Shown: positions 1 through 64,000 of the stretch, in pieces
How positions within the stretch are numbered: position 1 is the stretch's first letter
How the letters are laid out: each line of letters begins with the position of its first letter
Source: Burkholderia sp. BCC0322
GTDB taxonomy: Bacteria > Pseudomonadota > Gammaproteobacteria > Burkholderiales > Burkholderiaceae
Assembly: GCF_902833045.1 (NCBI RefSeq)
Contig: NZ_CADFDU010000011.1
Span: 1-64,000, forward strand
Direction: 5' to 3'
Length of the DNA stretch: 64,000 nt
Position numbers and translations under genes: made by a program
Notes under the pieces: generated by a model
Told to the model about the DNA's origin: nothing
Seen by the model: the letters and a program-made list of their open reading frames with translations, nothing else
Databases searched by the model: none

Positions 1-1175
1 CGCTCGACCGCGAGCGCGACGCCCATCCCGCCGCCGATGCACAGCGACGCCAGCCCGCGCTTTGCGTCACGCTTGGCCATCTCGTGCAGCAGCGTCACCA
101 GGATCCGGCAGCCCGACGCGCCGATCGGGTGACCGATCGCGATCGCCCCCCCATTCACGTTCACCTTCGACGTGTCCCAGCCCATCTGCTTGTGCACCGC
201 CAGCGCCTGCGCCGCGAACGCCTCGTTGATCTCCATCAGGTCCAGGTCGCCCGGCGTCCAGCCCGCGCGCTCCAGGCACCGGCGCGAGGCCGGCACCGGG
301 CCCATCCCCATCACGCTCGGATCCACGCCCGCGTTCGCATACGCCTTGATCCGCGCCAGCGGCGTCAGGCCCAGCGCCGCCGCCTTCTGCGCCGACATCA
401 CCAGCACCGCCGCCGCACCGTCGTTCAGGCCCGATGCGTTCGCCGCCGTCACCGAGCCGTCCTTCGAGAACGCCGGCTTCAGCCCCGACAGCGATTCCGC
501 CGTCACGCCGTGACGCACGAATTCGTCCGTCGCGAACTGCAGCGGCTCGCCCTTGCGCTGCGGAATCGACACCGGCACGATCTCGTCGTTGAAGCGCCCG
601 GCCTTCTGCGCGGCTTCCGCCTTGTTCTGCGACAGCGCCGCGAATGCGTCCTGCTCCTCGCGCGTGATCCCGTATTCCTTCGCGACGTTCTCCGCCGTGA
701 TGCCCATGTGGTACTGGTTGTACACGTCCCACAGGCCGTCGACGATCATCGTGTCGACCAGCTTCGCGTCGCCCATCCGGAACCCGTCGCGCGAGCCCGG
801 CAGCACGTGCGGCGACGCGCTCATGTTCTCCTGGCCGCCCGCGATCACGATCTCCGCGTCGCCCGCGACGATCGCGTTCGCCGCCAGCATCACGGCCTTC
901 AGGCCCGAGCCGCACACCTTGTTGATCGTCATCCCCGGCACTGCATTCGGCAGCCCGGCCTTGATCAGCGACTGCCGCGCCGGGTTCTGCCCCGAACCGG
1001 CCGTCAGCACCTGGCCCATGATCACTTCGCTGACCTGCTCGGGCTTCACGCCCGCACGCTCCAGCACCGCGCGAATCACCGTCGCGCCCAGCTCCGGCGC
1101 CGCAATCTTCGCAAGCGAACCGCCGAATTTGCCGACCGCGGTCCGCGCGGCCGATACGATCACTACGTCCGTCAT
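1..1175 (-). CDS. phaA: Acetyl-CoA acetyltransferase (beta-ketothiolase), C-terminus cut by window edge
   Basis: Condenses two acetyl-CoA to acetoacetyl-CoA, the first step of polyhydroxybutyrate synthesis, or works in reverse in degradation. The protein opens [19 protein letters not shown]. The active-site cysteine lies in [10 protein letters not shown] near residue 88, the NEAFAAQ motif follows, and the C-terminal GHPIGASG and CIGGGMG motifs carry the catalytic His and Cys. About 391 codons are visible, close to the usual 393, so only the last residues and the stop are missing. The ATG at 1175 has an AGGA about 8 bases upstream; an in-frame ATG at 1190 is possible but lacks a good site. The phasin gene upstream points to a PHA role, although Burkholderia carries several thiolase paralogues, so the symbol is a family-level assignment. 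Confidence 0.93.
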
Positions 1176-1467
1176 GTCCAGTTCCTGCATTGAAATCAGT
1201 TGGTCGTTCTGACGCCGGCGCGAGCCGGCTTCGGCTGGCGATCACACATCTCGAGCCAATCGGCGCGATAGCGGCCGCACGCCACCAGACGGCGCGCGGC
1301 ACCCGTTCGCACGAGTCGCACATCGGTACGGCCCGCCGGTTCACCGGCGTCTTGCGGCAAACCGGACATTCGCCGGACGCCACGCGGCACACGCGGCGCC
1401 CGGCGCCTTCCGGCGCCGATCAATCGTGTCGCGCCCGTGCGCGACACGTGCTTGCGTGGCTACGCGA
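1176..1467. other. Spacer between phaA and phasin with a cysteine-pair reading frame
   Basis: No conventional gene is seen. On the minus strand a frame opening at 1392 encodes two CxxC pairs (CPVC and CDSC, about 17 residues apart) with GC-rich third positions. It has no stop before it runs out of frame through phaA, so it cannot be called a normal gene. Confidence 0.4.
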
Positions 1468-2052
1468 TTACGCAGCCGATTCGCGTGCAGCCGCTGCGTC
1501 CTTGCGTGCGGCGGCAGCCGTTTGCTTCACACCGCGCGATGCCGTTTCGCTGACCGCATCGAAACCGCTCTGTGCGGCTTCGATCGCCTGCCCCGTCGCT
1601 GCGCGCACGGAGTCGGCCGCGGCAGTCGCCGCCGACAACGCCGAGTTCAGCACGGCCACCACCGGCGCCGAGCCGGCCGGCGCATGCTTCGACAACTCGC
1701 CGAGCACGTCCTTCAGGCGCTTGTCGTTCTGTTCGTATTGCGCTTGTGCGACCTTCGCCCATTCGGACTGCGTCGACACTGCGATGTCGAACAGATGGCG
1801 GCCGTACGACACGGCCTTGCCGGCCGCTTCCTGCGGTGCGGCGACCTGCTGCGCGAAGCCCACGGCCGGGTTGCTGCTGTTGAACGCGTTCTTCAGCTTG
1901 TCCTCGTATTCCTCGAGCGCCGTGCGGGCCGCTTGCAGGTTGAGTTCGACGACAGCCTCGAAACCCTGGATCGCCGGACGTGCGATCGCAAACCACGCGG
2001 CGATACCGGATTGATAATCGGCGTTGATTTTTTCGGGGGCAAATACGGACAT
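1468..2052 (-). CDS. phaP: Phasin family protein (PHA granule-associated)
   Basis: Small amphipathic protein that coats polyhydroxyalkanoate granules and limits their size. It has 194 residues, opens MSVFAPEKINADYQ and is almost entirely helical, with the alanine-, glutamine- and lysine-rich composition of the phasin_2 family. The C-terminal half is Ala/Lys/Arg-rich. I chose the ATG at 2052 because AGGAG lies 9 bases upstream and the N-terminus matches the family; a longer frame reaching 2172 enters AT-rich non-coding DNA. It is on the same strand as the thiolase, with a 292-bp gap, so co-transcription is possible but not shown. Confidence 0.93.
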   Translation of the reverse strand: MSVFAPEKINADYQSGIAAWFAIARPAIQGFEAVVELNLQAARTALEEYEDKLKNAFNSSNPAVGFAQQVAAPQEAAGKAVSYGRHLFDIAVSTQSEWAKVAQAQYEQNDKRLKDVLGELSKHAPAGSAPVVAVLNSALSAATAAADSVRAATGQAIEAAQSGFDAVSETASRGVKQTAAAARKDAAAARESAA

Positions 2053-2501
2053 CGGGCACGCTCCTGTTAGCAATGCGAGAGACGACGTAAAGAAAATTGG
2101 AAGCCGATCGACGGCAGACTTCCTTATTGACAACCCGTCACTTGCTTGAGCACGGGAAGTTGAAGGGGCCAATTTTAGATCGATTAATTGTCAATTAAAT
2201 TGCATTAATAGTAGGTGTAAACCCTTGTTTCAACCCGGACTGACCGATGGAGCCTATGATGCGTCGACATCGCAGACAAGGTCGAACATCATCCTACCCC
2301 GCAATGCATTTCTACCTTTTTACAGGATACCGCGTCATGACGTCGCGCAACATTTACCAATTTATTATTCCATTTATTAGAAAACCAGAGCACATTGAAA
2401 ATGGAGCGGTCACTGATGTAATCGTTTTTCTGGGTTTATTATGAAATCGTTTTCGGGATTATTAATGACGAAATCAATGATCGGATGAATTGCGGACCGC
2501 A
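2053..2501. other. AT-rich intergenic region
   Basis: About 450 bases with much lower GC than the rest of the window, upstream of the phasin. It should hold the phasin promoter; TTGACA-like and TAATTA-rich tracts lie at 2180-2215 on the minus strand, but I cannot pick one pair with confidence. A 65-codon plus-strand frame (2247-2444) shows no family features. An imperfect tandem repeat of about 24 bp lies at 2419-2467. Confidence 0.5.
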
Positions 2502-2529
2502 ATAAAAAACGGCCGCGCGATGCGGCCGC
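2502..2529 (-). terminator. Rho-independent terminator of the ParA gene
   Basis: On the minus strand a 7-bp GC stem (CGGCCGC/GCGGCCG, 2510-2528, 5-nt loop) is followed by a run of six U. It lies just past the stop of the ParA-type gene. Confidence 0.8.
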
Positions 2530-2552
2530 GGGTTCGCCAGACAGGCGCGAGA

Positions 2553-3317
2553 TCAGCCGGCCAGTTCGCGATGCAGCGCGAGGAACTCCTGCGCGAGCTT
2601 GTGCCCGGGCTCCAGATGGATCACCGGCTTGGACTGCTGATGCGACTCGCGGATCTTCACCGACGCCGACAACCTCGACGCGAGCACCGGCAGCCCTTCT
2701 TCGACGAGTTCGTCGACCAGCCGCTGCGGCAGGCTCGCTCGCGGCTGGAACTGGTTGATCACGATCCCTTCCACTTCGAGCGCCGCGTTGTGGTCCTGCT
2801 GGATTTCCTTCACGTTCTCGAGCAGCGTGTACAGCGCACGGCGCGAGAAATCGTCGCAGTCGAACGGGATCAGGCAGCGCTCGACCGCGATCAGCGCCGA
2901 GCGCGTATAGAAATTCAGTGCGGGTGGCGTATCGATGTAGACGGCGTCATAGGTGTCGAGCTCGTTCAGCGCGTCGCGCAGCTTGTAGATTTTGTAGCGC
3001 GATTCGAGCTTGCCGTGCAGCGTGTCGAGCTCCGGATGCGCGGGCATCACGTCGAGCCCTTCGAACGGGGTCGGATGAATGAACGACGCGACGTCGACCG
3101 GGCGGAAGTTGAAGGTCAGCGCGGTTTCAAAGAAATCGGCGACGCCCGGCTGCGCGTCGGCTGCGGCGTCGCCGAGCAGGTAACGCGTCGAGTTCGCCTG
3201 TGCATCGAGGTCGATGACAAGCGTGCGCAGCCCTTCGCTCGCGCTGATCGCCGCCAGGTTGCAGACGATCGTCGATTTGCCCACGCCGCCCTTCTGGTTG
3301 AATACGACCCGCCGCAT
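2553..3317 (-). CDS. ParA/MinD-family ATPase without an adjacent ParB
   Basis: Cytosolic Walker-type ATPase of the partitioning/positioning family, 254 residues. The deviant Walker A KGGVGKST is at residues 9-16, followed by DLDAQANST and a Walker B region VYIDTPPALN. A GAGGAG site sits just before the ATG at 3317. No parB-like partner flanks it; the upstream neighbour is a DNA glycosylase, so it is an orphan ParA whose cargo cannot be inferred here. The chromosomal parAB locus is normally elsewhere. Its own terminator follows. Confidence 0.88.
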   Translation of the reverse strand: MRRVVFNQKGGVGKSTIVCNLAAISASEGLRTLVIDLDAQANSTRYLLGDAAADAQPGVADFFETALTFNFRPVDVASFIHPTPFEGLDVMPAHPELDTLHGKLESRYKIYKLRDALNELDTYDAVYIDTPPALNFYTRSALIAVERCLIPFDCDDFSRRALYTLLENVKEIQQDHNAALEVEGIVINQFQPRASLPQRLVDELVEEGLPVLASRLSASVKIRESHQQSKPVIHLEPGHKLAQEFLALHRELAG

Positions 3318-3418
3318 TGTGTCTCCTCGATCGAAACGTCGAAAGAACAAGCTTAGCCGGTCAATAATGGCGGTCGCGTGACGCAGGTCGAAATGTGCGC
3401 ATCTTGGCACGAGGTGTA

Positions 3419-4042
3419 TCAGCGGCGCGTCACCGGCCCTGACACATATCGATTGGCGGGCACGCTCCACCGCCACGGCAGATCCTTGCCGACACGAATG
3501 CCGATGCGCGGCACGCCAGCCAGATCGGCAGGCGGCGCGATACCGTCGTCGACGATCGCGAACCCGTCGCGCGCGCCGATCAGGTCGATACCATCCTGCG
3601 CGCCGCCGATCCCCATCGCCTGGGTCAGCCGCGCCGGCCCCCGGCACAGGTCGCGATCGCGCGTCTGCGGCGGCCGTGCCGCACGCATTCGTTCGAGCCC
3701 TCGCAGCGGTTCGAGCGCACGAATCAGCACGCCCGTGCCCGTGCCATCCGGGCCGCACACGCAGTTGCAGCACCAGTGCATGCCATAGGTGAAATAGACG
3801 TACAGGTGCCCCGGCGGCCCGAACATCGTCGCATTGCGCGGCGTCTTGCCGCGATAGGTATGCGCGGCCGGGTCGATCGCGCCGGCATAGGCTTCGACTT
3901 CGACGATCCGTCCGGCCCGGCCGTCCGCAGCCGCGAGAATCTTGTTCAGGAGTTGCGGCGCGACGTCGGTAGCGACGCGGTCGAAGAATGCGCGCGGCAG
4001 CACGGTGCCCGGCCACCGGGACGCGGAGTCATTGCGCCGCAT
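3419..4042 (-). CDS. mpg: 3-methyladenine DNA glycosylase (AAG/MPG family)
   Basis: Removes alkylated purines and hypoxanthine from DNA as the first step of base excision repair. It has 207 residues, the usual bacterial MPG length. Recognisable family stretches are RIVEVEAYAG near residue 44, AHTYRGKTPRNATMFG, and YVYFTYGMHWC, with LCRGPARLTQAMGI further on. Its start lies inside the end of the upstream mug gene (14-bp overlap), which suggests translational coupling of two base-excision glycosylases. Confidence 0.93.
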   Translation of the reverse strand: MRRNDSASRWPGTVLPRAFFDRVATDVAPQLLNKILAAADGRAGRIVEVEAYAGAIDPAAHTYRGKTPRNATMFGPPGHLYVYFTYGMHWCCNCVCGPDGTGTGVLIRALEPLRGLERMRAARPPQTRDRDLCRGPARLTQAMGIGGAQDGIDLIGARDGFAIVDDGIAPPADLAGVPRIGIRVGKDLPWRWSVPANRYVSGPVTRR

Positions 4043-4577
4043 CCTGCCCCTCCGGTTGAAAACCGGACACGGCCGTCACCTGCAGACGAAGCTGACGGTA
4101 CGCATCGACCAGAGCGTCGAGGCCGAACGCGAGATTTCTCCCGCTGGGATTGGGCAGCACCCAGACGTTCGCCCCCTGCATTCGGGCCGGTTGCAATCCC
4201 CATTCGATTTCTCGCTGTCCGGCAAGCGCCGCGTACGCCGCCTTGCCGAGAAAAGCGACGAAGCGCGGCTTGTAACGCGCCAGCTTCTGGCCGAATGCCG
4301 CGGCCGCAGCAGTGAATTCCGCACGCGAAAGCTGATCGGCGCTCGCGGTCGGACGCTTCACCACCGCCGTCAGGCCGTAGCCATACCGGAGTATCAAGTG
4401 ATCGTCCTGCGGCGAAATTTCCGCCGGCGTGAAGCCCGCGAGATGGATCACGCGCCAGAAGCGGTTGCTTCTCCCCGCGAAGTGATGCCCGGTCGCGGCC
4501 GCGGCCAGGCCGGGGTTGATTCCGCAGAACAGCACGTCGAGATGCGCAGCGATGAGGTCGGGAAGTTCGTCAGCCAC
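4029..4577 (-). CDS. mug: G/U mismatch-specific (uracil/thymine) DNA glycosylase, Mug family
   Basis: Excises U or T mispaired with G, and ethenocytosine. With the GTG at 4577 the protein has 182 residues, near the ~168 typical of Mug. The catalytic-loop motif GINPG lies near residue 18 of the mature frame and the second motif VLPNPSG is near the C-terminus. The open frame reaches an ATG at 4661, but that would place the N-terminus across the ssb terminator hairpin. The GTG has a GAGG site and gives the canonical VADELPDLI opening, so it is preferred. It overlaps mpg downstream. Confidence 0.88.
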   Translation of the reverse strand: MADELPDLIAAHLDVLFCGINPGLAAAATGHHFAGRSNRFWRVIHLAGFTPAEISPQDDHLILRYGYGLTAVVKRPTASADQLSRAEFTAAAAAFGQKLARYKPRFVAFLGKAAYAALAGQREIEWGLQPARMQGANVWVLPNPSGRNLAFGLDALVDAYRQLRLQVTAVSGFQPEGQDAAQ

Positions 4578-4611
4578 GTTTTGCCTCGCGCACAAGGAAC
4601 ATCGACGTAAA

Positions 4612-4640
4612 CGAAAGAAGGCCCGAAGACCCGGGCCAAG
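4612..4640 (-). terminator. Probable terminator of ssb
   Basis: Stem GGCCCG/CGGGCC (4620-4637, read on the minus strand) followed by a pyrimidine-rich CTTCTTTCGTTT tract, about 60 bases beyond the ssb stop. Confidence 0.6.
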
Positions 4641-4697
4641 CAGTTGGCTTGACTCGGACATTCGGGCCCATCGTGATGCGGGATGCCGACTTGCCGA

Positions 4698-5246
4698 TCA
4701 GAACGGAATATCGTCGTCCATCTCGTCGAAGCCGCCGCCTGCCGGTGCGCTCGGACGGCTTTGCGCGCCGCCGCCTGCACCGCCACGCGCTGCGCCGCCG
4801 GCACGACCGCCACCGCCACGCTCCATCTGCTCGCCGCGGCCGCCGCCACCACCACCGTAGCCGCCGCCGTAACCGCCTTCATCGCCGCCGCCACCGCCGC
4901 CGCCCGCACCACCGCGGCCGCCGAGCATCTGCATCTGGTCGGCGACGATTTCGGTCGAGTAACGATCCTGCCCGTCCTGGCCCTGCCACTTGCGCGTGCG
5001 GATGCGGCCTTCGATATAGACCGACGAACCCTTCTTCAGGTATTCGCTGACGATTTCCGCCAGGCGACCGAAGAACGCGACGCGATGCCACTCGGTCATT
5101 TCCTTGAAATCGCCGCTTGCCTTGTCCTTGTAGCGGTCGGTCGTCGCGAGACGGATGTTCGCAACCGCGTCGCCGCTCGGCAGGTAACGGACTTCAGGAT
5201 CGGCGCCGAGATTGCCGACGAGGATGACCTTGTTGACGGATGCCAT
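4698..5246 (-). CDS. ssb: Single-stranded DNA-binding protein
   Basis: Binds ssDNA as a tetramer during replication, recombination and repair. It has 182 residues. The N-terminal OB fold (residues 1-~110) includes [14 protein letters not shown] and [14 protein letters not shown] long Gly-rich linker with [11 protein letters not shown] repeats follows, and the C-terminus ends in the acidic tip DDDIPF that recruits partner proteins. It is downstream of the MFS gene on the same strand and near uvrA, a common arrangement in proteobacteria. Confidence 0.98.
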
Positions 5247-5347
5247 GTGTTTCTCCAGTAAATTCGATGCCGGGCCGCCCGCTCATAGTGTCGGTACGGC
5301 CCGCCGGGCAAGCCGGCGAACGCCGTCGGTGCCTGCCCGAAGTAAGT

Positions 5348-6535
5348 TCAGGCCTTGCGCGGTGGCGCTTTCATGCTGGCCGCGATTATAAGCCAGGCGG
5401 CAACGAGCCCCGAGCACGTGTAGAACACCGTATTGGCGCCTCCGTGCTTCAGCAGCCAGCCACCCGCGATGCCGCCGAGCGCGAGCCCGATCGACTGCGT
5501 GGTGTTGTAGACGCCCGTGGCCGCGCCCTTGCGCGAGCCGGGCGCGAGCTTCGACACGAGCGACGGCTGCGACGCTTCCAGGATGTTGAACCCGAGGAAG
5601 TACACGAACAGGATCGCCGCCACAATCAGGATGGTATGCGGCGCGCTGCCCAGCAGCAATTGGCCGATCAGGATAGCCAGGATGCCGCCGAGCAGCACCG
5701 GCTTCATCTTGCCCCGTTTTTCCGCAACGATGATCGCCGGAACCATCATCACGAACGCGAGCCCCATCACCGGCAGGTAGACCTTCCAGTGCGCGGCGAC
5801 CGGCAGGCCGCCGTCGACGAGCAGGCGCGGCACGACGAGGAACAGCGCCGTCTGCGTCGCGTGCAGCACCAGCACGCCGAAGTTCAGGCGCAGCAGCTCG
5901 ACGTTGTGCAGCACCTCGGCGAACGGCGCGGGCACGTGCACCGGCTTCGCCGCATCGGGCACGACCCACAGCACGACGCCGATCGCGAGGATCGACAGCA
6001 CGCCGACGATCGCAAACAGCCCGCTCATCCCGACCCAATGGAACACGATCGGCGCACCGACGATCGCGACCGCGAACGACACGCCGATCGAGCCGCCGAC
6101 CATCGCCATCGCCTTCGTGCGGTTCTGCTCGGAGGTCAGGTCGGCGATGAATGCGAGCACCGCGGACGACACCGCGCCCATCCCCTGGATCACGCGACCG
6201 ACGATGATCCACGTGATGTCGTGCGCGGACGCGGCGACGAAGCTGCCGAGCGCGAAGATCACGAGGCCCGTGGCGATCACCGGCTTGCGGCCGAATTTGT
6301 CGGACGCCCAGCCGTAGAAGATGTAGAACAGCGACTGCGTGACGCCGTAGGCCCCGAGCGCGATGCCGACGAGCAGCACGTTGTCGCCGCCCGGGATGGT
6401 TTTCGCGTAGACCGAGAACACCGGCATGATCATGAACAGGCCGAGCATGCGCAGCGCGAAGATCGCCGCGAGCGACGCGGTCGCGCGCAATTCGGGCGCA
6501 GTCATGCGAGAAGACGTGGCGGACGGATTGGACAT
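5348..6535 (-). CDS. MFS transporter (YajR-like drug/solute exporter)
   Basis: Inner-membrane major facilitator, 395 residues, about 12 predicted membrane segments. The cytoplasmic loop 2-3 signature DKFGRKPV lies near residue 80, followed by the GRVIQGMGA motif of drug:H+ antiporters. It lies between ssb and divergent uvrA, as in many beta- and gammaproteobacteria. The substrate cannot be told from sequence. Promoters for this gene and uvrA must share the 264-bp gap at 6536-6799. Confidence 0.9.
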   Translation of the reverse strand: MSNPSATSSRMTAPELRATASLAAIFALRMLGLFMIMPVFSVYAKTIPGGDNVLLVGIALGAYGVTQSLFYIFYGWASDKFGRKPVIATGLVIFALGSFVAASAHDITWIIVGRVIQGMGAVSSAVLAFIADLTSEQNRTKAMAMVGGSIGVSFAVAIVGAPIVFHWVGMSGLFAIVGVLSILAIGVVLWVVPDAAKPVHVPAPFAEVLHNVELLRLNFGVLVLHATQTALFLVVPRLLVDGGLPVAAHWKVYLPVMGLAFVMMVPAIIVAEKRGKMKPVLLGGILAILIGQLLLGSAPHTILIVAAILFVYFLGFNILEASQPSLVSKLAPGSRKGAATGVYNTTQSIGLALGGIAGGWLLKHGGANTVFYTCSGLVAAWLIIAASMKAPPRKA

Positions 6536-6799
6536 CGGGAATGAATTTCGAACGATCGGAATGTCCGCCCGACACCGGGCGGCGGAAGATCAGGACCAGC
6601 GGCCCGGGGGGCTTGGCCGGCAACACGTCGGGGCAGGATTCAGGCAGCCCGCAGGCCGCCCGGAACCGCGCGGCGCAGCCGCTTTCCCGGCGCAGGCGCC
6701 ATCTTGCTGCCACCTGCTGCTAAGGCTGGGGGCCCCAAACGACGGCCTCGAAAAGCCGTTATAGTAGCAGGTTTGGTTCCCTCCATTTTCGCCAGGTTC

Positions 6800-9685
<2,886 letters not shown>

Positions 9686-9934
9686 CGCGTCCCGCCCTCT
9701 CCTGCCGCGCGCGGCCGCCCGGCCGCGCGCGCCCCTGCGTACCGCGCAACGCGCCCCCTCTCGTTTTCCCTTCTGCGTTTACACCATGCGCCAAACGGCT
9801 CCGTTGCGGACCATAATGGCGGCTATACTTTACGGTCGTAAGGTTCGCCGTACGCACCAATCCGGTGCAACACCGGGCGAACACGGCTCTGCCGCGCATT
9901 CCGCGGCATGACACACGAACGACAGGAATCCACG

Positions 9935-11020
9935 ATGGAGAAGCAACCAGACTCGTCTCGCGATGTGCAGAATCGCGAACCGCACCTGCGCAGCGTGCGG
10001 CTGACGAGCGACTTCAGCCTGCCGAAGCTGTCGGCACTCGAGATCGGCAGCTATGTGTTCGCGATCCTCGCCATGTGGCTCGTGATCGAGCTGAAGCTGC
10101 TCGGCGGGCTGCTGGCCGGCCTGCTCGTCTACCAGCTGATCCACACGATCGCCCCCGTGATCGAACGCCACACCACGAGCATGCGCGCACGCTGGGTCGC
10201 CGTCGTGCTGCTGTCGATCGCGATCGTCGGCGCGCTGACGGGCCTGACGATCGGCATCATCGAACACTTCGAGCGCACGGTGCCGAACCTGCAAAGCCTG
10301 CTCGACCAGCTGATGCAGATCGTCGAGCAGACCCGCGCACGCACGCCGGCCTGGATCGCGAACCTGCTGCCCGTCGATGTCGAGCAGATGAAGACGAAGG
10401 CCGCCGTGCTGATGCACTCGCACATGGACCAGCTCCAGCAAAGCGGCAAGAGCGTCGCGCGCGGCTTCGGCCACGTGCTGTTCGGGATGATCATCGGTGC
10501 GATGATCGCGATCGGCGTCGAGCACGGCAAGGTGCGCCGGCCGCTGTCCACGGCGCTCGTCACGCGCGTGTCGCGCTTCGCCGACGCTTTCCGCCGGATC
10601 GTGTTCGCGCAGATCAAGATCTCGGCGATCAACGCGGTGTTCACGGGCATCTACCTGCTCGTCGCCCTGCCGATCTTTCACCAGCGGCTGCCGCTGTCGA
10701 AAACGCTCGTGCTCGTCACGTTCATCGTCGGGCTGCTGCCCGTGATCGGCAACCTGATCTCGAACACGCTGATCGTCGCCGTGTCGCTGTCGGTCAGCAT
10801 GGGCACCGCGATCGCGTCGCTGGCGTTCCTCGTGATCATCCACAAGCTCGAATACTTCCTGAACGCGAAGATCATCGGCGGCCAGATCGAGTCGCGCGCA
10901 TGGGAGCTGCTGCTCGCGATGCTGATCATGGAAGCCGCGTTCGGGCTGCCGGGGGTGATCGCCGCGCCGATCTTCTATGCGTACCTGAAGCGCGAGCTGT
11001 ACCTGCTGCGGCTGATCTGA
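9935..11020 (+). CDS. AI-2E family transporter (PerM/YdiK type)
   Basis: Multi-pass inner-membrane protein of 361 residues. The family layout is an N-terminal pair of hydrophobic segments, a central soluble helical stretch rich in DQLMQIVEQ, and a C-terminal membrane bundle containing LPVIGNLISN and GLPGVIAAPIFYAYLK. I chose the ATG at 9935 with AGGA upstream; an in-frame ATG at 9908 lacks a site. Known members have roles ranging from autoinducer-2 or indole export to Na+/H+ antiport, so the substrate is open. A strong terminator follows. Confidence 0.88.
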   Translation: MEKQPDSSRDVQNREPHLRSVRLTSDFSLPKLSALEIGSYVFAILAMWLVIELKLLGGLLAGLLVYQLIHTIAPVIERHTTSMRARWVAVVLLSIAIVGALTGLTIGIIEHFERTVPNLQSLLDQLMQIVEQTRARTPAWIANLLPVDVEQMKTKAAVLMHSHMDQLQQSGKSVARGFGHVLFGMIIGAMIAIGVEHGKVRRPLSTALVTRVSRFADAFRRIVFAQIKISAINAVFTGIYLLVALPIFHQRLPLSKTLVLVTFIVGLLPVIGNLISNTLIVAVSLSVSMGTAIASLAFLVIIHKLEYFLNAKIIGGQIESRAWELLLAMLIMEAAFGLPGVIAAPIFYAYLKRELYLLRLI

Positions 11021-11044
11021 CGCAGCCCGTGCATCAACGGCAAT

Positions 11045-11083
11045 AAAAAACGCCGCGCCCCGTGAAGGGCGCGGCGTTTTTGT
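11045..11083. terminator. Bidirectional terminator between convergent permease and purU
   Basis: Perfect 10-bp stem CGCCGCGCCC/GGGCGCGGCG (11051-11076) flanked by A6 on the left and T5 on the right, so it can stop transcription from both sides. Confidence 0.9.
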
Positions 11084-11093
11084 TTGTGGGGGT

Positions 11094-11153
11094 CCGGCCA
11101 TCCGGGGGCCGGCCATCCGGGGGTCGACCGTCCGACAGACGACCGTCCGGCGC
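11094..11153. repeat. 15-bp minisatellite, four units
   Basis: Two perfect tandem copies of CCGGCCATCCGGGGG (11094-11108 and 11109-11123) are followed by two diverged units in the same 15-bp register (11124-11138 and 11139-11153), which share CGACCGTCCG. It lies between the terminator and the 3' end of purU. Confidence 0.8.
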
Positions 11154-11161
11154 CCGACGAA

Positions 11162-12046
11162 TCAGCGGAACACGACCGTCTTCGTCCCATTCAGCACGAT
11201 CCGGTGCTCGACGTGCCACTTCACCGCGCGCGCGAGCGTCACGCATTCGACGTCGCGGCCGATCGCGGTCAGCTGATCGGGCGTCATGCTGTGGTCGACG
11301 CGCTCGACTTCCTGCTCGATGATCGGGCCTTCGTCGAGATCGGTCGTCACGTAGTGCGCGGTCGCGCCGATCAGCTTCACGCCACGGTCGAACGCCTGGT
11401 AGTAAGGCTTCGCCCCCTTGAAGCTCGGCAGGAACGAATGGTGGATGTTGATCGCGCGACCGGCGAGCTGCTCGCACATGTTCGGCGACAGGATCTGCAT
11501 GTAGCGCGCGAGCACGACGAGATCGGCCTGGTGCTCGTCGACCACTTCCAGCACGCGTGCTTCCTGCGCGGCCTTCGCGGCATCGGACGAACCGCCGATC
11601 AGCGGGAAGTGATGGAACGGGATGTTGTAGCTCGCGGCGAGCTGATAGAACTCCTTGTGGTTCGACACGATCGCCGGGATCTCGATCGGCAGCTGGCCGG
11701 TGCGATAGCGGAACAGCAGGTCGTTCAGGCAGTGGCCGATCTTCGACACCATGATCACGACGCGCGGCTTCACGGCCGCGTCATGCAATTCCCAGCGCAT
11801 CGAGAACTGTTCCGCGAGCGGCGCGAATTCCTTGCGAAGCGTGTCGAGCGCCGACGCGGCATCCGCGCCGCCGCCGTCCTGCTCGAAGTGCACGCGCATG
11901 AAGAATTCGCTGGTGCGGCTGTCGCCGAACTGCGCCGAATCGAGGATGTTGTTGCAGCGTTCGAACAGGAAGCCCGAGACCGCATGGACGATGCCGTGCC
12001 GGTCGGGGCACGACAGTTTCAAGATAAAGCTGTGATCGGTCGGCAT
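11162..12046 (-). CDS. purU: Formyltetrahydrofolate deformylase
   Basis: Hydrolyses 10-formyl-THF to THF and formate, balancing one-carbon pools and supplying formate for PurT. It has 294 residues: an N-terminal ACT domain (SFILKLSCPDRHGIVHAVSG) and a C-terminal formyltransferase-type catalytic domain. The catalytic triad context is visible in INIHHSFLPSF and TTDLDEGPII. The ATG at 12046 is preceded by GGGAG. The longer frame extending to 12217 overlaps the Nudix gene and is not used. Confidence 0.95.
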   Translation of the reverse strand: MPTDHSFILKLSCPDRHGIVHAVSGFLFERCNNILDSAQFGDSRTSEFFMRVHFEQDGGGADAASALDTLRKEFAPLAEQFSMRWELHDAAVKPRVVIMVSKIGHCLNDLLFRYRTGQLPIEIPAIVSNHKEFYQLAASYNIPFHHFPLIGGSSDAAKAAQEARVLEVVDEHQADLVVLARYMQILSPNMCEQLAGRAINIHHSFLPSFKGAKPYYQAFDRGVKLIGATAHYVTTDLDEGPIIEQEVERVDHSMTPDQLTAIGRDVECVTLARAVKWHVEHRIVLNGTKTVVFR

Positions 12047-12119
12047 GACCGCTACTCCCTTCGTTTCCGTATTCGTCAAATTGCCCGTTCGCGCGGCCAG
12101 GCTGCATGCGTGGCACGCG

Positions 12120-12986
12120 TCACGCGGCCGGTGCGAACAGTGCGTCGATTCCCGCCGCGTCGGCCGCCGGGATCCAGCGGTGGCGCAGCAGCGTGTCGAG
12201 CGTCGCGAGGCTTGCATCCATCGTCGCGCGGCCGGCGCGCAGCCAGCCGATCACCTCGGGCACGCCGGCCAGCAGGTGTTCGGCCACTTCGCCGTCCTGG
12301 TTGCGCGGCGCGAAGTCGCGCGGCAGCGGCAGGTCGTACACGAAGATCAGTTCGGACTGCGTGCCTTCCGGCAGCGAGCACAGCACCTGCACCGCGCGGC
12401 CCGCGATCGCGCGCGCGGCCAGTTCGGCCGGAATGCCGGCTTCTTCCCAGCATTCCTTCGCGAGCGTCTCGTGAACGCCCAGGCCCCAGCCGATCCCGCC
12501 CGCGACGACGTTGTCGAGCATGCCGGGGTCGGTTGCCTTGGTCTCGCTGCGGCGGCCGAGCCACATCTGCGGGACGGCCGCGGCGGACGGCTCGCCCGAC
12601 GCAGCCGCATATTCTACGATGCCGTTCAGATGCACCGCGTAAGTCTGCGTACCGAAGAAGCGCGACGCGGCGCGCTCGATGTACGCCAGCGGCGGATCGT
12701 CGAAGCGGTTGCGGATCGCGTAGATCTCGTCGCGCCAGCCGGGAATCGCGCCTTCGGCCGCGAGCGCGCCGATCGCGCTTGCCAGCGCCATGCTGCGTGC
12801 GTCGACCGAGTCGTAGCGCGCCGACAGCACGACGCGCTCGCCGGTCAGCTCGAACACGTCGGGCCAGCGGGCGAGCATCGCGACGTCCTGCCGGCGCACC
12901 CAGCCGACTGCCTGGCCGGCAATCTCGAAACGCAGGTGCGCGGCCGGATCGAAGCGGCGCGCGGCCGCGATGCAGGGAAACGTCAT
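12120..12986 (-). CDS. Nudix hydrolase of the DUF4743 / thiamine-pyrophosphokinase-associated type
   Basis: 288 residues. The N-terminal ~120 residues resemble the DUF4743 domain found fused to Nudix domains (FDPAAHLRFEIAGQAVGWV). The Nudix region around GLGVHETLAKECWEEAGIP keeps the metal-binding KECWEEAG core, but the spacing to the preceding glycine-rich part differs from the canonical box. Eukaryotic relatives clean up oxidised thiamine diphosphate; whether this bacterial form does so is inference. The start lies 5 bases beyond the LysE stop, with an AAGGA inside the LysE end, so the two genes are probably coupled. Confidence 0.82.
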   Translation of the reverse strand: MTFPCIAAARRFDPAAHLRFEIAGQAVGWVRRQDVAMLARWPDVFELTGERVVLSARYDSVDARSMALASAIGALAAEGAIPGWRDEIYAIRNRFDDPPLAYIERAASRFFGTQTYAVHLNGIVEYAAASGEPSAAAVPQMWLGRRSETKATDPGMLDNVVAGGIGWGLGVHETLAKECWEEAGIPAELAARAIAGRAVQVLCSLPEGTQSELIFVYDLPLPRDFAPRNQDGEVAEHLLAGVPEVIGWLRAGRATMDASLATLDTLLRHRWIPAADAAGIDALFAPAA

Positions 12987-12991
12987 CGAGA

Positions 12992-13606
12992 TCAGTCCTT
13001 CAGCGCGACGCGGATGCCGATCGCGATGAACGTCGCGCCGGCGATCCGGTCGAGCCACACGCCGGCCTTCGGGCGGCGCTTCAGCCACGCGCCGATCATG
13101 CCCGCGCCGACGCCGAACAGCGAAAAGATCGCGGCCGTCTGCAGCATGAACAGCGCGCCGAGCTCGAACATCTGCAGCGTCACGCTCTGCCCGCCGTGCG
13201 GATCGACGAATTGCGGCAGGAACACGACGAAGAACAGCGTGACCTTCGGGTTCATCAGGTTGCCGATCACGCTCTGCCGGAAGATCGTGCCAAGCGGCTG
13301 CGGCGGACGCGCATGCGCATTCGCGAGGCCCTGGCTGCGCAGCGCCTTGATGCCGATCCACACGAGGTACGCGGCGCCCGCGAGCTTCAGGATCTCGAAC
13401 GCGACCGGAGACGAACGCAGCACGGCCGCGACGCCGAGCGCCGCGAGCGTCGTGTGGAACAGGATCCCGGCCGTGAAGCCGAGCGCGGCGACGAAGCCGG
13501 CCGCGCGGCCCTGCGAGATGCCGCGTGCGAGCACCTGCAGGTTGTCGGGCCCCGGCGCGAACGTGATCGCGATCGACGTGGCGAGAAACAGCATGAAGTT
13601 GGGCAT
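12992..13606 (-). CDS. LysE-family amino acid exporter
   Basis: Inner-membrane exporter of the LysE/RhtB superfamily, 204 residues with about six hydrophobic segments. Family motifs include the N-terminal FAPGPDNL and the NPKVTLFFVVFLPQF stretch. The substrate is not predictable; relatives export lysine, homoserine or threonine. It is followed after 5 bases by the Nudix gene and preceded by apt on the same strand. Confidence 0.9.
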   Translation of the reverse strand: MPNFMLFLATSIAITFAPGPDNLQVLARGISQGRAAGFVAALGFTAGILFHTTLAALGVAAVLRSSPVAFEILKLAGAAYLVWIGIKALRSQGLANAHARPPQPLGTIFRQSVIGNLMNPKVTLFFVVFLPQFVDPHGGQSVTLQMFELGALFMLQTAAIFSLFGVGAGMIGAWLKRRPKAGVWLDRIAGATFIAIGIRVALKD

Positions 13607-13649
13607 CGTGACCTCGCTGAGTAACGTGGAAGTTCAGACGGGCCGGCGT

Positions 13650-14216
13650 TCAGTGGCCGGCGAATTCGGTGACGGTATAAACCGGCAGTCCGGCGTTGCG
13701 CAGCAGCGCCGAGCCGCCGAGATCGGGCAGGTCGATGATCGCCGCGCCTTCGACGACCTCCGCGCCGAGCCGCTGCAGCAGGTTGCGCCCCGCCATCATC
13801 GTCCCGCCGGTCGCGATCAGGTCGTCCATGATGATCACGCGGTCGCCGGGGCGGCACGCATCTTCATGGATCTCGACCGTCGCGCTGCCGTATTCGAGGT
13901 CGTACGATTCCGAGCGCGTCTTGTACGGCAGCTTGCCGACCTTGCGGATCGGCACGAAGCCGACGCTCAGTTCGTACGCGACGATCGGCGCGATGATGAA
14001 GCCGCGTGCGTCGAGGCCCGCGACGTAGTCGAGCTTTGCGTCGACATAGCGCTCGACGAACAGGTCGACGAGGATGCGCAGCGCCTTCGGGCTCTGCAGC
14101 AGCGTCGTGATGTCGCGGAACATCACGCCCGGCTGCGGCCAGTCAGGCACCGTGCGGATCTGGCTGTGGATGAAGGCGACCGGATCGAGCGGTGCGCCCG
14201 ACGACGAATGCGGCAT
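13650..14216 (-). CDS. apt: Adenine phosphoribosyltransferase
   Basis: Converts adenine plus PRPP to AMP in purine salvage. It has 188 residues. The PRPP-binding signature [13 protein letters not shown] lies near residue 130, and [13 protein letters not shown] and [12 protein letters not shown] precede it as usual. The ATG at 14216 has GGAGAG upstream; the ATG at 14255 is less likely. Confidence 0.95.
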
Positions 14217-14298
14217 GAAACTCTCCGAAAAAAACGGTGCGCGAAGATCGGGCACCGTTTCGAATCAATACGGGTCAGATTGTGAAACCAAGCGCGGC

Positions 14299-16305
14299 TC
14301 AGGCGGCCGCAGCCGGCGGATCGCGCCGATGCCGCGACAGCCGCTCCTCCGCGAGCGCGAGCGCCTCGGGCAGCCCGCGCAGCACGACGATGTCGCTCGC
14401 GCGCAGCTTGGTCTGCGGATCGGGTTCGACGCCGCGGATACCGTGCCGGCGGATCGCCGTGACTTCGAGCCCGAATGCATACAGCCCCAGTTCTTCCAGC
14501 GAACGCCCGACCGCGTCCGCGCGCGCATCGACCGGCACCGATTGTAGCCGCACCAGCTCGCGGTCGTCGTCGTCCGCGTCGTCCGCGCCGCGGAAATAGC
14601 CGCGCAGCAGGCTGTAGCGTTCGTCGCGCATTTCCTCGACGCGCCGTACGACCTTGCGCATCGGCACGCCGACCAGCACCAGCGTATGCGACGCGAGCAT
14701 CAGGCTGCCTTCGACGATTTCCGGAATCACCTCGGTCGCGCCGGCCGCGAGCAGCTTCTCGAGATCGGCATCGTCGACGGTGCGCACGATCGCGGGCAGC
14801 GTCGGCTCGAGTTCGTGCACGTGATGCAGTACGCGCAGCGCGGACGGCGTGTTCGCGTAGGTGATCGCCACCGCCGCCGCGCGGTGAATACCGGCCGCGA
14901 GCAGCGACTCGCGGCGCGCCGCGTCGCCGAACACGACCGATTCGCCGGCCGCCGCGGCCGCGCTCACGCGATCGGGGTCGAGGTCGAGCGCGACGTACGG
15001 AATGCCCTCCTGCTCGAGCATCCGCGCCAGGTTCTGGCCCGCGCGGCCGTAGCCGCAGATGATCACGTGGCCGCGCTGCTTGAGGCTTTGCGTCGCGATC
15101 CGCGTCATCTGCAGCGACTGCTGCATCCATTCCGTCGACGACAGCCGCATCACGATCCGGTCGGCGTTCTGGATCAGGAACGGCGCGGCGAGCATCGACA
15201 GCAGCATCGACGCGAGGATCGCCTGCAGCAGCGTTGAATCGACGAGATGCCGGTCGAGAATCAGGTTCAGCAGCACGAAGCCGAATTCGCCGGCCTGCGC
15301 GAGGCCGATACCCGTGCGCATCGCGACGCCCGGCGTCGCGCCGAACAGCCGCGCGAGCCCGGCAATCATCGTCGCCTTGAACAGGATCTGCCCGACGAAG
15401 AAACCGAACACGAGGAACGGGTGCTCCCAGATCACGCGCGGATCGAGCAGCATCCCGGTCGTCACGAAGAACAGGCCGAGCAGCACGTCGCGGAACGGCT
15501 TGATGTCCTCCTCCACCTGATGGCGGAACGGCGTCTCGGAGATCAGCATCCCCGCGATGAATGCGCCGAGCGCGAGCGACAGGCCGAAGCGGTCGGTGAT
15601 GAACGCGGCGCCGAGCGTGACGAGCAGCAGGTTCAGCACGAAGAGTTCCTGCGAGCGGCGCCGTGCGACGACGTTGAGCCAGCGCGTCATGAAGCGCTGC
15701 CCGATGACCAGCAGCAGCGTGAGCGCGATCACGATCTTGACGGCCGCGAAGCCGAGCGTGATCGCGAGGTCCTTCGACGATTCGGCGCCGAACGCGGCGA
15801 TCACGATCAGCAGCGGCACCACCGCGAGATCCTGGAACAGCAGCACGCCGAAGATGTTGCGGCCGTGCTCGGTCTCGATCTCGAGCCGCTCGGCGAGCAT
15901 CTTCGACACGATCGCCGTCGACGACATCGCGAGCGCCCCGCCAAGCGCGATGCTGCCCTGCCACGTGATGTGCTCCCAGCGCTGGAACAGCGCACCGAGC
16001 ACGAGTGCGAGCGCCAGGGTCGCAACCACCTGCATCAGGCCCAGCCCGAACACGAGCCGCTGCATCGACCTCAGCTTCGCGAGCGAGAATTCAAGGCCGA
16101 TCGAGAACATCAGGAACACCACGCCGAATTCCGCGAGATGTTCGGCCCGTTCGAGATCCGCCGTAATGCCGAGCGCGTGCGGGCCGACCAGGATGCCGAC
16201 GGTCAGGTAGCCGAGCATCGGCGGCAGGTTCAGCGAGCGGAATACGACGACACCCACCACCGAGGCCAGCAGCAGCAGCAGGGTCATTTCGAGCGGGGAA
16301 ATCAC
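14299..16305 (-). CDS. CPA2-family monovalent cation:proton antiporter with RCK domains (KefB/YbaL-like)
   Basis: 668 residues. Residues ~5-385 form a Na+/H+-exchanger membrane domain with about 12 segments, including VVFLMFSIGLEFSL and TGIGLAQAGEFGFVL. Residues ~415-530 form an RCK/TrkA-N nucleotide-binding domain with the Rossmann motif GYGRAGQN, and a TrkA-C domain follows near the C-terminus. A GTG at 16305 gives the family N-terminus VISPLEMTLLLL; an ATG at 16287 is also in frame. The gene is divergent from kdsD across a 126-bp gap. Coupling ion (K+ or Na+) and glutathione control are not resolved. Confidence 0.9.
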   Translation of the reverse strand: MISPLEMTLLLLLASVVGVVVFRSLNLPPMLGYLTVGILVGPHALGITADLERAEHLAEFGVVFLMFSIGLEFSLAKLRSMQRLVFGLGLMQVVATLALALVLGALFQRWEHITWQGSIALGGALAMSSTAIVSKMLAERLEIETEHGRNIFGVLLFQDLAVVPLLIVIAAFGAESSKDLAITLGFAAVKIVIALTLLLVIGQRFMTRWLNVVARRRSQELFVLNLLLVTLGAAFITDRFGLSLALGAFIAGMLISETPFRHQVEEDIKPFRDVLLGLFFVTTGMLLDPRVIWEHPFLVFGFFVGQILFKATMIAGLARLFGATPGVAMRTGIGLAQAGEFGFVLLNLILDRHLVDSTLLQAILASMLLSMLAAPFLIQNADRIVMRLSSTEWMQQSLQMTRIATQSLKQRGHVIICGYGRAGQNLARMLEQEGIPYVALDLDPDRVSAAAAAGESVVFGDAARRESLLAAGIHRAAAVAITYANTPSALRVLHHVHELEPTLPAIVRTVDDADLEKLLAAGATEVIPEIVEGSLMLASHTLVLVGVPMRKVVRRVEEMRDERYSLLRGYFRGADDADDDDRELVRLQSVPVDARADAVGRSLEELGLYAFGLEVTAIRRHGIRGVEPDPQTKLRASDIVVLRGLPEALALAEERLSRHRRDPPAAAA

Positions 16306-16431
16306 GGGCAAAGCGTCCTCGTTCGTCGGGGCCACCGCGAAGCAGAAACGGTGGCGTAGCGTGGGATAGGCGGCATCGGACGAGTCCGATGGCCCGGCGC
16401 GGCGAACAAACGCCTTTGCTATACTCCGCGC

Positions 16432-17415
16432 ATGATAGCGAAAATCAATGATGATCGGGCGCTCGCGCTCGCCCGCGACGTGCTCGACATCGAGGCGGAC
16501 GCCGTGCGCGCGCTGCGCGACCAGCTCGACGGCGGCTTCGTCCAGGCCGTCGCGCTGCTGCTCGGCTGCCGCGGCCGCGTGGTGGTGTCCGGTATCGGCA
16601 AATCGGGGCATATCGCCCGCAAGATCGCGGCCACGCTGGCCAGTACCGGCACGCCGGCCTTCTTCGTCCACCCTGCCGAGGCCAGCCACGGCGACCTCGG
16701 GATGGTCACCTCCGACGACGTCTTCATCGGCATCTCCTACTCCGGCGAATCCGAAGAGCTCGTGGCGATCCTGCCGCTCGTGAAGCGGATCGGCGCGAAG
16801 CTGATCGCGATCACGGGCCGCGCGGAATCGAGCCTCGGCACGCTCGCCGACGTGAACCTGAACGCCGCGGTCTCGAAAGAGGCCTGCCCGATGAACCTCG
16901 CACCCACGGCGAGCACGACCGCCGCGCTCGCGCTCGGCGACGCGCTCGCGGTGGCGGTGCTCGACGCGCGCGGCTTCGGCTCGGAAGATTTCGCACGCTC
17001 GCACCCGGGCGGCGCACTCGGCCGGCGCCTGCTCACCTACGTGCGCGACGTGATGCGCTCGGGCGACGACGTTCCGTCCGTCGGGCTCGACGCGACGCTG
17101 TCGGACGCCCTGTTCCAGATCACCGCGAAGCGCCTCGGCATGACGGCCGTGGTCGACGCCGACGGCAAGGTCGCGGGCATCTTCACGGACGGCGACCTGC
17201 GCCGCGTGCTCGCGCGCGACGGCGACTTCCGCACGCTGCCGATCACCGACGTGATGACGCGCGACCCGCGCACGGTTGCGCCGGATCACCTGGCGGTCGA
17301 GGCCGTGGAACTGATGGAGCGCCACCGGATCAACCAGATGCTGGTGGTCGATGCCGACGGCGTGCTGATCGGCGCGCTGAACATGCACGACCTGTTTTCG
17401 AAGAAGGTGATCTGA
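16432..17415 (+). CDS. kdsD: D-arabinose-5-phosphate isomerase
   Basis: Interconverts ribulose-5-P and arabinose-5-P, the entry to Kdo synthesis for lipopolysaccharide. It has 327 residues: an N-terminal SIS domain (VVVSGIGKSGHIARKIAATL, EASHGDLGMV) and two C-terminal CBS domains (DVMRSGDDVP..., DVMTRDPRTV...). It starts the block kdsD-kdsC-lptC-lptA-lptB; its stop overlaps the kdsC start by one base (TGATG), so coupling is likely. Confidence 0.96.
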   Translation: MIAKINDDRALALARDVLDIEADAVRALRDQLDGGFVQAVALLLGCRGRVVVSGIGKSGHIARKIAATLASTGTPAFFVHPAEASHGDLGMVTSDDVFIGISYSGESEELVAILPLVKRIGAKLIAITGRAESSLGTLADVNLNAAVSKEACPMNLAPTASTTAALALGDALAVAVLDARGFGSEDFARSHPGGALGRRLLTYVRDVMRSGDDVPSVGLDATLSDALFQITAKRLGMTAVVDADGKVAGIFTDGDLRRVLARDGDFRTLPITDVMTRDPRTVAPDHLAVEAVELMERHRINQMLVVDADGVLIGALNMHDLFSKKVI

Positions 17416-17951
17416 TGAGCGCAGCGCTGACTGCGGCCGAACGCGCGAGCCGTGTGAAGCTGATGATTTTCGACGTCGACGGCGTGCTGACCGACGGCGG
17501 CCTGCTGTTTACAGCGACCGGCGACGCGATGAAGTCGTTCAATTCGCTCGACGGCCACGGCGTGAAGCTGCTCGGCGAAGCCGGCATCGCGACCGCCATC
17601 ATCACGGGCCGCCGCTCGGAGATCGTCGCGGCGCGCGCGAAGGAAATGAGGATCGCGCACCTGTTCCAGGGCGTCGAGAACAAGCTGACCGTGTTCACCG
17701 ACCTGATCGCCTCGCTCGGCCTCACCGCCGACCAGTGCGGCTACATGGGCGACGACTGGCCCGACCTGCCCGTGATGCTGCGCTGCGGCTTCGCGACCGC
17801 TCCGGCCAATGCGCACCCCGAGGTGATCGCCCGCGCGCACTGGGTGGCCGAGGCCCGCGGCGGCCACGGCGCCGTGCGCGAAGCCTGCGACGCGATCCTG
17901 CGCGCGCAGCGCCGCTACGACGCGCTGCTCGCGGCCGCCTGCGGAGCCTGA
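17415..17951 (+). CDS. kdsC: 3-deoxy-D-manno-octulosonate 8-phosphate phosphatase
   Basis: HAD-type phosphatase that releases Kdo from Kdo-8-P. It has 178 residues with the catalytic DVDGVLTDGG motif at residues 18-27, the second motif IITGRRS and the Mg-binding MGDDWPDLP. Length and cap-less architecture match the KdsC tetramer family. It overlaps kdsD by one base and lies 3 bases before lptC. Confidence 0.96.
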   Translation: MSAALTAAERASRVKLMIFDVDGVLTDGGLLFTATGDAMKSFNSLDGHGVKLLGEAGIATAIITGRRSEIVAARAKEMRIAHLFQGVENKLTVFTDLIASLGLTADQCGYMGDDWPDLPVMLRCGFATAPANAHPEVIARAHWVAEARGGHGAVREACDAILRAQRRYDALLAAACGA

Positions 17952-17954
17952 CGG

Positions 17955-18569
17955 ATGAACAAGCATTTCCGCTGGACCCAGTTGCTGCCGCTCGCCGCGG
18001 TCGCCGCGCTCGCCGGCATCACGTGGTGGCTGCTGCAGGCGACGCTGCCGCCGCCGGGCGAAGGCGTCGCGCAGCCGAAGCGCCATACGCCCGACTATTT
18101 CGCGGACAACTTCTCGGTCACCGAGCTCGACCAGTCCGGCACGACCCAGTACCGGCTGACGGCCGCGAAGCTGATCCATTACGAAGACACCGAAAACAGC
18201 GACCTGGCCGATCCGGCCATGCGCGCATTCCAGCCCGGCAAGCCGGTCGTGACGACCACCGCGAAGCGCGGCACGGTCAACGGCGACGTGTCGATCGTCG
18301 ACTTGTACGACGACGCGCGCATCCTGCGCGCGGCCGGCGGCGGCGATCCGCAGATGCAGGCCGATTCCCAGCATTTCCGGATCTTCGTCAATGACGATGT
18401 GATCCAGACCGAAAAGCCGGTTAAACTTCAGCGCGGCCTGTCGCTCGTCAACGCGACCGACGGCATGAAGTACAACAACGTCACCCGGGTCATCGAGCTT
18501 TACGGCAACGTGCGCGGCACGATCGCCGCGGCGGACACGTCCGGCGGCTCGAAAGGTCAACCCAAGTGA
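17955..18569 (+). CDS. lptC: LPS export ABC transporter periplasmic protein LptC
   Basis: Bitopic inner-membrane protein passing LPS from LptBFG to LptA. It has 204 residues: one N-terminal membrane helix (LLPLAAVAALAGITWWLL, ~10-27) and a periplasmic beta-jellyroll. Family features include PDYFADNFSVTELDQSG and the late DGMKYNNVTRVIELYGNVRG. Its stop overlaps the lptA GTG by four bases (GTGA). Confidence 0.93.
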   Translation: MNKHFRWTQLLPLAAVAALAGITWWLLQATLPPPGEGVAQPKRHTPDYFADNFSVTELDQSGTTQYRLTAAKLIHYEDTENSDLADPAMRAFQPGKPVVTTTAKRGTVNGDVSIVDLYDDARILRAAGGGDPQMQADSQHFRIFVNDDVIQTEKPVKLQRGLSLVNATDGMKYNNVTRVIELYGNVRGTIAAADTSGGSKGQPK

Positions 18570-19255
18570 CGACTCCCTCACGTGACTGCATGAACGAACC
18601 GTTCCCTCGACAGATTTCCGGCGGCGCTGCGCGCGCCGTCCGCGCCGCGCTTGCCGCGACGCTCGTGGCGCTCCCGCTGGTCGGGCTGGCGCCGCTCGCC
18701 CATGCCGAGAAGGCCGACCAGAACAAGCCGATCAACGTCGAGGCCGACAACCTGACCTACGACGACCTGAAGCAGGTCACGGTCGCGACCGGCAACGTCG
18801 TGATCACGAAGGGCACGATCATCATCAAGGGCGATCGCGTCGAAGTGCGCCAGGACCCGGAAGGCTATCAGTACGCAACGTCGTTCGGCAGCGGCAAGAA
18901 GCACGCGACGTTCCGCCAGAAGCGCGAAGGCCTCGACGAGTACATCGACGGCGACGCCGAGCGCATCGACTACGACGGCAAGCAGGACCTGACCACGCTG
19001 ACCACCGCCGCGACCGTGCGCCGCCTGCAGGGTACGTCGACGATCGCCGATACCGTGCACGGCAGCGTGATCACGTACGACGGCCAGCGCGACTTCTACA
19101 CCGCGAAGGGCGGCAAGGACGTCGCCGCGCCGGGCAACCCGAACGGCCGCGTGCGCGCGATGCTGTCGCCGAAGAACGGCGGCCCCGCGCCACTGAACGG
19201 CGCGCCTGCCAAGCTGTCGCCGTCGACCACGATCCAGGGGGCGCCGGGCCAATGA
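18566..19255 (+). CDS. lptA: LPS transport periplasmic protein LptA
   Basis: Forms the periplasmic bridge for LPS transport. It has 229 residues from the GTG at 18566 (AAGG 9 bases upstream, four-base overlap with lptC), or 221 from the ATG at 18590. A signal peptide runs to about LAPLAHA near residue 47, then the OstA/LptA fold starts with [14 protein letters not shown]. The C-terminal ~35 residues are Pro/Ala-rich and low complexity. Its end overlaps lptB by four bases. Confidence 0.92.
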
Positions 19256-20028
19256 ACGCGCTACCGAACCGCCAGCCGGCCGGCACGACGAGCTCGCTCG
19301 TCGTCCGCAACCTGAAGAAGCGCTACGGCTCGCGCACGGTCGTCAAGGACGTGTCGCTCGACGTGAAGAGCGGCGAGGTCGTCGGCCTGCTCGGCCCGAA
19401 CGGCGCCGGCAAGACCACGTCGTTCTACATGATCGTCGGCCTCGTGCCGCTCGACGCGGGCGAGATCTCGCTGAACGGCAGCTCGATCAGCCTGCTGCCG
19501 ATCCACAAGCGCGCGTCGCTCGGCCTGTCGTACCTGCCGCAGGAAGCGTCCGTGTTCCGCAAGCTGACCGTCGAGGAGAACATCCGCGCGGTGCTCGAGC
19601 TGCAGCACGGCGAAGACGGCAAGCGGCTGTCGAAGGACGCGATCTCGTCGCGCGCCGAAGCGCTGCTCGACGAACTGCAGATCGGCCACCTGCGCGAAAA
19701 CCCCGCGCTGTCGCTGTCGGGCGGTGAGCGGCGCCGGGTCGAAATCGCGCGCGCGCTGGCGACCAACCCGAACTTCATCCTGCTCGACGAACCGTTCGCC
19801 GGCGTCGACCCGATCGCGGTGCTCGAGATCCAGAAGATCGTCAAGTTCCTGAAGCAGCGCAACATCGGCGTGCTGATTACCGATCACAACGTCCGCGAAA
19901 CGCTCGGCATCTGCGACCACGCCTACATCATCAGCGACGGCTCGGTGCTCGCCGCCGGTGCACCGAGCGAAATCATCGAAAACGAAAGCGTGCGCCGCGT
20001 GTACCTCGGCGAACACTTCCGGATGTAA
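19252..20028 (+). CDS. lptB: LPS export ABC transporter ATP-binding protein LptB
   Basis: Cytoplasmic ATPase powering LPS extraction by LptFG. It has 258 residues: Walker [10 protein letters not shown] near residue 47, Q-loop YLPQEASVF, signature [15 protein letters not shown], Walker [14 protein letters not shown] and H-loop ITDHNVRE. The ATGA overlap with lptA indicates coupled translation. rpoN follows after 159 bases, the usual proteobacterial order. Confidence 0.97.
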
Positions 20029-20187
20029 CTCCTCCTCGTGGCTGGCTGCACCCCGCCCGGCGCTGCCGCGCGGGGCCGCGCCCCGCTTCGCGGCCATGCC
20101 CGCGGCCGGGCGGCGCGCCGCGCGTAATCGCGGATGGCTCAACGCGCCTGGGTCGTGGCAAACTGCCGGTATGACTCCCTCCTCGCC

Positions 20188-21693
20188 ATGAAAGCCAGCC
20201 TTCAACTCCGCCTGTCGCAACATCTGGCGCTGACGCCCCAGCTACAGCAGTCGATCCGGCTCCTGCAGTTGTCGACGCTCGAACTGCAGCAGGAAGTCGC
20301 GATGGCCGTCGCGCAGAACCCGCTGCTCGAGAACGACGATGAATGGATCGCGAGCCCGCTGCGTGTCGCCGCGGACGGATCGCTGATCGCGCAGACGCCT
20401 CCCGCACAGAACACCGAGCCCGCTGCGACAAACGGCAGCAGTTCGTCGAGCGAGCGCGCCGAGCGCGACGAGCCGGCCGGCGCGGACGAATACGACGGTT
20501 ACGCGTCCGGCGACGGCAACGACGGCCCGCAGTGGAACCTCGACGAATTCGGCCGCTCGAGCGGCGCGTCCGACGACGACGACCTCCCGCCGCTGCAGGT
20601 GCAGGAAGCGGCGACGTCGCTGCGCGACCACCTGTCCGCACAGTTGCGCGTCACGCAGGCCAGCCCGCGCGATCGCGCGCTCGTGATGTTCCTGATCGAG
20701 TCGCTCGACGACGACGGCTACCTGACCGCCACGCTCGACGAAGTGCTCGCCGACCTGCCGCCCGAGCTGGAGATCGACTGCGACGAACTGAACGCGGCGC
20801 TCGCACTGCTGCACAGCTTCGATCCAGCAGGGGTCGGCGCCCGCTCGGCATCCGAATGCCTGAAGCTGCAGTTGCTGCGCCTCGATCCGTCCCCGACACG
20901 CACGCTCGCGCTCGAGATCGTGTCGCAGCATCTCGAACTGCTCGCCGCCCGCGACTTCACGCGGCTGCGCAAGCACCTGAAGGCGAGCGACGACGCGCTG
21001 CGCGACGCGCACACGCTGATCCGCTCGCTGGAGCCGTTCCCCGGCGCCGCGTACGGCAAGGCCGAGGCCGACTACGTCGTGCCCGACATCATCGTGAAGA
21101 AGGCCGGCCAGGGGTGGCTCGCGGAGCTCAATCCGGAAGTCGTGCCGCGCCTGCGGATCAACAACCTCTACGCGAACATCCTGCGCAACAGCCGCGGCGA
21201 TCCGTCGGCCGGTTCGCTCAAGCAGCAGCTCCAGGAAGCACGCTGGCTGATCAAAAACATCCAGCAGCGTTTCGACACGATCCTGCGTGTCGCGCAGGCG
21301 ATTGTCGAGCGTCAAAAGAACTTCTTTGCGCACGGTGAAATTGCCATGCGCCCCTTGGTTTTGCGGGAAATTGCTGATACGCTGGGCCTACACGAGTCGA
21401 CTGTCAGCCGTGTGACAACCGGGAAGTACATGCTGACCCCGTTCGGGACGCTTGAATTTAAGTACTTCTTCGGATCTCACGTTTCGACCGACACCGGTGG
21501 CGCCGCTTCGTCGACTGCCATCCGAGCCCTCATCAAGCAACTGATAGGAGCTGAAGACCCTAAATCGCCACTTTCGGACAGCCGCATTGCCGAGCTGCTG
21601 GCAGAACAAGGATTCGTGGTCGCGCGCCGCACGGTTGCGAAGTATCGCGAAGCCCTCAAGATCCCGGCAGTGAATCTGCGCAAGTCTCTTTAG
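20188..21693 (+). CDS. rpoN: RNA polymerase sigma-54 factor
   Basis: Alternative sigma factor for -24/-12 promoters opened by enhancer-binding ATPases. It has 501 residues. The Gln/Leu-rich activator region I is at the start ([22 protein letters not shown]), an acidic region II covers ~75-150, then the core-binding and DNA-binding regions follow, and the RpoN box [10 protein letters not shown] is near the C-terminus. The upstream frame to 20134 gives no family similarity, so the ATG at 20188 is used although its ribosome site is weak. A 7-bp GC hairpin without a U run (21700-21717) follows. Confidence 0.97.
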
Positions 21694-21850
21694 CCTGCTG
21701 CCTGCCCGGCGGCAGGCGTGTTCCGGCCACCGCGCACACGGGGAACAGGCCGGGCGACCTGTCCACGATACGCCGCCTCGTGCGGCACGGGCAAGTCGAC
21801 CGGAGCGCCGCCTCGATGCGGCCGGGTGGTCACTCGCTTGGAGAAGCACT

Positions 21851-22210
21851 ATGAACCTGAAGATCAGTGGACATCATCTCGAAGTCACGCCTGCAATTCG
21901 CGAATACGTGATCACCAAGCTGGACAGGGTGCTACGGCATAGCGATCAGGTGATCGATGGCACTGTGATCCTCTCGGTCGACAACCACAAGGAAAAGGAC
22001 AAGCAGCAGCGCGCGGAAATCAACCTGCACCTGAAGGGCAAGGACATCTTCGTCGAAAGCGCGAACGGTAACCTGTATGCCGCGATCGACCTGCTGATCG
22101 ACAAGCTGGACCGCCAGGTCGTCAAGCACATGGAGCGCCTGCAAACGCACGCGCACGACCCGATCAAGCTTCAACCGTCGATCGACCAGATCGAACTGCC
22201 GCCGCAGTAA
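21851..22210 (+). CDS. hpf: Ribosome hibernation promoting factor, short form (HPF/YfiA family)
   Basis: Binds the 30S decoding region and promotes 100S dimers in stationary phase. It has 119 residues, opening [20 protein letters not shown] with the usual beta-alpha-beta-beta-beta-alpha pattern ([24 protein letters not shown]). GGAG precedes the ATG. Its place after rpoN and before ptsN is the conserved proteobacterial order. It has its own terminator. Confidence 0.95.
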
Positions 22211-22231
22211 CCTGCACCGCAACACACACGT

Positions 22232-22257
22232 CGCCCGGTTCGCCGGGCGTTTTTTTT
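22232..22257 (+). terminator. Rho-independent terminator after hpf
   Basis: 7-bp stem CGCCCGG/CCGGGCG with a UUCG tetraloop followed by eight U. Confidence 0.95.
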
Positions 22258-22463
22258 GCGACTCCGCGCCCGTGGTGCAACCGGTCCGCCCGCGCTGCGC
22301 CACGCACGCGGCTGTGCTCTATAATGTTCCGGTTATCGCCGGGGGGCGCTGGATGCGGTAGCTGCGTTGCACGTTGCCGATGCCGAACGCCTTGATATCG
22401 CCGAACATGGATAATCAGTCTGCCGCCGCAAGGGGACCCCAGGCCGCCCAATCGCCTGCCAAC

Positions 22464-22919
22464 ATGAATCGCCTAGCCAAAATCCTGCCCATAGAGAACG
22501 TCGTCATCGACCTCTCAGTCACCAGCAAGAAACGCGTGTTCGAACAAGCCGGGCTGATGTTCGAGAATCAGAACGGCATCGCCCGCAGCACTGTCACGGA
22601 CAATCTGTTCGCGCGCGAGCGCCTCGGCTCGACCGGGCTCGGCGAAGGCGTCGCGATTCCGCACGGGCGCATCAAGGGTCTCAAGCACCCGCTCGCCGCG
22701 TTCGTCCGCCTCGCCGATGCGATTCCGTTCGAAGCCCCCGACGGCCAGCCGGTCGGCCTCCTGATTTTCCTGCTCGTGCCCGAGCAAGCCACCCAGCAGC
22801 ACCTCGAGATCCTGTCGGAAATCGCGCAACTGCTGTCCGATCGCGACGCGCGCGAGCGTCTGCACAACGAAACGGATATCGCCGAGTTGCATCGCCTGCT
22901 CACTCAGTGGCAACCTTGA
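22464..22919 (+). CDS. ptsN: PTS IIA-like nitrogen-regulatory protein
   Basis: Phosphorylatable regulator (EIIA-Ntr) of the nitrogen PTS; its phosphorylation state links nitrogen and potassium status to metabolism. With the ATG at 22464 it has 151 residues, and the phosphoacceptor is His67 in AIPHGRIKG. The frame reaches an ATG at 22374, but the MNRLAKILPIENVV opening is the family start; no strong ribosome site separates the candidates (22374, 22407, 22464). hprK and rapZ follow, as in many betaproteobacteria. Confidence 0.93.
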   Translation: MNRLAKILPIENVVIDLSVTSKKRVFEQAGLMFENQNGIARSTVTDNLFARERLGSTGLGEGVAIPHGRIKGLKHPLAAFVRLADAIPFEAPDGQPVGLLIFLLVPEQATQQHLEILSEIAQLLSDRDARERLHNETDIAELHRLLTQWQP

Positions 22920-23048
22920 GTTGATCCGGGTGGAATATTTTCCCGTACGCGGCGGCACACGCCGCCGTTCAGGACCGCCCGGCGCCGGCCCGGCATGGCG
23001 ACGTCCGTCGCCACGCGCACGCACCGGCCCATTGGAGTGACGAGAGTC

Positions 23049-24017
23049 ATGGATACGTCCAGCATCAACGCCCAGAGCATCTTCGACGACAACGCGGCCA
23101 CGCTGAAACTGAGCTGGCTGACGGGGCATGAAGGCTGGGAGCGCGGCTTTTCAGCCGACACCGTCGGCAACGCAACCTCGAGCGCCGACCTCGTCGGTCA
23201 CCTGAACCTGATCCACCCGAACCGGATCCAGGTGCTCGGCGAAGCCGAAATCGACTACTACCAGCGGCAGACCGACGAAGACCGCTCGCGCCACATGGCC
23301 GAGCTGATCGCGCTCGAACCGCCGTTCCTCGTTGTCGCCGGCGGCGCCGCGGCGCCGCCCGAACTGGTGCTGCGCTGCACGCGCTCGTCGACCCCGCTGT
23401 TCACGACGCCGATGTCGGCCGCCGCGGTGATCGACAGCCTGCGGCTCTACATGTCGCGCATCCTCGCGCCGCGCGCGACGCTGCACGGCGTGTTCATCGA
23501 CATCCTCGGGATGGGCGTGCTGCTGACCGGCGATTCGGGCCTCGGCAAGAGCGAGCTCGGCCTCGAGCTGATCAGCCGCGGCCACGGCCTCGTCGCCGAC
23601 GACGCGGTCGATTTCGTCCGACTTGGCCCCGATTTCGTCGAAGGGCGCTGCCCACCGCTGCTGCAGAACCTGCTCGAAGTGCGCGGCCTCGGCCTGCTCG
23701 ACATCAAGACGATCTTCGGCGAAACCGCCGTGCGGCGGAAAATGAAGCTGAAGCTGATCGTCCAGCTCGTGCGGCGCCCCGACGGCGAATTCCAGCGCCT
23801 GCCGCTCGAAAGCCAGACCGTCGACGTGCTCGGCTTGCCGATCAGCAAGGTCACGATCCAGGTCGCGGCCGGCCGCAACCTCGCGGTGCTCGTCGAGGCG
23901 GCCGTCCGGAACACGATCCTGCAGTTGCGCGGAATCGACACATTGCGCGATTTCATGGATCGGCAACGACTCGCGATGCAAGATCCCGACAGTCAGTTCC
24001 CCGGCAAACTGGTGTAA
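23049..24017 (+). CDS. hprK: HPr kinase/phosphorylase
   Basis: Phosphorylates and dephosphorylates HPr on a regulatory serine. It has 322 residues: an N-terminal regulatory domain and a C-terminal kinase with P-loop GDSGLGKS at 161-168, the catalytic His146 in HGVFID, and the HprK signature around [10 protein letters not shown]. The ATG at 23049 (GAGAG upstream) gives the family N-terminus. In Gram-negative bacteria HprK sits in the ptsN/rapZ cluster, as here, rather than mediating CcpA-type repression. Confidence 0.95.
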
Positions 24018-24092
24018 CCCTCACGCGCCGGCCACGCAACGCCGACGCGTCGAGCCGGTGCTATGATGAAACGTCAGGATTCTCTGCTTCCC

Positions 24093-25001
24093 ATGCGCAT
24101 CGTCCTCATCACCGGCATCTCCGGCTCAGGCAAGTCCGTCGCGCTGAACGCGCTCGAAGACGCAGGCTTTTACTGCGTCGACAACCTGCCGCCGCACGTG
24201 CTCCCCGAACTCGCCCGCTACCTCGCCGAGCATGGGCAGCATCGGCTCGCGGTCGCGATCGACGCACGCTCGAGCACGTCGCTCGACGAAATGCCCGGCC
24301 TGATCCGCGATCTGTCGCGCGAGCACGACGTGCGCGTGCTGTTCCTCAACGCGAGCACCCAGGCGCTGATCCAGCGCTTCTCCGAGACGCGCCGCCGCCA
24401 CCCGCTGTCCGGCTCGCTGTCGCACGATGCGGACGTCGGCCTGCTGTCGTCGCTCGAGGAAGCGATCGAGCGCGAGCGCCACCTCGTCGCGCCGCTCGCC
24501 GAATTCGGCCACCAGATCGACACGAGCACGCTGCGCGCGAACGCGCTGCGTACGTGGGTCAAGCGCTTCATCGAGCAGAAGAGCAACGACCTGATGGTGA
24601 TGTTCGAATCGTTCGGCTTCAAGCGCGGCGTGCCGCTCGATGCCGATTTGATGTTCGACGTGCGCGCGCTGCCGAATCCGTACTACGACCACGAGTTGCG
24701 CCCGCTCACCGGGCTCGACCAGCCGGTCATCGCCTTTCTCGACGCACAGCCGATCGTCCACCAGATGATCGACGACATCCATGCGTTCCTGATGAAATGG
24801 CTGCCGCACTTCCGCGATGACAACCGCAGCTACCTGACCGTCGCCATCGGCTGCACGGGCGGGCAGCATCGGTCGGTGTTCATCGCGGAAACGCTCGCCG
24901 CGCGCCTTGCGCACGAGGCGAACGTGATCGTGCGGCATCGTGATGCGCCAGTGGATGTCGACGCGTCGTCGCGGCTCGTCTCCGAGGTCGACCGACCCTA
25001 G
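24093..25001 (+). CDS. rapZ: RNase adapter protein RapZ
   Basis: P-loop protein that, in enterobacteria, directs RNase E to the GlmZ sRNA and so senses glucosamine-6-phosphate. It has 302 residues: Walker A GISGSGKS at 8-15, Walker B-like regions, and the conserved C-terminal [12 protein letters not shown] chose the ATG at 24093 (MRIVLITG). The family role is established in E. coli; target RNAs in Burkholderia are not known from this sequence. The GlcNAc catabolic operon 30 kb away makes an amino-sugar connection plausible but unproven. Confidence 0.94.
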
Positions 25002-25028
25002 CGACGCCCGTCCCTTCACCCGCGCGCC

Positions 25029-25664
25029 ATGTCCTCCCTATCGACCACCCTGATCGACCTGCCGCTGTTTCCGCTGCACACAGTGCTGTTTCCGGGGGGG
25101 CTGCTCCCGCTCAAGGTGTTCGAGGCACGCTATCTCGACATGTCCCGCGCGTGCCTGCGCGACAACGCACCGTTCGGTGTGTGCCTGCTCAAGAGCGGGC
25201 CGGAAGTCGCGCAGGACGGCGCGGTGTCGGTGCCCGAGACCATCGGCTGCATGGCGCGCATCACCGAGTGCGATACCGGTGAATTCGGCATGCTGTACCT
25301 GCAGGCAGTCGGCACGCAGCGTTTCGAGCTGCTGTCGTATCGCGTCGAAAGCAACGGGCTGCTGGTCGGCATCGCGGAGCCGCTACCCGACGACATCCCG
25401 CTCGAAGGCGAGCAGGCGCTCGCGCAGTTCGGCTCGTGCGCCGAGGTGCTCGAGCGCATCATCAACGCACTGAAGAAGTCCGATCCGGAGAAAATGCCGT
25501 TCGGTGAACCGTTCCGCCTCGACGATCCGACCTGGGTATCGAACCGTCTCGCGGAACTGCTGCCGCTCGACCTGCGCGCGCGGCAGAAGCTGATGGAGTT
25601 TCCGGACGTCGGCGCACGCATCGACGCCGTGCACCACGTGCTCGACCGGCACGGCTGGCTGTAA
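25029..25664 (+). CDS. LON peptidase N-terminal substrate-binding domain protein
   Basis: Free-standing LON-N (PUA-like) domain, 211 residues, lacking the AAA and protease parts. Family features: LPLFPLHTVLFPGGLLPLKVFEARYL at the start (LPLFPLHTVLFPGG is diagnostic) and FGVCLL. It starts 27 bases after rapZ, so it probably ends that operon. Function is unknown; a role as a substrate-recognition or regulatory protein is only inferred from the fold. Confidence 0.9.
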   Translation: MSSLSTTLIDLPLFPLHTVLFPGGLLPLKVFEARYLDMSRACLRDNAPFGVCLLKSGPEVAQDGAVSVPETIGCMARITECDTGEFGMLYLQAVGTQRFELLSYRVESNGLLVGIAEPLPDDIPLEGEQALAQFGSCAEVLERIINALKKSDPEKMPFGEPFRLDDPTWVSNRLAELLPLDLRARQKLMEFPDVGARIDAVHHVLDRHGWL

Positions 25665-25863
25665 GCGCCTCCGGACCGGTCGCTTCGCGCCACGCGTCCC
25701 GAGAGACGCGGCCCGGCGCGCTCTCGAGCGCCCCCTCGAACCTGCCGCTTAGCGCCAGCCCCTGCGCCGACGGAATCATTCCCCGTGGGAACGCCCTTCG
25801 GAGCGGAAAACCCCGGGGCGGCCCGGCATTTTCGTGATGGCGCGAACCGCCGCTCTCGTCTCG

Positions 25864-26970
25864 TTAAAGCAGCGGCCCGCTCAGTGCATCGAGCAGCTTG
25901 CGCACCGGCGCCGGCACCCCGTACGCATCGAGCCGGCTGAGCGGCACCCAAGCGGTTTCCGCATCCCGCGCGTGCGACGGCAGGCCTCCAGCGTCGGCCA
26001 TGTCGCTCAACCGCGGCTCGATCTCAAGCCGGAAATGCGTGAACGTATGCGTAAGCGGCGCGAGCGGTACCGTGCCGCCGCCGCCGAAGCCGCGTGCGAG
26101 CTCCGCGAGCGCAATGTCGCCGTCCGCTTGCGGCAGGCTCCACAACCCGCCCCAGATGCCGGTCGGCGGCCGCCGCTCGAGCAGCACGGCGTCGCCGTCG
26201 CGCAGCACGAGCATCCAGGTCTTGCGCGTCGGCACGGCCTTCTTCGGCCGCGCGGCCGGCAGTTCGCGCTGGCGGCCCGTCGATTGCGCGACGCAGTCGC
26301 CCGCGAACGGGCAGCGCATGCAATCGGGCTTGCCACGCATGCACAGCGTCGCGCCGAGATCCATCAGCCCCTGCGTATACGCGCTCACGTCGGCCGCGTT
26401 CGCGGCGTCCGGCAACAGCGATTCGGCGAGCGCCCACATGTCGTTCTCGACGCGCTTCTCGCCCGGGAAGCCCTCGACGCCGAATACCCGCGCAAGCACG
26501 CGCTTCACGTTGCCGTCGAGAATCGTTGCGCGCGCGCCGTACGCAAACGACGCGATCGCCGCGGCCGTCGAACGGCCGATGCCAGGCAGTTCGGCCAGCG
26601 CGTCGGGCGTCGCCGGAAACGCACCGCCGTGCTCGGCGACGACGACCTGCGCGCAGCGGTGCAGGTTGCGCGCGCGCGAGTAGTAGCCGAGCCCCGCCCA
26701 GAGCGCCATCACGTCGTCGGTCGGCGCAGCCGCGAGCGCGGCGACGTCGGGGTAACGTTCGAGAAAGCGCGTGTAATACGGGATGACGGTCGATACCTGC
26801 GTCTGCTGCAGCATGATTTCCGACAGCCAGATCCGGTACGGATCACGGGTGTTCTGCCACGGCAGGTCGTGGCGGCCATGCTCGCGCTGCCACGCGACCA
26901 GGCGCGAGGCGAACGTGCGATGCAGCGGCGTGACGGGGAACGGTGCGGGGGCGATGCGGGGCGGCTTCAA
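25864..26970 (-). CDS. mutY: A/G-specific adenine glycosylase
   Basis: Removes adenine opposite 8-oxoguanine. It has 368 residues: HhH-GPD domain with LPGIGRSTAAAI and catalytic Asp context ILDGNVKRVLAR, the 4Fe-4S cluster cysteines in CMRGKPDCMRCPFAGDC (C-x6-C-x2-C-x5-C), and a C-terminal Nudix-like 8-oxoG recognition domain. It is transcribed with mutM, which ends 24 bases upstream of its ATG, so both halves of the GO system lie together. Confidence 0.97.
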   Translation of the reverse strand: MKPPRIAPAPFPVTPLHRTFASRLVAWQREHGRHDLPWQNTRDPYRIWLSEIMLQQTQVSTVIPYYTRFLERYPDVAALAAAPTDDVMALWAGLGYYSRARNLHRCAQVVVAEHGGAFPATPDALAELPGIGRSTAAAIASFAYGARATILDGNVKRVLARVFGVEGFPGEKRVENDMWALAESLLPDAANAADVSAYTQGLMDLGATLCMRGKPDCMRCPFAGDCVAQSTGRQRELPAARPKKAVPTRKTWMLVLRDGDAVLLERRPPTGIWGGLWSLPQADGDIALAELARGFGGGGTVPLAPLTHTFTHFRLEIEPRLSDMADAGGLPSHARDAETAWVPLSRLDAYGVPAPVRKLLDALSGPLL

Positions 26971-26994
26971 GTTATCTAGTCGTGGAAAAAGGTT

Positions 26995-27822
26995 TCAACG
27001 CTGGCAGGTCGGGCAGAAATAGGTCGACCGCTGACCTTGCACGATCTGGCGGATCGGCGTGCCGCATACGCGGCATGGCTGGCCCGCACGGTCGTAGACG
27101 AAGCAGTCGAGCTGGAAATAGCCGCTTTCGCCGTTGCTGCCGACAAAATCGCGCAATGTGCTGCCGCCGCGCTCGATCGCGTCGGCAAGCGTTGCGCGCA
27201 CTGCGTCGGCCAGCCGCTCGTAGCGCGGCAGCGACACCTTGCCGGCGGCCGTCGTCGGCCGGATGCCGGCGCGAAACAGGCTCTCCGACGCATAGATGTT
27301 GCCGACGCCGACGACCATGTCTCCCGCGAGCAGCGCCTGCTTGACCGACACGGTACGGCCGCGCGTGCGCGCGTGCAGGAGCGCCCCGGTAAACGCCGGC
27401 GAGAACGGCTCGACGCCCAGGCTCGCGAGGAGCGGATGCGCATGGACGTCACCTGCTTCGCGCGGGTGCCAAAGCACCGCACCGAAGCGGCGCGGATCAC
27501 GGAACCGCAGCACGAATTCGTCGAAGATCCAGTCGATGTGGTCATGCTTCGCGGCGACCGGCACGCCCGCCGCGGGCAGCACGCGCAGCGTGCCCGTCAT
27601 GCCGAGATGGACGATGAACCAGCCCGCGTCGACCTCGAACAGCAGGTACTTGCCGCGACGCTCGACGGCGAGCACCTCACGTGCGCGCAACTGCTCGGCG
27701 AGCCCGGCCGGCACGGGCCAGCGCAGCATCTCGGTACGGACGTCGACACGCTCGACGCGGCGGCCCGCGACAAAGGGCTCGATGCCCCGGCGCGTGACTT
27801 CGACTTCTGGCAACTCTGGCAT
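26995..27822 (-). CDS. mutM: Formamidopyrimidine-DNA glycosylase
   Basis: Excises 8-oxoguanine and Fapy lesions and nicks the strand. It has 275 residues. Catalytic Pro2/Glu3 are in [16 protein letters not shown], Lys58 region RRGKYLLF, and the C-terminal zinc finger C-x2-C-x16-C-x2-C is complete (CRVCGTP...CPTCQ). The frame extends upstream into the palindromic element, but catalysis needs Pro2 at the N-terminus, so the ATG at 27822 is certain. The element starts 19 bases upstream and so sits in its promoter region. Confidence 0.98.
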
Positions 27823-27840
27823 GTTTTGCGGGTCTGAGAC

Positions 27841-28153
27841 TAGGGTCTGTTTACATATGGAACGCTCATGCGTTGCCACGAGAACGGCCGCTCGCGAGGC
27901 GCGCGACGCCGCGAATACTCACGTATTCGCAAGAAGCGCAACGCGGCGAGCGGCCGTTCTCGTGGCAACCCCAAATTAAAAAATTCCTGTCACGGGAATG
28001 CCCGAAATTGCCCGCATGGCGGCGTCGCTCGTCGCTTGTCCCCCAAGGGGACTTCCTTCGGGGCGTTTGGCTCGCCAAACGGCACTCCTCGCTTCTTGCC
28101 ATGCGGGCAATTTCGGGCATTCGCATGTGCGTTCCATATGTAAACAGACCCTA
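27841..28153. mobile_element. 313-bp MITE-like element with nested perfect inverted repeats
   Basis: Outer arms 27841-27872 and 28122-28153 are inverted repeats matching at 31 of 32 positions; each begins TAGGGTCTGTTTACATATGG from the outside. Inside lie a perfect 24-bp inverted repeat (27872-27895 with 27946-27969), whose loop holds an 8-bp hairpin (GCGAATAC/GTATTCGC, 27911-27930), and a perfect 25-bp inverted repeat (27996-28020 with 28098-28122), whose loop holds two small hairpins (28038-28052 and 28065-28080). No transposase is encoded. If the outermost TA is a target duplication, the tips are GGGTCTGTTTA..., compatible with IS5-group or IS630/mariner-like enzymes; this is inference. It separates divergent mutM and the TPR gene. 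Confidence 0.75.
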
Positions 28154-28216
28154 TCACGATCGTGCGTGTATTGTAGCGAGCGCGTTACAATCGGTTGAAA
28201 CATCGAACGGATTTCC

Positions 28217-30040
28217 ATGACCCTGCCCTCGAAGCTGCTTCTGAAGCGCCCCGCCGCCGTGCGCGGCGCGCGCGCCTTCCCGGTCCGCCGCGCACTCGGC
28301 GCCGCGCTGCTTGCCGCCTGGACCCTCACCGCCTTCCCGGCTCACGCGCAGGATCCGGCATCGGACGACGCGGAGTCGCAGGGTGCGTTCGAGCATGTGA
28401 TGCCGGACGAGCAGAAGAATCTCCCCGGCGTTCCGCTGACGAGCCAGATCGTCTACCAGGTGCTCGCCGCCGAGGTCGCGCTGCAGCGTAACCAGCCCGC
28501 GCCGGCCTACCAGACCTACCTCGCGCTCGCCCGCGACACGCGCGATCCGCGCATGGCGCAGCGCGCGACCGAAATTGCGCTGGGCGCGCAGAGCCCGGCC
28601 GATGCGCTGTCCGCCGCGAACCTGTGGCGCCAGTACGCACCGGATTCGAATCGCGCATCGCAGGTCGACGCCGCGCTGCTGGTGCTGGCCGGCAAGCCGG
28701 CCGACGCGCAGCCGATGCTCGCGCGCGAGCTGGCCCGGGCGACCGGCGAGACGCGCGGCCCGGCGATCCTCGCGCTGCAGGCGTTGCTGGTGCGCGGCCC
28801 CGACCGCGTCGGCGGCCTCGCGGTGCTGAAGGACATGCTGAAGAACGACCTGAACCGGCCCGAAGCCCAGCTCGCGATCGCGCGCCAGCAGCTCGCGGTC
28901 GACGACAAGGACGGCGCCGCGCAGTCGCTGAAGCAGGCGCTGCAGATCCGCCCCGACTACCTGCCGGCGGCCCTGATGCTGTCGCAGATGGGGCCCGCGG
29001 AACGCGCGGCGGGCATCGTGTCGTTCGAGAAGTATGTTCAGCAGAATCCGAAGTCGCGCGATGCGCGGCTCGCGCTGTCACAACTCTATCTCGCCGACGA
29101 TCGCCTCGACGACGCGCAGAAGCAGTTCGAGACGATGCGCAAGCTCGACTCGAAGGATCCGACGCCGCTGATGGCGCTCGCGCTGATCAAGATCCAGCAG
29201 AAGAAGCTCGACGAAGCGACCGTCTACCTGAAGCAGTACGTACAGCTCGGCGACAAGCAGCCGAACCTCGACGTCGGCCAGGGCTACATCTACCTCGCGC
29301 AGATCGCGATCGACCAGAACAACGATGGGCAGGCGTCGCAATGGCTCGACAAGGTCGACCAGACGAGTCAGCACTACCTCCCCGCGCAGATCACGCGCGC
29401 GCAACTGCTGCAGAAACAGGGCAAGACCGACGAGGCGCGCAAGGTGCTCGACGACCTGCCGATCACGGATCCGCGCGATGCGGCCGTGGTCGCACGCACC
29501 GACGCATCGATCCTGTTCACCGCGAAGCGCTATCCGGAAGCCGAGGCACGGCTCGGGCAGGCGGTCCAGGACTTCCCTGACGATCCCGACCTGCGCTACG
29601 ACTACGCGATGGCGGCCGAAAAGACCGGCCACTACACGACGATGGAAAAGCAGCTGCGCGAGCTGATCCGCACGCAGCCCGATAATCCGCAGGCGTACAA
29701 CGCGCTCGGCTATTCGCTCGCCGACCGCAACCAGCGGCTGCCCGAAGCCAGCAAGCTGATCGACAAGGCGATGGCGCTCGCGCCGAACGACGCCTACATC
29801 ATGGACAGCCTCGGTTGGGTAAAGTACCGGATGGGCGATACGGCCGGCGCGGCGAAGGTGCTGCGGCGTGCGTACGAACTGCAGCCGAACGCAGAGATCG
29901 GTGCGCATCTCGGCGAAGTGCTGTGGAAGAGCGGCGCGCAGGACGACGCACGTTCCGCGTGGCGTGACGCACAGAAGCTCGAGCCGGACAACGAAACGCT
30001 CGTGCAAACGCTGAAACGCCTCCAGATCAACGGTCTCTGA
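28217..30040 (+). CDS. Tetratricopeptide-repeat protein, exported
   Basis: 607 residues. A signal peptide (LGAALLAAWTLTAFPAHA, cleavage near residue 44) is followed by TPR units through most of the protein (for example YLPAQITRAQLLQKQGKTDEA-type units and NPQAYNALGYSLADRNQRLPEA). This is the conserved gene before lolB in betaproteobacteria. It is likely a periplasmic or outer-membrane-associated scaffold, but no specific function is known to me. Its stop overlaps the lolB ATG by one base. Confidence 0.88.
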   Translation: MTLPSKLLLKRPAAVRGARAFPVRRALGAALLAAWTLTAFPAHAQDPASDDAESQGAFEHVMPDEQKNLPGVPLTSQIVYQVLAAEVALQRNQPAPAYQTYLALARDTRDPRMAQRATEIALGAQSPADALSAANLWRQYAPDSNRASQVDAALLVLAGKPADAQPMLARELARATGETRGPAILALQALLVRGPDRVGGLAVLKDMLKNDLNRPEAQLAIARQQLAVDDKDGAAQSLKQALQIRPDYLPAALMLSQMGPAERAAGIVSFEKYVQQNPKSRDARLALSQLYLADDRLDDAQKQFETMRKLDSKDPTPLMALALIKIQQKKLDEATVYLKQYVQLGDKQPNLDVGQGYIYLAQIAIDQNNDGQASQWLDKVDQTSQHYLPAQITRAQLLQKQGKTDEARKVLDDLPITDPRDAAVVARTDASILFTAKRYPEAEARLGQAVQDFPDDPDLRYDYAMAAEKTGHYTTMEKQLRELIRTQPDNPQAYNALGYSLADRNQRLPEASKLIDKAMALAPNDAYIMDSLGWVKYRMGDTAGAAKVLRRAYELQPNAEIGAHLGEVLWKSGAQDDARSAWRDAQKLEPDNETLVQTLKRLQINGL

Positions 30041-30660
30041 TGCAGATGTTCCCGACGTTTTTCCGGTCCTTCCGCGCGCAGCGCACGCTGGCCGCAGTCG
30101 GCGCGGCGCTTGCGCTCGCCGGCTGCGCGAGCACACCGCCGTCGGCCGGCACGCCGGCCGGCACGGCGCTGCCGACCGCGGCAACTCACGCTTACCATGG
30201 CCGTTTTGCGGTGCAGTACGACGACCGCCTCGGCAAGCAGCAGAACGTGTACGGTAACTTCGACTGGCAGGAGCACGGCGACGACGTATCGCTCGAACTT
30301 CGCAGCCCGCTCGGCCAGACGCTCGCCGTCGTGAAGTCGACGCCGCAGGCGGCATCGCTCGAATTGCCGAACCGTCCGACGCAATATGCGCCGGACGTCG
30401 GCGACCTGATGCAGAAAACGCTCGGCTTCGAACTGCCGCTCGCGGGCCTGCGCTACTGGCTGCTGCCGACAGCCGCGCCGGCAACGCCCGCGGAGACGGT
30501 GCCCGATCCGGCTGACGGCACGCGCGTCAAGCAGATCCGCCAGGACGGCTGGACGATCGACTACCTTGCCTACGCGGATGCCCCGGCCACGGGCGTCAAA
30601 CGCGTCAACCTCGTGCGCGCGACACCGCCGCTCGACATCAAGCTCGTGCTCGATCAGTGA
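30040..30660 (+). CDS. lolB: Outer membrane lipoprotein insertase LolB
   Basis: Receives lipoproteins from LolA and inserts them in the outer membrane. It has 206 residues, a lipoprotein signal with lipobox LAGC (Cys near residue 28), then the LolA/B beta-barrel ([35 protein letters not shown]). Its start overlaps the TPR stop, and ispE follows after 25 bases, giving a TPR-lolB-ispE operon. Confidence 0.95.
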
Positions 30661-30685
30661 GCACCCGCCTAGCCCAGACATACGC

Positions 30686-31567
30686 ATGACCGATTCGACC
30701 CGCTCGCTGCGCAACTGCCTTGCGCCCGCGAAACTCAACCTGTTCCTGCACATCACCGGCCGCCGTGAGAACGGCTATCACGATCTGCAGAGCGTGTTCC
30801 AGTTGCTGAACTGGGGCGACACGCTGCACTTCACGCTACGCGACGACGGTCGCGTCGCACGTGTCACCGACGTGCCCGGCGTGCCCGAGGAAAGCGACCT
30901 CGTCGTGCGCGCGGCCAACTTGCTGAAAGCGCATACGGGCACCGCGCACGGCGTCGACATCGAGATCGACAAGTGCCTGCCGATGGGGGCCGGCCTCGGC
31001 GGCGGCAGTTCCGACGCGGCGACGACGCTGCTCGCGCTGAACCGCCTGTGGCAACTCGACCTGCCGCGCGCGGAGCTTCAGTCGCTCGCGGTAAAACTCG
31101 GCGCGGACGTTCCGTTTTTTATTTTTGGAAAAAATGCATTCGCAGAGGGTATCGGAGAAGAATTAGCTGAGGTACAATTGCCGACTCGCTGGTTCTTGGT
31201 TGTAACGCCTCGCGTTCACGTCCCAACCGCTGAAATATTTTCAGATAAGTTGTTGACAAGAGATTCGAAGCGCGTCACAATTACGGACTTTCTTGCACAG
31301 CAAAGCAGCGATGCGGGATGGCCGGACAGTTTCGGTCGGAACGATATGCAGCAAGTTGTGACAAGTAAGTACGCGGAAGTTGCGCAGGTGGTCAAATGGT
31401 TGTATGATGTGACCCCCGCGAGGATGACCGGCTCCGGAGCAAGCGTGTTTGCAGCGTTTCGCAGCAAGCATGAGGCAGAAGCGGCGCAAGCCAAGCTGCC
31501 CACCGGCTGGAACGGTGCAGTTGCCGAGAGCCTGAACGAGCATCCGCTCTTCGCTTTCGCGTCATGA
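30686..31567 (+). CDS. ispE: 4-diphosphocytidyl-2-C-methyl-D-erythritol kinase
   Basis: GHMP kinase of the MEP isoprenoid pathway, 293 residues. The substrate motif [15 protein letters not shown] is at ~12-26, the ATP-binding [15 protein letters not shown] near 98-112 and the C-terminal [10 protein letters not shown] near 250. I chose the ATG at 30686. From about 31108 to 31420 the coding sequence drops to near 50% GC with many A/T third positions, unlike the first half, although the protein stays on-family. A promoter-like TTGACA-N17-CACAAT sits inside this patch. Confidence 0.96.
31253..31281 (+). promoter_or_regulatory. Possible sigma-70 promoter inside ispE for tRNA-Gln/prs
   Basis: TTGACA (31253-31258), 17-bp spacer, CACAAT (31276-31281), within the AT-rich part of ispE and about 340 bases upstream of the tRNA. 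Good -35, mediocre -10. Confidence 0.35.
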
Positions 31568-31622
31568 AGTTTTATTTTGCCGGATGGCCTACACAAGTCC
31601 GGTGAAGTTATCAGTTAAGTGT

Positions 31623-31699
31623 AGGGGAGTCGCCAAGTTGGTCAAGGCACCGGATTTTGATTCCGGCATGCGAGGGTTCGAGTCCTTCCTCCCCTGCCA
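31623..31699 (+). tRNA. glnT: tRNA-Gln (anticodon UUG)
   Basis: 77-nt cloverleaf with encoded CCA. The acceptor AGGGGAG pairs with CTCCCCT, the anticodon stem is CCGGA/TCCGG (31650-31654 and 31662-31666) with loop TTTTGAT and anticodon TTG at 31657-31659, the T loop is GTTCGAG, and the discriminator is G. It sits between ispE and prs, the usual betaproteobacterial place. Confidence 0.96.
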
Positions 31700-31743
31700 A
31701 AAATTTTCCCGCATTTCCCGCCTAAGCCCGAAGCAGGTGCACG

Positions 31744-32700
31744 ATGAGCAGCCATGACGGCCTGATGGTTTTTACTGGCAACGCGAATCCCGCGCTCGCC
31801 CAGGAAGTCGTCAATATCCTTGGAATTCCCCTCGGCAAAGCAATGGTCAGCCGTTTCTCCGACGGCGAGATCCAGGTCGAGATCCAGGAAAACGTGCGTG
31901 GCAAGGACGTCTTCGTCCTGCAATCCACGTGCGCACCGGCGAACGACAACCTGATGGAACTGATGATCATGGTCGATGCGCTCAAGCGCGCATCTGCCGG
32001 CCGGATCACTGCAGCCATCCCCTACTTCGGTTACGCCCGTCAGGATCGCCGCCCGCGTTCGGCGCGTGTCGCGATCTCGGCGAAGGTCGTCGCGAACATG
32101 CTGGAAATCGCAGGCGTCGAGCGGATCATCACGATGGATCTGCACGCCGACCAGATTCAAGGCTTCTTCGACATCCCGGTCGACAACATCTACGCAACGC
32201 CGATCCTGCTGGGTGACCTGCGCAAGCAGAACTACCCGGATCTGCTCGTCGTGTCGCCGGACGTCGGCGGCGTGGTGCGTGCCCGGGCACTCGCGAAGCA
32301 GCTCAACTGCGATCTCGCGATCATCGACAAGCGTCGCCCGAAGGCGAACGTCTCCGAAGTGATGAACATCATCGGTGAAGTCGAAGGCCGCACCTGCGTG
32401 ATCATGGACGACATGGTCGATACGGCAGGCACGCTCTGCAAGGCCGCACAAGTGCTGAAAGAGCGCGGCGCAAAGCAGGTGTTCGCGTACGCGACGCACC
32501 CGGTGCTGTCGGGTGGCGCAGCTGATCGTATCGCCGCATCGGCGCTCGACGAGCTGGTTGTCACCGACACGATCCCGCTGTCCGCCGAATCGCTCGGCTG
32601 CTCGAAGATCCGTTCGCTGACGAGCGCGAGCCTGCTGGCCGAAACGTTCTCGCGGATCCGCCGCGGCGACTCGGTGATGTCGCTGTTCGCGGAATCCTGA
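31744..32700 (+). CDS. prs: Ribose-phosphate pyrophosphokinase
   Basis: Makes PRPP from ribose-5-P and ATP for purine, pyrimidine, His, Trp and NAD synthesis. It has 318 residues, class I. Visible: [10 protein letters not shown], the PRPP-synthase signature [11 protein letters not shown] near residue 130, VVSPDVGG, and the PRPP-binding [13 protein letters not shown] near residue 215. It lies 44 bases after tRNA-Gln; a terminator follows. Confidence 0.98.
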
Positions 32701-32730
32701 TCGCGAATCGACTGAACAAAGCATGCGCAG

Positions 32731-32758
32731 AAAGCGAAGCGGCAACGCTTCGCTTTTT
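32731..32758 (+). terminator. Rho-independent terminator after prs
   Basis: 11-bp stem AAAGCGAAGCG/CGCTTCGCTTT with a GCAA loop and trailing U run. Confidence 0.9.
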
Positions 32759-32861
32759 GCACAATCGGACGGGATAGACGAAACCCCGTCCGTTTCATCG
32801 GGGGCCGCAGTTTGACGGCCCCGTTTTACTGCCTGGTCGCGGGCAGCTATTGGAGAATCAC

Positions 32862-33467
32862 ATGAAAGTCGTCGCTTTCGAGCGCCAAGAGCAAGGTACG
32901 GGTGCGAGCCGCCGCCTGCGCAACGCTGGTAAGACCACGGGTATCGTTTACGGTGGCGAAGCAGCCCCGCAAAAGATCGAACTCGATCACAACGCCCTGT
33001 GGCACGCCCTGAAGAAGGAAGCTTTCCACTCGTCGATCCTCGACCTCGAAGTGGCTGGCCAGTCGCAACAGGTTCTGCTGCGCGACGTGCAATATCACCC
33101 GTTCAAGCAACTGGTGCTGCACGTGGACTTCCAACGCGTTGACGCGAAGAAGAAGCTGCACACGAAGGCACCGCTGCACTTCCTGAACGCTGAAGTCAGC
33201 CCGGCCGTGAAGCTGTCGAGCGCGATCGTTTCGCACGTCGCGACGGAAATCGAAATCGAGTGCCTGCCGGCTGACCTGCCGGAGTTCCTCGAAGTCGACC
33301 TGTCGAAGATCGAAGCCGGTCAATCGCTGCACGCGAAGGACATCACGCTGCCGAAGGGCGTCGCGCTGGTCGCGCACGTCGACGCGGAAAACCCGGTTAT
33401 CGCATCGGCGACGGTTCCGGCTGGCGCCGTGTCGGACGCAGCAGAAGGCGAAACGCCGGCTGCCTAA
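32862..33467 (+). CDS. rplY: 50S ribosomal protein L25, long CTC/TL5 form
   Basis: 5S rRNA-binding ribosomal protein, 201 residues. An N-terminal L25 beta-barrel (~1-90) is joined to the C-terminal TL5 domain (~95-180), and the tail is Ala/Glu-rich. GGAG is 8 bases before the ATG at 32862. Codon use is that of a highly expressed gene. It lies between prs and pth as in most betaproteobacteria. Confidence 0.97.
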
Positions 33468-33516
33468 GCGGGCTGCTCACGCGCCCCATCGATCCGTTTC
33501 ACGAAACGGTCGACGC

Positions 33517-33549
33517 AACCCGCCGCGGCTTGCCCGGCGGGTTTTTCTT
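33517..33549 (+). terminator. Rho-independent terminator after rplY
   Basis: 9-bp stem AACCCGCCG/CGGCGGGTT with a 9-nt loop followed by TTTTTC. It lies just before pth, which therefore needs its own promoter or read-through. Confidence 0.85.
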
Positions 33550-33588
33550 TTTCTGTGCCCAGGCGGCAGTTGCCGCCTTCGAAACGTC

Positions 33589-34188
33589 ATGATCAAACTG
33601 ATCGTCGGCCTCGGCAATCCCGGGGCGGAATACACCGCGACGCGCCACAACGCCGGCTTCTGGCTGATCGACCAGCTCGCCCGCGAAGCAGGCACGACGC
33701 TGCGCGACGAACGCCGCTTCCACGGCTTCTACGCGAAAGCGCGCCTGCACGGCGAGGAAGTCCACCTGCTCGAGCCGCAAACCTATATGAACCGCTCCGG
33801 TCAGTCGGTGGTCGCGCTCGCGCAGTTCTTCAAAATCCTGCCCGACCAGATCCTCGTCGCGCACGACGAGCTCGACCTGCCGCCCGGTACCGTGAAGCTG
33901 AAGCTCGGCGGCGGCAGCGGCGGCCACAACGGCCTGAAGGACATCACCGCGCACCTGTCATCGCAACAGTACTGGCGGCTGCGGATCGGCATCGGCCATC
34001 CGCGCGACCTGATTCCGGAAAGCGCGCGCGCGGGCGCGAAGCCCGACGTCGCGAACTTCGTGCTGAAGCCGCCGCGCCGCGAGGAGCAGGACGTGATCGA
34101 CGCGTCGATCGAACGCGCGCTCGCCGTGATGCCGATGGTCGTCAAGGGCGAACTCGACCGCGCGACCATGCAGCTGCATCGCAGCTGA
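33589..34188 (+). CDS. pth: Peptidyl-tRNA hydrolase
   Basis: Releases tRNA from peptidyl-tRNA that dropped off ribosomes. It has 199 residues: GLGNPG at 7-12, catalytic His20 in [26 protein letters not shown] and [13 protein letters not shown]. hisC starts 116 bases later. Confidence 0.97.
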
Positions 34189-34304
34189 CCGCATCGCACC
34201 GCTGCGGTGCCCCGAGCCGTCCGGCTCGTCGCCGGACGGTGTTACCCGCCCCACCCTGCCGCACATGCGGTAATCTGGTCGCTTTGCCCGACAGGAGCCA
34301 AGCG

Positions 34305-35372
34305 GTGAGCCGTTACTGGAGCGACGTCGTTCAGCAACTCGTGCCTTACGTGCCGGGCGAACAGCCCGCACTCGCACACCCCGTCAAGCTGAACACCAAC
34401 GAGAATCCCTATCCGCCGTCGCCGCGCGTCGTCGCGGCGATCGCGCGCGAACTCGGCGAAACCGGCGACACGCTGCGCCGCTATCCCGACCCGGTTGCGC
34501 GCGCGCTGCGCGAGACGGTCGCAGCCCATCACCACATCAAGCCCGAGCAGGTGTTCGTCGGCAACGGCTCCGACGAGGTGCTCGCTCACACGTTCCACGC
34601 GCTGCTCAAGCACGACCGGCCGCTGCGCTTCCCCGACATCACGTACAGCTTCTATCCGACCTATGCGCGCCTGTACGGCGTCCGGACGTCGATCGTGCCC
34701 CTCGCGGACGACTTCTCGATGCGCGTCGAAGACTATCTCGACGACGCCGGCGGCGTACTGTTTCCCAATCCGAACGCGCCGACCGGGCGCGCACTGCCGC
34801 TCGCCGACGTCGAGCGGATCGCGGCCGCGAATCCGTCGTCGGTCGTCGTGGTCGACGAAGCCTATGTCGATTTTGGCGCGCAGTCCGCGATTACGCTGAT
34901 CGACCGCTACCCGAACCTGCTCGTCGTACACACGACGTCGAAGGCGCGCTCGCTCGCGGGCATGCGCGTCGGCTTCGCGTTCGGCGATGCGGCGCTGATC
35001 GACGCGCTGAACCGCGTGAAGGACAGCTTCAACTCGTACCCGCTCGACCGGCTTGCGCAGGTCGCCGCGCAGGCCGCGTACGAAGACACCGATTATTTCA
35101 GCGCAACCTGCCGGCGCGTGATCGACAGCCGGACGCGTCTCACGCATGCGCTCGACGCGCTCGGCTTCGACATCGTGCCGTCGGCCGCGAATTTCGTGTT
35201 CGCGCGCCATCCCGCGCACGACGCGGGTGCGATTGCGGCAAAGCTGAAGGATCGGGAAATTTTCGTGCGGCACTTCGGGCTGCCGCGGATCGACCAGCAC
35301 CTGCGCATCACCGTCGGCACGGACGCCGAATGCGATGCGCTCGTCGCGGCGTTGCGCGAGCTGCTGGCCTGA
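34305..35372 (+). CDS. hisC: Histidinol-phosphate aminotransferase
   Basis: PLP enzyme converting imidazole-acetol-phosphate and glutamate to histidinol-phosphate; members of this branch may also accept aromatic substrates. It has 355 residues. [13 protein letters not shown] near residue 28, [20 protein letters not shown] and the PLP lysine in [14 protein letters not shown] are visible. It starts at the GTG at 34305 with AGGAG 8 bases upstream. It lies away from the other his genes, so it is probably a second copy in the genome. Confidence 0.94.
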
Positions 35373-35405
35373 AACGAAAGAACCGGCGCCAGGCGGCGCC
35401 GGTCC
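35371..35405 (-). terminator. Probable terminator of the ferredoxin gene
   Basis: 9-bp stem ACCGGCGCC/GGCGCCGGT with a 4-nt loop (35382-35403). Read on the minus strand it is followed by TTCTTTCGTTTC. It lies between the convergent hisC and ferredoxin genes. Confidence 0.65.
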
Positions 35406-35456
35406 GGAGGCGCAACGTGCGCACCGAAGCACTCGAGCGCGCGCGTCACCGCTGGG

Positions 35457-35738
<282 letters not shown>

Positions 35739-35782
35739 TCAGGCCGGCGACCGGCTTCTCGACGAAACCGGCCGGCGCCGCG

Positions 35783-36391
<609 letters not shown>

Positions 36392-37006
36392 TTATTCATC
36401 ATTTTCGCGCCGCAGCAAATGATAGTGAACCGCACCTGCCTTGCCGTGCTTCACGACCTCCCAGCCCGCGAGCGCGTCGTGCGCGGCCGGATCGAGCGCC
36501 GCCCCCGTTTCGACGTACAGCGCGCCGCCTGCCGCGACGAGCGGCGCCGACAGCGTGATCGCGCGCTCGAGCGCAGCGGAATCACCGAACGGCGGATCGA
36601 GAAACACGACGTCGAACGCGCCCGGCGTGAGCCCGGCCGCGAGCCGCAACGCATCGGCTTCGGCGACTTCGACCGCGCGTGCGCCGAGCTTGTCCTTGAT
36701 GGCACGCAATTGCTGCGCGGCGCGCGGATGGCGTTCGACCATCACGACGCTCGCCGCGCCGCGCGACGCAGCCTCGAAGCCGAGCGCGCCGGTACCCGCG
36801 AACAGGTCGAGGCAGCGCCGGCCTTCGAGATCCTGGCCGAGCCAGTTGAACAGCGTCTCGCGCACGCGATCGGGCGTCGGCCGCAGGCCGTCGAGATCGA
36901 GCACCGCGAGCGGCGTGCGTTTCCAGTCACCGCCGATGATGCGGATCGTGTGCGGCTTGCCGCGGCCAGAAGGGGCCGCCGGGCGGCCGGGAGAAGAACG
37001 GGACAT
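36392..37006 (-). CDS. rsmD: 16S rRNA (guanine(966)-N(2))-methyltransferase
   Basis: SAM-dependent methylation of G966 in 16S rRNA. It has 204 residues: a basic N-terminus (GRGKPHTIRIIGGDWK), LRPTPDRVRETLFNWL, the SAM motif DLFAGTGALGFEA and the catalytic DPPFGD. I chose the ATG at 37006. It is divergent from ftsY across 216 bases, a pairing conserved across proteobacteria. Confidence 0.95.
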   Translation of the reverse strand: MSRSSPGRPAAPSGRGKPHTIRIIGGDWKRTPLAVLDLDGLRPTPDRVRETLFNWLGQDLEGRRCLDLFAGTGALGFEAASRGAASVVMVERHPRAAQQLRAIKDKLGARAVEVAEADALRLAAGLTPGAFDVVFLDPPFGDSAALERAITLSAPLVAAGGALYVETGAALDPAAHDALAGWEVVKHGKAGAVHYHLLRRENDE

Positions 37007-37222
37007 ACGGAATATCGACGACGGAGGGACCGGGCGCGCGCGAGGGCGCACCGCTAAACAGGCGCACGTTACCACAGCGGCGGCGCGCACTGACGCGAGC
37101 GCCACGCCGCACTGATAAAATGCACGGTTTCGGCCGCCGTGCGCCGCGCCCGCGCGAACGCAGGACGGCCCGTCCGGTGCCCCGCCCCTGGCGGCGGCCC
37201 ACCCTCTTCCCGACGCCAGACC

Positions 37223-38377
37223 ATGTTCAGCTTCTTCAAACGATTCAAGAAAACGCAGGAGCCCGATCCGGCGGAATCGCAATCGGCCGACGCGCAGCAA
37301 ACGGACGAGCCGTCCGATGCGCCCGCAGTCGAGGCCCCGCCTGCGGCCGACCTGCCGCAAGCGCCCGCGCAACCGGCCGCGCCGGCCGTCGTGATGACGG
37401 TCACGCCGACCAACGACGGACGCGACGAAGTCGTCGAGACGGTCGAAATCGTCCCGCCGCCGCTGCAGGACGCCACCGCGAAGAAATCGTGGCTCGCGCG
37501 CCTGAAAACGGGGCTCGCCAAGACGGGCTCGAGCATCACCGGCGTGTTCGTCAACACGAAGATCGACGAGGATCTGTACGAGGAACTCGAAACCGCGCTG
37601 CTGATGTCCGACGCGGGCGTCGACGCGACCGAGTACCTGCTCGGCGCGCTGCGCGAAAAGGTACGTACGGGCCGCCTGACCGACCCGCAGCAGGTGAAAT
37701 CCGCGCTGCACGACCTGCTCGTCGAACTGCTGACGCCGCTCGAGAAATCGCTGATGCTCGGCCGCGCACAGCCGCTCGTGATGATGATCGCCGGCGTGAA
37801 CGGTGCGGGCAAGACGACCAGCATCGGCAAGCTCGCGAAGCACCTGCAGAGCTTCGACCAGTCGGTGCTGCTGGCCGCGGGCGACACGTTTCGCGCGGCC
37901 GCGCGCGAACAGTTGGTGGTCTGGGGCGAGCGCAACAACGTGACGGTCGTGCAGCAGGAAAGCGGCGATCCGGCCGCGGTGATCTTCGACGCGGTCAGCG
38001 CCGCGCGCGCACGCAAGATCGACGTGATGATGGCCGACACGGCCGGCCGCCTGCCGACGCAGCTCCACCTGATGGAAGAGCTGAAGAAGGTGAAGCGCGT
38101 GATCGCGAAGGCGCATGACGGCGCACCGCACGAAGTGCTGCTGGTGATCGATGCGAACACCGGCCAGAACGCGCTCACCCAGGTCAAGGCATTCGACGAC
38201 GCGCTCGGCCTCACCGGCCTCATCGTCACGAAGCTCGACGGCACCGCGAAGGGCGGGATTCTCGCCGCGATCGCGCGGCAGCGCCCGGTGCCGGTGTACT
38301 TCATCGGCGTCGGCGAGAAGGTCGAGGATCTGCAGCCGTTCAGCGCGGTCGAATTCGCGGACGCGCTGCTCGGCTGA
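37223..38377 (+). CDS. ftsY: Signal recognition particle receptor FtsY
   Basis: GTPase docking SRP-ribosome complexes at the membrane. It has 384 residues: a short N-terminal basic start (MFSFFKRFKK), an acidic/Pro-Ala A region to ~80, an N domain, and a G domain with [15 protein letters not shown] (G1), DTFRAAAREQL, DTAGRLPTQ (G3) and TKLDGTAKGG (G4). I chose the ATG at 37223. Confidence 0.97.
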   Translation: MFSFFKRFKKTQEPDPAESQSADAQQTDEPSDAPAVEAPPAADLPQAPAQPAAPAVVMTVTPTNDGRDEVVETVEIVPPPLQDATAKKSWLARLKTGLAKTGSSITGVFVNTKIDEDLYEELETALLMSDAGVDATEYLLGALREKVRTGRLTDPQQVKSALHDLLVELLTPLEKSLMLGRAQPLVMMIAGVNGAGKTTSIGKLAKHLQSFDQSVLLAAGDTFRAAAREQLVVWGERNNVTVVQQESGDPAAVIFDAVSAARARKIDVMMADTAGRLPTQLHLMEELKKVKRVIAKAHDGAPHEVLLVIDANTGQNALTQVKAFDDALGLTGLIVTKLDGTAKGGILAAIARQRPVPVYFIGVGEKVEDLQPFSAVEFADALLG

Positions 38378-38399
38378 ACTCCGCCGGCACGCATCGCAC

Positions 38400-38423
38400 A
38401 GGGCGCCTTCGGGCGCCCTTTTT
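38400..38423 (+). terminator. Rho-independent terminator after ftsY
   Basis: 7-bp stem GGGCGCC/GGCGCCC with a UUCG loop then five U, between convergent ftsY and maiA. Confidence 0.9.
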
Positions 38424-38462
38424 CATGCGCGCCCGGTCATGCATGGCCCGGGCGCGCCGCGC

Positions 38463-39107
38463 TCATTCGGCGTCGGGCTGCACGCCAGGCTCGGCGGCCT
38501 TGAACGCATCGAGCGTCGACGCATGGTCGACGATCCGCTGGATCGTCGGATAGCGCGTCGTGTCGATCGAGAAGCGGTTCGCGTTGAACACCTGCGGCAC
38601 GAGGCATATGTCGGCAAGCGTCGGGGTGTCGCCGAAGCACAGCTTGCCGGTGCGTGGATCGCTCGCGAGACGCGTCTCGAGCGTTTCGAAGCCCGCCTCG
38701 ATCCAGTGCCGGTACCACGCGTTCTTCGCCTCCTCGGGCACCTTCAGCGCGTGCTTCAGGTACTTCAGCACGCGCAGGTTGTCGAGCGGATGGATTTCGC
38801 ACGCGATCTGCAGCGCGACCGCACGCACATACGCGCGATCGACCGGCTGCTTCGGCAGCAGCGCCGGTTCCGGATGGGTTTCCTCGAGATATTCGATGAT
38901 CGCGAGCGACTGCTGCAGCGTCGCGTCGCCGTCGATCAGCGTCGGCACGACCGCATCCGGATTCAGCGCGCGGTACGCGTCCTTCAGTTGCTCTCCGCCG
39001 TCGCGCAGCATGTGCACCGGGACATAGTCGAACGGCAGCCGCTTCAGGTTCAGGGCGATCCGCACGCGGTACGACGCGGAACTGCGGAAATAGCTGTAAA
39101 GCTTCAT
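38463..39107 (-). CDS. maiA: Maleylacetoacetate isomerase (zeta-class glutathione transferase)
   Basis: Glutathione-dependent cis-trans isomerase of tyrosine/homogentisate breakdown. It has 214 residues: N-terminal thioredoxin-like domain (MKLYSYFRSSASYRVRIALN) and C-terminal helical domain. The usual zeta motif SSCxxRVRIAL here reads SSASYRVRIAL, with Ala in place of Cys; the Ser residues that activate glutathione remain. No fumarylacetoacetase or homogentisate dioxygenase gene is nearby, so the pathway role rests on family similarity. Confidence 0.88.
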   Translation of the reverse strand: MKLYSYFRSSASYRVRIALNLKRLPFDYVPVHMLRDGGEQLKDAYRALNPDAVVPTLIDGDATLQQSLAIIEYLEETHPEPALLPKQPVDRAYVRAVALQIACEIHPLDNLRVLKYLKHALKVPEEAKNAWYRHWIEAGFETLETRLASDPRTGKLCFGDTPTLADICLVPQVFNANRFSIDTTRYPTIQRIVDHASTLDAFKAAEPGVQPDAE

Positions 39108-39299
39108 GGGATGTCTCTCGTAGTCGTATTCGGCCGGCGACGGCATGGGCGCGGCGCAGCCGGCGCGCACCGCCGGGAATCAGAGTGTAGCGCGCCGCGC
39201 CGTGCGGCCTCGCTTGCGACGGCCGCACCCGTGCGATACTCGAGGCATTCCTCACCGCTCACAACGCGGCCCGATGCCGGCCGCCCGCCCCACGCCCCG

Positions 39300-40274
39300 A
39301 TGACCGCTTCCCACGATCCCGCCTCCGTTCCATTCCCGTGCGCCCGCTTCATCAAGGAAATCGGCCGCGGCCCGAACGGTGCGCGCGCACTGTCCGCCGA
39401 GGACACGTTCGAGCTCTATCGTGCGATGCTCGACGCGCGTGTGTCGGACGTCGAACTCGGCGCGATCCTGATCGCCTATCGGCTGAAGGGCGAATCCGCC
39501 GACGAACTGGCCGCAATGCTCGCCGCCGCGCAGGCGTCGTTCGAGCCGGTGCACGTGCAGGACGCCGCGTTCCGCCCCGTGTCGATCCCGAGCTACAACG
39601 GCGCGCGCAAGCAGCCGAACCTCGTGCCGCTGCTCGCGCTGCTGCTCGCGCGCGAAGGCGTGCCGGTGCTCGTGCATGGCGTCGAGCAGGATCCGGGCCG
39701 CGTGACGAGTGCCGAGATCTTCTCGGCGCTGTCACTCGCGCCGTCGACGTCGCACGATGCGATCGAGGACACGCTTGCCGAGCGCCGCGTCGCGTTCGCG
39801 TCGATCGAGGTGCTGGCGCCGCGCATTGCACGCCTGCTGTCGATGCGCAGCGTGCTCGGCGTGCGCAACTCGACGCACACGCTCGTGAAGATCCTGCAGC
39901 CGTTCGCGCCGGCCGGCCTGCGGCTCGTCAACTACACGCACCCGCCGTACCGCGACAGCCTGGCTCAATTGTTCCGCGACCATCCGGACGCCGCGCTCGG
40001 CGGCGCGCTGCTGGCACGCGGCACCGAGGGCGAAGCCGTTGCCGACACGCGGCGCCAGGTGCAGGTCGACTGGCTGCACGACGGCGTATGCGACACGCTG
40101 ATCGAGGCCGAGCGCTCGTCGACCGATGCGCCCCCTGTCACCCTGCCCGAATCGCGCGATGCGGCCACGACGGCCGCGTGGACGGACGCCGTATTGCGCG
40201 GCGAAGTACCGGTGCCCGACACGGTCACCCGGCAGGTCGCGACGATCGTGCGGATCGCCCGCATCGCGCGCTGA
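39300..40274 (+). CDS. ybiB: DNA-binding protein YbiB (TrpD2 family)
   Basis: 324 residues with the anthranilate phosphoribosyltransferase fold: N-terminal helical domain (LSAEDTFELYRAMLDARVSD), then the glycosyltransferase-3 body (IPSYNGARKQPNLVPLLALL, HGVEQDPGRVTSAEIF). It lacks the PRPP- and anthranilate-binding residues of TrpD. E. coli YbiB binds nucleic acids and is LexA-controlled; no operator was recognised here. It is divergent from maiA across 192 bases. Confidence 0.88.
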   Translation: MTASHDPASVPFPCARFIKEIGRGPNGARALSAEDTFELYRAMLDARVSDVELGAILIAYRLKGESADELAAMLAAAQASFEPVHVQDAAFRPVSIPSYNGARKQPNLVPLLALLLAREGVPVLVHGVEQDPGRVTSAEIFSALSLAPSTSHDAIEDTLAERRVAFASIEVLAPRIARLLSMRSVLGVRNSTHTLVKILQPFAPAGLRLVNYTHPPYRDSLAQLFRDHPDAALGGALLARGTEGEAVADTRRQVQVDWLHDGVCDTLIEAERSSTDAPPVTLPESRDAATTAAWTDAVLRGEVPVPDTVTRQVATIVRIARIAR

Positions 40275-40310
40275 CGGCACGCTCGCGAACCGGCTCCGCT
40301 TGCAGGGCAT

Positions 40311-40338
40311 TTGACACGCGAGCGCATCCTGGCATAGA
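40311..40338 (+). promoter_or_regulatory. Likely sigma-70 promoter of the leu leader/leuA
   Basis: Perfect -35 TTGACA (40311-40316), 16-bp spacer, -10 CATAGA (40333-40338). The predicted start, around 40345, is only about 3 bases before the leader-peptide ATG. Confidence 0.5.
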
Positions 40339-40347
40339 GTTGCCGTC

Positions 40348-42301
<1,954 letters not shown>

Positions 42302-42385
42302 GCGCCAGGTTCCGTTTCAGGGTTCAACCGTCAGCGAGCGGGGCGTGACCGCCCGTGCGCCGCGCGATCCGCGCCGCACGAGGCA

Positions 42386-42413
42386 GCAAAAAGCGGCCCA
42401 GAAGGCCGCTTCG
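42386..42413 (-). terminator. Rho-independent terminator of the DUF4440-like gene
   Basis: 8-bp stem AAGCGGCC/GGCCGCTT (42391-42411), 5-nt loop; on the minus strand it is followed by a U5 run. Confidence 0.88.
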
Positions 42414-42444
42414 GTCGGGACATGGAAAGGAGCGCCACGCGCGC

Positions 42445-42828
42445 TCATGTCTCGGTCGCGCACCGCGTCGCCTGCCACGCGAACAGGCTCCAGCGGCCCT
42501 GTTCGTGGGTGTGGACGGAGGTATAGGCAATCGGGAAGACCAGGCCACCGTTGTTCGTTTCCATCTCGATCAACGCGCGGCCGGTGACGATGCAGGTTTC
42601 ATCGCCGACGGGCAGCACGTCCTGCGACTGGATTTCGATCTGGCGATAGCGACGGCGGCCGGCGACGATGGCGTCGATGAACTGCTGCTTGGTTTCGCGT
42701 TTGCCGTTGGTGTGCACGAAGAACACCTTGTCCGACAAAAGCGCGTCGAGCGCCTCGCCGTCCCCGTCCACCATCGCCCGGAACCGATCGCGCTCGAGCG
42801 CGCGGATCGCATCGACCACCTTCGCCAT
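42445..42828 (-). CDS. SnoaL/NTF2-like (DUF4440-type) protein
   Basis: 127 residues forming a cone-like NTF2 fold: AIRALERDRFRAMVDGDGEAL, LLSDKVFFVHTNGKRETKQQ, and a beta-rich C-terminus ending with SLFAWQATRC. GAGGAG precedes the ATG at 42828. Members bind small molecules or have varied isomerase or hydrolase activities; no catalytic role can be assigned. It is convergent with leuA. Confidence 0.8.
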   Translation of the reverse strand: MAKVVDAIRALERDRFRAMVDGDGEALDALLSDKVFFVHTNGKRETKQQFIDAIVAGRRRYRQIEIQSQDVLPVGDETCIVTGRALIEMETNNGGLVFPIAYTSVHTHEQGRWSLFAWQATRCATET

Positions 42829-42873
42829 CGCCTGACTCCTCGGCAACGCGCACGCCGTGCGCGGGCATGCGGA

Positions 42874-43443
42874 TCAGAAGTTGTACTGCAAGTAGAACTG
42901 GTGGAAATTTATACCAGGATTCGGCTCTTTGATACCCGCGTTAGACACATGTTCAAAACGGTAGCCGACCTGATACTGTTGCCGTTGGCCGAACTGCACG
43001 CCCACCCCCGCCGTCGGCGCGAACTGGAACGCGGTCCCCATCGAGAAATGATCCGAGATCGTCGGGTGCGTCAGCAGCCTGACGCCGCCGCCGGCCTCGA
43101 TGAACGGGCGAATCTCCCCGGCGCTCTTGATGAAGCGGAACATCGGCGTCACGCCGAATTCGCCAATGCTGCCGTGGACGTTGCCGCCCGTGTGCCAGTA
43201 GCCGGCGTGTCCTTCCACGACGAACGCGAAGTGCCAGCCGCCGATTTCCCACCAGTTCCAGCCCGGATCCCACACCACGCCGAGATCGGCCTTGTCGACA
43301 CCGTGGCGATCCGAAAAACCGCCGCCCGCCTGAATCCCCCATCGATCCGCGCATGCCGCACCTGATCCGCCGAGAAGGGACGCCGCCAGCATCGCGTGCA
43401 GCGCAAGCCGGCTGCGGGGCCAGCGATTCTTCTTATTGTTCAT
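42874..43443 (-). CDS. pagL: Lipid A 3-O-deacylase (PagL family), outer membrane
   Basis: Removes the 3-linked hydroxyacyl chain of lipid A. It has 189 residues with a signal peptide ending about GGSGAACA (near residue 32) and an 8-strand barrel pattern, closing with aromatic F (LQYNF). The catalytic pair is in the HVSN motif near the C-terminus (FEHVSNAGI), followed by the conserved Pro/Asn stretch. GGAG precedes the ATG at 43443. A remodelled lipid A fits the LPS export genes elsewhere in the window. Confidence 0.9.
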   Translation of the reverse strand: MNNKKNRWPRSRLALHAMLAASLLGGSGAACADRWGIQAGGGFSDRHGVDKADLGVVWDPGWNWWEIGGWHFAFVVEGHAGYWHTGGNVHGSIGEFGVTPMFRFIKSAGEIRPFIEAGGGVRLLTHPTISDHFSMGTAFQFAPTAGVGVQFGQRQQYQVGYRFEHVSNAGIKEPNPGINFHQFYLQYNF

Positions 43444-43713
43444 CTGACACTCCAACTTTGTGGGTTGAATGGAGCCTGCCGCTCTGGCCGGCTCAAGCGA
43501 ACTGAATGGTATGGTAAAGGACTTTTCGGATCGGCATCACAAAGCGAAATGGCTTCCTTCCAAAACGACAAAAATTGAAATCGTCTACTGATAACCATCA
43601 GAAACAACGGCTTACGGAACTTCGCTTCGCCGCCCCGGTCGCAGAATAGACTATCGACTCGACTTTCTTGATAGAAAAATGGGAACTCCGATGCCCACGC
43701 TTGCTCTAAGGAA
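43444..43713. other. Intergenic region between divergent pagL and rpoH
   Basis: Low-GC spacer that must carry the pagL promoter and upstream rpoH signals. No promoter pair stands out clearly, and no open frame shows family features. Confidence 0.4.
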
Positions 43714-43740
43714 TTAGCACTCATCTTGCGGGAGTGCTAA
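43714..43740 (+). promoter_or_regulatory. CIRCE element (HrcA operator) upstream of rpoH
   Basis: Perfect inverted repeat TTAGCACTC-N9-GAGTGCTAA, identical to the CIRCE consensus, 63 bases before the rpoH start codon. HrcA repression of rpoH is known in betaproteobacteria and links the two heat-shock circuits. Confidence 0.97.
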
Positions 43741-43802
43741 GATGGCCCACGGAATCTCATTCGAGACCGGGGGTTTGTCCCTGATTCCAAAGGAGTTTTT
43801 TA

Positions 43803-44738
<936 letters not shown>

Positions 44739-44765
44739 ATCGCTGCGATTTAGAGCGCTTCATCA

Positions 44766-44798
44766 AAAACCGCTGCCCGACCGGCAGCGGTTTTTTTT
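44766..44798 (+). terminator. Rho-independent terminator after rpoH
   Basis: 10-bp stem AACCGCTGCC/GGCAGCGGTT with a 5-nt loop followed by eight U. Confidence 0.95.
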
Positions 44799-45105
44799 CG
44801 CCCGTCTTTTCTCCTGCTTTTCATTCGCTTCTCCGCCCGCTTCATCACTCGTTTCTGAGCCGATTAATTGACCTGATTCGTCAGGCAATAGGCCGTTTGC
44901 AGGCCCCTTCCGCGTAACCTTGATCTGCCTCAAGTTTCGGCCCGCGTTTCGCGACGGTCTGCCGCAGCGCAGCACTCGGAATCGGAAAGCCGTCCTTTTA
45001 GAATTGGCATGTCAGGCGCAAAAGGATTAAAACAGCTTCACGGCCGTCACAAATCCGACGTAAAGTCGCCCCAAATTCGACGTAAATCGATTCAGGATAA
45101 TCGCC
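44799..45105 (+). promoter_or_regulatory. Upstream regulatory region of the cyd operon
   Basis: About 300 bases without a gene. It holds a dyad TTGaCCTGA-TTCG-TCAGGcAA (44868-44888), an FNR-like box (44920-44933), two direct copies of CGACGTAAA about 22 bp apart (near 45057 and 45079), and a GATAAT -10-like hexamer (45097-45102). Confidence 0.5.
44920..44933 (+). promoter_or_regulatory. FNR/ANR-like box 1
   Basis: TTGAT-CTGC-CTCAA matches the TTGAT-N4-ATCAA consensus at 9 of 10 positions, upstream of the oxygen-responsive cyd genes. Confidence 0.6.
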
Positions 45106-45119
45106 TTGATCTCGATCAA
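45106..45119 (+). promoter_or_regulatory. FNR/ANR box 2, overlapping the cydP start codon
   Basis: TTGAT-CTCG-ATCAA is a perfect match to the FNR consensus. Its first three bases are also the only start codon with a good ribosome site for cydP. Confidence 0.6.
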
Positions 45120-45384
45120 TAAAGAGCCCGCGCCGCCTCCCCCGCGGCCGGCCGGCACGATCGGCTGGCGCGCTCGCATCGCCGCGTGGGCTCGCGGCCC
45201 CACCCTCGCCCGCGACATCACCTTGGTGCTGATCGTCAAGCTGATCCTCCTGATGTCGCTCAAATACGCATTCTTCAATCATCCGCAGGCCGAGCACATG
45301 TCGCTTGCGCCTGCCGCCGTCGCCGAGAAACTGCTCTCGGTACCGGCGCCAGCACCCACCGAGGGAGACCACCATGATAAGTAG
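45106..45384 (+). CDS. cydP: Cytochrome bd oxidase small subunit-like protein CydP
   Basis: 92 residues: a Pro-rich N-terminus, an Arg-rich stretch, one membrane helix (ITLVLIVKLILLMSLKYAFF, ~38-57), and a periplasmic or cytosolic tail ending in DHHDK. This is the small protein found just upstream of cydAB in many proteobacteria. It overlaps cydA by 11 bases. The start is uncertain: TTG at 45106 has AGGA 8 bases upstream, and the following codons keep GC-rich third positions; TTG 45223 would leave only the helix. The same TTG begins a perfect FNR box. Confidence 0.75.
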   Translation: MISINKEPAPPPPRPAGTIGWRARIAAWARGPTLARDITLVLIVKLILLMSLKYAFFNHPQAEHMSLAPAAVAEKLLSVPAPAPTEGDHHDK

Positions 45385-46954
45385 TGAAGTCGTCGATCTG
45401 TCGCGTCTGCAGTTCGGCATCACGGCGCTCTACCACTTCCTGTTCGTGCCGCTGACGCTCGGCCTGTCCTGGCTGCTCGTCATCATGGAAGCTGTTTACG
45501 TGATGACCGGCAAACAGGTCTACAAGGACATGACCCAGTTCTGGGGCAAGCTGTTCGGCATCAACTTCGCGATGGGCGTGACCACCGGCATCACGCTCGA
45601 ATTCCAGTTCGGCACGAACTGGTCGTACTACTCGCACTATGTCGGCGACATCTTCGGCGTGCCGCTCGCGGTCGAAGGCCTGATGGCGTTCTTCCTCGAA
45701 TCGACATTCGTCGGCCTGTTCTTCTTCGGCTGGAACCGCCTGTCGAAGGTCAAGCACCTGATGGTCACGTTCCTGGTCGCGCTCGGCTCGAACCTGTCCG
45801 CGCTGTGGATCCTCGTCGCGAACGGCTGGATGAACAACCCGGTCGGCGCCGAGTTCAACTATCAGACGATGCGCATGGAGTTGACGAACCTGTTCGACGT
45901 GCTGTTCAACCCGGTCGCACAGGTGAAATTCGTGCACACGGTGTCGGCCGGCTACGTGACGGCTGCGATGTTCGTGCTCGGCATCTCGTCGTGGTACCTG
46001 CTGAAAAAGCGCGACACCGATTTCGCGCTGCGCTCGTTCGCGGTCGCGGCCGGCTTCGGCCTCGCGTCGACGCTTTGCGTGATCGTGCTCGGCGACGAGT
46101 CGGGCTACACGACCGGCGAAGTGCAGAAGATGAAGCTCGCCGCGATCGAGTCCGAATGGGAAACGCAGCCGGCGCCCGCCTCGTTCACGCTGATCGGCCT
46201 TCCGAACCAGGAAGAACAGCGTACCGACTACGCGATCAGGATTCCGTACGCGCTCGGCCTGATCGCGACGCGCTCGGTCGACGAACCCGTGGTCGGCCTG
46301 CGCGAACTCGCGAAGCACAGCGAGGAGCACATCCAGAGCGGGATGATCGCGTACGGCGCGCTGCAGAAGATGAAGGAAGGCGACACGAGCGCGGCCACGC
46401 GCGAACTGTTCGACCAGCACAAGCAGTATCTCGGCTACGGGCTGATGCTCAAGCAGTTCACGCCGAACGTGGTCGATGCGACGCCCGAGCAGATCAAGGC
46501 CGCCGCCATGAAGACGATCCCGCCGGTCGCGCCCGTGTTCTTCTCGTTCCGGATCATGGTGTTCCTCGGTTTCCTGTTCCTCGCGACCTTCGTCGCCGCG
46601 TTCTGGTTCTGCGCGCGCCGCCAGCTGCTGCAGGACAACCGCCGCTGGTTCCTGCGCTATGCGGTGTGGGCGATTCCGCTGCCGTGGCTCGCCGCGGAAT
46701 TCGGCTGGGTCGTCGCCGAGCTCGGCCGCCAGCCCTGGACGATCGCGGGCATCCTGCCGACGCATCTGTCCGCGTCGAGCCTGACGCCCACGGACCTGTA
46801 CCTGAGCCTCGCCGGTTTCATCGCGTTCTACACGGTGCTGTTCGTCATCGAGATCAAACTGATGTTCAAGTACGCGCGCCTCGGCCCGTCGTCGCTGCAT
46901 ACCGGCCGTTATCACCACGAAATCGCGGCCGCCAGCGAGCGCGCCCCGGCGTGA
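45374..46954 (+). CDS. cydA: Cytochrome bd ubiquinol oxidase subunit I
   Basis: Quinol-oxidising, haem-binding subunit of the high-affinity oxygen reductase. It has 526 residues and about nine membrane segments. Seen: the His19-type ligand region [16 protein letters not shown], the Q-loop (~250-380), and the diagnostic GRQPW motif in [12 protein letters not shown]. The ATG at 45374 lies inside cydP. Operon order is cydP-cydA-cydB-cydX. Confidence 0.97.
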
Positions 46955-46985
46955 GCACGCACCTCAAACCGAACAAGGAATCGCT

Positions 46986-48122
46986 ATGGACTATGCAACT
47001 CTCAAGCTGATCTGGTGGCTGCTCGTCGGCGTGCTGCTGATCGGCTTCGCCGTCACCGACGGCTTCGACATGGGCGCGACCGCGCTGCTGCCGTTCCTCG
47101 GCAAGACCGACGAGGAACGCCGCATCATCGTCAACACCGTCGGCGCGACGTGGGAAGGCAACCAGGTATGGCTGATCACGGCCGGCGGCGCGATGTTCGC
47201 GGCCTGGCCGCTCGTCTACGCGGCGTCGTTCTCCGGCTTCTACTTCGCGATGCTGCTCGTGCTGTTCGCGTTGTTCTTCCGGCCGGTGGGCTTCGACTAC
47301 CGCAGCAAGCGGCCTGACCCGCGCTGGCGCGCGGGCTGGGACTGGGGCCTGTTCGTCGGCGGCTTCGTGCCGGCGCTCGTGTTCGGCGTCGCGTTCGGCA
47401 ACCTGCTGCAAGGCGTGCCGTTCAAGTTCGACAGCGACCTGCGCGTGACCTACTACGGCGGCTTCTGGGCGCTGCTGAACCCGTTCGCGCTGCTGTGCGG
47501 GCTCGTCAGCCTCACGATGCTCGTCGCGCACGGCGCGGCCTTCATCAAGATGAAGACGGAAGGCGTGATCGCACGCCGTGCATCGATCGCATTGCGGGCG
47601 GCGTCGTTCCTCGCGGTCGTGCTGTTCGTACTGGCCGGCGTGTTGGTCGCGTCGACTATCGGCGGCTTCCACATCACGCACGCCGCGCCGACCGATACGG
47701 TCGCGAACCCGCTGCTCAAGGACGTCGCTGCCGGCTCGGGCCTGTGGCTCGCGAACTACGGCGAGTATCCGTGGATGATCGCGGCGCCCGTCGTCGGAAT
47801 CGCGGGCGGCCTGTTCGCGCTGCTGCTCGCCGGCTCGAAGCAGGAAAAGACGGCGTTCTTCTGCACGGGCCTGATGATCGTCGGCGTGATCCTGACAGCC
47901 GGCTTCTCGATGTTCCCGTTCATCATGCCGTCGTCGCTCGACCCGCGCAGCAGCCTGACCGTGTGGGATTCGACATCGAGCCACATGACGCTGCAGGTGA
48001 TGCTGTTCGCGGTGATCGTGTTCCTGCCGCTCATCCTGCTCTATACGAGCTGGGTGTATCGCGTGATGCGCGGCAAGGTCACGCGCGAAGTGCTCGAAGA
48101 GAACAAGCATTCGATGTATTGA
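46986..48122 (+). CDS. cydB: Cytochrome bd ubiquinol oxidase subunit II
   Basis: Structural partner of CydA, 378 residues, eight or nine membrane helices. The family N-terminus ([25 protein letters not shown]) and [12 protein letters not shown] are intact. It starts 31 bases after cydA and is followed after 60 bases by cydX. Confidence 0.97.
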
Positions 48123-48182
48123 TGCTTTGAACCGGGCCGGGGCGCACGCACCCTCGCCCACCGTTTCGCAAGGAGTCGGATC

Positions 48183-48305
48183 ATGTGGTATTTCAGCTGG
48201 ATTCTCGGTATCGGCGTCGCGCTGTCGTTCGGCATCGTCAATGCGATGTGGCTCGAAGCGCGGCAGAAGACGCAGGAAGCGCCCGTGCGGGCGCGCCGCG
48301 ACTGA
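48183..48305 (+). CDS. cydX: Cytochrome bd oxidase small subunit CydX
   Basis: 40-residue single-helix subunit needed for stable cytochrome bd. It opens MWYFSWILGIGVALSFGIVN, which is characteristic of CydX, followed by a short charged tail ending RARRD. AAGGAGT lies upstream of the ATG. It is the last gene of the operon before the terminator. Confidence 0.95.
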   Translation: MWYFSWILGIGVALSFGIVNAMWLEARQKTQEAPVRARRD

Positions 48306-48348
48306 CGTACGACGCGTGCGGCGGATCGCACCGCCGCTGTCCGGACAG

Positions 48349-48375
48349 AACCTCGCTTCGCGCGAGGTTTTTTTT
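48349..48375 (+). terminator. Rho-independent terminator of the cyd operon
   Basis: 8-bp stem AACCTCGC/GCGAGGTT with a TTCGC loop and an eight-U run. Confidence 0.93.
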
Positions 48376-48430
48376 CGTTCCGGCCGCGCTGACAGGCCCG
48401 GCACGCCGATGCCAATTTAGCGCCAGATTG

Positions 48431-48449
48431 ATACCACTTGAATACCAAT
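48431..48449 (+). promoter_or_regulatory. Possible GntR-regulator half-sites upstream of hexosaminidase
   Basis: Two ATACCA half-sites (48431-48436 and 48442-48447) in direct orientation 11 bp apart. The same half-site forms the palindromic operator of the nag operon at 58952-58977. They overlap the predicted -35 region. Confidence 0.35.
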
Positions 48450-48466
48450 AAAAGGTTTCATAAGAT
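48438..48466 (+). promoter_or_regulatory. Possible promoter of the hexosaminidase gene
   Basis: TTGAAT (48438-48443), 17-bp spacer, TAAGAT (48461-48466). If used it gives an untranslated leader of nearly 390 nt. Confidence 0.4.
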
Positions 48467-48859
48467 CTTTGGACACGGCCGCTGACAGGCCGAATCCATC
48501 TGGTGGGGGAGACATGCGAATTCCGTATGTGGCGCGCGCCTGCGCGCCATGTCGTCATCCGTGGGAGGCCGCGCCCGCCGTCGACGGCGGGCGCGGCCGG
48601 TCGAGCGCAACCGGCTGCGGCTGCCACGCCGCCGCGGCAGTTGCCGCGCGCCACCGATGAGCACGCGTACGCCGCCCCGCCGGTCCGATCGGCACGCCTG
48701 CCCGCCCCCCGTTCCGTAACGCACGCCCCGCGTGCCGAATGTGCGCGGTGCGGCCGCATCGCCCCGCGTGCTGTATCTCCCGCAGCTCCATTGAAAGACC
48801 CGAACGCAGCGACGTCGCTCCACGACGCCGCCACGCCCCCTTTTTTCTCAGGAGTTCGA
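48467..48859 (+). other. Long GC-rich leader with large hairpins
   Basis: No gene is supported. It contains an 8-bp stem TGGCGCGC/GCGCGCCA (48530-48549) and a perfect 32-bp palindrome centred on TCGA (48567-48598). Both may be RNA structures in the leader of the downstream gene. The downstream frame remains open here, but the protein it would add has no family features and would bury the signal peptide. Confidence 0.5.
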
Positions 48860-51343
48860 ATGAAGCGCACCTTGCCATCCCTGTTTGCCGGCCTGTTGAT
48901 CGCGGCGCTGTCGCCGGTCGCGATCGGCGCCCAGCTGGCGTCGACCGCCGCTGTCGCGACCGCGGGCGCCGCACCATCGGCCGCGCAACCGGCCGATCTC
49001 GCGGCGCGGCTGTCGAACGGCCTCGCGCTGCGCGTCGCCGTCGACAACAATCACGCGGCCGCGGCCGGAGTGCCGTGCGCCGATCTCGGCGCCGACGGCG
49101 CGGCCTGCGCGACGGGCCGCCTGATCCTGCAGAACCGCGGCCACCAGGCGATCGCCGACGGCGGCTGGAAGCTCTACCTGCACAGCATCCGCCGCCTGCT
49201 GCGGATCGACCGCCCCGGCTTCGCGCTGCGGCGGCTCACGGGCGATCTGTACGAACTGACGCCGCAGCCGGGCTCGGTGCGGCTTGCGCCCGGCGAGCGC
49301 ATCGAGCTGCCGTTCGTCGCCGAATACTGGCTGCTGCGCTACAGCGACGTGATCCCGCGCCCGTACGTGGTCGTCGATGGCGCGCCGCCCGCGGTGCTCC
49401 GCTACAACGACACCGACGACGAGCTGCGCTACGTCGAATCGCTGCCGGCCGACGCGCAGAACAACTCGACCGGCAATGCGCCGCCCGTGGCCGCGCGGCC
49501 CGATGCGAGCCGCGCGCTGCCGAGCGTGAAGCGCGAGCAGCCGCTGCCCGGCACGCTCGACCTGCGCGGCGTCGAGCTCGCGCTACCCGATCTACCGGAC
49601 GCACAGGTCGCGGCGCTGCGCGAACGCGCGACGACACTCGGGCTCGACGGCGCGCGCGTGCCGGTGCGTGGCGCCGTCGCGCCGCGCCGGCTGCCGGCCG
49701 ACATCGCGACGCCGGGCGGCTATCGGCTCGCAATCGGGCCGCGCGGCGTGCTGATCGAAGGCTACGATCGCGCCGGCCTCTACTACGGCGTGCAGACGCT
49801 CTACTCGCTCGCACCCGCCGGCGGCGGCCCTATCCCGGCGATGCGGGTCGAGGATGCGCCGCGCTTCACGCATCGCGGGATGCACGTCGATCTCGCGCGC
49901 AACTTCAAGCACCCGGCCACGCTGCGCCGCCTGATCGACCAGATGAGCGCGTACAAGCTCAATCGCCTGCACCTGCATCTGTCCGACGACGAGGGCTGGC
50001 GCATCGAGATTCCCGGCCTGCCCGAACTGACCGAGATCGGGGGACGCCGCTGCCACGACCCGAGCGAGACGCGCTGCCTGCTGCCGCAGCTCGGCTCCGG
50101 CCCGGACAACCGCTCGGGCGGCGGCTACCTGACGCGTGACGACTACGTGTCGCTGGTGCGCTACGCGGCCGCGCATTTCGTCGAGATCATCCCCGAGATC
50201 GACATGCCCGCGCATGCGCGCGCGGCCGTCGTGACGATGGAGGCACGTTACAAGCGGCTGCATGCAGCCGGCCGCGAGCAGGAAGCGAACGCATACCGGT
50301 TGCTCGATCCGCAGGACGCGTCGAACCTGACGACGGTGCAGTTCTACGACCGGCGCAGCGACCTGAACCCCTGCGTGCCGGGCGCGCTCAATTTCGCATC
50401 GAAGGTGATCCGCGAGATCGCCGCGATGCATGCCGACGCGCAGGCGCCGCTGCACATCTGGCACTACGGCGGCGACGAGGCGAAGAACATCTTCCTCGGC
50501 GCGGGTTTCCAGCCGCTGAACGGCACCGATCCGAACAAGGGGCGCATCGATCTCGCCGCGCAGGACAAGCCGTGGGCGCGTTCGCCCGCGTGCACGGCGC
50601 TGCTCCAGCGCGGCGAGATCAAGTCGATCGACGAGTTGCCGACGCGTTTCGCGCAACAGGTAAGCGCGGCGGTCAACGCGAACGGGATCGACACGATGGC
50701 CGCGTGGCAGGACGGCATCAAGCATGCCAACGGGCCGCAGGACTTCGGCACGCGCCACGTGATGGTGTCGCTGTGGGACACGATCTTCTGGGGCGCATCG
50801 GATAGCGCACGCGACCTGAGCGGCAAGGGCTACCTGACGGTACTGGCACTGCCCGACTACCTGTACTTCGACTTCCCGTACACGCTCAACCCGCGCGAGC
50901 GCGGCTACTACTGGGGCTCGCACGCGACGGACGAGTACAAGGTGTTCTCGCTCGCGCCAGAGAACCTGCCGCAGAACGCCGAAGTCATGGGCGACCGTGA
51001 CGGCAACGCGTTCGAGGTCACGGGCACGGGCCCCGCGCCACGCATCGAAGGCATGCAGGGGCAGGCGTGGGGCGAGGTGATGCGCAACGACACCTTCCTC
51101 GAGTACATGGCCTATCCGAGGCTGCTCGCGCTGGCCGAGCGCGCATGGCACCGGGCCGACTGGGAGCTGCCGTATGCGGCCGGCGTGCGCTTCAAGCGCG
51201 GCGACACGCATCACGTCGACGTCGCCGCGCTGCAGCGCGACTGGGCCGGCTTCGCGACGCTGCTCGCGCAACGCGAATTGCCGAAGCTCGACCGGGCCGG
51301 CGTCGGCTACCGGAAGCCGACCTTCACGCTGACGACTCCGTGA
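48860..51343 (+). CDS. Exported beta-N-acetylhexosaminidase (chitobiase), GH20
   Basis: Releases terminal GlcNAc from chitobiose and related glycans outside the cytoplasm. It has 827 residues: signal peptide (LPSLFAGLLIAALSPVAIGA), N-terminal carbohydrate-binding CHB_HEX domain (~40-190), GH20b domain (~230-330), GH20 barrel with MHVDLARNF, LHLHLSDDEGWRIEI and the catalytic Asp-Glu in HYGGDEAKN near residue 540, and a C-terminal CHB_HEX_C. GGAG is 8 bases before the ATG at 48860. It faces the nag operon, which would take up its product. Confidence 0.95.
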   Translation: MKRTLPSLFAGLLIAALSPVAIGAQLASTAAVATAGAAPSAAQPADLAARLSNGLALRVAVDNNHAAAAGVPCADLGADGAACATGRLILQNRGHQAIADGGWKLYLHSIRRLLRIDRPGFALRRLTGDLYELTPQPGSVRLAPGERIELPFVAEYWLLRYSDVIPRPYVVVDGAPPAVLRYNDTDDELRYVESLPADAQNNSTGNAPPVAARPDASRALPSVKREQPLPGTLDLRGVELALPDLPDAQVAALRERATTLGLDGARVPVRGAVAPRRLPADIATPGGYRLAIGPRGVLIEGYDRAGLYYGVQTLYSLAPAGGGPIPAMRVEDAPRFTHRGMHVDLARNFKHPATLRRLIDQMSAYKLNRLHLHLSDDEGWRIEIPGLPELTEIGGRRCHDPSETRCLLPQLGSGPDNRSGGGYLTRDDYVSLVRYAAAHFVEIIPEIDMPAHARAAVVTMEARYKRLHAAGREQEANAYRLLDPQDASNLTTVQFYDRRSDLNPCVPGALNFASKVIREIAAMHADAQAPLHIWHYGGDEAKNIFLGAGFQPLNGTDPNKGRIDLAAQDKPWARSPACTALLQRGEIKSIDELPTRFAQQVSAAVNANGIDTMAAWQDGIKHANGPQDFGTRHVMVSLWDTIFWGASDSARDLSGKGYLTVLALPDYLYFDFPYTLNPRERGYYWGSHATDEYKVFSLAPENLPQNAEVMGDRDGNAFEVTGTGPAPRIEGMQGQAWGEVMRNDTFLEYMAYPRLLALAERAWHRADWELPYAAGVRFKRGDTHHVDVAALQRDWAGFATLLAQRELPKLDRAGVGYRKPTFTLTTP

Positions 51344-51407
51344 TCCACTGAGCGACCAGGCGATGCGCGATGCTGGCGGGCGCATCGCACCTTCATCCGC
51401 ACCAAGC

Positions 51408-51446
51408 AAAAACGGCTTGCGACGCATCGCAAGCCGTTTTCGTTTT
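51408..51446. terminator. Bidirectional terminator between hexosaminidase and nagE
   Basis: Perfect 14-bp stem AAAACGGCTTGCGA/TCGCAAGCCGTTTT (51409-51440) with a CGCA loop and A/T tracts on both sides. Confidence 0.93.
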
Positions 51447-51493
51447 GCCGGCCGGCCCGAACCCGCATCGCGGATCAGGCCGGCTTCATCGCA

Positions 51494-53257
51494 TCAGGCC
51501 GGTTGTGCAGCCGCCCCGCTGCCCGACGGCGGCAGGCGCGCGCCGAGCTGTTCGGCATAGCGTGCCGCCGCGTTGCCGCAGACGATGTGGAACGTGTCGA
51601 GCGACACCCACGCGACGTCGAGTGCACCGAGACGATCACGATCGACCGCCGACGGATCGCGCACGACCACCCGCAGGCGCGTGGTCGCGACCGCATCGAG
51701 CGACGCGACGTTGGTCGCGCCGCCGAACACCGCGAGCCAGCGCGTCGGCTCCGGATCGAGCGGGCCGGCGGCCGCGCCGGTGACGGGCTGCGCCGCGGCA
51801 GCCGTCGCCGTCGATGCCGCGCCCGCCGCGCCGCTACCGATGGCGGCACGCATCTCGTCGGCAATGATGTCGGCCTCGGGCCCGATGATCACCTGCACGC
51901 TGTTGCCGCCGCGCTTGAGCACGCCGCGCGCGCCGATCGACTTCAGTTCCGGCTCCGAAACCTTTTCCGGATCGACGACGGTCAGGCGCAGACGCGTCGT
52001 GCATGCGTCGACGACCGACAGGTTGCCTGCCCCGCCGAGTGCGGCGATGTAGCGCTGCGCACGCGGCGCAGCCGCGGCGGCGCCCGCAGCCGGTGCGACG
52101 AAGCCGCCCGATGCATACGATTCGACTGCCGAATCGGCCGATGCCGGCTCACGGCCCGGCGTGGCCATGTTGAACTTGCGGATGAAGAAGCGGAACAGTC
52201 CGTAGTACGCGGCGCCGTACGCGATGCCGAGCGGAATCGCGATCCAGCCCTTCGTCGACAGCCCGTAGTTCAGGATGTAGTCGATCGCGCCGGCCGAGAA
52301 CGTGAAGCCGAGCTTTACGCCGAGGATCTGGCAGATCGCGAGCGACAGCCCCGTCAGCACCGCGTGGATCACGTACAGCACCGGTGCGAGGAACATGAAG
52401 CTGAATTCGATCGGCTCGGTCACGCCGGTCAGGAACGACGTGAGCGCCATCGAGAACAGCAGGCCGCCGACCATCGCGCGACGTTCCTTCGGCGCTTCGT
52501 GCAGCATCGCCAGGCACGCGGCCGGCAGGCCGAACATCATGATCGGGAAGAAGCCCGCCATGAAGGTGCCCGCGGTCGGGTCGCCCGCGAAAAAGCGGTG
52601 CAGGTCGCCGTGCACGATCTCGCCGCCGGCGGGCGGCGTGAAGTTGCCGAACACGAACCATGCGAGCGAGTTGATGATGTGGTGCAGGCCCGTGACGAGC
52701 AGCAGGCGGTTCAGGAAGCCGAACACGAACGCACCGATCGCGCCCGCCGTCGTCAGCCACTGGCCGGCCGCGTCGATCGCATGCTGGACCGGCTGCCAGA
52801 CATACCCGAACACGATGCCGAGCACCACGCAGGCCAGCCCCGTGATGATCGGCACGAACCGTTTGCCGCCGAAGAACGCGAGGTAGTCCGGCAGCTTGAT
52901 GTCCTTGTAGCGGTTGTACAGCAGGCCCGCAACGACACCCGCGATGATCCCTGACAGCACGCCCATGTTCAGCTTGGGATCGATGTCCTTCATGATCGCG
53001 GTTTCGATCAGGTAGCCGATCGCGCCCGCGAGCGCCGCCACGCCGTTGTTGTCCTTCGCGAACCCGACCGCCACGCCGATCGCGAACAGCAGCGGCAGGT
53101 TGTCGAAGATCGCACCGCCGGCGTCGGCGATCATCTTGATGTTGAACACGTCAGGCTGACCGAGTCGCAGCAGGATGCCGGCAACCGGCAATACCGCGAT
53201 CGGCAGCATCAGCGCCCGGCCCAGGCCCTGTATTTTCAGAAACGGATTCCCGTTCAT
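51494..53257 (-). CDS. nagE: PTS N-acetylglucosamine permease, IIC-IIB plus a degenerate second IIB
   Basis: Transports and phosphorylates GlcNAc. It has 587 residues: IIC membrane domain ~1-365 (VTGLHHIINSLAWFVFG, LTGVTEPIEFSFMFLAP), an Ala/Pro linker, and a IIB domain ~398-475 with phospho-Cys419 in VVDACTTRLRL. A second IIB-like domain covers ~503-575; the active Cys is replaced by Ala524 (DAVATTRLRV). E. coli NagE ends in IIA instead; here IIA is on the separate EI fusion encoded upstream. It is the last gene of the nag operon. Confidence 0.94.
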   Translation of the reverse strand: MNGNPFLKIQGLGRALMLPIAVLPVAGILLRLGQPDVFNIKMIADAGGAIFDNLPLLFAIGVAVGFAKDNNGVAALAGAIGYLIETAIMKDIDPKLNMGVLSGIIAGVVAGLLYNRYKDIKLPDYLAFFGGKRFVPIITGLACVVLGIVFGYVWQPVQHAIDAAGQWLTTAGAIGAFVFGFLNRLLLVTGLHHIINSLAWFVFGNFTPPAGGEIVHGDLHRFFAGDPTAGTFMAGFFPIMMFGLPAACLAMLHEAPKERRAMVGGLLFSMALTSFLTGVTEPIEFSFMFLAPVLYVIHAVLTGLSLAICQILGVKLGFTFSAGAIDYILNYGLSTKGWIAIPLGIAYGAAYYGLFRFFIRKFNMATPGREPASADSAVESYASGGFVAPAAGAAAAAPRAQRYIAALGGAGNLSVVDACTTRLRLTVVDPEKVSEPELKSIGARGVLKRGGNSVQVIIGPEADIIADEMRAAIGSGAAGAASTATAAAAQPVTGAAAGPLDPEPTRWLAVFGGATNVASLDAVATTRLRVVVRDPSAVDRDRLGALDVAWVSLDTFHIVCGNAAARYAEQLGARLPPSGSGAAAQPA

Positions 53258-53344
53258 TCAGTCCTCCAATCCTTGTCTCGTCGTTAAGCGTCGTTGACCT
53301 AATTGCTTTCGTAGTAAAACGGGTCGCGAGCCTGCCCTCGACGT

Positions 53345-55903
53345 TCAGTCGAGCGGCCAGACCTCGCGGCTTGCTGCCCTTACCGCCTGCGCCGAATCGA
53401 GTGCGAGCAGATCCTGCGCGCGCTGACGGCACAACTGGTAATCGAGACGGCGCACCCGCGCCTTGATGCCCGGCACCGACACCGGGTCGACCGACAGTTC
53501 GGTCACGCCGAGGCCAACCAGAATCGGCACCGCGAGCGGATCGCCGCCGAGCGCGCCGCACACGCCGACCCACTTGCCGTGCTTCGCGGCGCCGCGCACC
53601 GCGATGTCGATCAGGCGCAGCACGGCCGGATGCAGGCCGTCGGATTGCGCGGCCAGGTCGGCCTGGCAGCGGTCCATCGCGAGCGTGTACTGCGTCAGGT
53701 CGTTGGTGCCGATCGACAGGAAATCCGCGTGCTGCGCGAGCTGGTCGGCCAGCAGCGCGGCCGACGGCACCTCGACCATCACGCCGACTTCGATCGGCTC
53801 GGTGCGGCCCTGTGCGCGCGCGAATTCGTCGATACGCTTTCTCAACCGCACGAGCTCGCCCGCGTCGGTGACCATCGGCAGCAGGATGCGCACCGCGCCG
53901 AACGGCTTCACCGCGAGCAGGCCTTGCAATTGATCGTCGAGCAGGTCGGGGCGCACCTGCGCGAGGCGGATGCCGCGCAGGCCGAGCGCCGGGTTCGGTT
54001 CGGGCGGCAGCGTCAGGTAGTCGACCTCCTTGTCGGCGCCGACGTCGAGCGTGCGGATGATCGCCGTGCGGCCCTGCAATGCGTCGACGATCGACTGGTA
54101 GCTCTGCTGGTGTTCGACGACCGTCGGTGCAGCCTGGCGATGGATGAACATCAGTTCGGTACGCAGCAGGCCGACCGCGTCTGCGCCGTTGTCGACCGCG
54201 GTGTTCGCGTCGTCGAGCGTCGCGATGTTCGCGGCGACCTCGATCGCACGGCCATCGACGGTCGAGGCGGCAACGCCCGCCAGTTGCCGGTTCGCCTCGC
54301 GCACGCCGTCCAGGCGCTGGCGCTCGTGCCGCGCGCGCTCGACGTCGAGTGCGGTCGGCGCGTGCTCGAGCCGGCCCGCGCTTGCATCGACGACGACCTG
54401 CGTGCCGTCCGGAATCGCGTACAGTGCATCGCCGACCGCGACCAGCGCCGGAATGCCGAGCTGCCGCGCGATGATCGCCGCATGCGACGTCGCGCCGCCG
54501 CGCGCCATCACGAGCGCGGTCACGCGCTCGCGATCGAGCGACGACAGGTCGGACGGCGTGAACTCCTCGGCCGCGAGCACGGCCTCGTCCGGCAGCGCAC
54601 GCGCGGCGCCGTTCGTATGACCGAGCGCGCGCAGCACGCGCTTCTCGATGTCGCGCAGGTCGGCTGCGCGTTCGGCAAGCAGCGCGTCGTCGAGCTTCGA
54701 CAGCGTGTCGATCTGCGTGCGGATCGTCGCGCGCCATGCGAAGCCTGCGCTCTTGCCGAGGCTGATCAGGTCGCGTGCCGCGTCGATCAGCGTCGGATCC
54801 TCCAGCAGCACGCGATGCACCGCGAAGATGCCCGCTTCGCCGACCGCGCCGCGCGCCGATGCGTTGCGCACCGTTTCGTCGAGTTCCGCATCGACGGCCT
54901 TCAGCGCCTGGTCGAGCTGACGGCTTTCCGTGGCCGGCGTGCCGGATGCCTGCTCGGGCGGCACGATTTCCGCGTCGTCGAGACGCACCAGCGTGCCGAC
55001 CGCGATGCCGGGCGCCGCGCACACACCCGCGAGCGTGTTCGGGTCGATCGGCGCGCCGACGTTGCGCGCGACCGTCTGCGGCGCGGGCGACCTCAGCCGC
55101 GCCGGCTTTTCCTCGACTTCGCCGTGCGCTTCGCGCAACAGCTCGTGCTCGACCGCATCGACGGCCTGCTGCGCGTGCGCGCCGCGGCCGACCAGTTCGA
55201 CCGTCGCGCCTTCCCCGGCGCCGAGGCCGAGCAGGCCGACGACGCTCGCGATCGATGCCTTGCGGCCGTCGAACAGCACGTCGACGCTTGCGTCGAGCCC
55301 GCGCACGGCTTCACGCGCACGCGCGGCCGGCCGCGCATGCAGGCCGCCCGGCTGCGCCAGCACGATTTCGCGGCGCACTTCGTTGTGCGCGGCGGCGCCG
55401 ACCTGCGCCGCCTGCGCGGCCGCTTCGCCCTTGCCGCGCAACGCCAGCAGCGGCGTCTCGCCGGCCGTCGCGAAACCGCTGGCGCGCTCGACGACCTCGA
55501 ACGCATCCGAGTTCGCGATCGCGATCACCGACACGAGCGAATGCGCACTGCGCGCCACCGCGTCCTGGTCGAACTCGATCAGCAGCGTGCCCGCCTCGAC
55601 ACGCGCGCCGGCCTCGACGTGCGCGATGAAGCCCTGCCCGTTCAGCTCAACGGTGTCGATGCCGATGTGCAGCAGGACCTCCGCACCTTGCGGCGTCGTG
55701 ATCGTCACGGCATGGCCCGTGCGTGCGAGATGCGACACGACGCCCGCGCACGGCGCGACGAGCTGGCCCGCGAGCGGGTCGATGCCGATGCCGTCGCCGA
55801 ACATGCCGCCGGAGAACACCGGATCGGGTACGTCGGCCAGCGCGACGATCGGCCCCGTCAACGGGGCAAGCAGGACGATCTGATCGGGGGTGGGGCTCTT
55901 CAA
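53345..55903 (-). CDS. nagF: PTS triple fusion IIA(Glc-type)-HPr-Enzyme I
   Basis: Carries phosphate from PEP to NagE within one polypeptide. It has 852 residues from the TTG at 55903. Residues ~5-150 are IIA of the glucose family (phospho-His79 in LLHIGIDTV, accessory His64); ~177-260 are HPr with His189 in GGLHARPAA; ~290-850 are Enzyme I with His474 in GGATSHAAI and PEP-binding MVEVPSAAL and SIGTNDLTQY. In the late VCGALGGD motif Ala stands where EI usually has Glu. The TTG has GAGGAG 6 bases upstream; an in-frame ATG at 55927 lacks a site. Confidence 0.93.
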   Translation of the reverse strand: MKSPTPDQIVLLAPLTGPIVALADVPDPVFSGGMFGDGIGIDPLAGQLVAPCAGVVSHLARTGHAVTITTPQGAEVLLHIGIDTVELNGQGFIAHVEAGARVEAGTLLIEFDQDAVARSAHSLVSVIAIANSDAFEVVERASGFATAGETPLLALRGKGEAAAQAAQVGAAAHNEVRREIVLAQPGGLHARPAARAREAVRGLDASVDVLFDGRKASIASVVGLLGLGAGEGATVELVGRGAHAQQAVDAVEHELLREAHGEVEEKPARLRSPAPQTVARNVGAPIDPNTLAGVCAAPGIAVGTLVRLDDAEIVPPEQASGTPATESRQLDQALKAVDAELDETVRNASARGAVGEAGIFAVHRVLLEDPTLIDAARDLISLGKSAGFAWRATIRTQIDTLSKLDDALLAERAADLRDIEKRVLRALGHTNGAARALPDEAVLAAEEFTPSDLSSLDRERVTALVMARGGATSHAAIIARQLGIPALVAVGDALYAIPDGTQVVVDASAGRLEHAPTALDVERARHERQRLDGVREANRQLAGVAASTVDGRAIEVAANIATLDDANTAVDNGADAVGLLRTELMFIHRQAAPTVVEHQQSYQSIVDALQGRTAIIRTLDVGADKEVDYLTLPPEPNPALGLRGIRLAQVRPDLLDDQLQGLLAVKPFGAVRILLPMVTDAGELVRLRKRIDEFARAQGRTEPIEVGVMVEVPSAALLADQLAQHADFLSIGTNDLTQYTLAMDRCQADLAAQSDGLHPAVLRLIDIAVRGAAKHGKWVGVCGALGGDPLAVPILVGLGVTELSVDPVSVPGIKARVRRLDYQLCRQRAQDLLALDSAQAVRAASREVWPLD

Positions 55904-55942
55904 CTGGGACTCCTCGGCGCGTCTCATCGGCGGTCTCGGCTA

Positions 55943-56968
55943 TCAGTGCGTTTCGGTGACTTTGTTCAGGTGGCGCGGCGTGTCGGGATTGCGGCCGCGC
56001 GCGACGGCGAGATCCGCCGCCATCACGTAGAACGAAAGAATGGCGGCGATCGGGTCGAGCGCCGGATGGGCGGACTGCGCGAGCGGCAGCACCGTGCCCG
56101 ATGTGCCGGGCGTGCCGGCGGGCGCCGCGAGCAGCACGGCGGCGCCGCGGGCGCGCATGTCTTCGGCGAGCTGCAGCAGGCCGGCCTGCTCGGGCCCCGG
56201 CGGCGCGAACACGAGCAGCGGATAGTCGCGGTCGATCAGCTCCATCGGGCCGTGACGGACTTCGGCGCTCGAGAACGCCTCGGCCTGGATGCCGGACGTT
56301 TCCTTCAGCTTCAGCGCGGCTTCCTGCGCGATCGCGAGGCCCAGGCCGCGGCCGATCACGATCATCCGTTCGACGCCCGCCAGCGCGGCAACGGCCTGCG
56401 ACCAATCGAGCTGGCCGGCTCGCGCGAGCACGTCGGGCAGACCGCGCAGCGCGGTCATCAGCGCGGCGTCGCGCTGCCAGTAGGCCACGATCTGCGCGGA
56501 CAGCGACAGCATCGCGATATAGCTCTTGGTCGCGGCCACCGACAGTTCGGGGCCGGCAAGCAGCGGCAACTGGTGCTCGCACGCATCGGCGAGCGGCGAC
56601 GGCAGCACGTTCACGGCGGCGACGGTGCGCGCGCCGGCTTCGCGCAGCGCGGCCATCGTGTTGACGAGATCGGGGCTCTTGCCCGACTGGGAGAACGCGA
56701 TCGCGAGCTGGTCCTGCACCTTCAGCGGCGCCTGCTGCAGCGTCGCGACCGACATCGGCAGCGACGCGACCGGCACGCCGAGGCGACTCATCGTCAGGCT
56801 CGCGAAATAGCTCGCGGCGTGATCCGAGCTGCCGCGCGCGACCGTCAGCGCGACGGCCGGCGGGTGATCGAGCAATTGGCCGGCGAGCGCTTCGACGCGC
56901 GTGGTGTCGGCGATCTGCGCGGCGACGACCTGGGCGGACTCGCGCGCTTCCTTAAGCATATTCGACAA
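55943..56968 (-). CDS. nagB-II: SIS-domain glucosamine-6-phosphate deaminase (NagB-II type)
   Basis: 341 residues with two SIS domains like the isomerase half of GlmS (VARGSSDHAASYF, SQSGKSPDLVNTM, KLKETSGIQAEAFSSAEVRHGPME) and no glutaminase domain. Relatives replace classical NagB, converting GlcN-6-P to Fru-6-P and ammonia; the operon with nagA supports this. It starts at a TTG at 56968 with GGAG 6 bases upstream, overlapping nagA by 17 bases; an ATG at 56959 is the alternative. Confidence 0.9.
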   Translation of the reverse strand: MSNMLKEARESAQVVAAQIADTTRVEALAGQLLDHPPAVALTVARGSSDHAASYFASLTMSRLGVPVASLPMSVATLQQAPLKVQDQLAIAFSQSGKSPDLVNTMAALREAGARTVAAVNVLPSPLADACEHQLPLLAGPELSVAATKSYIAMLSLSAQIVAYWQRDAALMTALRGLPDVLARAGQLDWSQAVAALAGVERMIVIGRGLGLAIAQEAALKLKETSGIQAEAFSSAEVRHGPMELIDRDYPLLVFAPPGPEQAGLLQLAEDMRARGAAVLLAAPAGTPGTSGTVLPLAQSAHPALDPIAAILSFYVMAADLAVARGRNPDTPRHLNKVTETH

Positions 56969-58055
56969 TCGATTCTCCTTCGACGTAAGTCGCGGTGAGG
57001 TTCAGGTCGCGATCGAACACCGCGAGGTCGGCCCATGCGCCGCGCTCGAGGCGGCCGCGATCGGCGATGCCGAGGTAGTCGGCCGCATAGCGCGACATCC
57101 GGTTCGACACGTCGGCGATCGGCAGGCCGAGCGACACGAGGTTGCGCAGCGCCTGGTCCATCGTCAGCGTGCTGCCGGCGAGCGTGCCGTCGGCGAGCCG
57201 CACGCCGCCGAGGCACTTCGTCACATGCTGGCTGCCGAGCCGGTACTCGCCGTCGGGCATGCCCGTTGCGGACGTGCTGTCGGTCACGACGTACAGGCGC
57301 GGGATCGCGCGCAGCGCAGCACGAATCGCACCCGGGTGGACGTGCAGCAGGTCAGGGATGATTTCCGCGTATTCGGCATGCGCAAGCGCCGCGCCCACCA
57401 GGCCCGGGTTGCGGTGATGCAGCGGCGACATCGCGTTGAACAGGTGCGTGAAGCCGCATGCGCCGTGCTTGAGCGCGGCCACCGCGTCGTCGTAGGTCGC
57501 GAGCGAATGACCGAGCTGCACGCGCACGCCGCGCGCGGCCATCTCGCCGATGATCTCGATGTGGCCGGCGATCTCCGGCGCGAGCGTGACGACGCGGATC
57601 GGCGCGATCGACAGGTACTTCAGCACTTCGTCGAGCACGGCCGACACGGCCGCGTCGGGCTGCGCGCCGAGCTTGCCGGGGTTGATGTACGGGCCTTCGA
57701 GGTGCACGCCGAGCACGCGCGCGCCGCCCGGCGTGCGGGTGCGTGCAACGCTGCCGAGGTTGCCGACGACTTTCATCAGTTCGTCGCGCGGCGCGGTCAT
57801 CGTCGTCGCGAGCAGGCTCGTCGTGCCGAATTGCGCGTGCGTGCGGGCGATCGTCTCGATCGCGTCGCCGCCTTCCATCACGTCGGCGCCGCCGCCGCCG
57901 TGCACGTGCAGGTCGATGAAGCCGGGCAGGATGTAAGGCGCGTCGTTCTTCGCGGGATCGACGGGCTTGCCGTCGAGGGTCGTGATGCGGCCGTTCTCGC
58001 TATCGAGCGAACCGTGAATCCAGCCGTCGGGGGTAAGGATGTTTCCAGTCAGCAT
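56952..58055 (-). CDS. nagA: N-acetylglucosamine-6-phosphate deacetylase
   Basis: Hydrolyses GlcNAc-6-P to GlcN-6-P and acetate. It has 367 residues, amidohydrolase fold: metal site PGFIDLHVHGGGG near residue 46, VLGVHLEGPYINPGKLGA, LGHSLAT, FTHLFNAMSPLHHR and VTDSTSATGMPDGEY. I chose the ATG at 58055 (AAGAG upstream) over the ATG at 58106. It overlaps the deaminase gene and lies 98 bases after the regulator. Confidence 0.97.
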   Translation of the reverse strand: MLTGNILTPDGWIHGSLDSENGRITTLDGKPVDPAKNDAPYILPGFIDLHVHGGGGADVMEGGDAIETIARTHAQFGTTSLLATTMTAPRDELMKVVGNLGSVARTRTPGGARVLGVHLEGPYINPGKLGAQPDAAVSAVLDEVLKYLSIAPIRVVTLAPEIAGHIEIIGEMAARGVRVQLGHSLATYDDAVAALKHGACGFTHLFNAMSPLHHRNPGLVGAALAHAEYAEIIPDLLHVHPGAIRAALRAIPRLYVVTDSTSATGMPDGEYRLGSQHVTKCLGGVRLADGTLAGSTLTMDQALRNLVSLGLPIADVSNRMSRYAADYLGIADRGRLERGAWADLAVFDRDLNLTATYVEGESIVEYA

Positions 58056-58153
58056 GACGTTCTCTTGATGATCTGGTGACGCGGGCATCCGCGTCGTGAT
58101 TTGCAAATCCGTGTCGTTGCTTCACGCGGGTCGCGCGCGGGCAGTCTCGCGCG

Positions 58154-58888
58154 TCAGCGTTTCAGTTCGGCGACGAAGTCGTAGTAGTCGTCGCGGCAAT
58201 ACGTTTCACTCACTTCGATCGCGCGCTGGTCGGCGCCGTAGCCGACCCGCGTGATCACCAGCAGCGCCGAACCCGGCTTCACCGCCATCCATTTCGCGAT
58301 CGCGTGGGTCGCGTTCGCCGCGCGAAAGTGCTGCAGCGCGCGCACGACGGTCATCCCGCGCGCTTCGAGGTATTCGTACAGCGACGCGCCGAGCACCTGC
58401 GGATCGGGCACCACCGCGGCCGGCAGCGTCGAGTGCTCGACGGCCATCACGATGCCGTCCGCGCGGCGCAGCCGTTCGAGCCGCGCCACCGTCGCGCCGG
58501 GCGCGAGGCCGAGACGCGTGATCTCGTCGCGGTTTGCGGCGCGCAGCGTGCGCGACAGCCACACCGAATCGGGCACGAAGCCGCGCTGCCGCATCTTCGC
58601 GGTGAAGCCGACGAGACGCGACAGCGGATCGGCAACGCGCGGCGTGATGAAGCTGCCCGCCCCGCGCGCCCGCTTGATCAGCCCCTGCTCGACCAGCAGC
58701 GCGAGTGCGCGACGGGCCGTGATCCGCGACACGCCGACCGACACCGACAGCAGCCGCTCCGACGGCAGCGCCTCACCGGCCCGCCACGCGCCGGCGTGGA
58801 TCGCACTCGCCAGGTTGCGCGCGAGCTGCAGATAAAGCGGCGTGTCGCTGAGGGGATCGGGCGCCAGTTCGGACCAGCCGGTTTCCAT
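58154..58888 (-). CDS. GntR-family (HutC/UTRA) regulator of GlcNAc use
   Basis: 244 residues: N-terminal winged helix (TPLYLQLARNLASAIHAG, LPSERLLSVSVGVSRITARRAL) and C-terminal UTRA effector domain (VEHSTLPAAVVPDPQ, ALLVITRVGY). This is the NagR/NagQ/DasR type, which usually senses GlcN-6-P or GlcNAc-6-P. The ATG at 58888 has GGAGG; the ATG at 58915 does not. It is first in the nag operon, downstream of a palindrome on the operon's -35 box, so autoregulation is likely. Confidence 0.92.
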   Translation of the reverse strand: METGWSELAPDPLSDTPLYLQLARNLASAIHAGAWRAGEALPSERLLSVSVGVSRITARRALALLVEQGLIKRARGAGSFITPRVADPLSRLVGFTAKMRQRGFVPDSVWLSRTLRAANRDEITRLGLAPGATVARLERLRRADGIVMAVEHSTLPAAVVPDPQVLGASLYEYLEARGMTVVRALQHFRAANATHAIAKWMAVKPGSALLVITRVGYGADQRAIEVSETYCRDDYYDFVAELKR

Positions 58889-58936
58889 GTGCCTCCAGGT
58901 GTCGGACGACGACATCGGGCCGTCGAAAGTGAGGGC

Positions 58937-58964
58937 ATTATATAACCACCATAATACCAGTCAA
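58937..58964 (-). promoter_or_regulatory. Sigma-70 promoter of the nag operon
   Basis: On the minus strand TTGACT (58964-58959), 16-bp spacer, perfect TATAAT (58942-58937), about 50 bases before the regulator ATG. Confidence 0.8.
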
Positions 58965-58977
58965 CGAACTGGTATTA
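58952..58977. promoter_or_regulatory. Operator palindrome of the GntR-type regulator
   Basis: Perfect TAATACCAGT-N6-ACTGGTATTA covering the -35 box of the nag promoter. The arms resemble the ACTGGT-type half-sites of DasR/NagR regulators, so repression by the adjacent GntR protein is the straightforward reading. Confidence 0.85.
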
Positions 58978-59033
58978 GCGGTGCGGAAATCGCCGAAAGC
59001 CTTGCCAGGCAAGCGGTTTAGTTCCAACAAACC

Positions 59034-59164
59034 CTTTGTTTACAACAAAGTATCGGGTAGGGATTTACCCGGATTGGTATGCAAGGGGACAGTTCCAGTA
59101 CGTGTCTCGCCGAGGTTTTGGGCGCGAATATGAGACCTGAATAGAACCAGTTGAGCCGACTGGT
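59034..59164. promoter_or_regulatory. Further dyads and TGGTAT sites between nag operon and dnaE2
   Basis: A dyad CTTTGTT-TAC-AACAAAG (59034-59050), a lone TTGGTATGC (59074-59082), and ACCAGT-N7-ACTGGT (59146-59164), a second operator-like palindrome with a spacer one base longer than the main one. Role unproven; an auxiliary site about 190 bp upstream could support looping. Confidence 0.4.
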
Positions 59165-59206
59165 ATGCCCGGATGGCGGCAGGCGCGCCGCGACCGCCAC
59201 GGTGCG

Positions 59207-62200
59207 TCAGTGGAATTCGCGGCTCGCGGTGCGCAGGCCGCCGAGCAGCGGCGTCAGATCCTCGAAGTGTTGCGCGACGAGGTGCCTCACGTCGCTCACG
59301 ACCTGCCACACGCCGGACACCGCGAGCAACCGTGAATCGAGGGTTTCGCGGCGCTGCCGCGCGAGCAGTTCGGGCCGGACGATCAGGTTCACGCAACCGG
59401 TTTCGTCCTCGAGCGTCATGAACATCACGCCTTTCGCGGTGCCCGGCATCTGCCGCGCGGTCACGAGCCCGCATGCGCGCGCGAGCCGGCCGTCGGGGCG
59501 GTCATGCAATTCGGCCGCGGACGACAGCCGCCGCGCGCGCAGCGCGGGCCGCAGCAGCGCGACGGGATGGCGGTTCAGCGTGAGGCCGGTGGTGTGATAG
59601 TCGGCGAGGATGTCGTCGGCTTCCGACGGCGCGCCGAGTGCGGGCTTCTCGGGTTCGTCGATCGGCGCGGCGGCGAGCAGGTCGCGCTCGGGGGCTGCTG
59701 CAACCGCTTGCCACAGCGCATCCCGGCGATGGCCGGCGAGCGTCGCAAGCGCGTTCGCGGCGGCAAGCGCTTCGAGATCGCGGCGTTCGAGTTGCGCGCG
59801 ACGTGCGAGGGTGTCGACACTGTCGAACGGGCCGGCTGCGCGTGCCGCTTCGATGCGGCGCGCGGCGGCTTCGCCGAGACCGCGCACGAGCGACAGGCCG
59901 AGCCGCACGGCGGGCTGGCCGTGCGGAGGCGGCTGGTCGGGCAGCGCCTCGAGCGATGCTTCCCAGTTGCTTTGCGTCACGTCGATCGGCAGCACCTGCA
60001 CGCCGTGCCGCTTCGCATCCTGCACGAGTTGCGACGGCGGGTAGAAACCCATCGGCTGGCTGTTCAGCAGCGCGGCGAGGAAGATCGCCGGTTCGTGGCA
60101 TTTGAGCCAGCTGCTGGCGTACGCGAGCTTCGCGAAGCTTGCTGCGTGGCTTTCGGGGAATCCGTAATCGCCGAAGCCCTTGATCTGTTCGAAGATCTGT
60201 TCGGCGAAGTCGGGCGGATAGTCGCGCTCGCGCATCCCGTCGACGATCTTGCGGTGATATTTCTCGAGATTGCCCTTGCGCTTCCACGCGGCCATCGCGC
60301 GGCGCAGCTCATCAGCCTCGCCGGGCGTGAAGCCTGCCGCGATCATCGCGATCTGCATCACCTGCTCCTGGAAGATCGGCACGCCGTACGTACGTGCGAG
60401 CGCGGGCTTCAATTCTTCTTTCGGATAACTGACCTTTTCGATTCCCTGGCGCCGTTTCAGATAGGGGTGCACTGCCCCGCCCTGGATCGGCCCCGGCCGC
60501 ACGATCGCCACCTCGATCACCAGATCGTAGTAAGTCTCCGGGCGCAGGCGCGGCAGCATCGACATCTGCGCGCGCGATTCGATCTGGAACACGCCGACTG
60601 TGTCGGCGCGACAGATCATGTCGTAGGTCGCCTTGTCATCCTGTGGAATGTGCTTCAGCGTGAACGGCTCGCCGCCCGGTTCCGGCGGCCCGCGCCATGC
60701 GGTGCGCATGTCGAACGCGCGATGCAGCGCCGACAGCATGCCGAGCGCGAGCACGTCGACCTTCATCAGCTTGAGCGATTCGAGGTCATCTTTATCCCAC
60801 TGGATCACGCGCCGCCCGTCCATTGCGGCGTTCTCGACCGGCACGAGCCGCGTGAGCTTGCCGCGGCTGATCACGAAACCGCCCGAGTGCTGCGACAAGT
60901 GGCGCGGAAAGTTGAGCAGTCGCCCCGACAGTTCGGCCCATGCGCGAATCATCGGCGTCGCCGGGTCGAGCCCGGCCGTCGCGAATTGCTGCAGCAGATC
61001 ACGGCTACCGTCGAACCAGCGATGCCCCTTCGCGACGCGGTCGATCAGCATCGGATCGACACCGAGCGCCTTACCGGTTTCGCGCAGCACGCCGCGCGGA
61101 CGATAGGTCGAAACGGCCGCCGCGAGTGCCGCGCGATCCTTGCCGTATTTCTTGTAGATATGCTGAATCACTTCCTCCCGGCGCTGATGCTCGAAGTCGA
61201 CGTCGATGTCGGGCGGCTCGCCACGCTCCTCGCTGATGAAACGCTCGAACAGCATCGTGCTCTGATCGGGGTCGACCTCGGTGATACCGAGGCAATAGCA
61301 GACAACCGAGTTTGCCGCCGAGCCGCGGCCCTGGCACAGGATGTTCTGGCTGCGCGCGTATTTGACGATGTCGTAGACGGTCAGGAAAAACGGCTCGTAG
61401 CTCAGCTTCGCGATCAGGTCGAGTTCATACCGGATCTGCTTCGCCACTTTCTCCGGAATGCCGTTCGGATAACGCTCGGCCGCACCTGCCCGCGTTTCCT
61501 GTTCCAGATAGCTCGTCGGCGTGAGCCCCTTCGGCACGATCTCGTCGGGATACTCGTAGCGCAGCGAATCCAGTTTGAAATCGCACGTATCGAGAATCGT
61601 GCAAGTCTCCTCGATCTCTGCCGGCGAATACAGCTTCCCGATCCGGTTCCGCGCGCGCAGATGCTGTTCCGCATTCGGCGCGAGCGCATAGCCGCACTCG
61701 GAAACCGGCATGCCGACGCGGATTGCCGTCATCACGTCCTGCAGTTCCTTGCACGAGCGCCGGTGCATCGTCACGTCACCCAGCGCGACGATGCGCACGC
61801 CACGCCGCTCGCCGGCCGCACGAATCTCCTCGCGCTGCGCACCATCCAGCGCGCGCTGCAACTGCACGAGCCCGAGCCGCGCACGTTCGCCGAACGTCGT
61901 GCGAAACCACGCGACCTGCGCATCGAGTACGTCTGCACGCACCGGATACGTGGGCACGAGAATCGCGAAGCAGTCGGGCATGCCGCGCAAGTGGGCAAAC
62001 TCGGCAGGCGGTGCCGACAGCATCCGCGACGTCAGCGTGTAAGTGCCCTTCGGCGACGCCATTCGCCGCCACGAAATCAGCTCGGACAGGTTGCCGTAGC
62101 CCTCGCGGTTCTGCGCGAGCAACACGAGCCCGAACGCGCCGGGGCCCGGATCGTGGCCGGGCGCGACTTCATCCGGCGTGACTTCGAAATACGAACCGAT

Positions 62201-62410
62201 GACGAGCGGCAGCCCTTTCGCCTTCGCCGCGACATGCATGCGCGGCGCGCCCGCGAGCGAACATTCGTCGGTGATCGCGATCCCGCGATAACCGAGCTCG
62301 GACGCACGCTCGACCAGTTCCTCCGCATGCGACGCCCCATGCAGGAACGAAAAGTTCGAACGGCAGAACAACTCCGCGTAATCGGGCAGCCAACTGAATT
62401 CCGCAACCAT
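59207..62410 (-). CDS. dnaE2: Error-prone DNA polymerase DnaE2 (ImuC)
   Basis: C-family polymerase acting in damage-induced mutagenesis with ImuA and ImuB. It has 1067 residues: N-terminal PHP domain (AELFCRSNFSFLHGASHAEEL), polymerase palm with the catalytic acidic motif PDIDVDFEH near residue 400, finger/thumb regions (PIFQEQVMQIA), and a C-terminal OB region (VMFMTLEDETGCVNLIV). It lacks the tau-binding tail of DnaE1. The start lies 6 bases after the imuB stop, so it is the last gene of the imuA-imuB-dnaE2 operon. Confidence 0.97.
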   Translation of the reverse strand: MVAEFSWLPDYAELFCRSNFSFLHGASHAEELVERASELGYRGIAITDECSLAGAPRMHVAAKAKGLPLVIGSYFEVTPDEVAPGHDPGPGAFGLVLLAQNREGYGNLSELISWRRMASPKGTYTLTSRMLSAPPAEFAHLRGMPDCFAILVPTYPVRADVLDAQVAWFRTTFGERARLGLVQLQRALDGAQREEIRAAGERRGVRIVALGDVTMHRRSCKELQDVMTAIRVGMPVSECGYALAPNAEQHLRARNRIGKLYSPAEIEETCTILDTCDFKLDSLRYEYPDEIVPKGLTPTSYLEQETRAGAAERYPNGIPEKVAKQIRYELDLIAKLSYEPFFLTVYDIVKYARSQNILCQGRGSAANSVVCYCLGITEVDPDQSTMLFERFISEERGEPPDIDVDFEHQRREEVIQHIYKKYGKDRAALAAAVSTYRPRGVLRETGKALGVDPMLIDRVAKGHRWFDGSRDLLQQFATAGLDPATPMIRAWAELSGRLLNFPRHLSQHSGGFVISRGKLTRLVPVENAAMDGRRVIQWDKDDLESLKLMKVDVLALGMLSALHRAFDMRTAWRGPPEPGGEPFTLKHIPQDDKATYDMICRADTVGVFQIESRAQMSMLPRLRPETYYDLVIEVAIVRPGPIQGGAVHPYLKRRQGIEKVSYPKEELKPALARTYGVPIFQEQVMQIAMIAAGFTPGEADELRRAMAAWKRKGNLEKYHRKIVDGMRERDYPPDFAEQIFEQIKGFGDYGFPESHAASFAKLAYASSWLKCHEPAIFLAALLNSQPMGFYPPSQLVQDAKRHGVQVLPIDVTQSNWEASLEALPDQPPPHGQPAVRLGLSLVRGLGEAAARRIEAARAAGPFDSVDTLARRAQLERRDLEALAAANALATLAGHRRDALWQAVAAAPERDLLAAAPIDEPEKPALGAPSEADDILADYHTTGLTLNRHPVALLRPALRARRLSSAAELHDRPDGRLARACGLVTARQMPGTAKGVMFMTLEDETGCVNLIVRPELLARQRRETLDSRLLAVSGVWQVVSDVRHLVAQHFEDLTPLLGGLRTASREFH

Positions 62411-62416
62411 CGCCGC

Positions 62417-63904
62417 TCACCCGAACAGGCCGTGCAGGAACCAGCGCGGCTCGGACTCGCTCCTCGCCCGTTCCTTGAATACCCAGTAGCACGCACCGGC
62501 CTCGTCCTGCGCGACGCAGTAATCGCGTGCAGCGAGCTGACCATCGAACCACCCTGCCTCGATCCGCTCCACCGACGACATCATCCTGAGCGGCGTATGA
62601 AATACCGGCCGCTCCCCGCGCATCAGCAACGGCAGCGGCTCGGCCAGCAGCCACGCGGGGCGCGGCGGCACGGCCGGCGGGCCAGCGGCCGGCTTGCCGG
62701 CCTGCGCATCGAGCGGCAGCCAGCGGTTCGCGGCCTCGGGCCGGTAATCGGCAACCGGCGCCGCGCGCAGCACGTTCTCCGCGCCGAGCCGCGCGACCAG
62801 CAGCTCGAACAGCCGCGCGCGCGTCTCGCGCGTGCCGCCCGGCTCGGGGAAAAGATCGTCGGCGGGCGGCGCAACCGATTCGACGCGCGTGGCCTTCAGG
62901 CGCACCGCGATCACCGCGGCCGGCAACTCGACGCGCGCGAGCCGCTCGCCGAGCAGCCGCATGAAATGCGCCTCGTCGCGCACGGGTGCGGCGAACGCGA
63001 GTTCGAGCGGTGTCGGCGGCACGGCCTGGCGGCCGCGCTCGTGCTCGAGATCGAACGTCATCGCGGCCAGCGACAGCTGCCGCGCGGCCAGCCAGCCGCA
63101 GAGCTGCACGACGAGCCGCCGCGCGGCGAACAGCACGGCTTCCGCGTATTCGACGCGCTCCGGCAATTCGAGCCGCACGTCGAACACGGGCGGCACCGCC
63201 ATCCACGCCAGCGGCTCGACCGCATCGCCGTACGCGCGATCGAGCAACGCCAGCAGCGCGGGACCGCAGCGGCGCTGCAGCCCCGCGCGCGGCAGGCGGC
63301 GCAGATCGGCGAGCGTGCGGCAACCGAGACCGTCGAACCAGCCCGCATACGGACGCGCATCGGGCAACAGCACGCACGGCAGCCCATCGAGCGCGCGAAC
63401 CAGCGACGCAGGGGCGGCCACCCGGCGCCGGATCCGCGCGCGGGCCGAGACACGCGCGAGCAGCCACGCACCGCGCCCGGTCGGCGCGGCGGACAGGCGC
63501 GCCGCATAACCGAGCGCCGCGAGCGTCGCACGCACCTGGCGGCACAGCGACGGCAAGCCTCCGAACAGGCGCAGGCTCGGGCCGACGTCGACGATCAGCG
63601 TGGCTTCGTCGTCGAGCGCGACGCACGGCGAGAAGCGCAGCAATGCGAGCGCGACCGCGCGCAGCGCATCGGCCTCGCGCGCGGGATCGCGTTCGACGAG
63701 TTGCGTGTCGGGCGCGAGCGTCAGCACGCCGCCGCGCTTCATGCCCGCGCGCACGCCTTGCCGGCGCGCGGCTGCATCGGCGATCAGCACGACACCTTGC
63801 TCGAGCACCGCGCAGCCGGCGCCGCCGGCCGCTGCGTCAGACGGCGGCGGGGCGCACACGTCGAGCGGCAGGCGCGGCAGATGGATGCCGAGCAAGACGC
63901 GCAT
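62417..63904 (-). CDS. imuB: ImuB, Y-family-like translesion accessory protein
   Basis: Scaffold of the mutasome, linking DnaE2 and ImuA to the beta clamp. It has 495 residues with a Y-family polymerase fold, but lacks the catalytic carboxylates: the first strand reads LLGIHLPRLPLDV, and the second acidic motif is absent. A little-finger-like region and a C-terminal tail (VFKERARSESEPRWFLHGLFG) follow. GGAGAG precedes the ATG at 63904. Its start lies 68 bases inside imuA. Confidence 0.93.
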   Translation of the reverse strand: MRVLLGIHLPRLPLDVCAPPPSDAAAGGAGCAVLEQGVVLIADAAARRQGVRAGMKRGGVLTLAPDTQLVERDPAREADALRAVALALLRFSPCVALDDEATLIVDVGPSLRLFGGLPSLCRQVRATLAALGYAARLSAAPTGRGAWLLARVSARARIRRRVAAPASLVRALDGLPCVLLPDARPYAGWFDGLGCRTLADLRRLPRAGLQRRCGPALLALLDRAYGDAVEPLAWMAVPPVFDVRLELPERVEYAEAVLFAARRLVVQLCGWLAARQLSLAAMTFDLEHERGRQAVPPTPLELAFAAPVRDEAHFMRLLGERLARVELPAAVIAVRLKATRVESVAPPADDLFPEPGGTRETRARLFELLVARLGAENVLRAAPVADYRPEAANRWLPLDAQAGKPAAGPPAVPPRPAWLLAEPLPLLMRGERPVFHTPLRMMSSVERIEAGWFDGQLAARDYCVAQDEAGACYWVFKERARSESEPRWFLHGLFG

Positions 63905-64000
63905 AGCGGCTCTCCACGATGGGTGACGGCAGGTCGAGCACGAGCGGCTCGCCGCGCGCCGGCCCGCGACGCTTGACGATATCGAGCGACACGCCGCCCG
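63837..64000 (-). CDS. imuA: ImuA (SulA/RecA-like), C-terminal 53 residues only
   Basis: The frame enters from the right edge and stops at TGA 63839-63837. The visible end carries the ImuA-type motif VKRRGPARGEPLVLDL, followed by a Pro/Ala/Arg-rich tail that overlaps imuB by 68 bases. The ATPase part and the promoter, normally LexA-controlled, lie outside the window. Confidence 0.85.
   Translation of the reverse strand, partial: GGVSLDIVKRRGPARGEPLVLDLPSPIVESRYARLARHPSAAPAARRVRPAAV

Follow-up and report, generated by a model that had tools for sequence, protein, structure and literature searches.

The Correia, ERIC and RUP elements are bacterial MITEs or palindromic repeats, as are those of Pseudomonas syringae (PMC3189936). 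Elements of this kind are short, carry no transposase, end in inverted repeats and occur in many copies, and the Burkholderia element described below is likewise built and spread. For the insertion sequences of the IS5/IS427 group, the table passages of PMC3281130 used here give lengths of 832-865 bp, an IR of, for example, 14/13 and a DR of 2 in all but one of their entries. Template-switch traces in rRNA and microRNA genes are the subject of PMC8794818, whose authors term the evidence for stem maintenance circumstantial.

The element lies between mutM and a TPR-repeat protein gene in the window, that is, the whole stretch of 64,000 nucleotides of Burkholderia sp. BCC0322 that was analysed. 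Its parts and its neighbours are the following.

26995..27822, minus strand: mutM (formamidopyrimidine-DNA glycosylase), start codon 27820-27822
27841..28153, plus strand: complete MITE with its two flanking TA dinucleotides, 313 bp
27841..27842, no strand: left TA, taken as the target dinucleotide from the pattern at other loci
27841..27872, plus strand: left outer arm, the 14 bases after the TA (GGGTCTGTTTACAT) being identical to the left tip of an IS5-family IS of ~830 bp
27872..27895, plus strand: 5' arm of hairpin A, matching the 3' arm at 24/24
27911..27930, plus strand: small hairpin in loop A, GCGAATAC-TCAC-GTATTCGC, from the predicted fold
27946..27969, minus strand: 3' arm of hairpin A, pairing with the 5' arm at 24/24
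27996..28020, plus strand: 5' arm of hairpin B, matching the 3' arm at 25/25
28038..28064, plus strand: 27-nt module of loop B that ~313-bp copies have and ~285-bp copies lack (20-sequence alignment)
28098..28122, minus strand: 3' arm of hairpin B, pairing with the 5' arm at 25/25
28122..28153, minus strand: right outer arm, matching the left arm at 31/32
28152..28153, no strand: right TA, taken as the target dinucleotide from the pattern at other loci
28170..28191, no strand: palindrome ATTGTAGCGAGCGCGTTACAAT, lying beyond the element in the mutM/TPR intergenic region; close relatives conserve it
28217..30040, plus strand: TPR-repeat protein gene, start 63 bp from the element

It is clear that the nested inverted repeats reported in the preliminary description are real, with outer arms that match at 31/32, inner arms that match at 24/24 (A) and 25/25 (B), and a fold far below that of shuffled sequences. 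Folded as single-stranded DNA, 27821-28173 gives -135.4 kcal/mol, whereas its dinucleotide shuffles give -65.9 +/- 4.6 (n = 100; z = -15), and 0/100 shuffles are as stable. Extension of arm pair B to 30 bp (27991-28020 / 28098-28127) brings just 2 mismatches, both in the first five positions. The TA that had been noted at both tips is present at 27841-27842 and 28152-28153. With regard to the claim that the element is non-coding, several short ORFs traverse 27841-28153; a transposase gene is absent, and the ORFs that cross the element are short or belong to the neighbouring genes. With up to 3 mismatches allowed, the element tip has no further occurrence in the window.

Copies of the element fall into size classes of about 285, 313 and 340 bp because of the 27-nt module of loop B (20 sequences aligned), and all three ~340-bp copies in this alignment hold a second, inverted 27-nt module inside the same hairpin. 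The 31-nt stretch of loop B at 28036-28066 (element positions 196-226) has 100% matches in other genera (G103, G189, G207 and G097), where the rest of the element has no listed match. In G103 and G189, two inverted copies of this stretch stand ~500 bp apart, and it resembles a small repeat in its own right.

The comparison with other Burkholderia genomes, which had been proposed for this element, gave matches at E <= 0.001 in 62/65 genomes of the genus; some of the matches are weak, and a single genome has as many as 43. These 65 genomes exclude the source strain, and the nearest relative among them shares 50% of sampled 31-letter words. Across the Burkholderiaceae, 90/299 genomes and 9/25 genera have matches, many of which are weak or partial. 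The exact 20-base arm word was found in 78 named stretches, all but four from records with Burkholderia in the title; the stretches from Paraburkholderia and Trinickia carry the element tips, while the matches in Amycolatopsis and Thiomonas miss the tips and were rejected as chance. Phage records gave no match to the element, two plasmid-collection records held no annotated features at the element copies, and among the open-licence papers listed by literature searches no title or abstract start describes this Burkholderia repeat family. A total of 118 loci was examined, 2 of which were cut by contig ends and yielded no element; the 116 with an element include 6 duplicates and so provide 110 distinct copies, which are those closest to the window and not a random sample. 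Grouping by flanks placed 111 copies at 68 sites. An ad hoc, unvalidated gene calling on joined flanks in this GC-rich DNA put 29/57 copies "inside" genes, and this result was discarded.

TA stands on both flanks in 78/110 distinct copies. In these 78 copies the base before the TA is C in 48 and T in 27 (75/78 pyrimidine) and the base after it is G in 42 and A in 27 (69/78 purine), and the target context is Y-TA-R. The joined flanks of four singly occupied sites, none of which is mutM, led to relatives whose empty site carries a single TA at the junction. The cleanest case is that of L022 compared with L344, where the empty site has one TA and is exact (1/1 relative). For L010 and L018 a one-TA empty site is found in 1/1 and 3/3 relatives, respectively, which are more diverged, and at the L026 site the TA is kept in 3/17 aligned relatives (L343, L345 and L346), the other 14 being without it. 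These comparisons show, at loci other than mutM, a two-base TA duplication like that of the IS described below.

At the locus in the window, the identity of mutM comes from the Pfam domains Fapy_DNA_glyco, H2TH and zf-FPG_IleRS, and the gap between its start codon and the element is 18 bp. The insertion splits the mutM start codon from the conserved upstream sequence that holds the palindrome 28170-28191, and the element would, as judged from this arrangement, form part of the mutM leader. The mutM frame on the minus strand is open through the left arm, with a possible in-frame upstream start at 27879 (27823-27879). On the same strand, the outer arm places an ATG immediately ahead of TAA.

In 64 genomes with the mutM site, 8 have a copy (about 250-316 bp, one of which ends at a contig end), 6 have a derivative of 166-168 bp, 2 have other sequence of ~430-450 bp and 48 are empty. 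The mutM copy is an old insertion shared across several species, the flanks being ~95-98% identical to the window. The six derivatives have lost the large loops and their outer arms have diverged, and hairpin B is kept in six and hairpin A in four. The fidelity of the repeats had been read as implying recent spread; such spread is not needed to explain it, because several species share the insertion at mutM and its arms have since changed in pairs. The TA duplication, for which a comparison with empty sites had been suggested, is documented by the one-TA junctions of the four other loci and not by mutM itself: the expected empty-site sequence CTATCACG occurs in 0/48 of the empty mutM sites, and for this reason the duplication cannot be demonstrated there. 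Many of the 48 read CTGGATTCACG; 29/48 have no TA in the stretch and 19/48 have one at another position. A second site (L199/L210 compared with L243) is likewise without the expected empty-site sequence. Loss of the pre-insertion allele at mutM could explain this, as could a change to the site during insertion or by imprecise excision. The two genomes with other sequence of ~430-450 bp, which lies between mutM and the TPR gene, are G039 and G043 (L121 and L122), and G010 (L104, G010:C1:709950-713800) carries an insertion of ~2.9 kb in the conserved mutM-TPR stretch, to the right of the MITE site.

Transposases with PF13340 (DUF4096) were sought in 15 MITE-bearing genomes, which gave 88 matches, 30 of which were examined as loci for their tips. 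Among these 30 loci, matching tips were seen at one, L125. The IS at this locus has 830 bp and two overlapping frames, which match NF033580 (transpos_IS5_3) with 136 and 161 bits (cut-off 110) and also Pfam PF13340 (DUF4096) and PF01609 (DDE_Tnp_1). Its closest full-length matches have 827-830 bp, and relatives, often broken, are found in 22/65 genomes of the genus and also on plasmids of Burkholderia, Pandoraea, Paraburkholderia and others. The search for an IS with the tips of the element has thus found one, of the IS5 family, the left tip of which equals the MITE tip at 14/14, with TA outside, in 7/13 IS loci; the right tip is present at 12 of the 13 loci and differs there by 1-4 mismatches. 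Size, IR and DR would place this IS in the IS427 group. Given the 14/14 tip match with an IS of ~830 bp, the element was likely moved by an IS5/IS427-type transposase. All 15 screened genomes also hold two DUF4096 frames ~26-27.5 kb apart in opposite orientation, apparently as a conserved pair (e.g., G018:C1:2382223 and 2408699; G022:C1:1567647 and 1593889).

Of the two kinds of mover that had been proposed, IS5 or IS630, the first agrees with the tips shared with the IS5-type IS. IS630 elements use a TA target, and a MITE moved by an IS630/Tc1-type enzyme would be compatible with the TA found here, as IS427 is; the 14/14 match of the tip to an IS5/IS427-type IS, in a screen that covered PF13340 transposases, and the Y-TA-R target make this origin highly improbable. 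In six MITE-rich genomes (G011, G022, G033, G035, G054 and G060) no match to the IS was seen among the 8 candidates scored per genome, whereas G007, G018 and G062 do match it, mostly in part. In those six genomes no current mover is shown, and it may be gone. The reading of the element as a MITE is supported by its many dispersed copies, its TA flanks, the single-TA empty sites elsewhere and an IS with the same tips. The contrary picture, a single copy with no empty site and no IS that shares the tips, is contradicted on all three points by the genomes compared, which do not include the source strain.

The 30-bp outer arms differ by a mean of 0.78 mismatches within a copy and by 3.0-3.2 between copies, which shows that the arms of one copy agree better than the arms of different copies. 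Covariation was studied in an alignment of 111 copies with 85 pairs and 9430 pair cells, where a spurious 4-bp helix (columns 188-191) was removed from the pair counts (if retained, G-U 213 and A-C 36). Watson-Crick pairs make up 98.05% of the 9430 cells, against 94.0 +/- 0.1 in 200 partner permutations and 25-34% with sliding partners, and at 35/85 pairs at least two Watson-Crick types occur. At least two orthologous copies are available at 18/68 sites, with 61 copies in those 18, and the comparison of orthologs gives 59 paired Watson-Crick changes versus 39 G-U, 23 A-C and 32 other mismatch states. Parsimony on the tree of copies, which is poorly resolved for such short repeats, gives double changes consisting of 66 transitions and 45 transversions. 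At mutM itself, four copies have A-T at alignment column 14 and three have G-C, while the C-G of the remaining one, L157, is private to it among the 111 copies. It is therefore shown that paired changes, transversion pairs included, arise at a single orthologous site. Loop A is inverted between intact arms in 1/103 typed copies (of 117), namely L020, and is not inverted in its orthologs L013 and L024; for loop B, inversion was found in 0/104 typed copies.

From these observations, it is considered likely that the element is an IS427-type MITE with an old insertion at mutM and with arms that are kept matched by DNA-level copying of one arm from the other. An IS427-type transposase would move the element in trans, now or in the past. 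After insertion the three nested stems would persist, with one arm serving as the DNA template from which the other is rewritten, either by template switching at the replication fork or by conversion that involves an extruded hairpin. Selection on DNA pairing may also contribute, as may recombination of the two arms or exchange between copies, and some of the paired changes may come from variants spread by transposition or inter-copy recombination.

The paired changes could also be ordinary compensatory mutations under selection on a transcribed RNA, be it a repeated small RNA or an mRNA leader. The strong covariation is what such selection would give, and the stems vary less than the loops at orthologous sites (variable columns 192/3060 paired versus 269/2387 unpaired). 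Moreover, G-T persists at two alignment columns, 23 and 64, where G-T and A-C stand at 47:1 and 19:0 copies, a pattern in favour of either the RNA reading or old subfamilies. A selected RNA should tolerate G-U and not A-C. The single changes counted by parsimony are G-U 51, A-C 34 and other 41, and with columns 23 and 64 excluded they are 35, 33 and 39; with one copy per site, G-U and A-C occupy 56 and 12 cells, or 17 and 11 without the two columns. In the RNase P RNA of 30 genomes of the family, used as control, G-U is 83 versus A-C 13 (81:13 in a run with 27 sequences), and the element differs from this yardstick, imperfect given its deeper divergence and a structure predicted from the alignment, with Fisher p = 7e-5 with the two columns and 1e-6 without them. 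Singleton states point the same way, with G-U 13 and A-C 21 for the element and 21 and 8 for RNase P (p = 0.01). Transversions make up 38/86 of the double changes in RNase P compared with 45/111 in the element, and for this reason their ratio does not separate the RNA from the DNA reading. Rfam returned nine matches up to E = 5, all well under the gathering score (the best has 28.7 bits versus 268), and a scan of 27700-28320, which is a weak test, found no promoter- or terminator-like sites. Overall, the mismatch pattern bears little sign of RNA selection, and an origin of the paired changes in a selected RNA is regarded as quite unlikely. The suggestion that a structured RNA or a cruciform affects mutM is not supported, given the lack of a match at the gathering score of any Rfam family, the mismatch pattern and the 48/64 empty mutM sites; a role at the DNA level may exist. 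The weak preference for G-U, together with the one inverted loop, favours arm-to-arm copying of DNA.

Near-symmetric mismatch types would fit any constraint at the DNA level, among them selection on DNA pairing, as a cruciform or single-strand hairpin that a transposase or host protein might need, acting on ordinary mutation. The mutM derivatives, which keep hairpin B (six) and hairpin A (four) with diverged outer arms, are in line with this explanation. The short tips that IS5-type transposases bind are recognised as double-stranded DNA and do not include the inner stems; moreover, each paired transversion would require a specific second mutation, and one loop inversion would be unexpected, so that selection on DNA pairing with ordinary mutation appears unlikely. 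Another way to obtain paired changes at one site is the repeated replacement of whole copies, by recombination between dispersed copies or by re-insertion, which would import the changes ready-made. Some orthologous pairs do differ at many pairs (L220/L234, with ten variable pairs) and several variants recur at different loci. Against this stand the private paired changes, such as the C-G of column 14 in L157, and the finding that among orthologous pairs no whole element is flipped with respect to both flanks, four having been matched on one flank alone. Replacement, besides, just moves variants, and the matched arms would still need an origin. It is for these reasons held to be rather improbable as the source of the paired changes. 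Arm-to-arm copying of DNA can be carried one step further, to the proposal that the family is a natural record of this process in bacteria, with both strands of long stems changing together in dozens of copies at dozens of sites, little sign of the wobble intermediates that an RNA tolerates, and palindromes that template switching would restore and keep near-perfect in the absence of selection; confidence in this broader proposal is evenly balanced.

As a MITE, the element is ordinary though abundant, and its interest lies in the paired evolution of its arms. Covariation is commonly taken as a sign of functional RNA, and the occurrence of strong covariation in mobile DNA with little sign of tolerance for wobble pairs is a caution for the discovery of structured RNAs. 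With its replicate copies, the family can also be used to test whether stems stay matched through template switching alone, for which PMC8794818 describes its own evidence as circumstantial.

The hairpins treated in PMC8794818 and those of the Burkholderia element have in common paired changes beyond wobble intermediates, loop inversion and near-perfect stems; the data there are from rRNA and microRNA genes, whereas here they come from dozens of copies of mobile DNA. In the tables of PMC3281130, IS1248 (IS5/IS427) has 832 bp, an IR of 14/13 and a DR of 2, and the Burkholderia IS fits it in size and IR length. This IS427-type partner shares with the MITE the 14/14 tip, the TA flanks and the target context. 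Unlike it, the MITE has no transposase and has three long stems, none of which was noticed on reading the unfolded IS sequence. From bacterial MITEs and palindromic repeats such as those of Pseudomonas syringae, the Burkholderia element differs in its nested three-stem design.
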